From contig NZ_CAJCKW010000004.1 in assembly GCF_903970965.1 (NCBI RefSeq), forward strand, positions 124,001 to 188,000: 64,000 bases of DNA, in the 5' to 3' direction. Source of the DNA: Aureimonas sp. ME7 (lineage in GTDB: Bacteria > Pseudomonadota > Alphaproteobacteria > Rhizobiales > Rhizobiaceae). This document shows positions 1 to 64,000 of the stretch, in pieces; the stretch's first letter is position 1; every line of letters begins with the position of its first letter. The position numbers and the translations under genes were made by a program. The notes beneath the pieces are model-generated. The model did no database searches. It was not told the DNA's origin and saw only the letters and a program-made list of their open reading frames with translations.

Positions 1-215
1 CTGGCGACAACGGCGCCGCTGAGCGGCGCGAACGCGGCCCAGACGCCGATGCCGACGATGAAAACGGCGACGATGGCAGAGCCGAGCACGATCGGGCGCC
101 GAAGGCCGAAGTCGAAGGCGGCGTCGTCGCTCATCGGCGGGGGTGGGAGCTTGGCCGCCTCGGGCGAGACGTTCGGGTCGAGCTCGGGCTTTTTCCTGAA
201 AGCGATCACGGACAT
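1..215 (-). CDS. Type I secretion periplasmic adaptor (HlyD/PrsE family), N-terminal fragment
   Basis: Only the first 71 residues are in the window; the gene runs off the left edge. It opens with a short cytoplasmic stretch rich in proline and charged residues, then one membrane segment at about residues 43-62 (RPIVLGSAIVAVFIVGIGVW) followed by AAFAPLSGAVVAS. That is the usual beginning of the membrane-fusion protein of type I secretion systems, which bridges an inner-membrane ABC transporter to a TolC-like channel. It begins 25 bp after the stop of the ABC transporter gene, the order seen in PrsD-PrsE and similar exporters, so the two are almost certainly co-transcribed. The diagnostic coiled-coil part is outside the window. 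Confidence 0.8.
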   Translation of the reverse strand, partial: MSVIAFRKKPELDPNVSPEAAKLPPPPMSDDAAFDFGLRRPIVLGSAIVAVFIVGIGVWAAFAPLSGAVVA

Positions 216-240
216 GGCTGTATCTCTTGCGGCTTCAGGT

Positions 241-2019
241 TCAGGAGGAGGCCGGAAGCGCCTTGGCCTCCGGCGCCTTCGCAACGGCGGAGGGCTGCTG
301 CTGAGGCGCGGCAGCGGGGGCGGCGCCGGTGGGTGCGGGGGCGACGACGCGGGCGAGGACTTCGTCGCGCGGGCCGAAGCGCTCCACCATGCCGTCGCGC
401 AGAAGGAGGATCTTGTTGGAATAGTTCAGCGCCGACATCCGGTGCGAGATGACGACGACCGTGGAGCCGATGCGGCGTAGCGCAACAATGGCGGCCAGAA
501 GCGCCTGCTCGCCTTCGGAATCGAGCGAGGCGTTGGGCTCGTCGAGGACGACGAAGGAGGGCTTCTCGTAGACCGCGCGGGCGAGCGCGACGCGCTGGCG
601 CTGCCCGACCGACAGCATGGCGCCGCCTTCGCCGAGTTCGGTGTCGTAGCCTTCCGGCAGGCGCAGGATCAGGTCGTGGACGCCGGCCATCTTGGCGGCT
701 TCCAGCACGGCCTCGTCGTTGGTGTCGGGCGCGAAGCGGGCGATGTTCTCGCGCACCGTGCCGGAGAAGAGTTCGACGTCCTGCGGGAGGTAGCCGATGT
801 GGCGGCCGATGTTGGAGCGCGACCAGGAATGCATCTCCGCGCCATCGAGGCGCACGGAGCCGGAGGAGGGGCGCGCGACACCGATCAGGAGGCGGGCGAG
901 CGAGGACTTGCCGGCGCCGGACGGGCCGATGAGGCCGAGGCAGTCGCCCGGCTCCAGCGCGAAGTTGAGGTTCTTGAGGAGCGCCTTGTTGGTGGCGGGG
1001 AAGGCGTAGAAGCAGGCTTCCACCGACAGGCGGCCGGCCGGGCGCGGCAGGGCCATGCCGGCTTCGGGAGCCGGGAACTCCTTGAGAAGGGAGTTGAGGC
1101 GCTCGAAGGCCTGGCGCGAGGCGGTGATGGCGGACCAGGAGCCGACGGCGCGCTCGACCGGGGCAAGAGCACGCGCCATTAGCATCATCGAGGCGAACAT
1201 GACGCCGGGGCCGGTCAGGCCTTCGATGACGAGGACGGCGCCGCCGGCCAGAATCGCGACCTGGAGGAACTGGCGGGTGAAGCGGATGGTGGCCTGGATC
1301 GTGCCGCCGCGCTCGGAGGCGAGCTCCTGCGCCGAGAGCATGGCCATGCGGTCGCGGTTCCAGCGCTTCGACAGGCCGGGCAGCATGCCCATCGCGTAGA
1401 TGACTTCGGCGTTGCGCAGGCCCGAATCGGTGGCCGAGTAGGAGCGCTGGCCGGCGACGTTGGCGTCCTTGAGGGCGGGCTTCGTCAGATGCTCGTTGAA
1501 GAGGGCGAGGCCGAAGAGGACGACGGCGCCGATCAGCGACAGGAGGCCGAGGCGCCAGTCGATCGCCATGATGACGATCAGGAAGATCGGGGCCCAGGGC
1601 GCGTCGAGGACGGCGTTGGTGACGTTGCCGGCAAGGCCCTGGCGGAACGTGTCGAGATCGCGAAGCGCGGAGGAGCGGACGGGGCGGCCGGCACGAAGGC
1701 CGGCGTTGACCACCGCGTCGAGGAGGCGCGGGGCGAGGCGGCGATCGAGCATGGAGCCGATCTTGATGAGGATGCGCCCGCGCAGCTCCTCGAGTGCTGT
1801 CATCACGCCGAAGGCCATGACGACGGCGATCGTCAGATACAGAAGCGTTTCCTCGGAATGCGAGGTCACGACGCGGCTGTAGACCTGCGTCATGTAGATC
1901 GGCAGCGCGAGGTAGAGGAGGTTGGATCCGAAGGAGAAGAGCGCGGCGAAGGCCATGGGCCGGATGCCGGACTTCAGCGCGTCGCGCATTTCAGGCGCGA
2001 GATCGGAGGGCTTCTGCAT
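241..2019 (-). CDS. Type I secretion system ABC transporter/permease (PrsD/PrtD-like)
   Basis: 592 aa with an N-terminal six-helix ABC membrane domain (about residues 20-310) and a C-terminal ATPase. Walker A is GPSGAGKS at 365-372, the signature is LSVGQ at 469-473 (usual LSGGQ), Walker B is FVVLDEP near 489-495 and the H-loop His is 526. There is no C39 peptidase domain, so it belongs to the group that exports RTX proteins by a C-terminal signal. The last 35 residues are an Ala/Pro/Gln-rich tail. The start at 2019 is preferred over the ATG at 2142 because AAAGG lies just before it and the extra 41 residues do not resemble the family. The adaptor gene follows directly, and a likely substrate is encoded 1.6 kb upstream on the same strand. 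Confidence 0.9.
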   Translation of the reverse strand: MQKPSDLAPEMRDALKSGIRPMAFAALFSFGSNLLYLALPIYMTQVYSRVVTSHSEETLLYLTIAVVMAFGVMTALEELRGRILIKIGSMLDRRLAPRLLDAVVNAGLRAGRPVRSSALRDLDTFRQGLAGNVTNAVLDAPWAPIFLIVIMAIDWRLGLLSLIGAVVLFGLALFNEHLTKPALKDANVAGQRSYSATDSGLRNAEVIYAMGMLPGLSKRWNRDRMAMLSAQELASERGGTIQATIRFTRQFLQVAILAGGAVLVIEGLTGPGVMFASMMLMARALAPVERAVGSWSAITASRQAFERLNSLLKEFPAPEAGMALPRPAGRLSVEACFYAFPATNKALLKNLNFALEPGDCLGLIGPSGAGKSSLARLLIGVARPSSGSVRLDGAEMHSWSRSNIGRHIGYLPQDVELFSGTVRENIARFAPDTNDEAVLEAAKMAGVHDLILRLPEGYDTELGEGGAMLSVGQRQRVALARAVYEKPSFVVLDEPNASLDSEGEQALLAAIVALRRIGSTVVVISHRMSALNYSNKILLLRDGMVERFGPRDEVLARVVAPAPTGAAPAAAPQQQPSAVAKAPEAKALPASS

Positions 2020-2151
2020 GGATCGCCTTTGCGCACGGACGCTGCGGAACACGACGCTTCCGCGAGGAGCCCGCCCACACCAGCCAAACGCGGCTTCTTG
2101 AAGGCGAAAGGCGGCCCTGCGCACAAGCGACGGGGCGACCATATAGACAAA

Positions 2152-2180
2152 GTCTTATTTTTCCTACGCCCGTTCTGCAA
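2152..2180 (-). promoter_or_regulatory. Candidate promoter of the type I secretion operon
   Basis: Read on the minus strand there is TTGCAG, a 17-bp spacer, then TAAGAC, inside the most AT-rich patch upstream of the transporter. It lies about 130 bp before the chosen start. Both boxes are imperfect, so this is a weak prediction. Confidence 0.3.
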
Positions 2181-2284
2181 TCCCCGCGTGCATATCCCAA
2201 GCCCGGACGCGCGAAAGCGCCCGCACCGCTGATCGCGGCCGGGGTGATGGGGTCGATAGGTGTCGCCCTTTTGATGGTGGGCGA

Positions 2285-2346
2285 CGGGACGCCGGAGGCG
2301 AACCTCCGTGGGTAGTGTAGTTGAGTGGTCCGCCTCCGGCGTCCCG
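2285..2346. repeat. 16-bp perfect inverted repeat in a geneless region
   Basis: Arms 2285-2300 and 2331-2346 are perfect reverse complements, separated by 30 bp. Inside the left arm starts a second, competing hairpin (CGGAGG, CGAA loop, CCTCCG at 2293-2308). A further 7-bp pair (2262-2268 with 2279-2285) lies just outside. No T-run follows either side, so a simple terminator is not indicated. It may be a palindromic intergenic repeat or a remnant of a small mobile repeat. Confidence 0.6.
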
Positions 2347-2713
2347 CGCGGTGTTGATCGGTTCCGGACCGGGGTGCGAAGCCGGCCCTGGCCGTTTGTC
2401 GAGGGTTACGCAGGGCATCTCGGCCTGTTGGGCGATCGCGCTCTCACTCGCATCGCTTCGAGGCTGTCTCCGACGCCGTAGTTGTCCAAGAGCCGCTTCG
2501 TTTTGAGCAGCCAACCCTCATGTGCTCTTCAGGAACCGTCCGGGCCAGCGCATCCTCCGGCAGGATGCGTGTCGCGGACACCGCTCGCCAGCCCCTCCGA
2601 ACGATCCCGGTGATCATTCGCGCCCATCCAGATCGGGCCGGCGATGGGAGCCAAGATAGAAGAGGCGGCAAGGGGCAGGGATAGAAGGAGGGAAAGTTTT
2701 CCGGTCCGATCCG

Positions 2714-3589
2714 TCAGCGTGACGACAGGAGGCGTCGCAGCCAGGGCTGTTTGACGGCTGAGGGAGACGTGCCCTGGTTCGGCTGGCGCTCGACGGGCTT
2801 TCCCTTGAAGCGGATCAGGAGCGGGACCGTCGTGGTCATCGGATGCATGATGCCGTGCTCCCACAGACCGTCTTCGCCCCAGCAGTCGCCGTGGTCGCCG
2901 CAGATGATGATCGTGCCGTCCATGTGGCGCTCGATCAGGGGGGCGAGGAGGCGGTCGGCGAACTCGAGGCAGGCGGTCTGGCGCGAGCGGCATTCGGAGG
3001 AGCGGTCTACCGTCTGGAAGGGGTGGCAGGGGTTGTCGTCCGCCGACCAGGGAGCGCCTTCGTGCCAGTAGGGGACGTGGGTTTCGCCGACATTGACGAA
3101 GGTGAAGGTGTTGCCCTCCGCTTCAGCCAAGCGCTCGTTCACCCACGCCATCTGGTTTCCCAGGTAGTAGGCGCCGGCATAGAAGAAGTGTTCGAAGCTG
3201 TCGCTGAGATGGCCGCCGGTGACGGTGGCGGGATCGAACCAGCCCATGGCGGCGGTGCCGATCGTGGTGTAGCCGAGACGTCGGAAGCCGTCGACGATGT
3301 TGCGGCCGACGAGTTCGTAGCCTTCCGTGCCCTTGCCGGGATGACCGGCACCCACGATCTTGAAGAGCTTGCCGAACTTCGGATCGAGGAGAGGCTGGGC
3401 AGCGCCGGAGATGCCGGGCGTGAAGCCGACGAACATCGCGGAATGGGAGCCGTAGGTGAAGTAGCTCGGCGACTGGGCCTTATGCAGCGGCGCCACGGCC
3501 TTGATGTTCGGCGCGGCGCCGGCCGCGAACGTGTCGTAGCGGCAGGAGTCCAGGGTAACGAAGAGGACGTGATCCGAGGCGTCTGACAT
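2714..3589 (-). CDS. Sulfatase-fold (alkaline phosphatase superfamily) protein without the formylglycine motif
   Basis: 291 aa, cytoplasmic by sequence (no signal peptide). The start is MSDASDHVLFVTLDSCRYDT with a metal-ligand-like Asp14; the C-terminal metal motif is GDHGD at 231-235 with His249 downstream, and NVGETHVPY is at 166-174. Where a true sulfatase has Cys/Ser-x-Pro-x-Arg, this has SPSYFTYGSHSAM (40-52), so formylglycine activation is not expected. It may act on a phospho- or sulfo-ester using another nucleophile, or have a different role. The start at 3589 follows GGAG; an in-frame start at 3640 would lie in the terminator of the RTX gene. Its place between the RTX protein and its exporter suggests a role in the same surface system. 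Confidence 0.75.
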   Translation of the reverse strand: MSDASDHVLFVTLDSCRYDTFAAGAAPNIKAVAPLHKAQSPSYFTYGSHSAMFVGFTPGISGAAQPLLDPKFGKLFKIVGAGHPGKGTEGYELVGRNIVDGFRRLGYTTIGTAAMGWFDPATVTGGHLSDSFEHFFYAGAYYLGNQMAWVNERLAEAEGNTFTFVNVGETHVPYWHEGAPWSADDNPCHPFQTVDRSSECRSRQTACLEFADRLLAPLIERHMDGTIIICGDHGDCWGEDGLWEHGIMHPMTTTVPLLIRFKGKPVERQPNQGTSPSAVKQPWLRRLLSSR

Positions 3590-3610
3590 CGAAGGCTGCT
3601 CCACAAACAC

Positions 3611-3634
3611 AAAGGGCGGCCGAAGCCGCCCTTT
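3611..3634 (-). terminator. Intrinsic terminator of the RTX gene
   Basis: A perfect 10-bp GC-rich stem closed by a TTCG tetraloop on the minus strand, starting about 35 bp after the RTX stop codon and followed by a T-rich stretch. It separates the RTX gene from the sulfatase-fold gene, which suggests strong independent transcription of the RTX gene. Confidence 0.85.
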
Positions 3635-3668
3635 GCTCAACTACTGAATGTAGTTGGACTTCGCTAGA

Positions 3669-5279
3669 TTAAGCGACCGAGAACGAGTCAGCCGAGATCG
3701 TGCCGGTGAAGCCGGTGACCTCAACGACCTGATCGTCGTACACCGCGTACGTGCCAGCCAGATCGCCCGACGAAACCGTCACAAGGGTAACTGCACCAGC
3801 AGTAGCGCTGGCAGCACCCGTGATCGCCGCGAAGTCACCAGTTGCCAGGGTCGTCTGCACAACACTCGTCACAGCAGCGGCTGCATCGAACACGATCGTG
3901 TCTTCGCCGAACGTGAAGTCGGTGATGGAAACGATTTCGTCCGCAGCCGTCGTGTCAGCAGCACCTGAGAAGTCGAACGTATCATCACCAGCACCGCCGG
4001 TCAGGACGTGGTTCAGCGAGCTGTTGATGATGAGGGTATCATTGCCCTGACCACCGAAGACGGTCGCAAGACCAAGGCCATCGATGGTGATCTCGTCGTC
4101 GCCACCGTTGCCGTAGACAACAGCGGTGTCGTCAGCGGTCGTCAGCGTGACCGAGATGATATCGTCGCCGTCAGCCGCGTCCGTGGTGCCGTTGCCACCA
4201 ACAACCGTCACGGTTGCATCGGAGCCAGCGGTAGTGACAGTAAGCGTGTCACCGCCAAGACCACCAACGATCGATGCGGAGTTGCCAGTGAAGGTGATCT
4301 GATCATCATCAGCGCCGCCGAATACGGTCGCATTGCCAAGACCCGTCACAGTGATGACGTCTTCGCCAGCATTGCCGTAGATCACAGCCGAGTCACCATC
4401 AGCCGTCAGGCCAACGTTGATTACATCGGCACCGTCGAGGCGATCATTGTTGCCATTGCCGCCATAGACGGTGACAGCTGCGTCATCACCAGCGGTGGTG
4501 ACCGTGATCTCATCTTCGCCGAGTCCGCCGACGATCGACGCAGAGTTGCCGGTGAAAGCAACCGTGTCGTCACCCTGTCCGCCGAAGATCGTTGCCGAAC
4601 CCAAGCCGGTTACAGTGATCTCGTCGCTACCGCCGTTGCCGTAGATAAGGGCAGTGCCGGTGTTGGAAAGCGCAGCAGTGATGGTGTCGGCGCCGTCCGT
4701 CGGATCATTGGACTCGTTGCCGCCATAAACCGTCACATCGCCAGAATATGCGAATGCGGTCCCAACGGTGATCTCATCGAGACCGAGACCACCAACGAGT
4801 AGCGAGCTATCGTTAGCGGAGTCAGCCGCAGCGGCGAAATCGAGCGTGAGGGTATCAGCATCCTGGCCGCCGTAGAGGCGAACGTTGCTGAAGCCGGCGT
4901 TGTCGAGTTCATCGTTGCCCTGATTGCCGAACAGAACCGAACCGTCCGCCGAAGCGGCCAATTCGTCGTTGCCAGCGAGGCCGAGAACTACGTTACCCTC
5001 GAGAGAGTTGAGGCCGGCATCGTCACCAGCCGTGCCGTAGTCGAGGACGATGTCCGACTGAAGGCCAGCAATGATGTTCGAGGTTGTCAATGCCGCAAAA
5101 GTCACGCCGGTGAGCGTGAGAACCGCACCGCTCGTCGAAATGATCGAGATCGAGTTACCGCGGGCGTCTTCCGAGATCGAAGCGATGTCCGCAGCGTTGA
5201 GGTTCAGGATCACGCGGTCCTGAGCCGGATCGAAAGCAACGGTCTGGCTTTCGGTGCCATTGAAAGGATAATTAGCCAT
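3669..5279 (-). CDS. RTX-type calcium-binding secreted protein, S-layer- or adhesin-like
   Basis: 536 aa made largely of glycine/aspartate-rich beta-roll repeats such as GGQGDDT, GGADDDQ, GGQGNDT and GGAGDDT, which bind calcium outside the cell. Residues 1-120 form a non-repeat domain, 162-425 hold three 88-residue modules, and the C-terminus ends in DSFSVA, like the hydrophobic tail used as a type I secretion signal. There is no signal peptide. The protein contains no Lys, Cys or Trp, only four Arg and one His, and is very acidic. The start at 5279 follows AGGAG at 5-bp spacing. The ABC transporter and adaptor nearby are the likely exporter. An S-layer-like or matrix protein is the best guess; a hydrolytic domain is not visible. 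Confidence 0.85.
   Translation of the reverse strand: MANYPFNGTESQTVAFDPAQDRVILNLNAADIASISEDARGNSISIISTSGAVLTLTGVTFAALTTSNIIAGLQSDIVLDYGTAGDDAGLNSLEGNVVLGLAGNDELAASADGSVLFGNQGNDELDNAGFSNVRLYGGQDADTLTLDFAAAADSANDSSLLVGGLGLDEITVGTAFAYSGDVTVYGGNESNDPTDGADTITAALSNTGTALIYGNGGSDEITVTGLGSATIFGGQGDDTVAFTGNSASIVGGLGEDEITVTTAGDDAAVTVYGGNGNNDRLDGADVINVGLTADGDSAVIYGNAGEDVITVTGLGNATVFGGADDDQITFTGNSASIVGGLGGDTLTVTTAGSDATVTVVGGNGTTDAADGDDIISVTLTTADDTAVVYGNGGDDEITIDGLGLATVFGGQGNDTLIINSSLNHVLTGGAGDDTFDFSGAADTTAADEIVSITDFTFGEDTIVFDAAAAVTSVVQTTLATGDFAAITGAASATAGAVTLVTVSSGDLAGTYAVYDDQVVEVTGFTGTISADSFSVA
4005..4796 (-). repeat. Three tandem 264-bp modules within the RTX gene
   Basis: The anchor VGGLG recurs at residues 162, 250 and 338, exactly 88 residues apart. 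Each module carries four landmarks in the same order: VGGLG, VxGGNxxxD, YGNxGxD and FGGxxxD. At DNA level the copies differ mainly at third codon positions, so the duplication is not recent and the protein sequence has been conserved. Confidence 0.85.
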
Positions 5280-6047
5280 GTGGTCTCCTGGAGCCCCAAA
5301 GGATGGACAGGATGCGAGCGTGCACACTGCGCACCCTCCCTGCGGTTGAGACCATTACCCTTCGGCAATGGAATCTGCCGGGAGGATATGCATGTGGAGG
5401 ATAGAGGAGGCAATATGCAAAACGGCCTATTTCTCCTGCCGTTCAACCATGTGATGCAGGCGCGCCACAAAAGGGCGCGGATATGAGATTTCAACGGGCT
5501 GCGAGATCAGGTTTACGCAAGTTTAGGAATTCGTACGGCATGGCGTGGGGCCTACGAAGCCTTGTGTTGCCGTTCGTTCAGCGGGGCGCGAGTGGATGCG
5601 TTGGTGCGTCGTCGAAAGGTCGCCCCGATCGCGTTGCTGGTCCGGACTGACCGGCGGTTCGCTCCGGTTCTAGGACGACGTCATTGTGAAGCGGCCGGTC
5701 TCAGTTCGCGTCAGGGTGGTGCTTACGCGAGGCCAAGTCGCGGATGCGCGGGCCGGTAGTCGAACGCTGCCGTCAAGTCGTTCGGGGCCCATTTGGACGC
5801 TCGAGACCGCTCGCACCGAATGGAAATCCGTTTCCCGGTTTTCGGCGTTCGCCGATCCGTTTTCTAGGCTGCGGCTTAACGATGGATTAGTCCTTGTGTT
5901 GCGGCAGGTTGACAAGGAATGGAGCCGCTTCCACACAGAGCGTGACCGACGGGGTGTTGCGTCCTGTCGGCCGCTCGATCTCGCCCCCATGCCGAATCCC
6001 CGCGCTAAGCGCTTCGCGCTAAGCGCCTCGAAGAAGCGATACACGCC
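5280..6047. other. Geneless stretch between the divergent RTX and sulfotransferase-glycosyltransferase genes
   Basis: About 770 bp that must hold the promoters of both divergent genes. Overlapping open frames between 5562 and 6051 show no protein features. A 23-codon frame at 5415-5486 on the plus strand follows an AGGAGG box at 4-bp spacing but cannot be supported further. A 14-bp tandem repeat lies at 6001-6026. No convincing promoter was found by eye. Confidence 0.5.
6001..6026. repeat. Short tandem repeat before the sulfotransferase-glycosyltransferase gene
   Basis: The 12-bp unit CGCGCTAAGCGC occurs at 6001-6012 and 6015-6026, giving a 14-bp period. Each unit contains the palindrome GCGC-TAA-GCGC. 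It ends 21 bp before the start codon, so it could affect translation or bind a regulator. Confidence 0.5.
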
Positions 6048-8582
6048 TTGAACTCATCCTCCAGCCGTCCCGCGACGCCTCTCGGCCTGCTCGTTTTTGG
6101 AATGCATCGAAGCGGGACGTCCGCCCTCACCGGAGTGCTGGAGCGGCTGGGAATTCCCGTATCGGGCGAGCTGCTGCCGGCCGAAGAGTATAATGAGAAG
6201 GGAATTTATGAAAACCGCGCGGTGAACGCGTTCCACGGCGAGCTCCTGGCCCATCTCGGATCGAGCTGGGACGACCCGATGCCGGTTTCCAACGCGTTCG
6301 TCGAAACGCCAGCGGGGGAGGGGTTCGTCCGGCGACTGGCGGCGATCATCGACGGTGAACTCTTCGCGGGTGCGCCGATCTTCGCGGTGAAGGACCCGCG
6401 CATGTCGCGCTTCGTGCCGCTGTGGCGCGCGGCGATGAAGGCCGTCGGCGCCGAGCCGAAGGCGCTCCTGCCGCTGCGTCATCCGCTCGACGTGGCGGCC
6501 TCGCTCGGCCGGCGGGACGGATTTCCCCGGGCGAAAAGCCTTCTCCTCTGGCTCGACCATACGTTGGCGGCGGAGGCGGAGACGCGAGACATGACCCGCG
6601 CGGTTCTGTCCTACGACGATCTCCTGGCTGATTGGCGCGGCGTCATGGACAAGGTCGGGCGCGAGCTCGACCTGACCTGGCCGAAGGAAAGGGCGCGCGC
6701 CGAAGCGGACATCGACGCATTCCTCAGCCGAGACCTTCGTCATCATGCCGAGCGCGGCGAGATCGGCAGCGGGACGCGGCTGGACGCGCTGACGACACAA
6801 GCGTGGTCCGCCCTGATGCAACTCGCGGCCGGCGACGCCCCGTCTGCAAGGGCGGCGCTGGACGCGGTTCGCGACGAGGTGGCCGCGGCGTCCTCTCTTC
6901 TTTCACCTTACGTGGCCTGGGAGTTCCGCGCGCTCGAGGCGAAGACGAAGGAGGCCCGCGATCTCGACTTCCATTTGCGGGCGCGGGAGAACGAGCTGGC
7001 TGCAGCGGTGGCGACGGGTCGCGGCGAGTTGCGCGCCGCCCAGGCCGAGCACGCGCGCGAACATGCCCGCATGCGGAGCGAACTCGCGCTCGCCAGTGCC
7101 GAAAACGATCGGCTGAAGCTGTTTCCCGAGCAGCTGCGCGACGCCGAGTTCCAGATCAGCAGTCTGCGGCAGGACATCCTCCAGCGTGAGGCAGCGCTGG
7201 ACGCGCTGACGAACTCGACGTCGTGGCGCGCCCTGCAGCCGATGCGAAGAATGGCACAGGCACTTCCGCCCGAAAGCCGCGCAGCCCTACGCGCCCTGGC
7301 GCGCGGCGGCTGGCAGCTGATCACGCCTTGGCGGGCGGGAGCCCGGCGCGAGGTGGCGCGCACGCGACTGGCGATGCAGGCCGGGCTGCCGATGCATCCC
7401 GTAGACCATTCGCTGCATGCGTCCGCCACGGAAGGGGGTGCTGCCTGGCGGCCTCATCTCGGGCAGCCGCCGCTGAGTGTCTTCGAAGCGCCGGCCGATC
7501 GTCCTCGCGTCTCGATGGTCACCGACAGCATCAACGAGGGAAGCCTGTTCGGAGGCGTGGCGACCGCGCTGATCTTCTCGGCCCTGTTCGCTCAGCGGAC
7601 CGGGCGCAAGCTGCGCATCGTCACCCGCACTCAACCCCCGGCGGCCGAGAACGTCGCGGCGTTGTTTCGCGCGCAAGGCATCCAATACGACGACAATATC
7701 GACTTCGCCTTCGCCGACATCGCCTCGGCGGATGCGCAGATCGACATCTCGGCGGACGAGCTTTTCATTACGACGAGCTGGTGGACGACACGCGCCACGC
7801 TTCAGTCGATCGCCGAGGAGAAGGTGATCTACCTCCTCCAGGAAGACGAGCGCATGTTCTATCCATTTGGCGACGAAGCGCTTCTGAGCGCGGAAACGAT
7901 GGGTCGGAAGAGGGTTCGCAAAGTCATCAACTCCGAACTCCTGCACCGACATCTGGTGGCGGACGGCATCATCGATGCCGACACGCCCTTTTTCGAGCCA
8001 GCGTTCCCCGATCGAATCTATTTTCCGAACCGACAGGCGAAATCCAAAAAGGTCTTCTTCTTCTACGCGCGGCCCAACAATTCGAGAAACCTGTATGCTC
8101 GGGGCCTTGAGGTCATCGAGAAGGCGATCGTTCAGGGCATTCTCAGCCCCGACGAGTGGGACATCGTGTTCGTCGGCAAGGATCTCCAACCGCTGAGCAT
8201 CGCCGGCGTCCGGCCGATCATCAGGCAGGGCATGGCGTGGGAGGAATATGCCGAGTTCACTCGTTCCGTGGATCTCGGTCTGACGCTGATGTATACGCCC
8301 CACCCCAGCTATCCCCCGCTCGACATCGCCGCTTGCGGAGGGGTTGCCGTCACCAACACGTTCGGAGTGAAGACGGATCTGGCGCAATACAGCCGTTCCA
8401 TCCTGTGCGTCGAGGGCGAAGTGGACGCTCTGGTCGAGGGATTGCGCGATGGCGTGGCGCTGGCCGCCGATCTGTCGAAACGCGATCAGAACCTATCCGA
8501 AAGCGGTTTGAAGCGCGACTGGAACGATACGCTCACCGCGTCCATCGAGCATTTGGCGCAGGTCGATTCCATTGTTCATTGA
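6048..8582 (+). CDS. Sulfotransferase / coiled-coil / WsaF-like glycosyltransferase fusion
   Basis: 844 aa with three parts. Residues 10-280 are a sulfotransferase-like domain with the PAPS 5'-phosphate loop GMHRSGTS (18-25) and a second motif in LRHPLDVAASLGRRD. Residues about 298-390 are an Ala/Glu/Arg-rich coiled coil ending in ALDALTNSTSWR, a tail often seen in O-antigen proteins. From about 487 to the end is a rhamnosyltransferase-like domain of the WsaF type (SMVTDSINEGSLFGGV; later HPSYPPLDIAACGGVAVTN). It probably modifies and extends a surface glycan. The start is TTG at 6048 with a weak GAAGAAG box; no ATG lies near the domain start. It overlaps the next gene by 11 bp, implying coupled translation. 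Confidence 0.8.
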   Translation: MNSSSSRPATPLGLLVFGMHRSGTSALTGVLERLGIPVSGELLPAEEYNEKGIYENRAVNAFHGELLAHLGSSWDDPMPVSNAFVETPAGEGFVRRLAAIIDGELFAGAPIFAVKDPRMSRFVPLWRAAMKAVGAEPKALLPLRHPLDVAASLGRRDGFPRAKSLLLWLDHTLAAEAETRDMTRAVLSYDDLLADWRGVMDKVGRELDLTWPKERARAEADIDAFLSRDLRHHAERGEIGSGTRLDALTTQAWSALMQLAAGDAPSARAALDAVRDEVAAASSLLSPYVAWEFRALEAKTKEARDLDFHLRARENELAAAVATGRGELRAAQAEHAREHARMRSELALASAENDRLKLFPEQLRDAEFQISSLRQDILQREAALDALTNSTSWRALQPMRRMAQALPPESRAALRALARGGWQLITPWRAGARREVARTRLAMQAGLPMHPVDHSLHASATEGGAAWRPHLGQPPLSVFEAPADRPRVSMVTDSINEGSLFGGVATALIFSALFAQRTGRKLRIVTRTQPPAAENVAALFRAQGIQYDDNIDFAFADIASADAQIDISADELFITTSWWTTRATLQSIAEEKVIYLLQEDERMFYPFGDEALLSAETMGRKRVRKVINSELLHRHLVADGIIDADTPFFEPAFPDRIYFPNRQAKSKKVFFFYARPNNSRNLYARGLEVIEKAIVQGILSPDEWDIVFVGKDLQPLSIAGVRPIIRQGMAWEEYAEFTRSVDLGLTLMYTPHPSYPPLDIAACGGVAVTNTFGVKTDLAQYSRSILCVEGEVDALVEGLRDGVALAADLSKRDQNLSESGLKRDWNDTLTASIEHLAQVDSIVH

Positions 8583-9747
8583 TCTGCCGGCCGACGAGCC
8601 TTACGCTGACCCCTGGCATGCGTCTCTTTCCTACCGTCTCAGCAAGTTGAGGAGGGGAGGCTACCGGGTCGCGTATTTCTACGAGCAGCCGGACAACAGT
8701 ACCTTCCGCTATCGCGTCTTCAACATGATAGAGGCGATCGACAAGGGATTGGCCGGGGTTTCCGCATCCTACTTCCATCTTGGAGATAGCGGATCTTTCG
8801 ACGAGATCGTGTCGGCAGCCGACGTGCTCGTCATATGCCGCGCGCGATACGGCGATGGAGTCGCGACGCTTATTTCTCTGGCGCGACAGCGGGGCGTGCG
8901 CGTCCTCTTCGATGTCGACGACTTGGTTTTCGACACTCAGTACGTCCATCTGCTCACGAAGAGCCTAGCACAATCCATGAGTACAGACGCGGATTGGGAC
9001 TTTTGGTTCGCCTACGTTGGCCGCATCGGAGCGACGTTGCGGCAATGCGATGGTGCGATTTGCACGAACGCCTATCTTGCAGAACGCATCAAGGAGTTCG
9101 CGAAAGTCGAGGTTTGCATCGTTCCCAATTTCCTCAACGATCTGCAGTTGACGCGCTCGGAGGCCATCGTGCGTGCCAAGCGCGCTTCGAACTACGCTCG
9201 CGACGCGGATCTTCACATTGGGTATTTCAGCGGGTCTCCAACGCACAAGAGAGACTTCGACATCGCGGCAAGTGCGATAGCGGCCATCTTGGACGAATTT
9301 CCAATGGTTCGGCTGCGCATGGCGGGATATCTCGAAGTTCCCGAACAGCTATCTCATCATTCTGACCGCATTGATCGCCTCGGTTTTACCGATTTCGTCA
9401 ATCTTCAAGGCCTGATTGCTTCGACGGAGATTAATATTGCCCCTCTACAAGATAATCGATTCACCAATTGCAAATCAGAACTTAAGTATTTTGAAGCTGC
9501 TGCAGTTGGTACTGTTACGATAGCTTCTCCATCCTACACATTCAAGGAGGCAATTTATCATCGTCGGAATTCATATATTTCCAACAACCATGAATGGTAT
9601 TCGTCCATAAAGAGTGTAGTCGAGGGCATCATCGAATTTAACGGCGAGTACAAGACTGTCGCGGAAAATGGTGTCGAAGATGCGCAATCCCATTTCACGT
9701 CTGCGAATCAGGCAAAAAGGTTGAGCGAAGTGCTCGTTCACCGTTGA
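8572..9747 (+). CDS. Glycosyltransferase, GT4-like, with an AT-rich 3' part
   Basis: 391 aa. The N-terminal half contains RVAYFYEQPDNSTFRYRV and VLFDVDDLVFD; the C-terminal half has GYFSGSPTHKRDFDIA, IAPLQDNRFTNCKSELKYFEAAAVG and a nucleotide-sugar-binding pattern of the GT-B fold. It most likely adds sugars to the same glycan as the preceding gene. The start is a TTG inside the end of that gene; a shorter product from the ATG at about 8726 is possible. From about 9420 the GC content falls sharply (69 of 180 bases G or C over 9421-9600), unlike the rest of the window, which suggests a mosaic or transferred origin. Confidence 0.8.
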   Translation: MFIDLPADEPYADPWHASLSYRLSKLRRGGYRVAYFYEQPDNSTFRYRVFNMIEAIDKGLAGVSASYFHLGDSGSFDEIVSAADVLVICRARYGDGVATLISLARQRGVRVLFDVDDLVFDTQYVHLLTKSLAQSMSTDADWDFWFAYVGRIGATLRQCDGAICTNAYLAERIKEFAKVEVCIVPNFLNDLQLTRSEAIVRAKRASNYARDADLHIGYFSGSPTHKRDFDIAASAIAAILDEFPMVRLRMAGYLEVPEQLSHHSDRIDRLGFTDFVNLQGLIASTEINIAPLQDNRFTNCKSELKYFEAAAVGTVTIASPSYTFKEAIYHRRNSYISNNHEWYSSIKSVVEGIIEFNGEYKTVAENGVEDAQSHFTSANQAKRLSEVLVHR

Positions 9748-9933
9748 ACTTCAGCAAGCTAACCAGGCATGTATGAGCTTTGAGGGCCATGGTTCTTTCA
9801 CGTTGGTAAGCTTTGCTGCGTTTGAATGATCGAGTACCCCATCAAGCGATCTCTACAGGTGGGTAGATCCGACGGATGACGTGCTTTGCAATGTCCAGGG
9901 GAGTTCCAAGCCCCTGCCGCCTCGGAGGCGAAG

Positions 9934-10674
9934 ATGATCGCTGCTAGCACGCTAAGAGGGCGAGCCCAGAGGCTTCATGGATCCATCGCGCAGGATATCG
10001 GGACGGCGATCCTCACCGGGACTTATCGACCCGGTGATCTTCTGGCCAACGAGGTTTCGTTCAGCGAGAAGCTGAGCGTTTCACGGACGGCCTATCGGGA
10101 GGCTGTGCGAATCCTCGCTGCGAAGGGGCTGGTCAGCAGCCGGCCGAAGGCGGGGACGCGGATCAACCCGAGAGCCAACTGGAACTTCCTCGATCCCGAA
10201 GTGCTGCGCTGGGTGTTCGAGAACGGTCCCCCGCCGCCCGCCTTCGTGCGCGATCTGTTCGAGTTGCGACAGATCGTGGAGCCTGCGGCCGCTTCCTTCG
10301 CAGCGGACCGCCGGACCGCCGCGCATCTTCTGGCAATGCGCGAGGCGCTGGACGCCATGTCGCGGCATGGTCTCGGCGTCGAAGAAGGGCGCAATGCCGA
10401 TCGACAGTTCCACGAAACCATCCTCCTGGCCACCGGCAACGAAGTTCTGGGCACACTGGCCAGCGGCATATCAGCGGCGGTGCGCTGGACGACGCTGTTC
10501 AAGGCAAGGGACGGGCGCATGCCGCGCGATCCCGTGCCCGAGCACGCAAGGGTTCTGACGGCCATCGAGGACGGGAACGCCGTCGCCGCGCGCTCGGCCA
10601 TGGCCATGCTCGTCGAACTCGCCTTTAACGACATCCGCTCGGTGGACCCGAGACTTGTGGACGTCGCGGTTTGA
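9934..10674 (+). CDS. FadR-family (GntR) transcriptional regulator
   Basis: 246 aa. The N-terminal winged helix-turn-helix is about residues 5-75 (SVSRTAYREAVRILAAKGLV, then a KAGTRI wing), followed by an FCD ligand-binding domain from about residue 95 with conserved acidic and His positions (FELRQIVEP, DRQFHETILLATGN, PEHARVLTAIEDGN). Members of this subgroup respond to sugar acids or similar metabolites. The start at 9934 follows GGAGG; the ATG-like start at 9886 lacks a box. No catabolic genes adjoin it, so the target is unknown. Confidence 0.85.
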   Translation: MIAASTLRGRAQRLHGSIAQDIGTAILTGTYRPGDLLANEVSFSEKLSVSRTAYREAVRILAAKGLVSSRPKAGTRINPRANWNFLDPEVLRWVFENGPPPPAFVRDLFELRQIVEPAAASFAADRRTAAHLLAMREALDAMSRHGLGVEEGRNADRQFHETILLATGNEVLGTLASGISAAVRWTTLFKARDGRMPRDPVPEHARVLTAIEDGNAVAARSAMAMLVELAFNDIRSVDPRLVDVAV

Positions 10675-10749
10675 CGAGTGCGCCTTTCGCGCGGCGTACG
10701 CGACCAGAGTTGCGGCCGGGCATTCGATCCGAACGCCGCCGCTTTGCCC

Positions 10750-10778
10750 TTGATCATTTCCGGTGCTTCCGCTAGTCG
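10750..10778 (+). promoter_or_regulatory. Candidate promoter of tRNA-Ser
   Basis: TTGATC, a 17-bp spacer, then TAGTCG, ending 10 bp before the tRNA. Position and spacing fit a sigma-70-type promoter; the match is imperfect. Confidence 0.4.
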
Positions 10779-10788
10779 GAACAGCGTC

Positions 10789-10878
10789 GGAGAGGTGGCC
10801 GAGTGGTCGAAGGCGCTCCCCTGCTAAGGGAGTATACCGGGAACGGTATCGTGGGTTCGAATCCCATCCTCTCCGCCA
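10789..10878 (+). tRNA. tRNA-Ser (anticodon GCU)
   Basis: A 90-nt class II tRNA. Acceptor arms GGAGAGG (10789-10795) and CCTCTCC (10868-10874) pair perfectly. The anticodon stem CTCCC/GGGAG encloses the loop CTGCTAA with anticodon GCT at 10823-10825, reading AGC and AGU. A long variable arm (TACCGGGAACGGTA region) and the T-loop GGTTCGAATCC are present. Discriminator G and an encoded CCA (10876-10878) complete it. Confidence 0.97.
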
Positions 10879-10995
10879 TTCGAAATCTTCTCGTATCGGT
10901 TGACGGTCGCCGTGCCGACAGCAGCGCCCAGCCGGTTGCGGCTTCAGGCTGATGCCAGCCCGGGGAGGGAGAATGCGCTCCGAAGGAGCCGTCTC

Positions 10996-11202
10996 ATGGA
11001 AGAAACTCTCGACATGAACAGTCTCGCGCAGCGTCTCGGGCAGACGCTGGCGCTGATCGAAACGATGTTGCGGGACGACCGCGCGGAGGCGGAAGCCAAG
11101 CGGGCGCATTATTTCGATGCCCTACGCCGCAAGGCCGCCGGCGAGCACAACGACAACGTGACCTCGCAGTTCTTCTCGGACGCGATCCTGACGGCGGGAT
11201 GA
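10996..11202 (+). CDS. Small hypothetical protein
   Basis: 68 aa, starting MEETLDMNSLAQRLGQTLAL. It is highly charged and probably helical, without membrane segment or known domain. GAAGGAG lies 7-8 bp before the start, which supports translation. It sits between tRNA-Ser and the LysM gene. The function is not recognised. Confidence 0.6.
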   Translation: MEETLDMNSLAQRLGQTLALIETMLRDDRAEAEAKRAHYFDALRRKAAGEHNDNVTSQFFSDAILTAG

Positions 11203-11369
11203 CGCTGTTTTGGGGTGGTGCCGGGAATTGGGCCGCGGCTGGGTCGTTTCCATCGCGCCGCCGGAACAGGCTTCATCTCATTCAAAGCAAAGCATGATTC
11301 GCATTGTGAGGCGTGTCCGCGCCTTATATGGTCGGCGCTCGATGAAACCACGCGGGGACGGACGGCGCG

Positions 11370-12611
11370 ATGATCAGACGAAAGGGGCCTCTTCTGGCGG
11401 TCGCGGTGATCGCGGCCTTTGCCCTTGGATGGTATCGCGGCTTGTTCGGGCTGGATCAGGTGGTCGAAACGGCGGGCACTCCGGTCGCGCCGCCAAGCGC
11501 GACGCCTCCCGCGGCGCCGAGCCCATCACCGCCCGCCGCGCAATCACCGGCAAGTGCCGAGGTGCCTCCGGCTGCCGAAGCGGCGAAGGGGAGCCAAGCG
11601 CCGGGCTTCGACGTCGTGCGGGTCGAGCCGGACGGGTCGGCCGTGATCGCCGGACGCGGGGCGGCGAACGAGAAGGTTGCCCTCAGCGACGGCGTTCGTA
11701 GTTATGGAGAGGCGCAAACGGACGCCAACGGCGACTTCGTCATGACGCTGTCGCTGCCGACCGGCTCACGCCGGCTGCAACTGGAGCAGCCGGGCACGGG
11801 CGGCGTGTCGCAGGATGCGGCGGTGGTCAACGTGCCGCCGAAGGATCGGTCGCACGAGCTGCTGGTGATGATGGAGCGCGCGGGCCAGCCTGCGGAGGTT
11901 CTGGTGCGCCCCGAGGCGGCGCCGGCGCCGTCGCCGTCGATTGCCGCGCCGACGCAACCGGATACGGCCGAGGTCGCTACCGCCGAGGCCAAGGCTGCCC
12001 CGGCGCCTGCTCCCGTTGCTCCTCCTGGCACTTTGGCCGTGGAGGCCGTGGAAGTGGAAGGCGGCAAGCTGTTCATCGCCGGTGCCGCGCCCGAAACGTC
12101 GAAGGTTCGCGTTTATCTCGACGACAAGCTCGTCGCGGAAACGAAGGGTGGCGAGGGAGAGCGCTTCATCGCCAGCGCGGCCGCGCAGGTGCCGATTGGC
12201 GACCATACGATCCGGGCGGACGAGGTGAATGCGAGCGGTCAGGTGGTGGGCCGGGTCGAGGTGCCGTTCCAACGGCCGAACGACGAGCCGATGGCGGCTG
12301 TCGCCTCGGCTGCTTCGCCCTCGATCAAGGCCGGAGATGTGCCTGCGAGTGAAGCGGCGACCGCTGGAAGCGCTGCCGATCTATCGGGCCTGCGAACCAC
12401 CGTTCAGGCGCCCCTCGAAGCGGCGCCTCCGCGCGTCATCATCCGCCGGGGGGACACACTATGGCGCATTTCGCGCGCGACCTACGGTCGCGGCAGTCGA
12501 TACACGGTGATCTATCTGGCCAACGGCGACCAGATCCGCGACCCGAACCGCATCTATCCCGGGCAGATCTTCCGGATGCCGAACGGCGACGAGGCGGAGC
12601 GGAAGGGCTGA
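11370..12611 (+). CDS. Membrane-anchored LysM-domain protein
   Basis: 413 aa. An N-terminal membrane anchor or uncleaved signal (about residues 6-24) is followed by Ala/Pro-rich linkers, two Ig-like beta segments (about 75-130 and 225-290), and a C-terminal LysM domain from about residue 357 (VIIRRGDTLWRISRATYGRG ... IYPGQIFRMP). LysM binds peptidoglycan, so the protein acts in the periplasm at the cell wall. No hydrolase domain is visible. It stands alone before the ABC exporter gene. Confidence 0.85.
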   Translation: MIRRKGPLLAVAVIAAFALGWYRGLFGLDQVVETAGTPVAPPSATPPAAPSPSPPAAQSPASAEVPPAAEAAKGSQAPGFDVVRVEPDGSAVIAGRGAANEKVALSDGVRSYGEAQTDANGDFVMTLSLPTGSRRLQLEQPGTGGVSQDAAVVNVPPKDRSHELLVMMERAGQPAEVLVRPEAAPAPSPSIAAPTQPDTAEVATAEAKAAPAPAPVAPPGTLAVEAVEVEGGKLFIAGAAPETSKVRVYLDDKLVAETKGGEGERFIASAAAQVPIGDHTIRADEVNASGQVVGRVEVPFQRPNDEPMAAVASAASPSIKAGDVPASEAATAGSAADLSGLRTTVQAPLEAAPPRVIIRRGDTLWRISRATYGRGSRYTVIYLANGDQIRDPNRIYPGQIFRMPNGDEAERKG

Positions 12612-12692
12612 CGCCGCACGGCCAACAAGTCGTGCCGCCGGGCCATCTTGGGCTGGTTCATCGGCCGGCAGAGGTTTAGAAGCGGTCGAAAC

Positions 12693-14639
12693 ATGAGACG
12701 GGCGTTTCGCCGTCCGCCGTTCCCGCACCGGAAATCTTTGACCTTGTCCGATCCCGATACTGCACCGGCCGCCGGTGAGAGCGGCGCCATGTGGCGCACG
12801 CTCCAAAGCCTCTGGCCCTACATGTGGCCGGAAGGCCGACCCGATCTGCGGGCGCGCGTCGTCTGGGCGAGCTTCTATCTCGTTCTGGCGAAGCTCCTGA
12901 CGGTCGGCATTCCCTACTTCTTCAAATGGGCGACCGACGCGCTCGACGGAACGAACTCGGCCATCCAATGGCTGCCGCTGGTTCTCACCGGCGCGGTGAC
13001 GCTGGTGGTCGCCTACAATGTGGTGCGGGTCCTCTCGGTGGCGCTCAATCAGCTGCGCGACGCACTGTTTGCCAGCGTCGGGCAGCATGCGGTGCGCATC
13101 CTCGCCTTCAAGACGTTCGTCCACATGCATCAGCTCTCGCTGCGCTTCCATCTGGAGCGGCGCACCGGGGGCCTGAGCCGCATCATCGAGCGCGGCACCA
13201 AGGGCATCGAGACGATCGTTCGCTTCGCCGTTCTCAACACGGTGCCGACGATCCTCGAATTCGCGCTGACGGCCGCGATCTTCGGCTTCGCCTACGGCTG
13301 GCGTTATCTCCTCGTCGTCACCGCCACGGTGGTGGCCTACGGCTGGTTCACGGTGAAGGCCAGCGACTGGCGCATCGCGATCCGGCGCGAGATGAACGAT
13401 TCGGACACGGACGCCAACACCAAGGCGATCGACTCGCTCCTGAACTTCGAGACTGTCAAATATTTCGGCAACGAGGCGATGGAAGCCGAGCGCTTCGATC
13501 GCTCCATGGCGCGATACGAGAAGGCGGCGACGCAGACCTGGACCTCGCTCGGCTGGCTGAATTTCGGGCAGGGCGTGATCTTCTCCGCCGGCATGGGCGT
13601 CGCGATGGTGATGTCGGCGCTCGAAGTGCGGGCGGGGACGCAGTCGCTCGGCGACTTCGTCTTCATCAATGCCATGCTGATGCAGCTCTCCGTGCCGCTG
13701 AACTTCATCGGCTTCGTGTACCGCGAGATCCGTCAGGGCCTGACGGACATGGAGGAGATGTTCCGCCTCCTAGGGCTCCGGCAGGAAGTGCGCGACCGGG
13801 CGGGGGCGCCCGACCTCGCGGTCGGCGAAGGGACGATCCGCTTCGAGAACGTCCACTTTTCCTACGAGCCGGAACGGGCGATCCTAAAGGGGATCTCGTT
13901 CGAAGTGCCGGCCGGCAAGTCGGTCGCCATCGTCGGCCCGTCGGGGGCCGGAAAGTCCACCATCTCGCGGCTTCTGTTCCGCTTCTACGACATCCAGAGT
14001 GGGCGCATCACCATCGACGGGCAGGACATCGCCGAGGTGCGGCAGGCCAGCGTTCGCTCGGCCATCGGCATCGTTCCGCAGGACACGGTTCTGTTCAACG
14101 ATACGATCGCCTACAACATCCGATACGGGCGCACCGAGGCGGCCGACGATCAGGTGCGGCAGGCGGCGGCGCTCGCGCAGGTCGATCGCTTCATCGAGAG
14201 CCTGCCGGACGGCTACGATACGATGGTCGGCGAGCGGGGCCTCAAGCTGTCGGGCGGCGAGAAGCAGCGCGTCGCCATCGCGCGCACGATCCTGAAGAGC
14301 CCGCCGATTCTCGTTCTGGACGAGGCGACCTCCGCGCTCGACACGCACACCGAACAGGAGATCCAGAGCGCGCTACAGCTCGTCTCGCATCAGCGCACGA
14401 CGCTGACGATCGCGCACCGCCTGTCGACGATCGTCGATGCGGACGAGATCATCGTCTTGCGCGCCGGCGTGATCGTCGAGCGCGGCTCGCACCGGGCGCT
14501 GCTGGCCGAAGGCGGTCTTTACGCCGAAATGTGGACCATGCAGCGCGAGGAGAACGAGGCCGAGGAAGCGCTTCGCCGCGCCCGCGACGCGGACGCGCTC
14601 GGTGTCCTCAACGCCAAGCGGACCGCGCCGGTCGAATGA
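12693..14639 (+). CDS. Atm1-type ABC transporter/permease
   Basis: About 648 aa half-transporter: six-helix membrane domain (roughly residues 60-350) and ATPase with Walker [10 protein letters not shown], signature LSGGEKQR and Walker [13 protein letters not shown]. Features such as [14 protein letters not shown] and the [15 protein letters not shown] segment match the Atm1/ABCB7 family, which exports glutathione-linked sulfur or metal compounds. The start is uncertain: ATG at 12693 is chosen over the TTG at 12648; ATG at 12789 ([13 protein letters not shown]) is also possible. The psd and pssA genes follow on the same strand. Confidence 0.9.
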
Positions 14640-14731
14640 GCGTGAACGGCGCGGCGTTGAGCGCTGCGCCGTTTCCCCCTATGTGTCGACCCCAGGCCGA
14701 TTTGCGGCGATGCAGAAGGAAATTTTCGCCG

Positions 14732-15430
14732 ATGGATATGATCGCCTCGATCCGCAACGTCTTCGTGCCGATCCATCGCGCAGGCTATCCCTTCATCATC
14801 GGCTTCTTCGTCGCTTCCGTGCTGCTCGGCCTCCTCTGGGAACCGCTGTTCTGGATCGGCCTCGTATTGACGGTCTGGTGCACCTACTTCTTCCGCGACC
14901 CGCACCGCGTGACACCGGTCGGCGACGACCTCGTGGTGAGCCCCGCGGACGGCAAGGTCTCGCTCGTCGGTCTCGTGCGCCCGCCTGTCGATCTCGGCCT
15001 CGGCGACGAGCCGCTGCTTCGCGTGTCGATCTTCATGAACGTCTTCGACTGCCACGTGAACCGGGCGCCGGTGCGTGGGCGGATCGAGCGGATCATCTAC
15101 CGGGAAGGCCTGTTCAAGAACGCCGAACTCGACAAGGCCAGCGAGGTCAACGAGCGCTCCGGCATGGTGATCGACACCTCGCATGGCGAGGTCGGCGTCG
15201 TGCAGATCGCGGGCGCCGTCGCGCGGCGCATCATCGTCTTTTCGCGCGCGGGCGAGCATCTGGAGACCGGCGAGCGTTTCGGCCTCATCCGCTTCGGCTC
15301 GCGGCTCGACATCTACCTGCCGGACGGCGCGGTCGCCCGCGTGGCGGAGGGGCAGAAGGCGATCGCGGGCGAGACCGTGATCGCCGAGTTCGGGGCGGGC
15401 CGCGCCGCCTGGTCCTGGCGCCGGGACTGA
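14732..15430 (+). CDS. psd: Phosphatidylserine decarboxylase proenzyme
   Basis: 232 aa of the short, archaeal-type Psd group. It converts phosphatidylserine to phosphatidylethanolamine at the inner membrane. N-terminal hydrophobic segments (about 15-50) are followed by the catalytic part: [20 protein letters not shown] and RFGSR, in which Gly-Ser is the self-cleavage site that forms the pyruvoyl group. ATG at 14732 begins the family-like [20 protein letters not shown]. Its substrate is made by pssA, 3 bp downstream. Confidence 0.95.
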
Positions 15431-15433
15431 TCG

Positions 15434-16213
15434 ATGCCCGATCTCGACCCCGCGCCAGCGCCCGTGGCGTCTTCGCGCATCCCGTTCCGGCAGATCCTGC
15501 CGAACCTGATCACTATCCTGTCGATCTGCGCGGGCGTCACCGGCATTCGTCTAGCCTTCGAAGGGCGGTTCGAGCTGGCGGTCGGGCTCGTGCTCGGCGC
15601 GGCATTCCTCGACGGGATCGACGGGCGCATCGCGCGCCTCGTCAACGGGCAGAGCCGGTTCGGCGCGGAGATGGATTCGCTGGCCGACATCGTCAATTTC
15701 GGCGTCGCCCCCGCGCTTCTCCTCTACGCCTACACCTTGAACGACGCCGGGTCCTTCGGGTGGATCTGCGCGCTTCTCTACATTTCGGGTTGCGCGCTGC
15801 GTCTGGCGCGCTTCAACACGATGCTGGACGAGCCGAACAAGCCAGCCTGGAAGAGCGCCTATTTTACCGGCATTCCGTCGCCGGCGGGCGCGGGTCTCGC
15901 GTTGTTCCCGATGTATCTCGGCTTCACCAGCAACCTCGCATTTCCCGATGTGACGCCTGTCGCAGCCTCGGTCTATCTCGTGATGGTGGGCGTGCTCATG
16001 GCGAGCCGGATCCCGACCTATTCGGGCAAGACGTTCAGCATCCCTCTGCGCCGCGAATACGTCGCGCCGGCGATCCTGTTCGTGGTTCTGTATATCGCGC
16101 TGCTGCTCAGCTTCTTTTGGGAAACGCTGACGGTCTCGGCGATCGTCTACTACGCGACGATCCCGTTCTCCATCCGATCCTATCGCCGGCAGGCGCGCCG
16201 GGACGCCGCCTGA
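15434..16213 (+). CDS. pssA: CDP-diacylglycerol-serine O-phosphatidyltransferase
   Basis: 259 aa integral membrane enzyme making phosphatidylserine from CDP-diacylglycerol and serine. The CDP-alcohol phosphotransferase motif is DGIDGRIARL followed by GAEMDSLAD. Several membrane helices fill the C-terminal half. It follows psd after 3 bp, forming the two-gene route to phosphatidylethanolamine. It ends one base before the convergent SDR gene. Confidence 0.95.
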   Translation: MPDLDPAPAPVASSRIPFRQILPNLITILSICAGVTGIRLAFEGRFELAVGLVLGAAFLDGIDGRIARLVNGQSRFGAEMDSLADIVNFGVAPALLLYAYTLNDAGSFGWICALLYISGCALRLARFNTMLDEPNKPAWKSAYFTGIPSPAGAGLALFPMYLGFTSNLAFPDVTPVAASVYLVMVGVLMASRIPTYSGKTFSIPLRREYVAPAILFVVLYIALLLSFFWETLTVSAIVYYATIPFSIRSYRRQARRDAA

Positions 16214-16954
16214 TCAGTCGGGCGCGTGGTAGGTGAGGAAGCGGTTCTGCCGGACGTCGAACAGGCGTCCGGTTTCTGTCATCGAGGGGAGTGCCAGCGG
16301 CACGATGCGCGCGGCGACGTCGGCGGGCTTGGGCAGCGTTTCCGGGTCCTCGCCGGGCATGGCGAGCGCACGCATGGCGGTGCGCGTGCCGCCAGGATTC
16401 ACCGAATTGACGCGCAGGGGCAGGTTCTGCGTTTCCGCCGCCCAGGAACGTCCGAGCGCTTCGAGAGCGGCCTTGGTGGCGGCATAAAGGCCCCAATAGG
16501 CCTTGCAGGAATGGGCGGCGCCCGACGACAGCAGAACGGCGCGCCCGGCGTCGGATAGGCGCAGAAGCGGGTCCACCGAACGGATCAGGCGCCACGCCGA
16601 GTTGACGTTGATCGCCATGGTGCGATCGAAGGTCTTGGCTTCGATATGGCCGATCGGGCTGAGCGTGCCCAGCGCGCCGGCATTGATTACGAGAACGTCG
16701 AGCTTGCCCCAGCGCTCGTGGATCGCGCCGCCGAGGCGATCGATGCCCGCCATGTCGGTGAGGTCCAGCGGCACGAGGGTCGCAGCGCCGCCCGCCGCCT
16801 TGATCTCGTCGTCCAGCTCTTCCAGCCCACCCACCGTGCGAGCGACCGCGATGACGTGAGCGCCCTCGGCGGCCAACTGCTTGGCAAGGTGGTAGCCGAT
16901 GCCGCGCGAAGCGCCGGTGACAAGCGCGACGCGCCCTGCGAGCTGGCCGGACAT
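16214..16954 (-). CDS. SDR-family NAD(P)-dependent oxidoreductase
   Basis: 246 aa classical short-chain dehydrogenase. It has the cofactor motif TGASRGIGYH (about 13-22), NAGALG, a catalytic Ser in LLSSGAAHS, and YAATK as the Tyr-x-x-x-Lys pair. AGGAG precedes the start. It lies just downstream of purF on the same strand, an arrangement common in rhizobia. The substrate is unknown. Confidence 0.9.
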   Translation of the reverse strand: MSGQLAGRVALVTGASRGIGYHLAKQLAAEGAHVIAVARTVGGLEELDDEIKAAGGAATLVPLDLTDMAGIDRLGGAIHERWGKLDVLVINAGALGTLSPIGHIEAKTFDRTMAINVNSAWRLIRSVDPLLRLSDAGRAVLLSSGAAHSCKAYWGLYAATKAALEALGRSWAAETQNLPLRVNSVNPGGTRTAMRALAMPGEDPETLPKPADVAARIVPLALPSMTETGRLFDVRQNRFLTYHAPD

Positions 16955-16997
16955 GGGCGAAGACTCCTGGAACTCTGAGATGCGATGAAGGGGCGGC

Positions 16998-18473
16998 TCA
17001 GCCGCTCGCCATCACCGCGAGGCGGTGAACGTTGCCAGTGCCTTCCTTGTCGAGAAGGCGGGTGGGATAGTCGCCTGTGAAGTAGTGGTCGGTGAACTGC
17101 GGCCGCGCCGCATCGCGAGGGCTCCCGCCGACAGCGCGGTATAGGCCGTCCAGCGACAGGAAGGCGAGCGAGTCGGCGCCGATGTGTCGGCCCATCGCTT
17201 CGACCGACTCGTGCTGGTTGGCCAGCAGCTTCTCGGCGTCCGGTGTGTCGATGCCGTAGAAGTCGGGATAGTGGATCATCGGGCTGGCGACGCGGATATG
17301 CACTTCGCGCGCGCCGGCATCGCGGATCATTTGGACGATCTTGACCGATGTCGTGCCGCGAACGATCGAATCGTCGACCAGCACCACGCGCTTGCCCTCG
17401 ATCATCGCCCGGTTGGCCGAGTGCTTCAGCTTCACGCCGAAGGCGCGGATCTGCTGCGTCGGCTCGATGAAGGTGCGGCCGACATAATGATTGCGGATGA
17501 TGCCGTATTCGAAGGGGATGCCGCTCGCCTGCGCGAAGCCCAGCGCCGCCGGTGTTCCGCCATCGGGCACGGGCACGACCACGTCGGCCTCGACCGGGGC
17601 TTCCGCCGCGAGATTGATGCCCATGTTCTTGCGCGCGACATAGACGCTGCGCCCGCCCACCACCGAATCGGGCCGTGCGAAGTAGACGTATTCGAAGAGG
17701 CAGAGGCGCTCAGGCGCTGCTTCCGGGGCCTTGCGGCTGTCGATCGAGATCGAGCCGTCCGGCTGGATCTCGCAGATGACGACTTCGCCGTTCTCGACGT
17801 CGCGCACGTACTTCGCACCGATGATGTCGAGGGCGCAGGTTTCCGAGCAGAAGATCGGCTTGCCGTCGAGCTCGCCCATGACGAGCGGGCGGATGCCGAT
17901 CGGATCGCGCGCGGCGATCAGCTTGGTGCGGGTGAGGGCGAGCATCGAGTAGCCGCCTTCGACCTTGCGGATCGCGTCGATGAAGCGATCTGAGGAAGAG
18001 GTGTGCTTGGAGCGAGCGATGAGGTGGAGGACGACCTCGGTGTCGGAGGTCGACTGGCAGATCGCGCCGTCGGCGATCAGTTGGCGGCGCAGCGTCAGGC
18101 CGTTGGTGAAGTTGCCGTTGTGGGCGACGGCGATGCCGCCGACCTCGAGCTCGGCGAACAGCGGCTGCACGTTGCGCAGCGCGACCTCGCCCGTGGTGGA
18201 ATAGCGCGTGTGGCCGATGGCGATGAAGCCGGGGAGCTTCGCCAGCGTCGCCGGGTCGGTGTAGTGGTCGCCGACAAGGCCCATGCGCTTTTCGGTATGA
18301 AACTGCTGCCCGTCGAACGTGACGATGCCGGCCGCTTCCTGTCCGCGATGCTGGAGCGCGTGGAGGCCGAGCGCGGTCAGCGTCGCGGCGTCGGGATGGC
18401 CCAGAATGCCGAACACGCCGCATTCCTCATGCAGCGTGTCGCCGTCGAGTTCGTCGAAGGAGAGCTTGGTCAT
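16998..18473 (-). CDS. purF: Amidophosphoribosyltransferase
   Basis: 491 aa; first step of purine synthesis, converting PRPP and glutamine to phosphoribosylamine. Cys18 in HEECGVFGILG is the N-terminal nucleophile after a 17-residue propeptide. HALQHRGQEAAG and the PRPP-binding VVLVDDSIVRGTT are present. It follows cvpA, as in many bacteria, but a terminator-like stem-loop lies between them. Confidence 0.97.
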   Translation of the reverse strand: MTKLSFDELDGDTLHEECGVFGILGHPDAATLTALGLHALQHRGQEAAGIVTFDGQQFHTEKRMGLVGDHYTDPATLAKLPGFIAIGHTRYSTTGEVALRNVQPLFAELEVGGIAVAHNGNFTNGLTLRRQLIADGAICQSTSDTEVVLHLIARSKHTSSSDRFIDAIRKVEGGYSMLALTRTKLIAARDPIGIRPLVMGELDGKPIFCSETCALDIIGAKYVRDVENGEVVICEIQPDGSISIDSRKAPEAAPERLCLFEYVYFARPDSVVGGRSVYVARKNMGINLAAEAPVEADVVVPVPDGGTPAALGFAQASGIPFEYGIIRNHYVGRTFIEPTQQIRAFGVKLKHSANRAMIEGKRVVLVDDSIVRGTTSVKIVQMIRDAGAREVHIRVASPMIHYPDFYGIDTPDAEKLLANQHESVEAMGRHIGADSLAFLSLDGLYRAVGGSPRDAARPQFTDHYFTGDYPTRLLDKEGTGNVHRLAVMASG

Positions 18474-18550
18474 CTCGATTCCGTTCTGGCCGATCCGGGC
18501 CCGGTGACCGGTTCAGCCCGCCATATGGGGGCGTGGACCGGATTTCGCGA

Positions 18551-18583
18551 ACAAAAAGACGATCGGCGCGGGTGCCGCGCCGA
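18551..18583 (-). terminator. Intrinsic terminator after cvpA
   Basis: An 8-bp GC-rich stem (18563-18570 with 18576-18583) followed on the minus strand by a T-run (complement of ACAAAAAGAC at 18551-18560). It lies between cvpA and purF and may limit readthrough into purF. Confidence 0.7.
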
Positions 18584-18624
18584 CCCATGCTGCTCCCCCA
18601 TGACCGCCGGGTCGCCCCGTTCGG

Positions 18625-19260
18625 TCAGTTGGCCGGTGCTTCGGCCGGTTGCTCTTCGCCCTGCTCGATCGCGTCCTCGATCGAGTTCGGTTGTTCGGCG
18701 GTCGGGTTCTCGCCTGCCGCGCCGGCGTCGCCGGGCGCGGCGGGCGTGCCGAAGCGTTCCTGGATGGCTTCCTGCGGGTTTTCCGGAAGAAGCGCGACGA
18801 GCTGGCCGCCGAGATCGTCCAGCATCGGCTTGGAGCGCGCGTTGGCGACCCAGGGCGGCTGGTTGCCGGACTGCGGCGGGGTCAGCCAGTTGAAGAACAC
18901 CATGGCGACCACGACCAGCAGCAGACCGCGCGCCGCGCCGAAGAGGAAGCCAAGCGTGCGGTCGATCGCGCCGACGCGCGAATCGATGATGAAGTCGGCG
19001 ATCTTGAGTGTGATGAACGAGACCACGATCAGCGTCAGCAGGAAGATCCCGGCGGCCGAGGCGGCGAGCGCCAGCTTCTCGTTGTGGATGTACTGCGCAG
19101 CAAACGGCGTGACCCGCTCGTAGAGCAGGAAGGTGGCGGCGGCCGCCGCGACCCAGCTCAGGACCGAGAGGATCTCGCGGGAGAAGCCACGCACCATCGC
19201 GAGCAGCGCCGAGACGAGCATGATGACGATCAGAATCGCATCCAGCAGAGTGACGGTCAT
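18625..19260 (-). CDS. cvpA: CvpA family membrane protein
   Basis: 211 aa. Four hydrophobic segments fall within about residues 5-125, with the family pattern VRGFSREILSVLSW and GAIDRTLGFLFGAARGLLLV. The tail from about 140 is hydrophilic and rich in Pro, Glu and Ala. The role is membrane-linked; members are needed for colicin V production or envelope stress resistance in other bacteria. It sits between radA and purF. Confidence 0.9.
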   Translation of the reverse strand: MTVTLLDAILIVIMLVSALLAMVRGFSREILSVLSWVAAAAATFLLYERVTPFAAQYIHNEKLALAASAAGIFLLTLIVVSFITLKIADFIIDSRVGAIDRTLGFLFGAARGLLLVVVAMVFFNWLTPPQSGNQPPWVANARSKPMLDDLGGQLVALLPENPQEAIQERFGTPAAPGDAGAAGENPTAEQPNSIEDAIEQGEEQPAEAPAN

Positions 19261-19338
19261 TCGATACCCGGTCTGACTTGAGTGTTGCGTCGCAAACGTC
19301 GCTTGCTTGTCGTCTTACACTGCGAAGGCTTTGAAAAA

Positions 19339-20727
19339 TCAAGTCTCCGATTGCACCTGACGCCCGGCGACCCGCGCCACGAGATGGGGCAGGCTCTCGA
19401 TCTCGTGGGCCGCGACGTCCCGGTTGCGAGGCAGATCGGCGCTGGCGGAGGGCAGGACGGACTGCCGGAACCCCAGCTTTTCCGCTTCCTTCAGGCGCTG
19501 CCCGGCGTGAGCCACCGGACGCACCGAGCCCGACAGGCTGATTTCCCCAAAATACACGCAGTCGGACGGCAAGGGCTGGCCGGAGAGCGAGGACACGAGC
19601 GCGGCGGCGACCGCGAGATCGGCCGCCGGCTCCTGGATGCGATAACCGCCCGCGACGTTGAGATAGACGTCGTGCTGGCCGAGGCGCACGCCGCAATGGG
19701 CTTCGAGGACGGCAAGCACCATGGCGAGGCGCGGCTGGTCCCAGCCCAGCACCGAGCGACGCGGCGTGCCGAGCGTCGAGGGGGCGACGAGAGCCTGGAT
19801 CTCGACGAGGACCGGACGCGTGCCCTCCATGCCGGCGAAGACGGCCGCGCCCGGCGCCTGGCCGTTGCGCTCGCCCAGAAAGAGTTCGGATGGGTTCTGA
19901 ACCTCGCGCAGGCCGATGTCGCTCATCTCGAAGACGCCGATCTCGTCGGTCGGCCCGAAGCGGTTCTTCACCGTGCGCAGGATACGGTAGTGATGGCCGC
20001 CTTCGCCCTCGAAATAAAGGACGGCATCGACCATGTGCTCGACGACGCGCGGGCCGGCGATCTGGCCTTCCTTGGTGACGTGGCCGACGAGGATCACGGC
20101 TGCGCCGCTGGATTTCGCGTAGCGGATCAGCGCCTGCGACCCGGCGCGAACCTGGGTGACCGTCCCGGGAGCGGACTCGGCCATGTCGGTCCAGACGGTC
20201 TGGATCGAATCGATGATGACGAGATCGGGGCGCTTGTCCTGACCGAGCGTCGCCAGGATGTCCTCGATATTGGTCTCGGCCATGAGCTGGACGCTGGTGT
20301 CGGCCGCATGGAGCCGCTGGGCGCGAAGACGGACCTGCGCCACCGCTTCTTCGCCTGATACGTAGATGACCTTGTGCCCGCCGCGCGCCAAGGCGGCGGC
20401 CGCCTGCATCAGAAGGGTCGACTTGCCGATGCCGGGATCGCCGCCGACAAGGAGCGCCGAGCCGCGCACGAAGCCGCCGCCGGTCACCCGGTCGAGCTCG
20501 GCGATGCCGGACACGATACGCGGCGCCTCCTCCGTTTCGCCAGAAAGGGGAAGGAGCGCAGCGGGGCGGCCCTTGCGCTTGGAGCGGATGGGGCCGCCGC
20601 CAATGCCGTTGGTGTCGCTTTCCTCGACGATCGTGTTCCACTCGCCGCAGGCTTCGCACTTGCCCTGCCAGCGGTTGAAGACCGAGCCGCAGTTCTGGCA
20701 GATGAAGGTAGTCTTGTTCTTGGCCAT
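19339..20727 (-). CDS. radA: DNA repair protein RadA (Sms)
   Basis: 462 aa branch-migration ATPase of recombination. A four-Cys zinc finger (CQNCG...CEACGEW) is near residues 10-28, Walker A is GGDPGIGKST, the RadA-specific motif is VKNRFGPTDE, and the C-terminal third is Lon-protease-like. It is transcribed toward cvpA and diverges from poxB. Confidence 0.97.
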   Translation of the reverse strand: MAKNKTTFICQNCGSVFNRWQGKCEACGEWNTIVEESDTNGIGGGPIRSKRKGRPAALLPLSGETEEAPRIVSGIAELDRVTGGGFVRGSALLVGGDPGIGKSTLLMQAAAALARGGHKVIYVSGEEAVAQVRLRAQRLHAADTSVQLMAETNIEDILATLGQDKRPDLVIIDSIQTVWTDMAESAPGTVTQVRAGSQALIRYAKSSGAAVILVGHVTKEGQIAGPRVVEHMVDAVLYFEGEGGHHYRILRTVKNRFGPTDEIGVFEMSDIGLREVQNPSELFLGERNGQAPGAAVFAGMEGTRPVLVEIQALVAPSTLGTPRRSVLGWDQPRLAMVLAVLEAHCGVRLGQHDVYLNVAGGYRIQEPAADLAVAAALVSSLSGQPLPSDCVYFGEISLSGSVRPVAHAGQRLKEAEKLGFRQSVLPSASADLPRNRDVAAHEIESLPHLVARVAGRQVQSET

Positions 20728-20927
20728 GCCCGCCGCCGCATCCTGTATCGACCCCTAGATGCCATGCGAACAAAAGGGAAACAAGCGCCGAGCCCCTTCG
20801 CGGGTCGGGCAGCACAGCCTTGCGCGGGGTACATGCCAGCCCTGACCGCGCTTCGAGGAACGAGGCTTCCGGGCAGCCGTTCTACCCGGCACCACGCCAT
20901 GCGCGGCATGCGGACCGGAGCCAGCAG

Positions 20928-22646
20928 ATGACCACGATTTCCGAACTCCTGATCGAAACGCTGGCAGAGGCCGGCGTTCAGCGGATCTGGGGTCTGACTG
21001 GCGATAGCCTGAACGCCGTGAACGCCGCGCAGGCGAAGGACGGGCGCATCGCCTTCATGCATGTCCGCCACGAGGAGGCCGCCGCCTTCGCCGCCGGGGC
21101 CGAAGCCGCCGCGACGGGCCGGCTCGCCGTGTGCGCGGGTAGCTGCGGCCCCGGCAACCTGCATCTGATCAACGGTCTCTACGACTGCCAGCGCAACCAC
21201 GTTCCCGTGCTCGCCATCGCCGCGCAGATTCCCTCCAGCGAGATCGGGCTCGGCTACTTCCAGGAGACGCATCCGACCGAACTGTTTCGCGAGTGCAGCC
21301 ATTTCTGCGAGCTGGTGACGAACCCGAAGCAGATGCCGGAGGTGCTGCATCGCGCCATACGCACGGCCATCGCCCGGAAGGGCGTCGCGGTGATCGTGCT
21401 GCCGGGTGACGTGTCGATGCTGGAGATCGAAGGTGCCGCACCGGCGTTCGCACCCCCGATCCCGGCGCGCAAGCTGCCGGACGAGGCGGCGCTGGCGCAG
21501 GCCGCGGCGATCCTGAACCTGTCCGAGCGCGTGACCATTCTGGCCGGCGCGGGGACGGCCGGGGCGCACGATGCCGTCGTGGCGCTGGCCGACCGGCTGG
21601 CCGCGCCCGTGGTCCATGCCTATCGCGGCAAGGAGCACGTGGAATGGGACAACCCGTTCGATGTGGGGATGACCGGACTGATCGGCTTCTCGTCGGGCTA
21701 CCATGCGCTGATGGACTGCGACGTCCTTCTGATGCTCGGCACCGACTTTCCCTATCGCAACTTCTATCCCAGGGGCGCCAAGATCATTCAGGTGGACGTT
21801 GATCCGAGTGCGCTCGGCCGCCGCGCCGTGCTCGATCTTGCGGTTGAAGCCGACGCGGGCGCGTTCGCCTCCGCTTTGGCGGCGAAGGTCCCGGACGGTC
21901 GTGATCGGCGCTTTCTCGACGCCGCACTGGCGCATTATCGCAAGGCGCGTGAGGGGCTGGACGATCTTGCGACACCGCGCGGAGAGGGCAAGCCGCTCCA
22001 TCCGCAATATGTCGCGCGGCGCGTCAGCGAGATCGCCAGCGACGATGCAGTCTTTACCGCCGATGTCGGCACGCCGTCCGTCTGGGCGGCGCGTTACCTC
22101 CAGATGAACGGCAGGCGCCGGCTGATCGGCTCGTTCAATCATGGCTCGATGGCGAACGCGCTGCCCCAAGCGCTGGGAGCGCAGGCGGCCTTTCCGGATC
22201 GGCAGGTCGTGTCACTGTCGGGCGACGGCGGGCTGGCGATGCTGATGGGCGAGCTTCTGACGGCGGTGCAGTCTCGCTTGCCTGTGAAGGTCGTCGTCTT
22301 CAACAACGGCTCCCTCGGCTTCGTCGAGATGGAGCAAAAGGCGGCCGGCTATCTGCCGACCTATGTCGACCTCCAGAACCCGGACTTCGCGGCGATGGCG
22401 GAGACGATCGGCCTCCGCGGCATCCGCGTCACCGATTCGTCGGCTCTGGACGGAGCGCTGCGCGACGCCTTCGCGCATGACGGGCCGGCGCTGGTCGACG
22501 TCGTCACCGCGCGCCAGGAACTGTCGCTGCCGCCGAAGATTCAGGCCGAGCAGGCCAAGGGCTTCAGCCTCTACGCGCTTCGGGCGATCATGACCGGGCG
22601 CGGCGACGAGATCGTGGAGCTCGCCGAAACCAATCTGTTCCGCTAG
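20928..22646 (+). CDS. poxB: Pyruvate dehydrogenase (quinone)-like, thiamine diphosphate-dependent
   Basis: 572 aa, the same length as E. coli PoxB. It begins MTTISELLIETLAEAGVQRI with GDSLN, has the conserved Glu in RHEEAAAFAAGA, and the ThDP-Mg motif GDGGLAMLMGE ... VVFNNGS. PoxB oxidises pyruvate to acetate and CO2 with FAD and passes electrons to ubiquinone. GGAG precedes the ATG at 20928; the frame extends upstream without a better start. It is a single gene between radA and dnaB. Another ThDP enzyme of the same family cannot be excluded. Confidence 0.8.
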   Translation: MTTISELLIETLAEAGVQRIWGLTGDSLNAVNAAQAKDGRIAFMHVRHEEAAAFAAGAEAAATGRLAVCAGSCGPGNLHLINGLYDCQRNHVPVLAIAAQIPSSEIGLGYFQETHPTELFRECSHFCELVTNPKQMPEVLHRAIRTAIARKGVAVIVLPGDVSMLEIEGAAPAFAPPIPARKLPDEAALAQAAAILNLSERVTILAGAGTAGAHDAVVALADRLAAPVVHAYRGKEHVEWDNPFDVGMTGLIGFSSGYHALMDCDVLLMLGTDFPYRNFYPRGAKIIQVDVDPSALGRRAVLDLAVEADAGAFASALAAKVPDGRDRRFLDAALAHYRKAREGLDDLATPRGEGKPLHPQYVARRVSEIASDDAVFTADVGTPSVWAARYLQMNGRRRLIGSFNHGSMANALPQALGAQAAFPDRQVVSLSGDGGLAMLMGELLTAVQSRLPVKVVVFNNGSLGFVEMEQKAAGYLPTYVDLQNPDFAAMAETIGLRGIRVTDSSALDGALRDAFAHDGPALVDVVTARQELSLPPKIQAEQAKGFSLYALRAIMTGRGDEIVELAETNLFR

Positions 22647-22652
22647 TTCGGC

Positions 22653-24137
22653 CTACTCGTAGCGCTCGGGCAGGTGACTGTCTTCGGCGAGATCCGTGAA
22701 GCGCGTGAACTCGGCCTGGAAGGCGAGGGGGACCGAGCCCGTCGGGCCGTGGCGCTGCTTGGCGATGATGACCTCGGCCTTGCCGCGCGCCTCGTTCATG
22801 CCCTGCTGCCATTTCAGATGGTCGTCGGTGCCGGGCTTCGGCTCCTTGCTCTGCAGGTAGTATTCCTCGCGGTACACGAAGAGCACGACGTCGGCGTCCT
22901 GCTCGATCGAGCCGGATTCGCGAAGATCGGAAAGCTGCGGGCGCTTGTCGTCGCGGTTCTCGACCTGACGCGACAGCTGCGACAAGGCGATGATCGGGAC
23001 GTGCAGTTCCTTGGCGAGCGCCTTGAGGCCGGTGGTGATCTCGGTGATTTCCTGGACGCGGTTGCCGGACGACTTGGACGAGCCCTGCATCAGCTGGACG
23101 TAGTCGATCACCATCACGTCGAGCCCGCGCTGGCGCTTGAGGCGGCGGGCGCGGGCGGCGAGCTGGGCGATCGAGATGCCGCCCGTCTGGTCGATGAAGA
23201 GCGGCGCCTTCTGCATCATCTCGGTGCAGGCGACGAGCTTGGAATATTCGGCGTCCGTGATGGAGCCGCGACGGATCTTCGACGAGGACACTTCCGACTG
23301 CTCGGAGATGATACGCGTCGCCAGCTGCTCGGCCGACATTTCCAGCGAGAAGAAGCCGACGACGCCGCCGTTCGCCGCCTTGAACGAGCCGTCCGCCTGC
23401 TCGGCGGGCTCGTAGGCCGAGGCGATGTTGAAGGCGATGTTGGTGGCAAGCGACGTCTTGCCCATGGCGGGGCGGCCGGCGAGGATGATGAGATCCGAAT
23501 GCTGGAGGCCGCCGAGGCGCTTGTCCATCTCGCGAATGCCGGTGGAGATGCCCGACAAGCCGCCGTCGCGGTCCTTCGCCGCGCCCGCCATCTCGATGGC
23601 CGTGGCCATCGCGTCCTCGAAGGACTGGAAGCCGCCGTCGTAGCGCCCGGTCTCGGCGAGCGAGAACAGCGCCTTTTCAGCCTCCTCGATCTGCTGCTTC
23701 GGCTCGGCGTCCACCGGCGCTTCGAAGGCCGAGTTCACCATGTCCTCGCCGATGCGGATCAGCGAGCGGCGTAGCGCCATGTCGTAGATCGCGCGGCCGT
23801 AGTCGTTGGTGTTGATGATGGTCGTCGCCTCGGCCGCAAGGCGGGCAAGGTACTGCGCCATCGTCATCTCGCCCACGCGGTCGTTGGCGGCCAGAAACGT
23901 CTTCAGCGTCACGGGCGTCGCGATCTTGCCCATGCGGATCATCGTCGAGGCCTTCTCGAAGATCTCGCGGTGGATCGTCTCGAAGAAGTGCTCCGGCTTC
24001 AGATAATCGTGGACGATGTAGTAGGCATCGTTGTTGACGAGGATGGCGCCCAGGAGCGCCTGCTCGGCTTCGATATTGGCCGGGGCCTCGCGATAGAGGG
24101 GGGACTCCTCCTCGAACTTGCGTGCGGCTTCCGCCAT
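22653..24137 (-). CDS. dnaB: Replicative DNA helicase
   Basis: 494 aa hexameric helicase that unwinds DNA at the replication fork. The N-terminal domain holds NIEAEQALLGAILVNNDAY; the ATPase domain holds Walker A GRPAMGKTS, VGFFSLEMSAEQLATRI and MVIDYVQLMQGS. It carries an insertion after the Walker A helix, as in other alphaproteobacteria. The start at 24137 follows GGAG; the in-frame ATG at 24215 would add 26 residues without a box. Confidence 0.97.
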   Translation of the reverse strand: MAEAARKFEEESPLYREAPANIEAEQALLGAILVNNDAYYIVHDYLKPEHFFETIHREIFEKASTMIRMGKIATPVTLKTFLAANDRVGEMTMAQYLARLAAEATTIINTNDYGRAIYDMALRRSLIRIGEDMVNSAFEAPVDAEPKQQIEEAEKALFSLAETGRYDGGFQSFEDAMATAIEMAGAAKDRDGGLSGISTGIREMDKRLGGLQHSDLIILAGRPAMGKTSLATNIAFNIASAYEPAEQADGSFKAANGGVVGFFSLEMSAEQLATRIISEQSEVSSSKIRRGSITDAEYSKLVACTEMMQKAPLFIDQTGGISIAQLAARARRLKRQRGLDVMVIDYVQLMQGSSKSSGNRVQEITEITTGLKALAKELHVPIIALSQLSRQVENRDDKRPQLSDLRESGSIEQDADVVLFVYREEYYLQSKEPKPGTDDHLKWQQGMNEARGKAEVIIAKQRHGPTGSVPLAFQAEFTRFTDLAEDSHLPERYE

Positions 24138-24257
24138 CGCGCGGGTCTCCTCGGACTTGGGTAAAGATTCCTCATACCCGAGATCGTGCGCAAGGGCCAC
24201 CGATGCGAGCCTCAAAGAGGCGTTACGGCGGGAAAATCGAACGTCCGCTAAGCCGTT

Positions 24258-25538
24258 CTAGTGGACCGCCGGCATCGGCTCCTGCGGCCGATGAAGGACG
24301 CGTGGCGAGGGCGCCTCGCGCGCGCGAAACCGGTTCTCGCCCTCCGCGATGTAGTCCCGCGTGATGGGCAGGGCTTCGACCCGGCGCGTGAGCTGGATCT
24401 GGAAGACGACGAGCCCCTGCCAGCGGAAGCCGGCTTCCGCGATGGCGAGATAGAACTCCCACATCCTGCAGAAGCGCTCGTCATAGGTCGAGCGAGCCTC
24501 CTGCCGCCGCGCCATGAAGGCTTCGCGCCAGGCGCGGCAGGTTTCGGCGTAATGGAGGCGCAGGACCTCGACATCTGTGACGATCAGCCCTGCCTTCTCG
24601 ATCGCGGGAAGAATTTCGGACAGGGCGGGCGTGTAGCCGCCGGGGAAGATATGCTTCTCGATGAAGGCGTTGGTGTTGGCGGGCGCGGTGGAGCGGCCGA
24701 TCGTGTGGAGGAGCATGACGCCGTCGTCCTCCAAGAGGTGCTCGGCCTGCGCGAAGAACGTGTCGTAGAAATCGCGCCCGACATGCTCGAACATGCCGAC
24801 CGAGACGATCCGGTCGAACCGCTCGTGGATATGGCGATAGTCCTGCAGGCGGAAATGCACGCGGTCGTCGCGGCCGGCGGCGTGCGCGCGCTCGCGCGAC
24901 AGCGCGAGTTGCTCGTCCGAAAGCGTGATGCCGGTGACGTCCGCCCCCGCGACGTCGGCGAGATACAGGCCCATGCCGCCCCAGCCGCTGCCGATGTCGA
25001 GAATGCGCAGGCCCGGCCGCTGGATGTTCAGCTTGGCGGCGATGTGCCGCTTCTTGGCGAGCTGGGCCTCCGAAAGCGTCTGATCGGGCCGCTCGAAATA
25101 GGCGCAGGAATATTGCAGGTCTGGGTCGAGGAAGAGCGCGTAGAGCTCGCGCGACAGGTCGTAGTGGTGCTGGACGTTGCGGCGCGAGCGTTTGGGCACG
25201 TTGTTCTGCGCGGTGCGCCGGAACAAGAGACGGCCGCGCTCCAGCGCGCGCATCCAGGGCTCGCGCGTCGCGTCCTTTCCGGCGTTCTCGCAGGCGAGGC
25301 GCACGAGATCCATGATCGTACCTTCGACCATGTCGAGCTCGCCGTTCATGTAGCATTCGCCGAGTGCCAGCGCCGGGTTGTGCGCGATGATGAGCTCGGC
25401 CTTGCGGGATCTGAGGCGCAGGGCGACCCGCTGTCCCGAACCGTCGCCGAAGCGGTGGATACGGCCGTCCGCCGTTTCCAGCTGGAGTTCGCCGTGCTGG
25501 AACAGGCGGCGAAGATAGAATGCGAGCAGAGGATACAT
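24258..25538 (-). CDS. cfa: Cyclopropane-fatty-acyl-phospholipid synthase family protein
   Basis: 426 aa methyltransferase that adds a methylene bridge to unsaturated phospholipid acyl chains. It has an N-terminal lipid-binding part and a SAM domain with ILDIGSGWGGMGLYLA, SVGMFEHVG and FIEKHIFPGGYTP. The ATG at 25538 (MYPLLAFYLRRLFQ) follows a purine-rich GGGGAAG box; the upstream frame is not family-like. It lies between the rplI terminator and dnaB and is probably its own unit. Confidence 0.92.
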   Translation of the reverse strand: MYPLLAFYLRRLFQHGELQLETADGRIHRFGDGSGQRVALRLRSRKAELIIAHNPALALGECYMNGELDMVEGTIMDLVRLACENAGKDATREPWMRALERGRLLFRRTAQNNVPKRSRRNVQHHYDLSRELYALFLDPDLQYSCAYFERPDQTLSEAQLAKKRHIAAKLNIQRPGLRILDIGSGWGGMGLYLADVAGADVTGITLSDEQLALSRERAHAAGRDDRVHFRLQDYRHIHERFDRIVSVGMFEHVGRDFYDTFFAQAEHLLEDDGVMLLHTIGRSTAPANTNAFIEKHIFPGGYTPALSEILPAIEKAGLIVTDVEVLRLHYAETCRAWREAFMARRQEARSTYDERFCRMWEFYLAIAEAGFRWQGLVVFQIQLTRRVEALPITRDYIAEGENRFRAREAPSPRVLHRPQEPMPAVH

Positions 25539-25610
25539 GCGAAACGCTTCCCCAACGCAGACGAGGCCGCTCGTTCCGGCGGCGATGGGAAAAGATTGGC
25601 ATGCGTTCAC

Positions 25611-25650
25611 GAAAAAGAAAGGAGCCCGTGATCGCTCACGGGCTCCTTTC
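25611..25650 (-). terminator. Intrinsic terminator of the rpsF-rplI operon
   Basis: A perfect 15-bp stem (25617-25631 with 25636-25650) with a 4-base loop, followed on the minus strand by TTTTTC. It lies about 50 bp past the rplI stop. This is the clearest terminator in the window. Confidence 0.95.
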
Positions 25651-25698
25651 CCACAATATTCGTAAGGCTTGCGGACAAAACGTGTCCGCCAGCTCGGG

Positions 25699-26283
25699 TC
25701 AGGCCTGTTCGGCTTCTTCTTCGCCGACGCCTTCCTCGAAGACGTCCTGGTCGTCGGCGACTTCCTCTTCCTCGTCGATGCCGTAGATAGCGTCGGCCGA
25801 GGTGAGCTTCTCGCCGCGCGCCTGGCGCTCGGCCTCATCCTGCGAACGGGCGATGTTCACCTCGATCGAGACGTCGACTTCCGAGTGGAGCGCGATCTTA
25901 ACCTTGTGGATGCCGATCGCCTTGATCGGGAGGTTGAGCTCGACGGCGTTGCGGTTCACCTGGAAACCCTGCTCGCGCAAGATGTCGGCGATGTCGCGCG
26001 CCGAGACCGAACCGTAGAGCTGGCCGGTTTCGCCCGCCGAGCGCACGATCACGAGACGCAGGCCGTTGAGCTGGTCGGCAACACCCTGAGCTTCCGTGCG
26101 GCGCTCTTCGTTGCGCGCGACGAGCTGGGCCTTCTGGGCCTCGAACTTGGCGCGGTTCGCTTCGTTGGCGCGAAGCGCGCGGCCGGTCGGCAGGAGGTAG
26201 TTGCGGGCGTAGCCGTCGCGAACGCGAACGGTGTCGCCGAGGCCGCCGAGACGGGTGATGCGCTCGAGAAGGATGACTTCCAT
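25699..26283 (-). CDS. rplI: 50S ribosomal protein L9
   Basis: 194 aa. The N-terminal rRNA-binding domain begins [19 protein letters not shown] with [12 protein letters not shown], a long helix follows, and the C-terminal domain ends near residue 150. The last 25 residues are an acidic extension rich in Glu and Asp, common in alphaproteobacteria. Last gene of the ribosomal operon. Confidence 0.98.
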
Positions 26284-26310
26284 GGGTTTGTTTCCTTGAG
26301 GGTTGGAGTT

Positions 26311-27252
26311 TCAGGTTCGGGTTTCGTCCGCTGTCCGGTTTCGCGCCGTGTCGAAGACGCCGAGAACCAGGAAGGCGAAAAGCGGAAAGGACAGAAGCAG
26401 GATCGCGGCGTAGGTCGTGAACAGGAGAAGACCACGGGCCGCGCGCCCACGGGTGCGCCGATGGATGAAGGCGAGGCCGACGAGGGTGAAGGCCATCGCG
26501 AAGGCGCCTGTCACGACGGCGCCGAGCGTACCGACAAGACCGGGCAGGAAGGCGAGCGCCAGCGCCACGGCGAAAAGCGGAAGCGCCAGCTTCGGCAGGC
26601 CGGCATGGGCGGGGATGTCGTCCTTGGGGCGCGGAAGACGCCCGCTCAGGCGCACGACGGCCACCGATACGTAGAGGCAGGCGACCAGCGTCAGCACCTG
26701 GAAGGCCGGCTGCACGAAGGGGATCGCGGCAACGACAAGCCGGACGAACTCCCCGACCTGCTGCGGATCGGCGATCGAGCTGTCGGCCTGCGCGGCGACG
26801 GCGGCCGCGACTGCTGCGTCGAGCGCGGCCGGATCGTATCCGATGATGGTGCCGAGCGCGACGCAGGAGGCGGCGGCCAGAAGCACGATGGCCAAAAGCA
26901 GGCGCGGCAGGGGATACCAGTCCAGCGCCACAGCGCCTCCGCCATCAATGCGGCCTTCCGCCGGGCGGGCAAGGCCGGCCATGTGCCCGATCAGGGCGGC
27001 GGGAAGCGCGGAGCCGAGAAGCATGGTGAGGCCGGCCAGAACCGTGCCCATGAAGGCGGCGATGGCGATGGCGGAGGTGGCGGCTGCAATGAAGCCGGCG
27101 CGGCTGCCCCAGCCGAGGCTGGCGATCAGAATGGGGATGGGGGCGGCGAGCGCTAGAACGACCGCTCCCGGCGACTGGGTGACCAGTCCGGCAAACAGGA
27201 GCGCCGCGGCCATGCCGGCGACGATTCCGATCGGGAGGGATGCAAGGTTCAT
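26311..27252 (-). CDS. DUF2232 family membrane protein
   Basis: 313 aa, nearly all hydrophobic, with about eight membrane segments (for example MNLASLPIGIVAGMAAALLF and IVLLAAASCVALGTIIG). Proteins of this family are commonly encoded between rpsR and rplI in rhizobia; the function is unknown, and a transport-type fold is likely. It lies 134 bp downstream of rpsR and 27 bp upstream of rplI. Confidence 0.85.
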   Translation of the reverse strand: MNLASLPIGIVAGMAAALLFAGLVTQSPGAVVLALAAPIPILIASLGWGSRAGFIAAATSAIAIAAFMGTVLAGLTMLLGSALPAALIGHMAGLARPAEGRIDGGGAVALDWYPLPRLLLAIVLLAAASCVALGTIIGYDPAALDAAVAAAVAAQADSSIADPQQVGEFVRLVVAAIPFVQPAFQVLTLVACLYVSVAVVRLSGRLPRPKDDIPAHAGLPKLALPLFAVALALAFLPGLVGTLGAVVTGAFAMAFTLVGLAFIHRRTRGRAARGLLLFTTYAAILLLSFPLFAFLVLGVFDTARNRTADETRT

Positions 27253-27356
27253 GCGGTTCGTTTCGCTGTCCTGCCTTGAGGCAGTTAGGGGACGGGATGC
27301 CCCAACTCGGCTGGTGGTCTCCTCCCGTCGGCGCCGAACTTAAGCGGGAAGTAGGA

Positions 27357-27380
27357 GGCGGCGGGCCGGAACCCGCCGCC
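27357..27380 (-). terminator. Stem-loop between rpsR and the DUF2232 gene
   Basis: A 9-bp perfect GC stem (27357-27365 with 27372-27380) just past the rpsR stop. The T-run is poor (TCCTACTTCC), so partial termination or RNA stabilisation is more likely than full termination. It would let rpsF-rpsR be expressed above the membrane protein. Confidence 0.45.
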
Positions 27381-27386
27381 GTTCGA

Positions 27387-27635
27387 TTACTTCAGGACGT
27401 AGGGCAGGAGGCCCAGGAAGCGGGCGCGCTTGATCGCCTGGGCGAGGGCGCGCTGGTTCTTCTGGGAGACCGCCGTGATGCGGGACGGAACGATCTTGCC
27501 GCGCTCGGAAATGTAGCGCTGCAGGAGACGGACGTCCTTGTAGTCGATCTTCGGCGACTCTCCGCTCGCGAACGGGTCGGACTTGCGGCGACGATGGAAC
27601 GGGCGACGCGTGGGAAGCTGGGCGATGTCGACCAT
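27387..27635 (-). CDS. rpsR: 30S ribosomal protein S18
   Basis: 82 aa. It contains [19 protein letters not shown] and the basic C-terminal [18 protein letters not shown], typical of S18, which pairs with S6 on the small-subunit platform. It abuts rpsF directly. Confidence 0.98.
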
Positions 27636-28082
27636 TTAAGCGGCCTCCTCGTTGCGACGGGGGCGATCTTCGCGCGGACGGTCGTCGCGCGGGCGATCGT
27701 CGCGGTCACGACGGGGCGGACGGTCGCCGCCGTCGCGGTCGCCGCGACGCGGACGGTCGTCGCGCTTCTGCATCATCGCGGACTGGCCCTCGTCGTGCTC
27801 CTCGACGCGGATCGTCAGGTAGCGGAGGATGTCCTCGTTGAAGCGCATCTGGCGCTCCATCTCCTCGACCGCCGCCGAGGGGGCGTCGATGTTGAGGAGC
27901 GTGTAGTACGCCTTCCGGTTCTTCTTGATCCGGTAGGTGAGGGTCTTCAGACCCCAATTCTCGACCTTGCCGACCTTGCCGCCATTGGCCTCGATCACGC
28001 CGCGGTACTGTTCCACGAGCGCCTCGACCTGCTGGCCGCTGATGTCCTGTCGGGCAAGGAAAACGTGCTCGTAGAGAGCCAT
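27636..28082 (-). CDS. rpsF: 30S ribosomal protein S6
   Basis: 148 aa. The S6 domain ([20 protein letters not shown] through [12 protein letters not shown]) is followed by a 45-residue tail of alternating Arg and Asp built from short RDDRPR-like repeats. Such tails are common in this order. The start is the family-typical MALYEH at 28082. First gene of the rpsF-rpsR-DUF2232-rplI operon; the 266-bp gap upstream should carry the promoter. Confidence 0.98.
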
Positions 28083-28348
28083 GGCGTTTGCCTTTCCTTC
28101 GGTTTCGCATGCCCGGCGCCAGCGGCTAAGCCTCTGCGACTCTCCTGGATGGCCTAAAAGGCCGAAGGGGAAAGGCGCTGCAAGTGAGACGGTCGAGAGC
28201 GGGAACACGGGAGGTCGAAGAGCCTGGAAATGCCCTCCATCGGCCTGGAAACCAAGCCGTCCTCCGTTCAGCCCCCGGCTGACGGTCGGGCATTGACGGG
28301 GCAGGCCATAGCCGAAACGGCATGCGATGGCAAGCCGGCGCATGCACC

Positions 28349-30052
28349 TCAGTGCCGGCGGCGATCCGCCTCCGTCCCATCGCGCAGGCGACGGGCGATC
28401 TCGTCTTCGCTGTCGGGGTGGCCGAGGAAGTTACCCTGACCGCGCAACGGCCCGAACCCGCGCAGCGTCTGCCACTGTTCGGCCGTTTCCACGCCTTCCG
28501 CCGTCATCTCGATGCCGAGTTCGTGGCACAGGGCGCGGATGGCGCTCATGACGCCCGGCGCCTCGGAGCCGGCCATCACGCGCTTCGTCAAGGCGCGGTC
28601 GACCTTGATGCGTTCGACGCCGAGCGAACGGACGAACGCGAAGTTCGCGCGCCCGGCGCCGAACGAATCGATGACGATCCGAACCCCGATCTCGCGTAGC
28701 TGCCGAATGGCGCTTTCGAGTTCGTCGCTCCCCGACAAAGCGGCCTGTTCCGTGATCTCGATCTCGATCCGACCGGGATCGAGACGCGTTTCCGCCAGAA
28801 CGCGCCGGAGCGCGACGGGTATCTCGTGCGTCTGCAGCGAGACGGTGCGCAAGTTGATCGACAGAACCGGACAGTCCCATCCCGCCCTTGCCAGGCGGGC
28901 ATAGCCTGGAATCGCGTTGCGGATCACCCAGAGATCGACGAGATGCATCAAGCCGAGCTGTTCGGCGATGGCGATGACCTCGTCCGGCATGATCAGCCGG
29001 CCGAGGCGCGCGTTGTGCCAGCGCAGCAGCGTTTCGGCGCCGTGCAGCGCCTGCGTGTCGGCGTCGATCTGGGGCTGGAACACGAGGTCGAAGCCGCCGT
29101 TGGCGATCGCCAGGATAAGGTCGGTCTGCAGGAGCCGACGTTCCAGGAGATGCTGCTCCTGGAGCGGTTCGAAGCAGGCGACGCTTCCCCGCCCGGAGCG
29201 CTTCACCTCGTAAAGCGCGAGGTCCGCGCAGCGATGGAGCTGATCGCGCGCCAGCCCGTCCGCCGGCCCGGACGCCACGCCGATCGAGCATCCGATCCGA
29301 AGTTCCATTCCCTGCACTTCGAAGGGTGCCTGGAGAAGCTTCACCACGCGCTCAGCGACGCGAACGGCCTCCGCCCGGTCGACGCCGGGAACGAGCGCGA
29401 AGAATTCGTCGCCGCCGAAGCGGAAGATGTCCGCGCTCGCGCCGATCGCGGCGCGAAGGCGCTCGGCGACCTCGCGCAGGAGCACGTCGCCGATGGCATG
29501 GCCATGCAGGTCGTTCACCTGCTTGAAGTGATCGAGGTCGAGCGCGAGGGCATGGACCTCCATCGACCCGTCGGCGAGCCCGGCCTCCACTCCTTCCCAT
29601 GTGGAATTCAGGAGCGTGCGGTTCCCCAAACCCGTCAGCGGGTCATGGTGCGCAAGAAACTCGATCCGCGCGTTGGCCTGCTTCAAAGGCGTGATGTCGG
29701 TGACGCTGACGACCGTCAGGTCCCCGAAGCTCGCGTCCGTCGCGACAGACAACATGACGTGCCGGTCGAGATAAGGACCGGGAATCACCGCCTCGACCTG
29801 ACCGCCCTGTGCGAGCAGCGCATCGAGGTCGAGGCCGCTGGTGGTCCGCACGCAGTCGGCGAAGCTGGCCGCCTCGTCGCAGCCTTCGAAGAGCCGGCCG
29901 GCGGCCTTGTTCATGTATCGGGTCGTGCCGTTCCGCTTTACCAGGACGATGCCCGTCGGAACGTCGTCCAGAATGGCGAGCGCGTCGCGGCCGCCGATCG
30001 GATGCTCGGCTTCTCCAGACAGGTTCGCGGCAGCGCGTTCCATACGGTTCAT
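28349..30052 (-). CDS. PAS-GGDEF-EAL protein (cyclic-di-GMP signalling)
   Basis: 567 aa. A PAS-like domain (about 20-125) is followed by a diguanylate cyclase domain with intact GGDEF (about 213-217), so c-di-GMP synthesis is expected. No RxxD inhibitory site is visible before it. The EAL domain (about 300-555) has ETL in place of EAL (about 340-342) and DSFGAG in place of DDFGTG; other ligands (NL, EITE, KVD, AEGVE, Q) remain. Phosphodiesterase activity may be weak or lost. No membrane segment, so it is cytoplasmic. It starts at GTG 30055 or ATG 30052 and diverges from fabD. Confidence 0.9.
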
Positions 30053-30331
30053 CACTCGATGGTGCTCCCCGACCTTGTTTCGCTTCGATGTTCGGTTGAA
30101 ATCGTTTGACCGGTCCTGGACCGGGACGAGCGCCCGCTTTCCTCCGAAAGTCGGGGCCGTTCAAGGAATGACGCAACGTAAGCCTTCGGGGGTTGCCTGA
30201 TCCTTAATGCTGCGGTGCGGATTCGCGTCGAGCCTACGAACTCCGGTTGAAAACCTCCGGCCCGCGCGCCTTGACAGGTCGGGGTCATCTCCCCAAGACC
30301 CCCACGCAACGGAAGTCGGAAGGAGCCAGCG

Positions 30332-31273
30332 ATGACGCTTGCAGTCATTTTTCCCGGACAAGGCAGCCAGTCCGTCGGCATGGGACGCGAGCTTGCCGAC
30401 GAATTCGTTGAAAGCCGCCGCGTCTTCGAGGAGGTCGACGACGCGCTGGGCGAAAAGCTGACCGACGTCATGTGGAACGGGCCGGAGGACCAGCTGACGC
30501 TGACCGCCAACGCGCAGCCGGCGCTGATGACGGTTTCGCTTGCCGCCCTGCGCGCGATGGAGGCGAGGGGCTTCGATCTCGGATCCTCCGCAGCCTTCGT
30601 CGCCGGCCACTCGCTCGGTGAATATTCGGCGCTCGCGGCCGCCGGTTCGCTATCGATCTCGGATGCTGCGCGGCTCCTGCGCATTCGCGGCGAGGCGATG
30701 CAGGCGGCCGTGCCGCTCGGGGAAGGGGCGATGGCGGCGATCCTCGGTCTCGACGCCGATCGGCTTCAGGCGATCTGCGCCGAAGCCGGCCAAGGCGGCG
30801 TCTGCCAGATCGCCAACGACAACGGCGGCGGACAGATCGTGATCTCCGGATCGAAGGCGGCGGTCGAGCGCGCGATGGCGGCCGCTACCGAGGCCGGCGC
30901 CAAGCGAGCCATTCCGCTTTCGGTCTCTGCGCCGTTCCACAGCGCGTTGATGCAGCCGGCGGCCGAGCGCATGCGTGAGGCTCTGGCTTCGGCCGATCTT
31001 GCCGCACCGCAGGTGCCGCTCGTCGCCAACGTCCTCGCTTCCGCCGTTTCGGACCCGGAGGAAATCCGCTCTCGGCTGGTGGAGCAGGTGACCGGGCAGG
31101 TCCGCTGGCGCGAAAGCATGGCGTATCTCGCGGACGCGGAGGTCGATCTCCTGTTCGAGGTGGGCAGCGGCAAGGTGCTGGCCGGCCTTGCCAAGCGCAT
31201 CGATTCGCGCCTTTCGGCACTCAGCATTGGAAAGCCGGCCGATATCGAACCGGCGCTGGCGCGGCTTGGCTGA
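30332..31273 (+). CDS. fabD: Malonyl-CoA-ACP transacylase
   Basis: 313 aa. It loads malonyl groups onto ACP for fatty acid synthesis. Motifs: FPGQGSQ near the start, the active-site Ser in GHSLGEYSAL, and VSAPFHSALM with the catalytic His. AAGGAG precedes the ATG. First gene of the fabD-fabG-acpP-fabF cluster. Confidence 0.97.
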   Translation: MTLAVIFPGQGSQSVGMGRELADEFVESRRVFEEVDDALGEKLTDVMWNGPEDQLTLTANAQPALMTVSLAALRAMEARGFDLGSSAAFVAGHSLGEYSALAAAGSLSISDAARLLRIRGEAMQAAVPLGEGAMAAILGLDADRLQAICAEAGQGGVCQIANDNGGGQIVISGSKAAVERAMAAATEAGAKRAIPLSVSAPFHSALMQPAAERMREALASADLAAPQVPLVANVLASAVSDPEEIRSRLVEQVTGQVRWRESMAYLADAEVDLLFEVGSGKVLAGLAKRIDSRLSALSIGKPADIEPALARLG

Positions 31274-31312
31274 GATCGCTACGAAGACCGATCGATATAA
31301 GGAATCCGTGAG

Positions 31313-32050
31313 ATGTTCGATCTGACCGGCCGAAAGGCCCTCGTTACCGGCGCCAGCGGCGGAATCGGCGAGGCGATCGCCCGCACCCTCTACGGCGCGG
31401 GCGCGACCGTCGGCCTGCACGGCACGCGGCGCGAGAAGCTCGACGAACTGGCCGGCGAGCTCGGCGAGCGGGCCCATGTGTTCCCGGCCGATCTCGGCAG
31501 CCGGGATGGGCAAAAGTCGCTGGCCGAGGCCGCCGAGGCCGGTCTCGACGGCGTCGACATCCTCGTCAACAACGCGGGGATTACCAAGGACGGCCTGTTC
31601 GTGCGCATGTCGGACGACGACTGGGACCGCGTGATCGAGGTCGACCTGACCGCCGTGTTCCGCCTGACGCGCGGCCTGACGCACCAGATGATGCGCCGCC
31701 GCTACGGGCGCATCGTCAACATCACCTCGATCGTCGGCGTGACCGGCAACCCGGGGCAGACGAACTATTGCGCCGCCAAGGCCGGGATGATCGGCTTCTC
31801 CAAGTCGCTGGCGCAGGAGATCGCCTCGCGCAACGTGACCGTCAACTGCATCGCGCCGGGCTTCATCCAGAGCGCGATGACGGGCAAGCTGAACGAGAAG
31901 CAGACCGAGGCGATCATGGGCGCGATTCCGATGAAGCGCATGGGTCAGGCCGCCGAGATCGCGTCCGCCGCGCTTTATCTCGCCTCGGAGGAGGCGTCCT
32001 ACGTCACCGGCCAGACGCTGCACGTCAACGGCGGCATGGCGATGATCTGA
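31313..32050 (+). CDS. fabG: 3-oxoacyl-ACP reductase
   Basis: 245 aa SDR enzyme reducing 3-oxoacyl-ACP with NADPH. TGASGGIGEA is the cofactor motif, NNAGITKDGL and the catalytic Ser in NITSIVG are present, and NYCAAKAG holds the Tyr-Lys pair. The C-terminus VTGQTLHVNGGMAM is typical. AAGGA precedes the start. It lies between fabD and acpP. Confidence 0.97.
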   Translation: MFDLTGRKALVTGASGGIGEAIARTLYGAGATVGLHGTRREKLDELAGELGERAHVFPADLGSRDGQKSLAEAAEAGLDGVDILVNNAGITKDGLFVRMSDDDWDRVIEVDLTAVFRLTRGLTHQMMRRRYGRIVNITSIVGVTGNPGQTNYCAAKAGMIGFSKSLAQEIASRNVTVNCIAPGFIQSAMTGKLNEKQTEAIMGAIPMKRMGQAAEIASAALYLASEEASYVTGQTLHVNGGMAMI

Positions 32051-32166
32051 AGCTCTTGAGCTTGGCCCGGGCATGAACGGCATGCTAAGGGCCGGGCTTC
32101 GCCGAAATCCGTTGGCCTTTGCGCTGCAGCAAAAGCCGGAGGGGAACAACGACGACCGGGTAATGC

Positions 32167-32195
32167 TTGATTAACGCGGCACCGGCGTCTAACGA
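32167..32195 (+). promoter_or_regulatory. Candidate acpP promoter
   Basis: TTGATT, a 17-bp spacer, then TAACGA, ending about 33 bp before the acpP start in a relatively AT-rich stretch. A separate strong promoter is expected because acyl carrier protein is very abundant. Confidence 0.5.
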
Positions 32196-32228
32196 AACGG
32201 CGAAAGCCATCGCAACAGAGGAATGACC

Positions 32229-32465
32229 ATGAGCGATACCGCTGAACGGGTGAAGAAGATCGTCGTCGAACACCTGGGCGTCGAGCAGGAGAAGGTGACG
32301 GACAACGCTTCGTTCATCGACGACCTGGGCGCGGACAGCCTCGACACGGTCGAGCTCGTCATGGCTTTCGAGGAAGAGTTCGGCGTCGAGATCCCGGACG
32401 ATGCCGCCGAGACGATCCTCACCGTGGGTGACGCGGTGAAGTTCATCGAGAAGAACCAGGCCTGA
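32229..32465 (+). CDS. acpP: Acyl carrier protein
   Basis: 78 aa acidic protein. The phosphopantetheine attachment Ser lies in [18 protein letters not shown] at 32229 is chosen over ATG at 32223 because AGAGGA sits 7 bp before it and the product then starts MSDTAERV, the family form. It carries the growing acyl chain for FabD, FabG and FabF, encoded around it. Confidence 0.98.
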
Positions 32466-32471
32466 CGCGCT

Positions 32472-32490
32472 GGCGGGCGCGCCCGCCTTT
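32472..32490 (+). terminator. Stem-loop between acpP and fabF
   Basis: A 6-bp GC stem with a CGCG loop (32472-32487), followed by TTT, between the acpP stop and the fabF start. Probably an attenuator giving more acpP than fabF transcript. Confidence 0.5.
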
Positions 32491-32506
32491 GTATGAAGAG
32501 TTCGGA

Positions 32507-33772
32507 ATGAGACGAGTCGTCATTACGGGCGTCGGCATGGTCAGCCCCCTCGGGGCCGGTGTCGACGCAACCTGGAAGCGTCTTCTGGAGGGCCGCAGCG
32601 CGGCCGCCCGGATCGAGAACTTCGAGGTTGCCGACCTGCCTTGCCAAATCGCCTGCCAGATCCCGCGTGGAGACGGCACGGACGGCACGTTCAATCCCGA
32701 CCTTTGGATGGAGCCGAAGGAGCAGCGCAAGGTGGACGATTTCATCGTCTACGCCGTGGCTGCCGCGGCCGAAGCGCTCGACGATGCCGACTGGCATCCC
32801 GAGACCTACGACGATCAGATCGCCTCCGGCGTTCTGATCGGCTCGGGGATCGGAGGCCTTCAGGGCATCGAGCGCAACTCCCTGATCCTGGCGGAGAAGG
32901 GGCCCCGCCGCATCAGCCCGTTCTTCATTCCCGGCAGTCTGATCAATCTGGCCTCCGGCCACGTGTCGATCCGCAACGGGTTGAAGGGGCCGAACCATTC
33001 GGTCGTCACCGCCTGTTCCACCGGCGCCCACGCGATCGGCGACGCCGCGCGCCTGATCATGCTGGGCGACGCCGAGGTGATGGTCGCGGGCGGCGCCGAA
33101 TCGCCGGTCTGCCGCATCTCGATGGCCGGCTTTGCCGCCTGCCGCGCCTTGTCCACGAGCTACAACGACGATCCGACCGCCGGATCGCGCCCTTACGACA
33201 AGGGCCGCGACGGGTTCGTGATGGGCGAGGGCGCGGGCATCGTCGTGCTCGAGGAACTCGAACACGCGCAGAAGCGCGGCGCGCGGATCTATGCCGAGCT
33301 CGTCGGCTACGGCCTGTCGGGCGACGCCTACCACATCACCGCTCCGGCCGAGGACGGCGACGGCGCTTATCGCTGCATGAGCGCCGCTCTCAAGCGCGCC
33401 GGCATCACGCCCGACCAGATCGATTACATCAACGCCCATGGAACTTCGACGCCGCTCGGCGACGAGATCGAGCTTCGCGCGATCGAGCGGGTTCTGGGCA
33501 GTGCCGCTTCGACGATCAGCATGTCGTCCACCAAGTCGGCGATTGGGCATCTGCTGGGTGCCGCCGGTTCGGTCGAGGCGATCTTCTCGGCGCTGGCCAT
33601 TCGCGACAACGTCGCCCCGCCGACGCTCAACCTCAACGACCCCTCGGTGGAAACGCCGATCGACCTCGTGCCTCTCGTCAAGCGCGAGAAGCCGATCGAT
33701 ATCGCGCTGTCGAACTCGTTCGGCTTCGGCGGCACCAACGCCTCGCTCGTTCTGCGCCGCTTTGCGGCGTAG
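32507..33772 (+). CDS. fabF: 3-oxoacyl-ACP synthase II
   Basis: 421 aa condensing enzyme. Catalytic residues are visible: Cys in TACSTGAHAIG, His in NAHGTSTPLGD, and His in KSAIGHLLGAAG; the C-terminal FGFGGTNASLV is typical. The ATG at 32507 (MRRVVITGVGMVSPLG) fits the family; GAAGAG precedes it. Confidence 0.97.
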   Translation: MRRVVITGVGMVSPLGAGVDATWKRLLEGRSAAARIENFEVADLPCQIACQIPRGDGTDGTFNPDLWMEPKEQRKVDDFIVYAVAAAAEALDDADWHPETYDDQIASGVLIGSGIGGLQGIERNSLILAEKGPRRISPFFIPGSLINLASGHVSIRNGLKGPNHSVVTACSTGAHAIGDAARLIMLGDAEVMVAGGAESPVCRISMAGFAACRALSTSYNDDPTAGSRPYDKGRDGFVMGEGAGIVVLEELEHAQKRGARIYAELVGYGLSGDAYHITAPAEDGDGAYRCMSAALKRAGITPDQIDYINAHGTSTPLGDEIELRAIERVLGSAASTISMSSTKSAIGHLLGAAGSVEAIFSALAIRDNVAPPTLNLNDPSVETPIDLVPLVKREKPIDIALSNSFGFGGTNASLVLRRFAA

Positions 33773-33918
33773 GCTTCGGTCTTTCGCCACATTCGGATGA
33801 TGGTTGCTGGGTTCGCGATGGGGCGGTGACCCTCGTTCCCGCCGCGAGCTCGATAAGGCATGCCGTCGATGTCGCCATGCGAGGCGGCGTCCGGCCGAAG
33901 AACACAGGAGACGCCCGC

Positions 33919-35049
33919 GTGACGATCGGTCCCGACGAACGGTTCGAGACGGCGCCCGACGCGGGTGACGGGCGCCGCAAGAAACCCAAGCGGCGTTCGC
34001 GCCACGCGCGCAACGGCCTCGTCATCTTCCTGAGCTGGATGTTCTCGCTGGCGCTGATCGCGGTGATCGGTGCCGGGTTCCTTCTCTACTGGGGGCAGCA
34101 GCAGTTCGACGGTCGCGGTCCGCTGGAAGCCGACGCCACCTATCTCGTTCAACGCGGCGCGGGCGTCGCCAACATCGCGGACGGGCTGGAGCGGGCCGGC
34201 ATCGTCAGCAATGCGCGCGTGTTCGAATATGGCGTCCGGCTCAACAAAGGTGGCCCGGACCTGAAGGCTGGCGAATATGCCTTCGCCCCCGGCGCCAGCA
34301 TGCGCGACGTGTTGGACACGCTGCGCAGCGGTAATTCCATCCTTCATGCCGTCACCATCCCCGAGGGGTGGACGGTCCAGCAGATCTACGCACGTCTCGC
34401 CGGCGACCAGGTGCTGGAAGGGGATATGCCGGCAATGGTTGCCGAAGGGTCGCTCCTGCCTGAGACCTACCGTTTCACGCGCGGCATGACCCGCGCGCAG
34501 ATGGTCGATCAGATGAAGGACGCGCAGTCGAAGCTGGTGCAGGAAATCTGGGATGGGCGGCAGGACGGATTGCCGGTGCGCGATATCGGCGAGTTCGTCA
34601 CGCTCGCGTCCATCGTCGAGAAGGAAACCGGCATCGCCTCCGAACGGCCCCACGTCGCCTCGGTCTTCGTCAACCGGCTTCGCGACGGAATGCGCCTTCA
34701 GTCCGATCCGACCATCATCTATGGCATCTGGGGCGGGGCGGGGAAACCGGCGAACGAGCCGATCCGCCAGTCCCATATCGCCGGCGAAACACCCTACAAC
34801 ACCTATGTGATCCGCGGCCTGCCGCCGGGACCGATCGCCAATCCGGGGCGCGCCTCGCTGGAGGCGGTGGCCCATCCGCTCGACACGCGGGATCTCTACT
34901 TCGTCGCCGACGGCACCGGAGGCCATGCCTTCGCCGCGACGCTGAACGAGCACAACGCCAATGTGCGCCGCTACCGACAGATCGAGCGGGACGCGGCCGC
35001 CGCGCGCGCACAGACGCCGGCCGACCCCGCTGCGACGCCCACTCCTTGA
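33919..35049 (+). CDS. mltG: Endolytic peptidoglycan transglycosylase MltG
   Basis: 376 aa. A basic N-terminus precedes one membrane helix (about residues 35-55), a LysM-like segment (YLVQRGAGVANIADGLERAG), then the YceG catalytic domain with the conserved Glu in ASIVEKETGI, LQSDPTIIYG and ETPYNTYVIRGLPPGPI. It cuts nascent glycan strands in the periplasm. GTG at 33919 with AGGAG at 8-bp spacing is preferred; ATG at 33877 in the same frame lacks a box. Confidence 0.93.
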   Translation: MTIGPDERFETAPDAGDGRRKKPKRRSRHARNGLVIFLSWMFSLALIAVIGAGFLLYWGQQQFDGRGPLEADATYLVQRGAGVANIADGLERAGIVSNARVFEYGVRLNKGGPDLKAGEYAFAPGASMRDVLDTLRSGNSILHAVTIPEGWTVQQIYARLAGDQVLEGDMPAMVAEGSLLPETYRFTRGMTRAQMVDQMKDAQSKLVQEIWDGRQDGLPVRDIGEFVTLASIVEKETGIASERPHVASVFVNRLRDGMRLQSDPTIIYGIWGGAGKPANEPIRQSHIAGETPYNTYVIRGLPPGPIANPGRASLEAVAHPLDTRDLYFVADGTGGHAFAATLNEHNANVRRYRQIERDAAAARAQTPADPAATPTP

Positions 35050-35083
35050 ACGAAGCACGCTGCGACGCGGAAAGGACGAGCGA

Positions 35084-35970
35084 ATGCCCGTGACCAGCAT
35101 GACGGGCTTCGCTCGTGCCGACGGCGTGACGGGCGAGGAGACGCTCGCCTGGGAACTGCGCTCGGTGAACGGCAAGGGGCTGGAGGTGCGGCTGCGGCTG
35201 CCCCAGGGCCTGGAAGGCCTCGAGGCCGATGTTCGGCGCATGGTCGCCGGCCGCCTGTCGCGCGGCAACGTCCAGGTTTCGCTGAGCGCCCGCCGGGGCG
35301 AAGCTGCGGCACCCCCGTTCACCATCAATCGCGAGATGCTCGATGCGGTGCTGCGCTTGTCTGACGAGCTCGTTCGCGGCGGACACGCGACGCCTCCATC
35401 CGCCGATGGACTGCTGGCGCTGCGCGGCGTGATCGACGTCGTCGAAACGCCGCCGACGACGGAGGCGCTTGCCGCGCGAAGCCGCGACGCGCTCGCGCTT
35501 CTTGATGTGGCGCTCGACGGACTGGTCGATTCCCGCCGAACGGAAGGGGCGCAGCTCGAAGCGATCCTCCGGCAGCGGATCGACGAGATCGAAGCGCTGA
35601 CGATGCGCGCGGAAGCGGATCCCAACGGGAGTCTCGGTGTAATCCGCGAGCGCATGGCGCGGCAGGTGGCCGACCTTCTCCAAGCGTCTCCATCGCTCGA
35701 CCCCGCTCGGCTCCACGCAGAAGCGGCGTTGATCGCCACGCGCGCCGATATCCGCGAGGAACTCGATCGGCTGCATGCCCATGTCGCGGCAGCGCGCGAT
35801 CTCCTGACCGGCGGCGGGCCGATCGGGCGACGGCTGGACTTTCTGGCGCAGGAATTTAACCGCGAATCGAATACGCTCTGCTCGAAGTCCAATGCGGCTT
35901 CGCTGACGGCGATCGGGCTGGAGCTCAAGGTCGTCGTAGATCAGTTTCGCGAACAGGTACAAAATCTCGA

Positions 35971-35974
<4 letters not shown>
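35084..35974 (+). CDS. YicC family endoribonuclease
   Basis: 296 aa. The N-terminal YicC domain begins [14 protein letters not shown] with [18 protein letters not shown]; the C-terminal DUF1732 part ends [13 protein letters not shown]-like ([16 protein letters not shown]). E. coli YicC degrades certain RNAs. AAAGGA precedes the start. It overlaps gmk by 4 bp, as in many bacteria. Confidence 0.93.
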
Positions 35975-36656
<682 letters not shown>

Positions 36657-36660
<4 letters not shown>

Positions 36661-37484
36661 GCGAGGGCGTTGGCGAGCGCCACGAATTCCGCGACATCCA
36701 GCGTTTCTGCCCGGCGCCTGGCGTCGATACCGACCCGCTCCAGCAAGGCTTCGCCGCCCAACGGCTTGAGGCTTTGGCGCAGCATCTTGCGGCGCTGGCC
36801 GAAGGCGGCCGCCGTCACCGCTTCGAGCTTTGCGAGATCGACGGGCAGGGGATCCTCGCGCGGGCGCAGCTGCACAATCGCGGAGGTGACTTTCGGCGGC
36901 GGGGTGAAGGCCTCGCGCGACACATCGAAGAGGATTTCCGCCTCCGTCCGCCAGCCGCACAGGACGCCGAGGCGCCCGTAATGGTCGTCGTCGGCACCGG
37001 CCACGATGCGCTCGGCGACCTCCTTCTGGAACATCAACGTCAGATCCGTCCAGCGCGGCGGCCATTCGGGAACGGTGATCCAGTTCAGGAGAAGCTGCGT
37101 GCCGACATTGTAGGGCAGGTTGGCGACGATCTTGAACGGGCCGTCGCAGAGCGAGGACGGATCGATCCGCAGCGCGTCGCCCTCGATCACCTGGAGGCGA
37201 CCGGGATAGTGCTTGGCGATCTCGGCAAGCGCCGGCAGGCAGCGCGCGTCCTTCTCGATGGCGACGACGCGAGCGGCTCCGTGCGCCAGGAGCGCCCGGG
37301 TCAGGCCGCCGGGGCCGGGACCGACCTCGATCACCGTCTGCCCTTCGAGCGGCAATGCCTGACGCGCGATGCGGCCCGTCAGGTTCAGGTCTAGGAGGAA
37401 GTTCTGGCCGAGCGCGCGGCGCGGGTCGAGCCCGTGCGCTTCCAGCACCTGCCGGAGCGGTGGCAGACCGTCGAAGGCGACCAT
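36657..37484 (-). CDS. rsmA: 16S rRNA (adenine1518/1519-N6) dimethyltransferase
   Basis: 275 aa (KsgA). It has ALGQNFLLD, the SAM motif [10 protein letters not shown], and the target-base motif NLPYNVG. The frame extends upstream, but the family start [20 protein letters not shown] is at 37484, where its ATG overlaps the pdxA stop by one base. Last gene of the lptF-lptG-lptD-surA-like-pdxA-rsmA run. Confidence 0.96.
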
Positions 37485-38530
37485 CAGACGGTGGGCGCGA
37501 TGTCGGCGCCGACCGCGCCGATGCTGGCCATACGCCCCGCCAGCCGAAGGGCGGCGATGAAGCTGTTGGGCCGCGCGGCGCCGGTCCCCGCGAGGTCGGC
37601 CGCCGTGCCGTGGTCGGGCGAGGTGCGGATGATCGGGAGCCCGAGCGTGACGTTGACCGTCTCGTCGAAAGCCAGTGTCTTCGCCGGGATCAGCGCCTGA
37701 TCGTGGTACATGCAAAGGGCGACGTCGTATCGGCTGCGCGCTTCCGGATGGAACATCGTGTCGCCCGGCAGTGGGCCGGAGACGTCGAAGCCTTCGGTGC
37801 GCAGGATCTCGATCGCCGGGCGGATCACCGTCTCGTCCTCTTGGCCGATCGCGCCCTTCTCGCCGGCATGCGGGTTGAGACCCGATACGGCCAAGCGGGG
37901 CCGCGAGAGGCCGAACCGCTCGGCAAGGTCACGCGCGACGATGCGAGCGGTGGAAAGGATCAGCTCCTGCGTCAGCGCGCGCGGAACCTCGACGAGGGGT
38001 ATGTGGATCGTGACGGGAACGCAGGAAAGCTCCGGCCCTGTCAGGAGCATCACAGGCTGAGACGGGTGCCCCGTCAGTGCGGTGCAAAGCTCGGCGAGAT
38101 ATTCGGTATGGCCGGGGTGGCGAAAGCCCGCGTCGTAGAGCGCCTTCTTGTCGATCGGATTGGTGACGAGCGCGCTGGCCGCGCCTTCGAGCACCAGCCG
38201 GGTCGCCCGGTCGATCGCCTCGATCGTGCCCGCCGCGTTGGCCGGGTCGGGGCGCCCGGGAGCCTCGCCGTGCGGATTGACGAGCGGGAGAACGGCGAGG
38301 CTTTCACGATCGGACGACGTTTCGGACGGCGCGCCGATGGTTCGGATCGCAATGTCGAGACCGAGGCGCTCTGCGCGACGCGCCACCATCTCGGGGTCGG
38401 CGAGGAGGAAGAATTCCGGAAGCCCCAGGCTTTCGCGTTTGGCGAAGGCTGCGAGCGTGATGTCGATGCCGACGCCGGACGGTTCTCCCGCGGTGACGGC
38501 GAGCGGAGGGCCTTCGGGGGAGGAACTCAC
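37484..38530 (-). CDS. pdxA: 4-hydroxythreonine-4-phosphate dehydrogenase
   Basis: 348 aa enzyme of pyridoxal phosphate synthesis. [10 protein letters not shown] near the start, [19 protein letters not shown] and [11 protein letters not shown] hold the conserved metal and substrate His residues. It starts with GTG at 38530, 2 bp after the preceding stop, and overlaps rsmA by one base. Confidence 0.95.
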
Positions 38531-38532
38531 CG

Positions 38533-39474
38533 TCAGCGCCGGACGATCGTCGCCTTCTTCTTCAATTCGGCAAGGAAGTCCTTGTCGGGCTCCTTCTTGC
38601 CCATGGCTTCCAGGTCCTTTTCTTGGAACACCATCGCCGCCGTCTGATCATCCGACACGGTGCGCGTGTCGCAGATGCCGATCAGCTCGACGCCGCGCTC
38701 GGTCGCCTGCGGCTTGGTCGCGCGGCCTCTGGAGGATTCCATGATGTCCTTCTTCCAGCGCGGCGGAAGCTCTGGCTCGGCGACGCGGCCGAGGTCGCGG
38801 ACGGTGACGTCGCGCAGGCCCTTGGCCGTCTCGTAAGTGGCCGGGCAGCTGGTGAAGCGCTGGCGCAGGCTGTTGGCTTCCGCCATCCGGCGGTCGAGCT
38901 GGGCGCCGCGCTTGTCGTTGGGTACGACGAAGATGACCTGCTGCAGCGTGTATTCCGTGGTCTTCGGCTTTTGGCCGCCCTGGCTCAGCATGCGCTGCAC
39001 CACGTCCTGTTCGGACAGGCGATCGCGCTGGCGAACGTTGGCGACCACGGCCTGGCCCCAGCCCATCTGGACGCGGATATAATCCTTGAAGGCCTTTTCC
39101 GAGAAGCCGGCCTGGCCGAGAACCTGGGACAGCTGAGCGACCGTCAGCTTGTTGCTTTTGGCGAAGTTCCCGAAGGCCTCGTCCACCGCCGCGTCCGGGA
39201 TGGCGATGCGGCGACGGGCGATCTCCTGCCGCTTCAGCATCTCGTCGATCAGCTCGTCCGTCGCCGCCTCGTTGCCGCCGGCCATGCGGCGGAGCTTGAG
39301 GAAGGCGGCGCGCTGCTGGATCTGGTAGGAGGTGATCGGCTGCTTGTTGACGACGACCTTCACTTCGGAGGCGGCCGAGGCCGCCGTGGAAAGAGCGGCG
39401 GTCGTCACGGTCGCCGCCGGAATCGCGAGGAAGGAACAGACAGCCAGACGGGCGGCGAAGGAACGTGCGATCAT
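38533..39474 (-). CDS. SurA-like periplasmic chaperone / peptidyl-prolyl isomerase
   Basis: 313 aa with a signal peptide (about 1-35, ending ASAASE). A SurA N-terminal chaperone domain ([20 protein letters not shown] through about 150) is followed by one weak parvulin-like region ([12 protein letters not shown]). E. coli SurA has two parvulin domains, so this is the shorter alphaproteobacterial form. It lies just downstream of lptD, whose barrel assembly SurA assists elsewhere. ATG at 39474 is the only start giving a signal peptide. Confidence 0.88.
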
Positions 39475-39575
39475 GGCCTCTCGAAACTCCCGGTCGGGGC
39501 GAGGTGCCCGAACGAACCTGTCAATTCCGCTTCCTAGCGGCGAGCTTTGGCGAAACGATGGTCTTTTAGCCCCAA

Positions 39576-42023
39576 TCAGCCGCCGCTTCCAAGCCCATAT
39601 CCGAAATCGGCATCCACCAGCGTGCGCAACTCGAACTTGAAGAGAACCTTGGTCTCCGACGAGCTGAGGTTGTACCGATCGTTGGTGTTCTGGTATTCGG
39701 CGATCAGGCTGAAGCATTCGTCGGCATAACCGATGCCGAAGGACCGGTTGATCAGCGCATCGTTCTCGATGTCGTAGGACAGGGAGCCGAAGGTGCGGAT
39801 TTCGTCGGTGACCTTATAGGATGCCGATGTCGTGATCTGATTGCGATCCTCGGGGAAGCTGTAGATCGGCTGGGCGCCGATCAGCGAATACGTGACCGCC
39901 GTATCCAACTTGCCGATCGTCAGGCCGGCCATCACGTCGGCGCGGTTGACGTCCAGCGTCTTCTCGTCGAACCGGCCTTGCGCCCCGAGGCTGATGCCGT
40001 AGGGCGTCGCGAGCGAGACGGCGGATACGTAGTCCGAACGGTCGGTTTCCAGACCGGAGTCGAAGCCGACGAGCGCGTAGTCGAGCTGCGAGTACGGGTT
40101 CTCGCCGGCCAGATGATAGGACTGGCCGACCACAGCATCGAGGGAGTATCCGGCGCCGAAGACGCCCGAGTACTGGACGCCGACATTGGCTCGCGTCCCG
40201 CCCTCGATCCGGTCGTAGCCGGAGAACTTGTCTTCCTCGAAGAGGTTGAACGCGTTGAACACGAGGCTCTGCGCGTCCTCGTTCGGCAGTCGGCCGGCGT
40301 CCATCTCGTTCGGCCGAACGAGAACTTGTGCGATCGGCGTGATCACGTGGGAGGTATTGGCCGTCTCGATCAGATAGGGGTAGCGCGCTTCCAGCCCGGC
40401 CGTCGCCATGGCGCGCCCGCCCGCTTCGTCCACCTCGACGCCGCCGAGGCCGTAGGCGGTGCCGTCCGGATAGCCCGTCGCGCTCATGTCGGCGCGGTAG
40501 AGGTCGCCGCGCGCCGAAAGGGACGGGGTCAACTGGAGACCGGCGTCGGTCGTATAGGTCCGGCGCCAGCGCGCATCGAAGCTGGCGCGCGAATAATCGC
40601 CCTCCAGCGCGTTGCGGCGGAAATAGTCGGTGCGGAACGGGAAGCCCGAGCTTTGGTCGCAGACGCCCGAGATCGTGTATTCGCTCTGGCACAGGAGCAG
40701 GAAGCCGGGGCTCGAGGCGTTGCGGCTGAGATTGGCGACGTTGACGTTGTATTCCAGCTGTCCGCCGAGAACCGGATTCTCCTCGATGCGCTGGTAGTCC
40801 AGCGTCGGCCAGACATAGGGCTGGACGCGGTCCGTCAACGTATTCTCGGTCTGCACGTCGAACTTCTGGGCGCGCAGATCGAAGAAGCTCTGGTCGCCGA
40901 GACCGGTCAGGTAGATCTCGGACGTGCGGTAGATGTTCGAGAAATTCTCGATCTCGTAGACGTTCGAAAAGTTCGAATCGGTCTGGGCGAGGACGTCCCA
41001 GCCGAAGGTCCAGCGCTCGTTCAGCGCGAAGCGGCCGGTGGTGCCGATCATCCCGCGACCGTCGTCGACCGGATCTTCGAACGCCGTCACGTTGTCGGAG
41101 CGGAAATCGTTGAACCGGTCGGGGTTGGATTGCGAGATGCCGGCGGTCTGCAGCGTGATGTAGCCGTTCTCGAACGCCTTGCGGTATTCGGCCTCGGCGA
41201 GGAAGCCCTGCTTGGAAAAGTAGGTGCCGGCAACCGTCGCGTCCGAGCTTTCGTCGATCGCGAAGTAGTAGGGGATGCGCACGCCGAAGCCGGTCTTGCT
41301 CGACGACTTGAACGAAGGCGCCAGCAATCCGCTCTGCCGCTTCACCGTCGGGTCGGGCGAGGCGAAGTAGGGCAGGTAGGCGAGCGGCTTGCCGAACAGT
41401 TCGAACCGGGCACCGTAGTAGCGGATGACCTTGTCGTTCTGGTCCCAAACGATGCGCCGCGCCTTGACCTGCCAGAGCGGGGGGCGATCGGGATGCTTCT
41501 CGCAGGCTTCGCAGGCGGTATAGACGCCGCGTTCGAACGTCGTCACCGCGCCATCGCGGCGCACGGCCTGTCCGGCGGCGAAGCGCGTGTTGTCGGGCGT
41601 TTCGATACGAAGCGCTTGGACGAAGCCGTTGGCGAAGTCGTCGGTGACGTCGATCGAGTCGGCATAGATGCGGTTGCCGGTCGGCTCGACCAGTTCCACG
41701 TCGCCCGACGCCACAAGCCTCCGGCTAGCTTGGTCGTAGACGATATTGCGGGCGACGAGCTTGTAGGCACCGTAGTCGATCTGGACGCCGCCAGCGGCGG
41801 TGACGACCTGTTTGTCGCTGTCGTAGGTGACCGTGTCGGCTTCCAGGAAGAGCTGGGTGCCTTCGGGTACGGATACCGAAGCGCCGAGTTCGCCGAGCGC
41901 GGCCTGCGCGAAGACGGGCGTCGAGAGGCCGAGCGCGGTCAGAGCCACGCCGGCCAAGAGAGCGCCCTTGGCCGACGACCAACCCCCGGTCCCGGCACGG
42001 CGCGAGTTCCCCCTCGCTGTCAT
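39576..42023 (-). CDS. lptD: LPS-assembly protein LptD
   Basis: 815 aa outer membrane barrel inserting lipopolysaccharide into the outer leaflet. A signal peptide (about 20-40, ending VFAQA) precedes the OstA/jellyroll domain (LFLEADTVTYDSDKQVVTAA, IVYDQASRRLVASGDVEL) and the C-terminal barrel. Cys pairs are at CEACEKHP and in the LLCQSEYTISGVCDQ segment. It follows lptG after 3 bp. Confidence 0.95.
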   Translation of the reverse strand: MTARGNSRRAGTGGWSSAKGALLAGVALTALGLSTPVFAQAALGELGASVSVPEGTQLFLEADTVTYDSDKQVVTAAGGVQIDYGAYKLVARNIVYDQASRRLVASGDVELVEPTGNRIYADSIDVTDDFANGFVQALRIETPDNTRFAAGQAVRRDGAVTTFERGVYTACEACEKHPDRPPLWQVKARRIVWDQNDKVIRYYGARFELFGKPLAYLPYFASPDPTVKRQSGLLAPSFKSSSKTGFGVRIPYYFAIDESSDATVAGTYFSKQGFLAEAEYRKAFENGYITLQTAGISQSNPDRFNDFRSDNVTAFEDPVDDGRGMIGTTGRFALNERWTFGWDVLAQTDSNFSNVYEIENFSNIYRTSEIYLTGLGDQSFFDLRAQKFDVQTENTLTDRVQPYVWPTLDYQRIEENPVLGGQLEYNVNVANLSRNASSPGFLLLCQSEYTISGVCDQSSGFPFRTDYFRRNALEGDYSRASFDARWRRTYTTDAGLQLTPSLSARGDLYRADMSATGYPDGTAYGLGGVEVDEAGGRAMATAGLEARYPYLIETANTSHVITPIAQVLVRPNEMDAGRLPNEDAQSLVFNAFNLFEEDKFSGYDRIEGGTRANVGVQYSGVFGAGYSLDAVVGQSYHLAGENPYSQLDYALVGFDSGLETDRSDYVSAVSLATPYGISLGAQGRFDEKTLDVNRADVMAGLTIGKLDTAVTYSLIGAQPIYSFPEDRNQITTSASYKVTDEIRTFGSLSYDIENDALINRSFGIGYADECFSLIAEYQNTNDRYNLSSSETKVLFKFELRTLVDADFGYGLGSGG

Positions 42024-42026
42024 ACT

Positions 42027-43106
42027 CTACCCATCCTCTTGGTGGAGCAGGATCGTCGTCCCGAACAAACCTGCCGCCACGACCGGGAACCACGCCGCGA
42101 TGATCGGCGGAATCACGGAATTGCTTCCCAGCGCCTGCGCCAGGAACGTAACGACGTAAAGCACGAAGCCGGCTGCGACGCCACTGACGATCATGCGGCC
42201 GGATTGTCCGATGCGGGTGTAGCGCACGGCCACCGTGGCGGCCACCAGCGTCATCGCCACGAAAAGCGCGGGACGGGCCAGAAGTGCATGAAGGCGCATG
42301 GCGAAGGCTTCGGCGTTGTAGCCGAGACTGCGGGCGACTTCGATCTTGGAGCCGAGCTCCCAAATCGAGATGGATTCGGGGTCCGCCAGCCTTTGCTCGA
42401 TATATTCCGGCAGAAGGGTCGTCGGAATCAGCCGTTCGCCCTCGCGGATCGGCGGAGAGCCGATGCGGGTCACGGTGGCGTCGTCGATGTGCCACGCGCC
42501 GTCGCTCAAGGTGGCGCGCGGCGCGTCGATGCGCTCGCGCACCGTTCCGTCGCGGTCGAGCAGGAACGCCGTGACCCCGCCGAGCGTCGCGCCCCGATCG
42601 GCCACCGCCTTGGCGCCGATGATGGACTCGACGCCTTGACCGACCTGCCGCAGCCAGGGCGCGCGATCGGCCGTGGTCGGGATCGCCGAGGCGTTGGCCG
42701 TCTGGAGGAGGGCGGCATGGCTCTGCGCGATGGCGGCCAGCGGATTGTAGAGCGTGACCGACACGACGCCGATCAGGAAGGCGCCGACCGCGAAGGGCGC
42801 GAGGATCTGCCAGACCGACACGCCCGAGGCACGCGCCACCACCAGTTCCATCTTCCGGTTCAGCGACACCATGGTGAAGATGGCCGCGAACAGGACGATG
42901 AAGGGAAACGCCTGCTCGATGAAGGCGGGAACGCGCAGCGCGGAAATGGTCGCGATCGTCTCGAACCCGACATCGCCCGGAAGCCCGCGGCGGCTGACCT
43001 CGACCATGTCGATCAGGTAGGTCAGCGCGAACACGGCGACTAGCGTCGACAGGAAGCTGACCACGAAGCGGCGAAAGAAGTAGATGTTGAGCGTGCGCCG
43101 GGACAT
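42027..43106 (-). CDS. lptG: LPS export ABC transporter permease LptG
   Basis: 359 aa. Six membrane helices flank a periplasmic beta-jellyroll; the start MSRRTLNIYFFRRFVVSFLS and the MELVVARASGVSVWQIL coupling segment are typical. Its ATG overlaps the lptF stop by one base. It works with LptF and LptB in the inner membrane. Confidence 0.95.
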   Translation of the reverse strand: MSRRTLNIYFFRRFVVSFLSTLVAVFALTYLIDMVEVSRRGLPGDVGFETIATISALRVPAFIEQAFPFIVLFAAIFTMVSLNRKMELVVARASGVSVWQILAPFAVGAFLIGVVSVTLYNPLAAIAQSHAALLQTANASAIPTTADRAPWLRQVGQGVESIIGAKAVADRGATLGGVTAFLLDRDGTVRERIDAPRATLSDGAWHIDDATVTRIGSPPIREGERLIPTTLLPEYIEQRLADPESISIWELGSKIEVARSLGYNAEAFAMRLHALLARPALFVAMTLVAATVAVRYTRIGQSGRMIVSGVAAGFVLYVVTFLAQALGSNSVIPPIIAAWFPVVAAGLFGTTILLHQEDG

Positions 43107-44296
43107 CAGGACGAAGCTCCGCCTGTTGCCGCGCCGCCCGGCATCAGCCGTTGCAGATACCGTCCGATCCAGCGCGCGCATTCGGTCAGGGCGCGGATGG
43201 CCCGCATCTCGGTGACGTTGACGTTGCGCCAGAGGAGCCAGAGATCGAAGGCGATTGCCCCGATCGGCAGTCCATAGACCGCCGCCGTGTATCGCGGATC
43301 GTCGCTGACGAGCGACAGGCTGACGAAACCGAGCGCCTTCAAGGCGAGCGCCCCGGCCAGCCCCATCGCCATCGCCGGGCCGGGACCCTGCCGATTGGTC
43401 CGCGGATGTCCCGCCACCACCAGCGCCCAGAGGGCGAAGGCGAGGGGATAGAGCCAATCGGAACGGCGCTGGGCCAGCTCCTCCGTAAAGCGGTTGGGGT
43501 GGAGCTGGTAGACTCGGTCGTTCGGGTCCGGGTTCAGAAGTTCGCGCGTCGATCGCTCCGACATGCGCACCCAGTCGCGCGTTTCCACCGGCCGAAGGTT
43601 GGCGAGGTCGAAGGCGTAGGTCTGGAACTCGATGATCGACACCGACCCGTCGGCATTGCGCTTGCGGTGAAGCTGGCCGTCGTCGAGCACGAGGTAGGAC
43701 TGGCCTTCTCGTTCGACGATGTGTGCTTCGCGCGCGAAATAGGTGAGATCGAGCGTCGGATCGCGGGTATCGGCCAGAAACAGGCCGCGCACGTTGGGCC
43801 CACGCGCCTCGTCGATGCTCATGACCAGCCCGTCCTGCACCTGCTCGAAGCGACCGGGCTGGAGGAAAAGGCTGATCGCATCGGCGTTGATCGTGCGGAT
43901 GCCGTTTTGAAAGGCGCTGGAGGCGGCCGGGCCGACGATGTGCGAGTTCAGAAGGGTCAGCGCCGAGGCGACGAAGGCGAGGATGAGGATCGGCTTGGAG
44001 ATCACCATGCGCGATCCGCCGGACGCGGCGATCACCGCGCGCTCCGAATCGGCGTTCAGCGAGTTCAGCGTCTGGATGGCGCCGATCAGGATGGCGAAGG
44101 GCAGGACGCCCGCCGCCAGATCCGGCATCAGCATCAGGGCGATCCAAACGATGTCGCCGGCCGCCGTCGCACTGGTGCGGACGATGTCGAGCCGCTGGAG
44201 GACCTGAACGATCCAGACGATCAGAACGAGGGCGGCGAGGGAGCCTGCGCTGAAGGCGAGGGCTCGCCGGAAGATATATCGTTCGATCAGCTTCAT
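43106..44296 (-). CDS. lptF: LPS export ABC transporter permease LptF
   Basis: 396 aa, same fold as LptG. It starts MKLIERYIFRRALAFSAGSL at 44296 and has the SERAVIAASGGSRMVISKP coupling segment. First gene of the run to rsmA; the 245-bp gap to divergent pepA holds the promoters. Confidence 0.95.
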   Translation of the reverse strand: MKLIERYIFRRALAFSAGSLAALVLIVWIVQVLQRLDIVRTSATAAGDIVWIALMLMPDLAAGVLPFAILIGAIQTLNSLNADSERAVIAASGGSRMVISKPILILAFVASALTLLNSHIVGPAASSAFQNGIRTINADAISLFLQPGRFEQVQDGLVMSIDEARGPNVRGLFLADTRDPTLDLTYFAREAHIVEREGQSYLVLDDGQLHRKRNADGSVSIIEFQTYAFDLANLRPVETRDWVRMSERSTRELLNPDPNDRVYQLHPNRFTEELAQRRSDWLYPLAFALWALVVAGHPRTNRQGPGPAMAMGLAGALALKALGFVSLSLVSDDPRYTAAVYGLPIGAIAFDLWLLWRNVNVTEMRAIRALTECARWIGRYLQRLMPGGAATGGASS

Positions 44297-44541
44297 GCGT
44301 TCGTCGTCTCGACAGTCCCGTTCAAACCGCCGAACCCGGCGAAGTACCGAACCGCCGCGGTTCGACATTCCTGGCCGGGGTAGAGTGGGCCAGCTTGGCT
44401 AAAGAAGGGCAAACAAGGATGGTTACCCGTTTCTGAACCATGTCGCCACACTTGCATTACAACACACCGTCCCCAGAATGAGAGGGATTCGTTTCCGCTG
44501 CCGAGCGCCGGAACGAGGCGATTCCATGCACTGGAGACATC

Positions 44542-46044
44542 ATGTCCGTTCAGCCGACCGTCGACTTCTCGCCTCTGGAACTGCCCAAGAGCGGAACGCT
44601 GGTAATCCTCGCGGGTGCGGAAGGGCAGTTGGCCGCTTCGGTGCCGTCGGAGATTTCCGGCGCCGTGGAAAAGGCGATTGCGATCGGCAAATTCAAGGGC
44701 CGCAGTCTTTCGAGCGTCGAAGCGGTGGCGCCCGGCGCTTCCGCGCTCGAACGGATCGTGGTGATCGGCACGGTCGGCGAGCAGCCCTTCGGCGAGGAGG
44801 ACTGGCTCAAACTCGGCGGCACGATCGCCGGTGGGGCGAAAGGCTCGGGCCCGGTCACCGTCTGGGCGGACGGCGCGGCGACCGAAGCCAGCGCGCGCGA
44901 CGTCGCGACGATCGGTCTCGGCATTCTCCTGCGCTCCTATAAGTTCGATCGCTACAAGTCGCGCAAGGCCAAGCCCGGCGAAGAGGCTGATGCCGGTGAT
45001 GAAGCGAGGGCCTACACGATCGCCACCGGCGCGGCGGACGCGGCGAAGGCGGAATATGCGGCGGCCCGAGAGATCGCCGAAGGCGTGATCCTGGCTCGCG
45101 ATCTCGTCAACGAGCCGACCAACGTCCTGACGACCACGGAATACGCCTCGCGCATCGAAGCGCTTTCCTCGCTCGGGCTCGAGATCGAGATCCTCGACGA
45201 AGCGCGGATGGCCGAACTCAAGATGCATGCGCTTTTGGGCGTCGCGCAGGGCTCGCCGATGCCGCCGCGCCTCGTCATCATGCGCTGGAACGGTGGAGCC
45301 GAGGGTCAGGCGCCGGTCGCCTTCGTCGGCAAAGGCGTCGTGTTCGACACGGGCGGCGTTTCGATCAAGCCGGCGGCCGGCATGGACGAGATGAAGGGCG
45401 ACATGGGCGGCTCGGCCGCCGTGGTCGGTCTGATGCGGGCGCTGGCCGGGCGCAAGGCCAAGGTCAATGCCATCGGCGTCGTCGGTCTCGTGGAGAACTC
45501 GGTGGACGGCAACGCCCAGCGCCCGGGCGACATCGTCACCGCCATGTCCGGCACGACTATCGAGGTGCTCAACACCGACGCGGAAGGCCGTCTCGTTCTG
45601 GCCGACGCGCTCTGGTACACGCAGGAGCGGTTCAAGCCGCAGTTCATGATTGACCTTGCGACCCTCACGGGTGCGATCATCGTCGCGCTCGGCAACCACC
45701 ACGCCGGCCTCTTCTCCAACAGTGACGAGCTTTCCGAGCGTCTGACGCAGGCCGGTCTCGACACGGGCGAGAAGGTCTGGCGGATGCCGCTCGGCAAGGA
45801 GTACGACAAGCAGATCGAGGGCAAGTTCGCCGACATCAAGAACATCGGCAATGGGCGTTCGGGCGGCTCGATCACCGCCGCGCAGTTCCTCCAGCGCTTC
45901 GTCAACGACGTGCCTTGGGCTCATCTCGACGTCGCCGGCACGGCGATGGGCTCGCCCGCCAACGAGTACAACCAGTCCTGGGCTTCGGGCTACGGGGTGC
46001 GTCTTCTCAACAAGCTGGTGGAAGACCACTACGAGACCCGCTGA
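44542..46044 (+). CDS. pepA: Leucyl aminopeptidase
   Basis: 500 aa M17 metallo-aminopeptidase, cytoplasmic. The C-terminal catalytic domain has [20 protein letters not shown] with the zinc-binding Lys and Asp residues and the signature [18 protein letters not shown] precedes the ATG by 5 bp. holC follows after 7 bp. Confidence 0.96.
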
Positions 46045-46051
46045 GGCCGCC

Positions 46052-46504
46052 ATGGCCGAGGTGCTGTTCTATCACCTGACGGAAAGCCGCATGGAGGAGG
46101 CCCTGCCGGACCTTCTCGAGCGGTCCGTCGCGCGCGGCTGGCGCGTCGTAGTCCAGGCGGCGACGCCCGAGCGCCGCGACGCGCTGGACCAGCACCTTTG
46201 GACCTACAAGGACGACAGCTTCCTGCCGCATGGATCGGACGCCGACGGAAGCGGCGCCCTGCAGCCGATCCTCCTGACGGTGGAAGCCGAACAGCGCGCC
46301 AACGATCCGCATGTGCGCTTCATGGTGGAAGGCGCCGTCCCGCACGATCTTTCGGCCTACGAGCGCGGGGTCTACCTCTTCGACGGCCACGATCCCGACC
46401 AGCTCGCCACCGCGCGCGAGCGCTGGAAGGCGGAAAAGGCGGCCGGCCATGCCGTCACCTATTGGCAGCAGACCGAGGACCGGCGCTGGGTGAAGAAGGC
46501 CTGA
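46052..46504 (+). CDS. holC: DNA polymerase III chi subunit
   Basis: 150 aa. MAEVLFYHLTESRMEEALPD at the start, WTYKDDSFLPHG and YWQQTEDRRWVKKA at the end are typical of chi, which links the clamp loader to SSB. It lies 7 bp after pepA, as in many Proteobacteria, and ends one base from the convergent hydrolase. Confidence 0.93.
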   Translation: MAEVLFYHLTESRMEEALPDLLERSVARGWRVVVQAATPERRDALDQHLWTYKDDSFLPHGSDADGSGALQPILLTVEAEQRANDPHVRFMVEGAVPHDLSAYERGVYLFDGHDPDQLATARERWKAEKAAGHAVTYWQQTEDRRWVKKA

Positions 46505-46505
46505 G

Positions 46506-47300
46506 CTAGCTGCCGATCCCGTCGACGAAATCGAGCACGGCGGACGCATAACCGCTCGGGTCCTCGACCGGGGCGGAGTGGCCGACGTCGGGCAGGATCA
46601 GGAGCCGGGCGCCGGGAATGGTGGCGGCCATGTATTCGGTGTGCTCACGACTGATCGCCTCGTCGTGGTCGCCGATCGCGATCTCGGTCGGCACGGGGAT
46701 TTCAGCGAGTTCCTCGGCCGTGAAGTTCGGCTCGTTCGCCCAAAGGGCATGGATCTCCTGCACCACGTCGTCGTAGTGCTTGAGTTCTGGCCGGGTCGAA
46801 TCGTCCGGGTTGTAGGCAAGGGCGCCATCCGGCGTCGCGTTCGCGGCTTGGACGAAGAGGCTGGACAGGCGTTCGGGATGGTGAATGGCGATGTCGAGGC
46901 CGATGATGCCGCCGTCGCTCCAGCCGACCAGCGCGACCTTGTCGATATGCAGCGCGTCGAGAAGGCCGAGATAGTCCTCGGCCATCAGGTCGTAGGTGAT
47001 CGTGTCCTCGGTCGAGGTCGAGCGTCCCTGGCCCCGGCTGTCGGCGACGATGACCCGGTGATGCTGGGAGAGCGTCGCGATCTGCGAGTGCCAGATCCGG
47101 CTGTCCGACAACCCGCCATGGATCAGCAGGAGCGGTGGCCCTTCACCGTAGACGCGGAAGAAGAGCTGGATGCCGTTGACGTCGGCAAAGCCGGTCTGCT
47201 CGGGGACCGGCTCGTTGGACGCCTGCCCGCCGCGGATGCCGAAGGGGAGTGCCGTCGCCAGGGCGAGCGCCAGGATGGTGGTGCCGATCGTATGCCGCAT
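46506..47300 (-). CDS. Secreted alpha/beta hydrolase
   Basis: 264 aa. A signal peptide-like start (MRHTIGTTILALALATALPF) precedes an alpha/beta hydrolase fold: oxyanion-hole HGGLSDSRIW, nucleophile Ser in VGWSDGGIIG, acidic residue in IAIGDHDEAI and catalytic His in DVGHSAPVEDP. The start at 47300 gives the signal peptide and follows GAGG; a GTG at 47339 would hide it. Substrate unknown. Confidence 0.87.
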   Translation of the reverse strand: MRHTIGTTILALALATALPFGIRGGQASNEPVPEQTGFADVNGIQLFFRVYGEGPPLLLIHGGLSDSRIWHSQIATLSQHHRVIVADSRGQGRSTSTEDTITYDLMAEDYLGLLDALHIDKVALVGWSDGGIIGLDIAIHHPERLSSLFVQAANATPDGALAYNPDDSTRPELKHYDDVVQEIHALWANEPNFTAEELAEIPVPTEIAIGDHDEAISREHTEYMAATIPGARLLILPDVGHSAPVEDPSGYASAVLDFVDGIGS

Positions 47301-47416
47301 GGGTCCGGGCCTCGCGACAGGCGGTGAGACTTCGTTCACCGCGAGTTGATAAGCCAGACCTAGCGCTCCACCCGACCACCCTCAAGCGGTCGGCCGTTGG
47401 TTTTCCCCCGCGACCT

Positions 47417-49318
47417 TTAGTCCGCCATCGCGAGATCGTGCTGCTCCGTCAGGTCGAGCCATTCGGCTTCGGCCTTTTCCAGCGTCTTTTCGGCCGTGGA
47501 CTTGCGCTTGCCGAAGTCGGCGGCGGCCGCCGGGTCCTTGGTGTAGAGGGCAGGGTCGCCGAGCTTGGCGTCGAGGTCGGCGATCGTCGCCTGAAGGCGC
47601 TGCATCTGGATTTCGAGCGCGGAAATCTTCTTCTTCAGCGGCTTGAGCGCCTCGCGCTTTTCCGCCGCCAGCCGTCGCTGATCCACCTTGGACACGGCGG
47701 CGGGCGCCGGCGTGTCGTCGATCAACTCGCCCTGGTTGCCGCCGCCCGAACGCGCGCCGGACAGGATCAGCTTCTTGTAGTCATCGAGGTCGCCGTCATA
47801 GCGCGACACCGTGCCGTCGCCAACGATCCACAGGCGATCCATGGTGGATTCCACCATGTGCCGATCGTGGCTGATGAGGATGACGGCGCCGGGAAAATCG
47901 TTCAGCGCGTGGACGAGGCTTTCGCGCGCCTCGATGTCGAGGTGGTTGGTGGGCTCGTCGAGGATCAGGAGGTTGGGCGCGTCGATCGTGGCAAGGCCCA
48001 TGAGGAGGCGCGCCTTCTCGCCGCCCGACAGCGAATCGGCCACCGTGTCCATCTTCTGCGTCGGCAGACCCATCTGCGCGACGCGGGCGCGCACCTTGGC
48101 TTCCGGCGCGTCCGGCATGAAGCGACGCACGTGCTGGACGGCCGTCTCGTTCGGCCGGAGGTCGTCGATCTGGTGTTGCGCGAACATCGCGATCTTCAGC
48201 CCTGGCGCGCGGGTGACGCTCCCGGCCTGCGCGGCGAGGCGCTCGGCGATCAGCTTGGCGAAGGTGGACTTGCCGTTGCCGTTGGCGCCGAGAAGCGCGA
48301 TCCGGTCGTCCGCGTCGATGCGGATGTCGAGCCCGCGCAGGATGGAGCGTTCGGCCGAGTAGCCGACCGACACGCCCTCCATGCGGATGATCGGCGAGGC
48401 CAGGATCTTTTCGGGCTTGGGAAAGACGAAGGGCGTAACGTGTTCTTCGACGATCGCCTGGAGCGGCTTCATACGCTCCAGTGCCTTGAGGCGGGACTGC
48501 GCCTGACGCGCCTTGGAGGCCTTAGCGCGGAAGCGCTCCACGAAGGCTTCCATGTGCTTGCGAGCGGCTTCCTGCTTGACGATGGCCTTGCCGAGCAACT
48601 CCATCTTCTCGGCGCGCTGACGCTCGAACGAGTCGTAGTCGCCCCGGTAAAAGACGAGCTTCTTCTGGTCGAGATGGATGATCGCGTTGACCGCGTTGTT
48701 CAGAACGTCGCGGTCGTGGCTGATGATGAGGACGGTATAGGGATATCGGGAAACGAAGTTCTCCAGCCAGAGCGTGCCCTCGAGGTCGAGATAGTTGGTC
48801 GGCTCGTCGAGAAGCAGAAGGTCCGGCCGCGAGAACAGGACCGCCGCGAGAGCGACGCGCATGCGCCAGCCGCCAGAAAACGACGAGACGGGTCGGGCCT
48901 GCGCCACCGCGTCGAAGCCGAGGCCGTCGAGGATCGCGGCGGCGCGTGCTTCGGCCGAATGGCTCTCGATATCGGCCAGGCGAAGGTGGATCTCGGAAAT
49001 GCGCTGCGGATCGCTCGCCGTTTCCGCCTCGGCCAGTAGCGAAACGCGCTCCAGATCGGCCGCAAGCACGACTTCGAGCAGCGATTGCTCGGTGCCCGGC
49101 GCTTCCTGCGCCACCTGACCGATGCGCGTGTTACGCGGGATCGAGACACCGCCGGTCTCGGACGCGAGATCGCCGGTGATGACGCGGAAGAGCGTCGATT
49201 TGCCGGCGCCGTTGCGCCCGACCAGCCCGGCCTTGGTCCCCGTCGGGAGCGAAAGGCTCGCATGGTCGATCAGGAGGCGGCCGGCAACGCGGGCGGACAG
49301 GTCGTTGATCTGAAGCAT
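47417..49318 (-). CDS. ABC-F family ATPase (Uup/YheS-like)
   Basis: 633 aa with two ABC domains and no membrane segment. First Walker A GRNGAGKST and second GANGNGKST, signatures SGGWRMRVALA and LSGGEKARLLM, and the ABC-F linker rich in Arg and Lys (KHMEAFVERFRAKASKARQ) between them. A coiled coil fills the last 90 residues. ABC-F proteins bind the ribosome and act on stalled translation. Confidence 0.93.
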   Translation of the reverse strand: MLQINDLSARVAGRLLIDHASLSLPTGTKAGLVGRNGAGKSTLFRVITGDLASETGGVSIPRNTRIGQVAQEAPGTEQSLLEVVLAADLERVSLLAEAETASDPQRISEIHLRLADIESHSAEARAAAILDGLGFDAVAQARPVSSFSGGWRMRVALAAVLFSRPDLLLLDEPTNYLDLEGTLWLENFVSRYPYTVLIISHDRDVLNNAVNAIIHLDQKKLVFYRGDYDSFERQRAEKMELLGKAIVKQEAARKHMEAFVERFRAKASKARQAQSRLKALERMKPLQAIVEEHVTPFVFPKPEKILASPIIRMEGVSVGYSAERSILRGLDIRIDADDRIALLGANGNGKSTFAKLIAERLAAQAGSVTRAPGLKIAMFAQHQIDDLRPNETAVQHVRRFMPDAPEAKVRARVAQMGLPTQKMDTVADSLSGGEKARLLMGLATIDAPNLLILDEPTNHLDIEARESLVHALNDFPGAVILISHDRHMVESTMDRLWIVGDGTVSRYDGDLDDYKKLILSGARSGGGNQGELIDDTPAPAAVSKVDQRRLAAEKREALKPLKKKISALEIQMQRLQATIADLDAKLGDPALYTKDPAAAADFGKRKSTAEKTLEKAEAEWLDLTEQHDLAMAD

Positions 49319-49370
49319 GGCGGGCTTTTGCCATGTTTGAAAAAAAGGCGAAAGACCGCCCGTTCGGGGT

Positions 49371-49877
49371 TCAGGCGCGCCCGGTTTCCCGCAGGAAGGC
49401 GATCATGTCGAGCGAGGGTGCGTCAACGCCGAAGCCCGTGAGCACCGCATGCGCCTGTCCGCGATGATGGGTCTGATGGTTGAAGACATGAAGAAGCGTT
49501 GGGCCGACGCGCCCTTCGACGGGTTCGGGCCGGGTGATCGGCGAATAGCGGAACGTTGATGCCAGATCGGCTTCGGAGAGTGAGACGACGTAGGTTTCGA
49601 AGCGCGCATCCTCGCTTCGGCGCGCAGCGCGCAAGGCGTCGAAGTCCTCGAACAGGATGGCGTCCAGGCGGTCCGGCGCCTCGCCGGCTCCGGTCAGGCG
49701 ACGAAGCCAGATCCGGTCGGCGGTGAGGATGTGGTTCAGCGTGCCGCAGAGCGAGCGGAAGAAGACGCCGCGATCCTCGTGGAAGCGCGCGTTGTCCATG
49801 GAGGCGACGACATCGTAGAGACGGGCGTTCGCCCAGGCGTTATAGGCGGCGAGCGCGACGAACTGTTCATGATACAT
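49371..49877 (-). CDS. DinB family protein
   Basis: 168 aa four-helix protein. The three metal-binding His of the family are visible in CGTLNHILTADRIWL and VFNHQTHHRGQAH. Members include thiol-dependent transferases; the role here is unknown. It diverges from a glutathione transferase gene 26 bp away. Confidence 0.9.
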   Translation of the reverse strand: MYHEQFVALAAYNAWANARLYDVVASMDNARFHEDRGVFFRSLCGTLNHILTADRIWLRRLTGAGEAPDRLDAILFEDFDALRAARRSEDARFETYVVSLSEADLASTFRYSPITRPEPVEGRVGPTLLHVFNHQTHHRGQAHAVLTGFGVDAPSLDMIAFLRETGRA

Positions 49878-49903
49878 CGAGTGAACCGGGCAAAGAGGTA
49901 CTG

Positions 49904-50602
49904 ATGGCGATCCTACTCTACGATCTCGTCGGTCGCGATCCGTCGCGACCGTTTTCGCCCCACTGCTGGAAGACCCGCATGGCGCTGGCCCACAAGGGCC
50001 TACCCGTCGACATCGCCCCGGTCCGCTTCACGGACGTGCCGGCGATCGAAGGCGGGGAAGGCAAGCGGACGGTACCGATAATCCGCGACGGCGACGTCGT
50101 GGTCCAGGACAGTTTCGCGATCGCCGAATATCTCGACGACACCTATCCCGATCGCCCGGCTTTGTTCGAGGGCGCGAGCGGGCGGGCGCTCGCGCGGTTC
50201 GTGGAAAGCTGGTCGCAGCGCACGATCCATCCGGCCGTCGTTCGCGCTTCGATCATGGATATCCACGACGCGCAGGACGATGAGAATCGCGCCTACTTCC
50301 GCCGGTCTCGCGAGGCATCGTTCGGTCGATCGCTGGAGTCGGTTCAGGACGGGCGGACGGACGAGCGGCTGAAGGCCTTTGCAGAAGCGCTCGCGCCGCT
50401 TCGCGCGACCCTGGCGCGGCAGCCCTTCGTGGCCGGAGCCCAGCCGATGTTCGCCGACTACATCGTGTTCGGCGCTTTCCAGTGGCTGCGGATCATCTCC
50501 CGCTTCGAGCTTCTCGCATCGGACGATCCGATCCGCGACTGGTTCGAGCGGTGCCTCGATCTGCATGGCGGGATCGGGCGTTCGGTTCCGGCGGCGGCGT
50601 GA
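49904..50602 (+). CDS. Glutathione S-transferase family protein
   Basis: 232 aa. The N-terminal thioredoxin-like domain has SPHCWKTRMALAHKGLP and the cis-Pro motif GKRTVPIIRDGDVVVQDSF; an all-helical C-terminal domain follows. It resembles the LigE/LigF-like group. AGAGG precedes the start. ndk follows after about 80 bp. Confidence 0.88.
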   Translation: MAILLYDLVGRDPSRPFSPHCWKTRMALAHKGLPVDIAPVRFTDVPAIEGGEGKRTVPIIRDGDVVVQDSFAIAEYLDDTYPDRPALFEGASGRALARFVESWSQRTIHPAVVRASIMDIHDAQDDENRAYFRRSREASFGRSLESVQDGRTDERLKAFAEALAPLRATLARQPFVAGAQPMFADYIVFGAFQWLRIISRFELLASDDPIRDWFERCLDLHGGIGRSVPAAA

Positions 50603-50683
50603 ACACGCCCTGCCTTGCCTTTGCGGCCGGCACATGGGTATAGAGCGCGCCATCTCCAGCCCTTATCAAGAGGACTACGGCCT

Positions 50684-51106
50684 ATGGCGATCGAACGCAC
50701 CTTCTCCATGATCAAGCCCGATGCGACCCGTCGCAACCTGACCGGCGCGATCACCAGGATCCTGGAAGAGGGTGGCCTGCGCGTCGTCGCTTCCAAGCGC
50801 GTCTGGATGAGCCGCCGCGAGGCCGAAGGTTTCTACGCCGTCCACAAGGAGCGCCCGTTCTTCGGCGAGCTCGTCGAGTCCATGTCGTCGGGCCCGACGA
50901 TCGTGCAGGTCCTGGAAGGCGAGAACGCCATCTCGCGCAACCGCGAGATCATGGGCGCCACCAACCCGAGCCAGGCCGCCGAAGGCACGATCCGCAAGGT
51001 GCACGCGCTTTCGATCGGCGAGAACTCCGTCCATGGTTCGGACGCCGCCGAGACGGCGCGCGAGGAGATCGCCTACTGGTTCTCCGAGACCGAGATCGTC
51101 GGCTGA
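50684..51106 (+). CDS. ndk: Nucleoside diphosphate kinase
   Basis: 140 aa. It balances NTP pools through a phospho-His. [19 protein letters not shown] at the start, the active-site His in [12 protein letters not shown] and Lys/Arg residues of the family are present. The start at 50684 gives the family length and follows AGAGG. A strong terminator follows. Confidence 0.98.
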
Positions 51107-51134
51107 GCTGAAGCCCGACCCGTTTTTCGTATCG

Positions 51135-51164
51135 ACGCCGGCCTTCGGGCCGGCGTTTTCGTTT
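51135..51164 (+). terminator. Intrinsic terminator of ndk
   Basis: A perfect 9-bp stem (51135-51143 with 51148-51156) with a TTCG loop, followed by TTTCGTTTT. It ends next to the convergent moaE stop. Confidence 0.9.
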
Positions 51165-51626
51165 TCAAAGCCGATGCCAGCGTCCGGCCGCCGCGTCGTC
51201 CGTGTCCTTCGCCTCGACCCAGCCGCCGACCGAGCCGTCGCTGAGGTGCTCGCGCTTCCAGAATGGGGCCTTGGACTTCATGAAATCCATGACGAAGCCG
51301 GCCGCCTCGAACGCCGCATGTCGATGCTTCGAGGAGCAGGCGACGAAGACGATCTCTTCGCCCGGCGCGATCATGCCGTAGCGGTGGATGCAGCGCAGGT
51401 TCAGAATCGGCCAGCGCCCGGCGGCCTCGGTCGCGATACGCTCGATCGCCCGCTCGGCCATGCCGGGATAATGCTCGATTTCCAAAGCCTGGAGCCGCCC
51501 GTCCTCGTCACGGCAATAGCCTGCGAAGGTGACGACCGCGCCCGCGTCGCCGCCGGGCGCCGCGCGCTGCGCCTCCGCCGCGAGGTCGATCGGGCCGGGC
51601 TGGACGAGGACGCTGATGTCAGTCAT
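51165..51626 (-). CDS. moaE: Molybdopterin synthase catalytic subunit
   Basis: 153 aa. GAVVTFAGYCRDEDG, EHYPGMAERAIERIA, RYGMIAPGEEIVFVACSSKHR and KSKAPFWKREH (active-site Lys) are conserved. With MoaD it adds sulfur to precursor Z. It starts one base after the moaD stop. Confidence 0.97.
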   Translation of the reverse strand: MTDISVLVQPGPIDLAAEAQRAAPGGDAGAVVTFAGYCRDEDGRLQALEIEHYPGMAERAIERIATEAAGRWPILNLRCIHRYGMIAPGEEIVFVACSSKHRHAAFEAAGFVMDFMKSKAPFWKREHLSDGSVGGWVEAKDTDDAAAGRWHRL

Positions 51627-51627
51627 C

Positions 51628-51879
51628 TCAGCCGCCCGTCATCGGCGGGAAGATCGCGATCTCAGAGCAATGTCCGATCGGCTGCGAATGGGGAACGTGC
51701 TCCTGGTCGATGGCGACGCGGATCATCTCCGGCGCTTGGAGCGCGGCGGCGTAGTTGTCTCCGCGCCCCTTCAGCCAGTGCAGGAGGTCGTCGACGGTAA
51801 CGATGCCGGCCGGCAGGGCGACCTCTTCCTCGGCGGTTCCGATCCGCTCGCGGACCCAGGCGAAATAAACGATCTTCAT
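51628..51879 (-). CDS. moaD: Molybdopterin synthase sulfur carrier subunit
   Basis: 83 aa ubiquitin-like protein. It begins MKIVYFAWVRERIGTAEEEV and ends in Gly-Gly (FPPMTGG), where the thiocarboxylate is formed. It lies between pgsA and moaE. Confidence 0.96.
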   Translation of the reverse strand: MKIVYFAWVRERIGTAEEEVALPAGIVTVDDLLHWLKGRGDNYAAALQAPEMIRVAIDQEHVPHSQPIGHCSEIAIFPPMTGG

Positions 51880-51916
51880 GGCAGCCTCGCTTCCGGCCGG
51901 CGATCGCTTGCCGGCC

Positions 51917-52498
51917 CTAGACGTCGATATGGCGCAGTCCGGCGCGGAAGTAATCGTATCCGGTGTAGAGTGTGATGATCGCCGCCGCCCATAGGAGGAC
52001 GATGCCCCCCTTGGTGACGAAGGGGAGGACCTCGTCGCCCGCCGGCCCAGCCAGCAGGAAGCCGATGGCGACCATCTGCGTCGCCGTCTTCCACTTGGCG
52101 AGGCGCGTGACGGGCACGGACACCTTGAGTTCGGCCAGATACTCGCGCAGGCCCGACACGAGGATCTCGCGGCAGAGGATGACGATCGCGGCCCAGATCG
52201 TCCACCCCGCGATCGTCCCGTCGGCGGCGAGAAGCAGAAGCGCTGCGGCCACGAGAAGCTTGTCGGCGATCGGGTCGAGCATGCGCCCTATCGTGGACGT
52301 CTGCTGCCAGATGCGCGCGAGATAGCCGTCGAGCCAGTCGGTCAGGCTCGCGACCACGAAGATCACGAGCGCCGTCCAGCGCGCGGCGTCCGAGCCGTGC
52401 AGCCGGCCTTCCACGAAGAAGCATAGGACTACGAGCGGCACGGCGGCGATCCGAGCGTAGGTGAGGATGTTCGGAAGGCTGAGCGCCTGTGATGCCAT
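51917..52498 (-). CDS. pgsA: CDP-diacylglycerol-glycerol-3-phosphate 3-phosphatidyltransferase
   Basis: 193 aa membrane enzyme of phosphatidylglycerol synthesis. The CDP-alcohol motif is DWLDGYLARIW followed by GRMLDPIADKL; NILTYARIAAVPLV at the start is typical. It is in a uvrC-pgsA-moaD-moaE run. Confidence 0.96.
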   Translation of the reverse strand: MASQALSLPNILTYARIAAVPLVVLCFFVEGRLHGSDAARWTALVIFVVASLTDWLDGYLARIWQQTSTIGRMLDPIADKLLVAAALLLLAADGTIAGWTIWAAIVILCREILVSGLREYLAELKVSVPVTRLAKWKTATQMVAIGFLLAGPAGDEVLPFVTKGGIVLLWAAAIITLYTGYDYFRAGLRHIDV

Positions 52499-52620
52499 GG
52501 GTTCGGTCCGGTTGGCTGAGAAGACTCGGCCGAAGAATACAGGAGTCTGCGTGACGGTTGTTCAAACGCGGGGCGGCGCCCGCGTCAACATCGCCCCGAC
52601 AAAAACCGGGTTTCTCCGCT

Positions 52621-54663
52621 TCACTGCCGTTCGTGGAAATGGTCGTAGATCGTCTTGGCCATCGCCGCCGAAATGCCCTCGACCTTGAGGAGGTCGTCGA
52701 AGGCGGCGCGTGACACCGCCTTGGCGGTGCCGAAATGATGAAGAAGCGCGCGCTTACGCGAGGGACCGATGCCGCCGATCTCATCCAACGGGTTCTTGGT
52801 CAGCTCCTTCTTGCGCTTGGCGCGGTGGGTACCGATGGCGAAGCGATGGGCCTCGTCGCGAAGGCGCTGGACGAAGTAGAGAACCGGATCGCGCGGGGGG
52901 AGAGCGAAGGGCTCGCGCCCTTCGACGATGAAGCGCTCGCGCCCCGCATCGCGGTCGACGCCTTTGGCGACGCCGATCGTCGTCACCTTGTCGGCGATGC
53001 CGAGGTCCTTCAGAATCGTGCGCACGGCCGAAATCTGCCCCTTGCCGCCGTCGATCAGGACGAGATCCGGCCAAGCGGGCATCTCGGCCGTATCCGCCGG
53101 CTCGTCGGGCGAGGGTTCCATGACGCGCTCGGGGCCGGCGTCGCCATGCTCCTTGATCAGGCGCGAGAAGCGGCGCGTCATCACCTCGCGCATCATTCCG
53201 AAGTCGTCGCCCGGAGTGATGTCCTGGCCGCGGATGTTGAACTTGCGATACTGGTTCTTGGCGAAGCCCTGTGGCCCGGCGACGATCATCGCGCCGACCG
53301 CGTTGGTGCCCGAGATGTGCGAGTTGTCGAACACCTCGATCCGGCGCGGCACCTCGGCGAGGTTGAAGGTTTCCTTGAGACCGGCCAGCAGGCGAGCCTG
53401 CGAGGACGTTTCGGCCAGACGGCGGCCGAGCGCCTCGCGCGCGTTGGCGCTGGCATGGTCCACCAGATCCTTCTTCTCGCCGCGCTTCGGGATGGCGATC
53501 TCCACCCGCCGTTCGGCGCGGTCGCTGAGCGCGTCCGACAGAAGCTCGCGATCCTCGACCTCGGTCGGTAGCAGAACGAGGCTCGCCGGTGGCTTGTCGT
53601 CGTAGAACTGCGCGAGAAAGGCGCCGAGCACCTCGCCAGGCTCGAGCGACGGATCGGCCTTCGGAAAATAGGCGCGGTTGCCCCAGTTCTGCCCGGTGCG
53701 GAAGAAGAAGACCTGGATGCAGGTCAGCCCACCTTCCTGGTGGATGGCGAAGACATCGGCCTCCTCGACGCCGTGCGGGTTGATACCCTGATGCGACTGG
53801 ATGTGGGCCAGCGCCGACAGGCGGTCGCGGTAGACGGCGGCGCGCTCGAAGTCGAGATCGTCGGAGGCTTCCTGCATGGCACGCGAGATCGACTGCTTCA
53901 CCTGGCCCGATTTGCCCGACAGGAACGCCTTCGCGTCGCCGACGAGGCCGGCATAGCCTTCCAGCGAGATCTCGCGCGTGCAGGGGCCGGAACAGCGCTT
54001 GATCTGGTAGAGGAGGCAGGGGCGGGTGCGCGTCTCATAGACGCTGTCCGTGCAGGTGCGCAAAAGGAACGCTCGCTGCAGCGAGGCCACGGTGCGCCCA
54101 ACGGCGCCGCCGGAGGCGAACGGGCCGAAGTAGCTGCCCTTTCGCGAGCGCGCACCGCGATGCTTGAAGATCGCCGGCGCCTCGTGGTCGTCGGAGACGA
54201 GGATGTAGGGAAACGACTTGTCGTCCCGCATCAGGACGTTGAAGCGCGGGCGAAGGCGCTTGATGAGGTTGGCTTCCAGAAGAAGCGCCTCGGTCTCGGT
54301 GCGTGTGGTGACGAACTCCATGTGCCGCGTCGCGCGGATCATGCGCATGATGCGGTTGTTGTGGCCGGCGAGGCGCGTGTAGCTCGCCACGCGCTTCTTC
54401 AAGGACTTCGCCTTGCCGACGTAGAGAACCGCGCTCGCTTCGTCGAACATGCGGTACACGCCGGGGCTGTTGGGCAGTCGCTTCTGGAAGGCGGAGATCA
54501 GTTCGGCGCCGACGAGCGTCTGGTCCACCTCGCGCCCGCCGTCATCCCAGTCGATCGAGGCGATCAGGGATGCGTTGGACGAGGGTTCGGCCGCATCCTG
54601 CCCGAGATCCTCGTCGGTCTCGAACTCGTCGTCCTCGATGTCTTGCGTCAGCTGGTCTGTCAT
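52621..54663 (-). CDS. uvrC: Excinuclease ABC subunit C
   Basis: 680 aa nucleotide excision repair endonuclease. An acidic N-terminal extension (about 1-55) precedes the GIY-YIG domain ([23 protein letters not shown]), the UVR motif region, the RNase H-like domain ([27 protein letters not shown]) and C-terminal helix-hairpin-helix pairs ([31 protein letters not shown]). The ATG at 54663 ([15 protein letters not shown]) is chosen over further upstream starts that only lengthen a non-conserved region. Confidence 0.96.
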
Positions 54664-55047
54664 CTCGTCTTCGCCGGGAAAGCGCGGTTGGATCCCTCGT
54701 GCCCGGCGAGCGGGTCGAAAGCGTCTGCGCCGATGGGAGGCCGCGCGTCGGGCCGCCTTCGGCGCATCCTGACCCTTTATATGATTCACCATACCGGCGC
54801 TTTGCAGGGGCAATTCGTCCGGAGGAGGGCGGAAAAGCGCCGGTTGTCGCGACAAGAAACCCGGGAGTGTCACCGCCTTGCAATTGGCGACGAGCGACAT
54901 AGCGATACAAGATCGGACCTGTCGAGAATACCGGGCAGGCCGCTATGGCTCCGGTCTCCTCGCGCGGCGCCGAGGCCCCGAGCCGGCGTTTGTGTACCAG
55001 GTTTTGCATCGAAGGGCGCCGGGCTTGCCCTTTGCCGGAGTCGGACC
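54664..55047. other. Divergent intergenic region between uvrC and the beta-barrel gene
   Basis: About 380 bp with no supported gene. It contains a perfect 12-bp palindrome, TTGTCGCGACAA at 54844-54855, that could be a regulator site. TTGCAA at 54879 is a possible -35 box for the barrel gene, but the -10 region is poor. Confidence 0.45.
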
Positions 55048-55701
55048 ATGAAGGTGTTTCGCACCTTGGCCTTGAGCGGTTTGATGATGTGGCCGATGGC
55101 GCAAGCCATGGGGGCCGACGCGATCGTGCCCGAAGCCGACATCGCGCTGGCACCCGCGGCTTCGGTCTATACGTGGTCCGGTGCCTATGCCGGTGGTTTC
55201 GTCGGCTACAATTTCGCGAATTTCGATCAGTCCGGGGGCGCCAGCTTCAATGGCGAGGGCGTGGTGGGCGGGCTTTATGCCGGCTACAATCTCCAGACCG
55301 AGCGCTTCGTCTACGGCGTGGAGGGCGATGTCGGCGCCTCCGATCTTTCGGCCGGCGGTTTCAACGTCGCGACGGGCGTCCCAATCTCGGCCGACTCCAC
55401 CGCGTTCGGCTCGCTGCGCGCGCGCGTCGCCATCGCCTACGATCCGATCATGCTGTTCGCCACCGGCGGCCTTGCCGTCGCCCACAAGGAACTGTCCCTC
55501 GGCGGGGCCGAGGACGGCCAGACCCATGTCGGGTATACGGTGGGCGCAGGCGTCGAGGCGAAGGTCACGAACGACGTCACCTCGCGCGTCGAGTATCGCT
55601 ATTCCGACTTTTCCTCGAAGACCTACGAGCTCGGCAACGTGACCGTTTCCTCCGGCTTCGACGAGCACTCGATCCGCGCCGGGCTTGCGCTCAAGTTTTG
55701 A
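55048..55701 (+). CDS. Outer membrane beta-barrel protein (Omp25/Omp31-like)
   Basis: 217 aa. A signal peptide (about 1-22) is followed by WSGAYAGGFVGYNFANFDQS and alternating barrel strands, ending SIRAGLALKF with a C-terminal Phe for BAM recognition. It resembles the porin-like surface proteins of rhizobia and Brucella. GGAG lies 7 bp before the ATG. A short stem-loop follows. Confidence 0.9.
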   Translation: MKVFRTLALSGLMMWPMAQAMGADAIVPEADIALAPAASVYTWSGAYAGGFVGYNFANFDQSGGASFNGEGVVGGLYAGYNLQTERFVYGVEGDVGASDLSAGGFNVATGVPISADSTAFGSLRARVAIAYDPIMLFATGGLAVAHKELSLGGAEDGQTHVGYTVGAGVEAKVTNDVTSRVEYRYSDFSSKTYELGNVTVSSGFDEHSIRAGLALKF

Positions 55702-55713
55702 CCGGGCAAAGGA

Positions 55714-55733
55714 CGCAGCCTCATCCGGCTGCG
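55714..55733 (+). terminator. Stem-loop after the beta-barrel gene
   Basis: A 7-bp stem CGCAGCC/GGCTGCG with a 6-base loop, 12 bp after the stop. No T-run follows, so termination is uncertain. Confidence 0.4.
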
Positions 55734-55758
55734 CTCCATATCGTATCGAGCAGACGCG

Positions 55759-56355
55759 TCAGGCCTGCGGTGCGAGCGCCTCGTATTGCGGATGGGCGGA
55801 GAAGAAGTCGCCCAGCCAAGCCACCAGGGCGGGATGCTTCTCCTCGACGATCTCAGGGAAGCGCAGCCCCAACCAACCCAAATCCGACGCCACCGCGAAA
55901 TGAGCGAGGTTCGGACGTTCGGGAAGGCTGCCGACCTCCTGCGCGAGGACGTCGAGCGCGCGGTGAGCGCGGCGCCATTGCTTATCGATCCAAGGCTGGT
56001 GCCAGAGCTCTTCCGGCCGGTAGCGCTTCTCGTAGAGCGCCGCCATGGCCGCCTCGGTCGCGCCGTCTGCCAGCGCCTCGATCCTTTTGGCGTGCAGCCA
56101 TGCGTCTGACGCCTGCGGGATCAGGAGGTTGCCGCTCCGACGATCCAGATATTCGCAGATGACGCGGCTGTCGTAGATCGCCGAACCGTCGTCCAGAATC
56201 AGCGCCGGGATCTTGCCGATCGGGTTGGCGCCGGTGAGCTGGTCGCCTTCTGCGCCGGTATCGGTCGGAACAAGATCCAGTTCGATGTCGCAAAGATGCG
56301 CGGCCATGCGCACCTTCGATGAGTAGGGCGAGGGCTTGGAATACAGAAGACGCAT
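55759..56355 (-). CDS. Glutathione S-transferase family protein
   Basis: 198 aa. The N-terminal domain has MRLLYSKPSPYSSKVRMAAH with Ser in the active-site position, GKIPALILDDGSAIYDSRVI with the cis-Pro and glutathione-binding Asp-Ser, and a helical C-terminal domain. The start at 56355 gives the family form. It is not closely similar to the other transferase at 49904. Substrate unknown. Confidence 0.9.
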   Translation of the reverse strand: MRLLYSKPSPYSSKVRMAAHLCDIELDLVPTDTGAEGDQLTGANPIGKIPALILDDGSAIYDSRVICEYLDRRSGNLLIPQASDAWLHAKRIEALADGATEAAMAALYEKRYRPEELWHQPWIDKQWRRAHRALDVLAQEVGSLPERPNLAHFAVASDLGWLGLRFPEIVEEKHPALVAWLGDFFSAHPQYEALAPQA

Positions 56356-56390
56356 GGACGCTGGGACCTTGGTTGCGGCAGCGGAGGCGA

Positions 56391-56843
56391 TCAGAATCGG
56401 CGAAGCGATTCGCAATTCGCGCCGTAGACCTTCCAAGGGTCGAGCCCAAGCACGCAGCCTTCCGCACGCCAGCCGAGGCCGGCGTAGCCCATCGGATATT
56501 CGATGACGTAGTAGAGCGTGCGCTGCTCGCCGGTGGAGATCAGGGCGGTGCCTTGGCAGTAGCGGCGCTCGATCTCCTTGTGGCCGCCGAGCGGCTGGTA
56601 GCTCTTTTCGAAGAGACCGCTGAACTCGACCACCGCGAGCGCGGCGGGGATGGTGCGCGGCGCGCCGTACTCGAACTGGTCCTCGACCTGCGCCATGACG
56701 CGGGCGTCGTCGCAGGCCGGCACCTTGGCCGGCTGCAGCATGACCGTCTCGGCCGGGGCGGGCTGGTAGTAGTCGGCGGCGAATGCGGGGGCGGCTACCG
56801 AAGCGGCGACCAGGGCGGAGACGGCGGCAAGACGGGTGCGCAT
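56391..56843 (-). CDS. Secreted hypothetical protein
   Basis: 150 aa. A clear signal peptide (MRTRLAAVSALVAASVAAPA, cleavage near AFAAD) precedes a small domain with four Cys (ACDD, RRYCQG, EGCVLG, ANCESL) that probably form disulfides in the periplasm. AAGGA precedes the start at 56843. It resembles small conserved DUF proteins of rhizobia, but the family is not identified. Confidence 0.75.
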   Translation of the reverse strand: MRTRLAAVSALVAASVAAPAFAADYYQPAPAETVMLQPAKVPACDDARVMAQVEDQFEYGAPRTIPAALAVVEFSGLFEKSYQPLGGHKEIERRYCQGTALISTGEQRTLYYVIEYPMGYAGLGWRAEGCVLGLDPWKVYGANCESLRRF

Positions 56844-56916
56844 TCGTCGGATCCTTCGATGGGCGAACGGCTTCGGCGCGCGAAGCATCTGATGAAAGGT
56901 TTATATCGCATCACCA

Positions 56917-57759
56917 TCATTCGGCCACCAGCGCAATGATGCCACAATCGGCCTTGCCCGAAATGCCGATCGCCGGTCGGAGCGCCTCCATGATGCCCAT
57001 TGCCTCGTCGGCGAACGTATAGGGAGAGTTGACCACCGCGAAGCCTGTGCCGACCAGCCGCTCTTCGCTCGCGAACGGCTCGCGGAAGAAGTCGGCGGCC
57101 ACGACGTTCCGAATGCCGCTCGTGCGCAGCGCCTCGTGAAACCGCTCGTAGGCGGCGCGGCGCTTGATCGGATACCACACGGCGTAGGTGCCCCCCGGCC
57201 AGCGCCGCCAGGCTTCGCCAAGGCGCGCGACGATGCGCTCGTACTCGTCGGTCGCCTCGTAGGGCGGGTCGATCAGCACGAGTCCGCGCTTCTCCTTCGG
57301 CGGGAGATGCGCGCCCAGCGCCAGCCAGCCGTCGAGCTCGATCGTCTTCACCTGCACGTCGCCCGCGAACTCGCCCGCCAAAAGTTTGGCGTCCGTTGGA
57401 TGCAGCTCATAGGCGGAAAGCCGGTCCTGCCGCCGCAGGAGACGGCGCACGATCAGCGGCGAGCCGGGATAGGCATCCCGTCCGAACTCGCGGCGCACCG
57501 CCTCCACCGTCTCGCGATAGGGCGCGAGCAGCGGCTCGTCCCAGGCCGGGGAGGCGACGAGCGCGTCGATACCCTCACGGCGCTCGCCCGTCCGCGAGGC
57601 TTCGTCCGCCGAAAGGTCGTATCGCCCGATCCCGGCATGCGTATCGAGCACGCGGAAGGCTTTGTCCTTTCGCTTGAGATATTCGACGAGGCGGCAGAGC
57701 AGAGCATGCTTCACCACGTCGGCGAAGTTTCCCGCATGGAAGGCATGCCGGTAGTTCAA
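56917..57759 (-). CDS. rlmJ: 23S rRNA (adenine2030-N6)-methyltransferase
   Basis: 280 aa, the same length as E. coli RlmJ. It starts with YRHAFHAGNFADVVKHALL, has the SAM region LDTHAGIGRYDL and the N6-adenine catalytic motif DPPY in LIDPPYEATDEY. The start is TTG at 57759, preceded by GGAGG at 8 bp; the ATG at 57804 has no box and adds residues not in the family. Confidence 0.94.
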   Translation of the reverse strand: MNYRHAFHAGNFADVVKHALLCRLVEYLKRKDKAFRVLDTHAGIGRYDLSADEASRTGERREGIDALVASPAWDEPLLAPYRETVEAVRREFGRDAYPGSPLIVRRLLRRQDRLSAYELHPTDAKLLAGEFAGDVQVKTIELDGWLALGAHLPPKEKRGLVLIDPPYEATDEYERIVARLGEAWRRWPGGTYAVWYPIKRRAAYERFHEALRTSGIRNVVAADFFREPFASEERLVGTGFAVVNSPYTFADEAMGIMEALRPAIGISGKADCGIIALVAE

Positions 57760-57881
57760 GGGAGGGTCCTCCGAGAGGCGATGTTTGCGCACGCGATGCC
57801 GCATCTGCGAAACGCGTTCCTATATGGCGCGTTGGTAGCGCGAAACGCGCTGCGTCGCGAATGGAAATCGAGGACTCCCGC

Positions 57882-58994
57882 ATGGCCCAAAAGAAGCTCT
57901 TCCAACCTTACGATCTCGGACCGCTCCACCTGTCGAACCGCACCGTCATGGCGCCGCTCACGCGCAGCCGGGCGACGAGCGACGGCGTTCCGAAGGACAT
58001 CCACGTCGAGTACTACCGCCAGCGGGTGGGCGCCGGCCTCATCATCTCGGAAGCCACCAACATCACCGTGGAAGGGCGCGGCTACGCCTGGACACCCGGC
58101 ATCTTCTCAGACGAGCAGGTCACGGCCTGGAAGAAGGTGACGGATGCCGTCCACGAGGAGGGCGGCAAGATCGTCCTCCAGCTCTGGCATGTCGGTCGGA
58201 TCTCGCACCCCGACCTGCAGCCCGGCGGCCAAGCGCCGGTGGCGCCCTCCGCGGTGAAGCCGGAGGGCAAGGCGTTCACGGAAGCAGGGTTCAAGGACCA
58301 CGAGACTCCACGCGCGCTGGAGGAAGCCGAGCTTCCGCGCGTCGTCGCGGACTACGTCAAGGCGACGCGCAACGCGCGCGCGGCCGGCTTCGACGGGGTG
58401 GAGGTCCATTCGGCCAACGGCTACCTCCTCGACCAGTTCCTGCGCGACGGCACCAACACGCGCACCGACCGCTATGGCGGCTCGATCGAGAACCGGATGC
58501 GCTTCCCGCTGGAGGTTCTGGATGCCGTGATCGCGGCGTGGGACAAGGAGCATGTCGGCGTCCGCATCTCGCCCGTCACCGTCATGGGCGGCTCCAGCGA
58601 GAGCGACCAGCAGACGCTGTTCAACGCCTATGTGGAGGAGCTGAACAAGCGCAAGCCGCTGTATCTCCACGTCATCGAGGGGCAGACGGGTGGCGATCGC
58701 GACAAGGACGGCTTCGACTACCGCGCTTTGCGCGAGCGGTTCGATGGCCCCTACATGGGCAACAACGGCTACGACGCGAAGCTTGCGATCGAGCAGGTCG
58801 AAAGCGGCGAGGTCGATCTTGCCTGCTTCGGCAAGCTCTTCATCTCCAACCCCGATCTGGTGACACGCCTCGAGATCGGAGCGCCGTTGAACGATTGGAA
58901 CAAGGACACGTTCTACGGCGGCGACGAGAAAGGCTATACCGACTATCCCTCGCTGACGGCCGAGGAGCGGGCACGCTACGCGCAGGCCGCCTGA
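57882..58994 (+). CDS. Old yellow enzyme family alkene reductase
   Basis: 370 aa FMN-dependent TIM-barrel enzyme, NemA-like, reducing activated alkenes and nitro compounds with NADPH. MAPLTRSRATSDGVP, the signature VEVHSANGYLLDQFLRDGTN with TDRYGGSIENR, and the C-terminal FGKLFISNPDLV are typical. ATG at 57882 is chosen; ATG at 57861 adds seven residues. A long stem-loop follows. Confidence 0.93.
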   Translation: MAQKKLFQPYDLGPLHLSNRTVMAPLTRSRATSDGVPKDIHVEYYRQRVGAGLIISEATNITVEGRGYAWTPGIFSDEQVTAWKKVTDAVHEEGGKIVLQLWHVGRISHPDLQPGGQAPVAPSAVKPEGKAFTEAGFKDHETPRALEEAELPRVVADYVKATRNARAAGFDGVEVHSANGYLLDQFLRDGTNTRTDRYGGSIENRMRFPLEVLDAVIAAWDKEHVGVRISPVTVMGGSSESDQQTLFNAYVEELNKRKPLYLHVIEGQTGGDRDKDGFDYRALRERFDGPYMGNNGYDAKLAIEQVESGEVDLACFGKLFISNPDLVTRLEIGAPLNDWNKDTFYGGDEKGYTDYPSLTAEERARYAQAA

Positions 58995-59003
58995 GACCCA
59001 TCG

Positions 59004-59034
59004 GCGAAGCCGAGCCGAGTGGGCTCGGCTTCGC
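59004..59034 (+). terminator. Stem-loop after the old yellow enzyme gene
   Basis: A perfect 13-bp stem (59004-59016 with 59022-59034) with a 5-base loop, 9 bp after the stop codon. There is no long T-run, but stability and place fit a terminator. Confidence 0.65.
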
Positions 59035-59095
59035 ATCACGCGGGTCGATTTCGCGCATCCGAAAAAAGAATGGGATGCGGCGGGCGCGGTCGAAT

Positions 59096-61213
59096 ATGCT
59101 GGACGCCATGAACCTGCACGTCTCGACCCGCAAGGGCTACACCGCCTGTCCGCACGACTGCCCGTCCACCTGCGCGCTCGAGGTCGATATCCTCGACGAT
59201 CGCACGATCGGTCGCGTGCGGGGCGCCGAAGCCAACACCTATACGGCCGGGGTGATCTGCGCCAAGGTCGCGCGCTATGCCGAGCGCGTGCATCATCCCG
59301 ACCGCCTGTTGAAACCGTTGCAGCGTGTCGGCGCCAAGGGGGGCGGCGACTGGCGCGAGATCGGCTGGGACGACGCGCTGGACCTCGTGGCCGAACGTTT
59401 CGTCCAGGCCGAGACACGGCATGGTTCGGAAGCGGTCTGGCCCTACTACTACGCCGGAACCATGGGGCTGGTGCAGCGCGACGGCATCCATCGCCTGCGC
59501 CATGCCAAGCGCTATTCCGGGCAGTTCGATTCGATCTGCACCAACCTCGCCTGGACGGGTTTCGTCGCGGGGGCGGGGCGGCTGGCCGGCGTCGATCCGC
59601 GCGAGATGGCCCAGTCCGACTGCGTCGTCATCTGGGGCACCAACGCGGTGGCCACGCAGGTCAATGTGATGACCCATGCGATCCGCGCTCGGAAAGAGCG
59701 CGGCGCGCGCATCGTCGTCATCGACATCTACGACAACGCCACGATGAAGCAGGCCGACACGGCGCTGAAGCTTCGGCCCGGTACGGACGGGGCGCTCGCC
59801 TGCGCCCTGATGCATATCGCCTTCCGCGACGGGACGGCCGACCGCGCCTATCTCGATCGCTACACCGACGACCCCGCCGGGCTGGAAGCGCATCTGCGCA
59901 CGCGCACGCCCGAATGGGCCGCCGCGATCACCGGGCTCGCCGTCGCCGACATCGAGTCCTTCGCCGAGCTTCTCGGGCGAACGCCGCGCTCCTTCTTCCG
60001 CCTCGGCTACGGCTTCTCGCGCCAGCGCAACGGCGCGGTCGCGATGCATGCCGCTTCCTGCGTGCCGACCGTCTTCGGGCACTGGCAGCACGAGGGCGGC
60101 GGGGCATTCCATAGCAACAGCGGCATCTGGAACTTCGACAAGCGCGCGATCGAAGGCCGGGCCTACCAGGACGAGACGATCCGCCATCTCGACCAGTCTC
60201 GCATCGGCGCCATGCTGACGGGAGAGGCGGAAGCCCTGCAGGGCGGCCCGCCGGTGACGGCCATGCTGGTGCAGAACACCAACCCCGCCAATGTCGCGCC
60301 CGAGCAGCGGCTGGTGAAGCGCGGACTCTTGCGCGAGGACCTGTTCGTGGCCGTCCACGAGCAGTTCATGACCGATACGGCCAAGCTGGCCGACCTCGTC
60401 CTGCCGGCGGCCATGTCGGTCGAGTACGACGACATCTATCGTGGCGGTGGCCAGAGCCACATCCTGTTCGGGCCGAAGCTGATCGAGCATCCCGAAACGG
60501 TGCGATCCAACCATTTCGTGATCGAGGAACTGGCCAAGCGGCTGGGCGTCGACCACATGCCCGGCTTCGGCCTGACCGAGCGCGATCTGATCGACGATCT
60601 CCTGCACGCCAGCGGCTACGAGGGGCTGGCCTCGCTCGAGGCGGAGCGCTGGCTCGACGTGCAGCCGGCCTTCGCCCGGGCGCACTATCTCGACGGTTTC
60701 GGACAGCCGGACGGACGTTTCCGCTTCCGACCGGATTGGCTCGGGATGGCCGCGCCCAACCGGCCGCCGACCGCCATGGGTCTCTTCGGCCCGCACGCGA
60801 AGCTGCCGGAATTCCCGGACCATGCGGAGATCATCGAAGACACGGATGACGACCATCCGTTCCGTCTTGCGACGCCGCCGGCGCGTCAGTTCCTGAACTC
60901 GACCTTTTCGGAAACGGAGGGTTCGCGCAAACGGGAAGGGAGCCCGGTCCTGAAGGTTCATCCGGCCGATGCCGAAGGCCTCGCGCTCGAAACCGGGACG
61001 CGGGTGATCATCGGCAACAGGCGAGGCGAAGTCGTGCTGCCCGTCGAAATCGATGGTGGCGTGTCGCCGGGGGTGCTGATCCACGAAGGGCTATGGCCGA
61101 ACGACGCGTTCGAAAACGGGGAGGGGATCAACGTCCTGACCGGAGCCGATCCGGCTGCCCCGTTCGGTGGGGCTGCTTTTCACGATAATCGGGTGTGGAT
61201 GCGCCCGGCCTGA
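59096..61213 (+). CDS. Molybdopterin-dependent oxidoreductase (DMSO reductase superfamily)
   Basis: 705 aa. The N-terminal [4Fe-4S] motif is CPHDCPSTC with a fourth Cys in GVICAKV. The molybdopterin-binding body contains CVVIWGTNAVATQ and LKLRPGTDGALACALMH, and the C-terminal MoCo-binding domain starts near FLNSTFSE. No Tat signal is visible, so it is probably cytoplasmic. It resembles formate dehydrogenase/thiosulfate reductase-like proteins; the substrate is unknown. The start is uncertain among 59075, 59096 and 59108. It would need cofactor from the moaD-moaE pathway. Confidence 0.88.
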   Translation: MLDAMNLHVSTRKGYTACPHDCPSTCALEVDILDDRTIGRVRGAEANTYTAGVICAKVARYAERVHHPDRLLKPLQRVGAKGGGDWREIGWDDALDLVAERFVQAETRHGSEAVWPYYYAGTMGLVQRDGIHRLRHAKRYSGQFDSICTNLAWTGFVAGAGRLAGVDPREMAQSDCVVIWGTNAVATQVNVMTHAIRARKERGARIVVIDIYDNATMKQADTALKLRPGTDGALACALMHIAFRDGTADRAYLDRYTDDPAGLEAHLRTRTPEWAAAITGLAVADIESFAELLGRTPRSFFRLGYGFSRQRNGAVAMHAASCVPTVFGHWQHEGGGAFHSNSGIWNFDKRAIEGRAYQDETIRHLDQSRIGAMLTGEAEALQGGPPVTAMLVQNTNPANVAPEQRLVKRGLLREDLFVAVHEQFMTDTAKLADLVLPAAMSVEYDDIYRGGGQSHILFGPKLIEHPETVRSNHFVIEELAKRLGVDHMPGFGLTERDLIDDLLHASGYEGLASLEAERWLDVQPAFARAHYLDGFGQPDGRFRFRPDWLGMAAPNRPPTAMGLFGPHAKLPEFPDHAEIIEDTDDDHPFRLATPPARQFLNSTFSETEGSRKREGSPVLKVHPADAEGLALETGTRVIIGNRRGEVVLPVEIDGGVSPGVLIHEGLWPNDAFENGEGINVLTGADPAAPFGGAAFHDNRVWMRPA

Positions 61214-61386
61214 TTGGTGGAGGTGTTCGTCGGGCTGCTTGGTCGAGAATTCAAACGTAACTTGGCGATCGTGGGAACGCCCGCTAGGAGTGGGTGCGAG
61301 ATGTTTGGCGTCTGCGGGAATCACTTCGGGTGGTTTCCATGCGACCTTGGCTCCCTTGCTCCGTTAGCCCTTGAGAGTACGAACAC

Positions 61387-63489
61387 GTGAATACCGAACG
61401 CCCGAAAATGGTGTCCGACAGCGCGATGGGCGATGCGCGATCGGTTGCCGAGGCCCTGGAACGCAGCCAGGCTCGCTATCATGCCCTGTTCGAGGCGATC
61501 GACGACGGGTTCTGCATCATCGAGTTCATCGACGGTCCCCACGGACCATCGAGCGACTACGTCCACATCGAGGCCAATACCGGCTACCATCGCCACACCG
61601 GCATCGTCGATATCGTCGGGAAGCGACTGCGCGAAATCGCGCCGACGGAGGCCGACGCCTGGGTCGATCTCTACGGCACCGTTCTGCGAACCGGGCAACC
61701 GATTCGCTTCGAGCGTCAGTTCGTCGAGGTCGACCGGCATATCGAAGTGGCGGCGGCACGCGTGGAGCCCGCCGGCCTGCGCCAGGTTTCGGTGCTCTTC
61801 CGCGACATTACCGAGCGCAAGCGCGCGGAGGCGGCGCTGCGCGAAAGCGAAGCGATCGCGCGCGAGAACGTCCAGCGGGTTCGGCTGGCGCTCGCCGCCG
61901 GCGCCATCATCGGAACCTGGTTCTGGGATCTGCCGACCGACCGCTTCACCGTGGACGAGGCGTTCGCCCGCTCTTTCGGCCTCGATCCCGCGCACGGGCG
62001 AGAGGGCCTCAGCCTCGCGCAGGTGGTGGAAACCGTTCACCCCGACGACCGGGAAGGGCTGGCCAGGGCCATCAACGAGGCGATCGCGCGGGGCGGCGCC
62101 TATGCCCACCAGTACCGAACGCGCCGGGCGGACGGGAACTACTACTGGCTGGAAGCCAACGGACGCGTCGATCGCGCACCGGACGGAACGCCGCTGAGCT
62201 TTCCCGGCGTTCTGCTCGACGTCGAGGAGCGTCGGGCCGCCGAGGCCGAGCGGCGCCGCGTCACCGAGATGCTGCGCGAGTTGAACGAGACGCTGGAACA
62301 GCGCGTCGCCAGCCAGACGGCCGAACTCATGGCCGCCGAGGAGGCGTTGCGCCAGTCTCAGAAGATGGAGGCCGTCGGACAGTTGACGGGCGGTCTCGCG
62401 CACGACTTCAATAACCTCCTGGCCGGCATTTCCGGCTCGCTCGACCTGATGCAGTCCCGGCTGGCCCAAGGACGCTACGGGGAGCTCGACCGCTACATCA
62501 ACGGCGCGCAAGGCGCGGCAAGGCGCGCTGCCGCGCTGACGCACCGTCTTCTCGCGTTCTCGCGGCGTCAGACGCTCGACCCGAAGCCCACCGACGTCAA
62601 CCGGCTGGTGGCGGAGATGGAGGACTTGATCCAGCGAACGGTGGGTCCGCAAATCGCCGTGGAAGCGCATATGCAGGAGGACCTCTGGAGCACCCTGGTC
62701 GATCCGAACCAGCTCGAGAACGCGCTCCTGAACCTCAGCATCAACGCGCGCGACGCGATGCCCGACGGTGGTCGGATCGTGATCTCGACCGCGAATCGGA
62801 CGCTTGACGCGCGGGCGGCCAAGGACCTCGACCTGCCGGCCGGCGAATATGTCGCCATGTGCGTGTCCGACACCGGCACCGGCATGACGCCGGACGTGAT
62901 CGCCAAGGCGTTCGACCCGTTCTTCACCACCAAGCCGATCGGCGTCGGCACCGGGCTTGGCCTGTCGATGATCTACGGCTTCGTCCGGCAGTCCGGGGGG
63001 CATGTCGAGATCACGTCGGAGGTCGGCCGGGGAACGCAGATCTGCATCTATCTGCCGCGCGGTCTGGCCGCCGAGGCTCCGGCGCCCGCTCCGGAACCGC
63101 TGCCCGTTTCCACCAAACCGCAGGACAAGACCGTGCTCGTGGTGGACGACGAGATGCTGGTTCGCATGCTGGTGGTGGACGCGGTGGAAGATCTCGGCCT
63201 CACCGCACTCGAAGCCGGCGACGGGCCGCAGGCCATGAAACTTCTGCGCTCCGACGTCCGGATCGACCTTCTCGTCACCGATGTCGGCCTGCCCAACGGG
63301 ATGAACGGACGGCAGGTGGCAGACGCGGCGCGCGAACTGCGACCTGACCTGAAGATCATCTTCGTGACCGGCTATGCCGAGAACGCCGTTCTAAGCCACG
63401 GCCATCTGGACGCCAACATGCAGATCGTGACCAAGCCGTTCGACATGGCGGTTCTGTCCAACCGTATCCAGGGAATGGTCGGGGACTGA
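61387..63489 (+). CDS. Hybrid sensor histidine kinase (PAS-PAS-HisKA-HATPase-REC)
   Basis: 700 aa, no membrane segment. Two PAS domains (about 30-150 and 160-300), a coiled linker, then HisKA with phospho-His in GGLAHDFNNLLAGISG (about 337), ATPase with NLSINARDAMP, DTGTGMTP and GTGLGLSMIYGFVRQSGG, and a receiver domain from about 583 with VVDDE and phospho-Asp in VTDVGLP. A cytoplasmic signal sensor with no obvious partner nearby. The start is GTG at 61387; ATG at 61408 is possible. Confidence 0.93.
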   Translation: MNTERPKMVSDSAMGDARSVAEALERSQARYHALFEAIDDGFCIIEFIDGPHGPSSDYVHIEANTGYHRHTGIVDIVGKRLREIAPTEADAWVDLYGTVLRTGQPIRFERQFVEVDRHIEVAAARVEPAGLRQVSVLFRDITERKRAEAALRESEAIARENVQRVRLALAAGAIIGTWFWDLPTDRFTVDEAFARSFGLDPAHGREGLSLAQVVETVHPDDREGLARAINEAIARGGAYAHQYRTRRADGNYYWLEANGRVDRAPDGTPLSFPGVLLDVEERRAAEAERRRVTEMLRELNETLEQRVASQTAELMAAEEALRQSQKMEAVGQLTGGLAHDFNNLLAGISGSLDLMQSRLAQGRYGELDRYINGAQGAARRAAALTHRLLAFSRRQTLDPKPTDVNRLVAEMEDLIQRTVGPQIAVEAHMQEDLWSTLVDPNQLENALLNLSINARDAMPDGGRIVISTANRTLDARAAKDLDLPAGEYVAMCVSDTGTGMTPDVIAKAFDPFFTTKPIGVGTGLGLSMIYGFVRQSGGHVEITSEVGRGTQICIYLPRGLAAEAPAPAPEPLPVSTKPQDKTVLVVDDEMLVRMLVVDAVEDLGLTALEAGDGPQAMKLLRSDVRIDLLVTDVGLPNGMNGRQVADAARELRPDLKIIFVTGYAENAVLSHGHLDANMQIVTKPFDMAVLSNRIQGMVGD

Positions 63490-63493
63490 CGCG

Positions 63494-64000
63494 TTAATTG
63501 TCGCGCGCGTCGGGCGCGAGAAGGATCGAGGTCGGGTTCCGAGGCGGCGCCTCGCTTTCGAAGACGGCCGTGTTTCCGGCCTGTCGGACCGCACCGTCCA
63601 AGACGAGACGCAGGGCATGCGGGTAGAGCCGATGCTCAGCGCGCAGGAGGCGCTCGGCGAGCGAATCGGGCGTGTCGCCACGCTCCACCGGGATCGCCGC
63701 CTGCGCGATGATCGGACCTTCGTCCATATCCTCGGTTACGAAATGCACGGTGCAGCCGTGGATGCGCATGCCCGCTTCCAAAGCGCGCTCGTGCGTGTGC
63801 AGCCCAGGGAAGAGCGGCAGGAGGGACGGGTGAATGTTGATCATCCGCCCCGCATAATGGCCGACGAAGCGAGGCGTCAGAAGTCGCATGTAGCCCGCGA
63901 GGCAGACGACGTCCGGCTTGTGGACGTCGAGCGCCTCGATCAGCGCCGCCTCGTGTGCTTCCCGATCCGGGAAGGCTCGCTGGTCCACCGCCTGGGCATG
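63494..64000 (-). CDS. purN: Phosphoribosylglycinamide formyltransferase, 3' part
   Basis: The gene runs off the right edge; about 168 C-terminal residues are visible. Catalytic residues are present in INIHPSLLPLFPGLHTHERA (Asn and His) and the Asp in TEDMDEGPIIAQ. It adds a formyl group from 10-formyltetrahydrofolate in purine synthesis. The N-terminal substrate-binding start is outside the window. It is convergent with the kinase gene, 4 bp away. Confidence 0.95.
   Translation of the reverse strand, partial: HAQAVDQRAFPDREAHEAALIEALDVHKPDVVCLAGYMRLLTPRFVGHYAGRMINIHPSLLPLFPGLHTHERALEAGMRIHGCTVHFVTEDMDEGPIIAQAAIPVERGDTPDSLAERLLRAEHRLYPHALRLVLDGAVRQAGNTAVFESEAPPRNPTSILLAPDARDN

Follow-up and report, generated by a model that had tools for sequence, protein, structure and literature searches.

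What is made by a protein in which a sulfotransferase is joined, through a coiled coil, to a rhamnosyltransferase? The question is raised by a gene in a 64,000-nucleotide stretch of the Aureimonas sp. ME7 genome, the whole of which is referred to here as the window. The gene encodes 844 residues, and the three-part make-up proposed for it in an earlier sequence-only reading (sulfotransferase, coiled coil, WsaF-like glycosyltransferase) was confirmed by Pfam, phmmer and structure models. Pfam and the model helices give the order modifying enzyme, coiled coil, polymerase, with the modifying enzyme distal to the polymerase. In the full-length model, helices at residues 264-338 and 346-388 are followed by two short helices up to residue 444, a low-confidence linker, and a GT-B fold from about residue 478. 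The features of the fusion gene and of the gene behind it are as follows.

6048..8582, + strand: whole fusion gene, 844 aa, with a TTG start and no internal stop
6048..6833, + strand: predicted sulfotransferase-fold domain, residues about 1-262 (AlphaFold, Foldseek, VIA-align)
6099..6125, + strand: putative 5'-phosphosulfate-binding loop GMHRSGTSA, residues 18-26 (no variation at G18 or R21-S25 across 13 aligned sequences)
6477..6503, + strand: putative 3'-phosphate site R144-x7-S152 (R144 and S152 invariant in 13 aligned sequences)
6915..7211, + strand: apparent coiled coil, residues 290-388 (model helices, heptad pattern)
7215..7379, + strand: STSWRALQPMR motif and two basic helices, residues 408-425 and 427-444 (model, sequence)
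7479..8567, + strand: WsaF-like GT-B rhamnosyltransferase domain, residues 478-840 (Pfam, phmmer, model)
8298..8324, + strand: PHPSYPPLD, residues 751-759, counterpart of PHPSYPPLE in WsaF (alignment, and the available part of PMC3898925)
8572..9747, + strand: GT4-type partner glycosyltransferase, here called GT391, whose start overlaps the end of the fusion gene

The suspicion that the fusion might be unique to this strain, or due to an assembly error, was tested across genomes and not borne out. A WsaF fusion is present in 5 of 21 genomes of the genus (ME7 included) and at a further locus, L024, which rules out both. With six Aureimonas genomes, one Chromatiaceae and one Chamaesiphon carrying it, the fusion is not an assembly error.

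In a Pfam search the N-terminal part of the protein remained below the cut-off (Sulfotransfer_3, 14.9 bits versus 27), and a relative of this sulfotransferase in another genome (L143) scored 27.1 bits. PF00685 and PF13469 gave no match in the ME7 genome, and both models therefore miss this gene. A Pfam score shows how far a model can detect a family, and is not what defines a PAPS-dependent sulfotransferase. An AlphaFold model of residues 1-300, built on 13 sequences, reached a pLDDT of 85.9 and a pTM of 0.85. Foldseek with this model returned a best E of 8.8e-6, and all 15 matches at E 0.001 or better were sulfotransferases. In VIA-align the top match was 5wri (Z 15.8, 216 residues, rmsd 3.9) and rows 1-28 of 50 were sulfotransferases, the Teg proteins being counted among them. 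Adenylate kinases appeared from row 29 (Z 10.4), with further sulfotransferases interleaved below. The alignment of the window with 12 relatives, at 22-77% identity to it, showed G18, R21-S25, G35, E55, L67, K115-R118, W126, R144, S152 and L192 to be invariant in 13 of 13 sequences, the window included. We take GMHRSGTSA to be the 5'-phosphosulfate loop and R-x7-S to be the 3'-phosphate motif of a PAPS site. A missing 3'-phosphate site, the weak point named in the sequence-only reading, proved not to be the case: the motif is present, and invariant in all 13 sequences. The N-terminal domain is thus a predicted PAPS-dependent sulfotransferase, by its modelled fold and by both PAPS motifs. A P-loop enzyme other than a sulfotransferase was also considered and is unlikely, given the invariant PAPS motifs and the VIA-align ranking.

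Residues 290-388 look like a coiled coil, in agreement with the length of about 90 residues claimed before. A heptad pattern kept in one register over this whole span was matched by only 1 of 2000 shuffles. Over shorter spans the observed value was reached by 183 of 2000 shuffles (residues 290-345), by 969 of 2000 (264-338) and by 37 shuffles (346-395). A crude version of the test covered 22 sulfotransferase proteins. In 15 of them the observed value was reached by at most 10 of 200 shuffles, and the pattern was weak (more than 10 of 200) in seven (L022, L023, L024, L025, L108, L111 and L145), six of which are Aureimonas proteins. The coiled-coil region of L145 is built of 14-residue repeats, as length variation through repeat number would yield. 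Behind the coiled coil, the STSWRALQPMR motif and the basic helices form a possible membrane-proximal part, with a putative role at the membrane.

The C-terminal part exceeded the Pfam cut-off of 27 with both WsaF models (WsaF_N 46.5 bits, 5.4e-12; WsaF_C 138.4 bits, 1.7e-40), and phmmer against the PDB found the solved WsaF structure (2x0d, 8.6e-33). WsaF with dTDP-rhamnose was also the best structural match for the GT-B domain of the full-length model. In the phmmer alignment, Y673, R675, R680, H752 and Y755 are identical to five WsaF residues mutated according to the available part of PMC3898925 (Y247, R249, R254, H326 and Y329), and D759 replaces E333 of WsaF at the last place of the PHPSYPPL motif. 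Relatives were also collected from genome contigs, and the best 80 of 111 were taken as loci. A GT391 homologue follows WsaF in 79 of these best 80, with a gap of 0-400 nt in 74 and an overlap of a few bases in 5; L086 is the sole one of the 80 without such a homologue beside WsaF. All four rml genes are present in 15 of the 80 loci, and at least one in 23. In the 398-genome sample of the phylum, WsaF was found at E 1e-30 or better in 3 genomes, ME7 included, too few for statistics.

The N-terminal slot of WsaF proteins was surveyed in 37 that carry more than 150 residues before WsaF (36 from the best 80 loci, plus the window). It holds a methyltransferase in 17, this sulfotransferase in 8, PIG-L with GT2 in one, and neither enzyme in 11. 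The 17 methyltransferases were assigned by Pfam, 12 of them through Methyltransf_24 and the others through other models (L027, L067, L072, L083 and L100); L031, one of the 11 with neither, matches a methyltransferase seed by tblastn. Among the 37 proteins, just two matched Sulfotransfer_3 at E 0.01, and the remaining slot sulfotransferases were called by a sulfotransferase profile built in this analysis. With that profile, 12 of the best 80 loci contain a sulfotransferase, namely the five named Aureimonas, L026, L062, L042, L047, L055, L076 and L081. In the last five a stand-alone sulfotransferase gene sits between wzt and wsaF, immediately before the latter, and in L062, from Chamaesiphon, the gene order is wzm-wzt-APS kinase-fusion-GT391. 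Outside Aureimonas, members of the sulfotransferase family are encoded in wzm-wzt glycan-export loci or form fusions with other glycosyltransferases.

At somewhat better than even odds, we favour the explanation that the fusion is a bifunctional protein of the WbdD type, both rhamnan polymerase subunit and chain terminator, with the sulfotransferase as capping enzyme. With dTDP-L-rhamnose as donor, the WsaF domain and its GT391 partner would extend a rhamnose chain at the membrane that is probably linked to a lipid. Between polymerase and sulfotransferase head, the coiled coil would serve as a spacer of constant length, so that the head could be reached only by chains of a minimum length; there it would move sulfate from PAPS onto the free chain end, and growth would stop. 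In Aureimonas, the capped chain may in addition be made for a protein that the adjacent type I system secretes, which is the least certain step. Computation shows the domains, the PAPS-site and rhamnosyltransferase motifs, the conservation and the gene context, whereas we infer the product (a rhamnan), its acceptor, sulfation and its place at the chain end, and the action as a ruler; our literature search found no experiment showing sulfate on such a glycan. The ME7 genome favours capping in that it holds rmlBACD and a fusion of APS kinase with a CysN part; in the frame scanned, APS kinase models scored over their cut-off and the bifunctional CysNC model below. A WbdD-type protein had already been suggested by the sequence-only reading, and the suggestion holds in part: methyltransferases in the same slot (17/37), sulfotransferase genes in wzm-wzt loci and the adjoining APS kinase gene speak for it, but no cap-reading Wzt was found in ME7.

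The C-terminal part of the L042 Wzt matched 7 of the 80 loci by tblastn, L042 included, and these are exactly the sulfotransferase loci outside Aureimonas; all seven have long Wzts. In the 398 phylum genomes the same region gave 9 matches, and 6 of the 9 clusters were positive with the sulfotransferase profile. In these six the sulfotransferase gene lies within 5.5 kb of the Wzt match: it adjoins wzt in L142-L144, is one gene off in L145, and is 3-5 kb away in L147 and L148. The profile found no sulfotransferase in the other three (L146, L149, which lies at a contig end, and L150). In L150, a 502-aa ORF with an RSGST motif lies directly downstream, without a sulfotransferase Pfam match. Among the 40 best-ranked other Wzt_C places, used as a control in which some stretches end at contig ends and a few genomes give two or three places, only one was positive (L211, at the edge). 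The difference (6/9 versus 1/40) has a Fisher p of 4e-5, not corrected for kinship. Trees were made by a quick method; of 87 Wzts found, they include the 67 whose C-terminal part has at least 100 residues. The sulfotransferase label changed 4 times on the tree of the C-terminal half and 5 times on that of the ATPase half, against a shuffled mean of about 12.9 (0 of 500 shuffles as low for either half). Evolution of the C-terminal half specific to the type of cap, striking in pairwise matches, was rejected since the ATPase half clusters about equally. The similar clustering of both halves therefore indicates co-inheritance of the whole transporter and is not proof of cap reading; as judged from these sequences, the non-Aureimonas sulfotransferase and the Wzt transporter are co-inherited. 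In the ME7 genome itself, the cap-reading Wzt_C domain gave no match, and the one ABC2-type exporter match, beside rmlBACD on contig C2, comes with a 250-aa Wzt lacking Wzt_C. The key partner of the WbdD scheme was thus not found in the ME7 genome, and the cap would either have another reader, perhaps a secreted protein, or export would be independent of the cap.

We then considered the distribution in the genus. In a kinship sample of 61 genomes, the conservation search gave matches at E 0.001 or better in 16, ME7 included. The sulfotransferase module is present in 11 of 21 Aureimonas genomes, fused to WsaF in 5 and in longer frames of 1334-1421 codons in 6. Pfam placed a GT4-type domain and RgpF (rhamnan synthesis protein F) after the sulfotransferase in three of these longer frames, and the RgpF part of one frame matched the other five at 48-49% by tblastn. 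In a tree of 22 sulfotransferase sequences, with 6 WsaF-type rows and 3 of the 6 RgpF-type proteins, both sorts from Aureimonas form one clade (support 95/93). The head has therefore probably been conserved in Aureimonas, and the polymerase half swapped between WsaF and GT4-RgpF. Aureimonas loci represented twice were counted once (G008 = L022, G009 = L025, G011 = L023, G020 = L033). At GC-rich loci such as L022 and L128 the gene caller picked an antisense frame, and tblastn with stop-to-stop frames was used there.

On the opposite strand, the fusion gene is adjoined by genes that the sequence-only reading had not mentioned, namely those for type I secretion and an RTX-like protein, together with a sulfatase-superfamily gene.

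1..215, - strand: N-terminal part of an HlyD-family adaptor, the rest lying upstream of the window (relative in L110: TIGR01843, 336.3 bits)
241..2142, - strand: PrtD-type type I secretion ABC permease/ATPase (TIGR01842, 664.1 bits, cut-off 510.15)
2714..3589, - strand: sulfatase-superfamily protein, 291 aa (PF00884, 26.9 bits, cut-off 25; NF038075, 120.5 bits, below 250)
3669..5279, - strand: acidic protein with RTX-like repeats, 536 aa (pattern search: 6 GGxGxDx-like repeats; similar ORFs lie close to the module in other Aureimonas)

The type I assignment rests on scores over cut-off, with TIGR01842 for the ABC protein in the window and TIGR01843 for the adaptor relative in L110. Beyond the HlyD-like adaptor, past the window edge, lies a GT4-type enzyme (Glyco_trans_4_3). 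The 536-aa protein contains 77 D/E, 5 K/R/H and no Cys, has no Pfam match, HemolysinCabind included, and is a possible type I secretion cargo. The ABC protein was found (E 1e-150 or better) in exactly the 11 of 21 genus genomes that have the sulfotransferase and in none of the 10 others (Fisher p 2.8e-6, without correction for kinship). Its gene lies at 11 of the 12 distinct Aureimonas loci, and in G004 (L108) on another contig. An RTX-like match is present at all 12 (window, L022-L025, L033, L106-L111), also where the polymerase half differs. HemolysinCabind was detected in the scanned RTX-like ORFs of L106, L117 and L118, and in AU4 (L119 = L033) the match is a serralysin-type M10 peptidase with HemolysinCabind repeats. 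By sequence, the RTX-like neighbours in Aureimonas are not one orthologue. Serralysin-type peptidases are what PrtD-type systems typically export.

Does this neighbourhood bear on the glycan at all? There is a considerable chance, if short of even, that it is a genomic accident and that the glycan is an ordinary lipopolysaccharide or capsule, a view compatible with capping. ME7 has a separate rml-wzm-wzt locus on contig C2, co-occurrence within one genus can stem from one ancestral gain of a block, and the RTX-like neighbour varies, being an M10 peptidase ORF in AU4. However, sulfotransferase and ABC transporter share the same 11 of 21 genomes, and the RTX-like match stays near the module in 12 of 12 distinct loci even with a differing polymerase half. 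A bolder idea is that the Aureimonas rhamnan, of measured length and with a sulfate cap, is the partner of a calcium-binding protein exported by a dedicated type I system, as covalent decoration or surface anchor. Selection would then act on the cap, the sulfotransferase-coiled-coil head being retained as the polymerase that follows is swapped between WsaF and GT4-RgpF; we regard this as a speculative idea with perhaps a minor chance of being right. Still less probable is a target on the secreted protein itself, for example a tyrosine, rather than on a glycan. A tyrosine sulfotransferase goes together with a type I-like exporter in the Rax system of Xanthomonas, the top structural matches of the head are tyrosylprotein sulfotransferases, and type I secretion genes and an RTX-like gene are at the locus. 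Yet a structural rank at about 16% identity leaves the acceptor undefined, and outside Aureimonas the family is met in glycan-export loci or in fusions with other glycosyltransferases.

If the target is a glycan, the sulfotransferase could instead decorate rhamnose along the chain, the coiled coil being only a tether that gives reach, and we consider this unlikely but worth keeping in mind. The fusion is explained just as well by a tether, the search of the ME7 genome gave no cap-reading Wzt, and the available part of PMC11641403 describes for the capsule of Vibrio sp. KMM 8419 a sulfated L-rhamnose in the repeat and sulfotransferase genes in the cluster. Capping at the chain end is better suited to the slot being filled by methyltransferases in 17 of 37 related proteins, as coiled-coil methyltransferases are known terminators, and to the long Wzts that accompany the sulfotransferase genes outside Aureimonas. 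That the N-terminal domain has kept its fold and acts as a binding head, inactive or transferring another group, seems very improbable: the Pfam scores under cut-off would fit, and the core fold is common to P-loop kinases, which turn up among the structural matches at Z 10.4 and below, but neither PAPS motif varies among the window and 12 relatives that are 22-77% identical to it, and the L062 fusion has an APS kinase gene next to it.

If true, a sulfate cap would be new chemistry for terminators of ABC-exported glycans and would account for those sulfotransferase genes in wzm-wzt loci that have no known product. Each chain should then carry a single sulfate, easily missed when only repeat units are analysed. 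Through the linked type I genes, control of glycan length might be tied to a secreted surface protein. Such a protein is known in Caulobacter, where RsaA is exported by type I secretion, and to our knowledge no sulfotransferase fusion belongs to that system. As described in the available part of PMC6978808, the RsaA S-layer is a surface protein held by a glycan, the lipopolysaccharide O-antigen, whereas the possible protein-glycan link in Aureimonas is suggested only by gene context.

In known coiled-coil terminators, the coiled coil carries the cap enzyme at its distal end, where a chain arrives only once it has grown long enough (PMC11231755, PMC3482155, in the parts available). The terminators of ABC-exported chains named in the accessible text of PMC11231755 add methyl, phosphomethyl or Kdo groups; the word 'sulfotransferase' is absent from its main text, and a search of the open-licence literature found none named as a coiled-coil chain terminator. 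WbdD of E. coli O9a resembles the fusion in its N-terminal modifying enzyme, coiled coil and polymerase-proximal region, and relatives of the fusion outside Aureimonas also lie in ABC-transporter glycan loci. In contrast to WbdD, where the cap enzyme is a kinase/methyltransferase and the polymerase is recruited, here the head is a sulfotransferase and the rhamnosyltransferase is fused on, and no cap-reading Wzt was found in ME7. Closer in layout are WbbB of Klebsiella O12 and ORF6 of Klebsiella O7, in which terminator, coiled coil and C-terminal glycosyltransferases form one polypeptide, but the terminator is a Kdo transferase or a methyltransferase-kinase (PMC11231755, same text). WsaF of Geobacillus stearothermophilus shares the GT-B fold, several dTDP-rhamnose-site residues and the PHPSYPPL motif; it differs as a 413-residue S-layer glycan enzyme without fusion partners, with E333 in place of D759. 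Likened by description, Aeromonas salmonicida has a sulfotransferase-domain gene between wzt and the multidomain polymerase gene wbbB, but it encodes a separate short protein of 216 aa, and the available part of PMC4483657 reports that no sulfate was found in the O-antigen. Collectively, the fusion would represent a sulfotransferase variant of the coiled-coil terminators, with what appears to be an unexpected gene-context link to type I secretion in one genus.

Two genes in the window have likenesses in other Aureimonas loci:

window 2714-3589 (-), sulfatase-superfamily protein, adjoining the RTX-like gene
window 9934-10674 (+), GntR-family regulator, after the downstream glycosyltransferase GT391

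The sulfatase-superfamily protein scored below the cut-off for the NCBIfam STM4013 family, and the locus product may be a shared target of it. Such a protein is also present in L107, L108 and L109. In L107, L108, L110 and L111, the RgpF-type fusion, which carries GT4-RgpF instead of WsaF, is adjoined by an ORF starting similarly to the window regulator. A Pfam run on the Aureimonas locus L119 gave:

L119 5877-7889 (+), serralysin-type M10 peptidase with RTX repeats

It has the fusion on one side and the gene for the type I ABC protein on the other, and is a possible cargo of that transporter. Comparable ORFs were seen in L117 and L024.

Side observations were also made in three further loci:

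L086 8001-10608 (+), two tandem WsaF-like matches
L145 5960-7114 (-), sulfotransferase protein with a repeat-bearing coiled-coil region
L150 9133-10638 (+), 502-aa ORF directly after Wzt, with an RSGST P-loop-like motif

L086 was the only one among the best 80 of 111 loci to lack a GT391 homologue. Three direct repeats of 14 residues lie in the L145 coiled-coil region, two being exact, and could offer a way for ruler length to vary. No sulfotransferase Pfam match was found in the L150 ORF, which is perhaps a different cap enzyme.

WsaF-containing proteins were also found in:

L151 6539-9672 (-), GT2-WsaF by Pfam
L152 6987-10183 (-)

Each is adjoined by an ORF with the motif MHKCGSTYL (271 and 286 aa, respectively), neither having a Pfam match, and RTX-like ORFs lie close by. 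L151 and L152 are thus a second WsaF/RTX neighbourhood, from another family within the same class.
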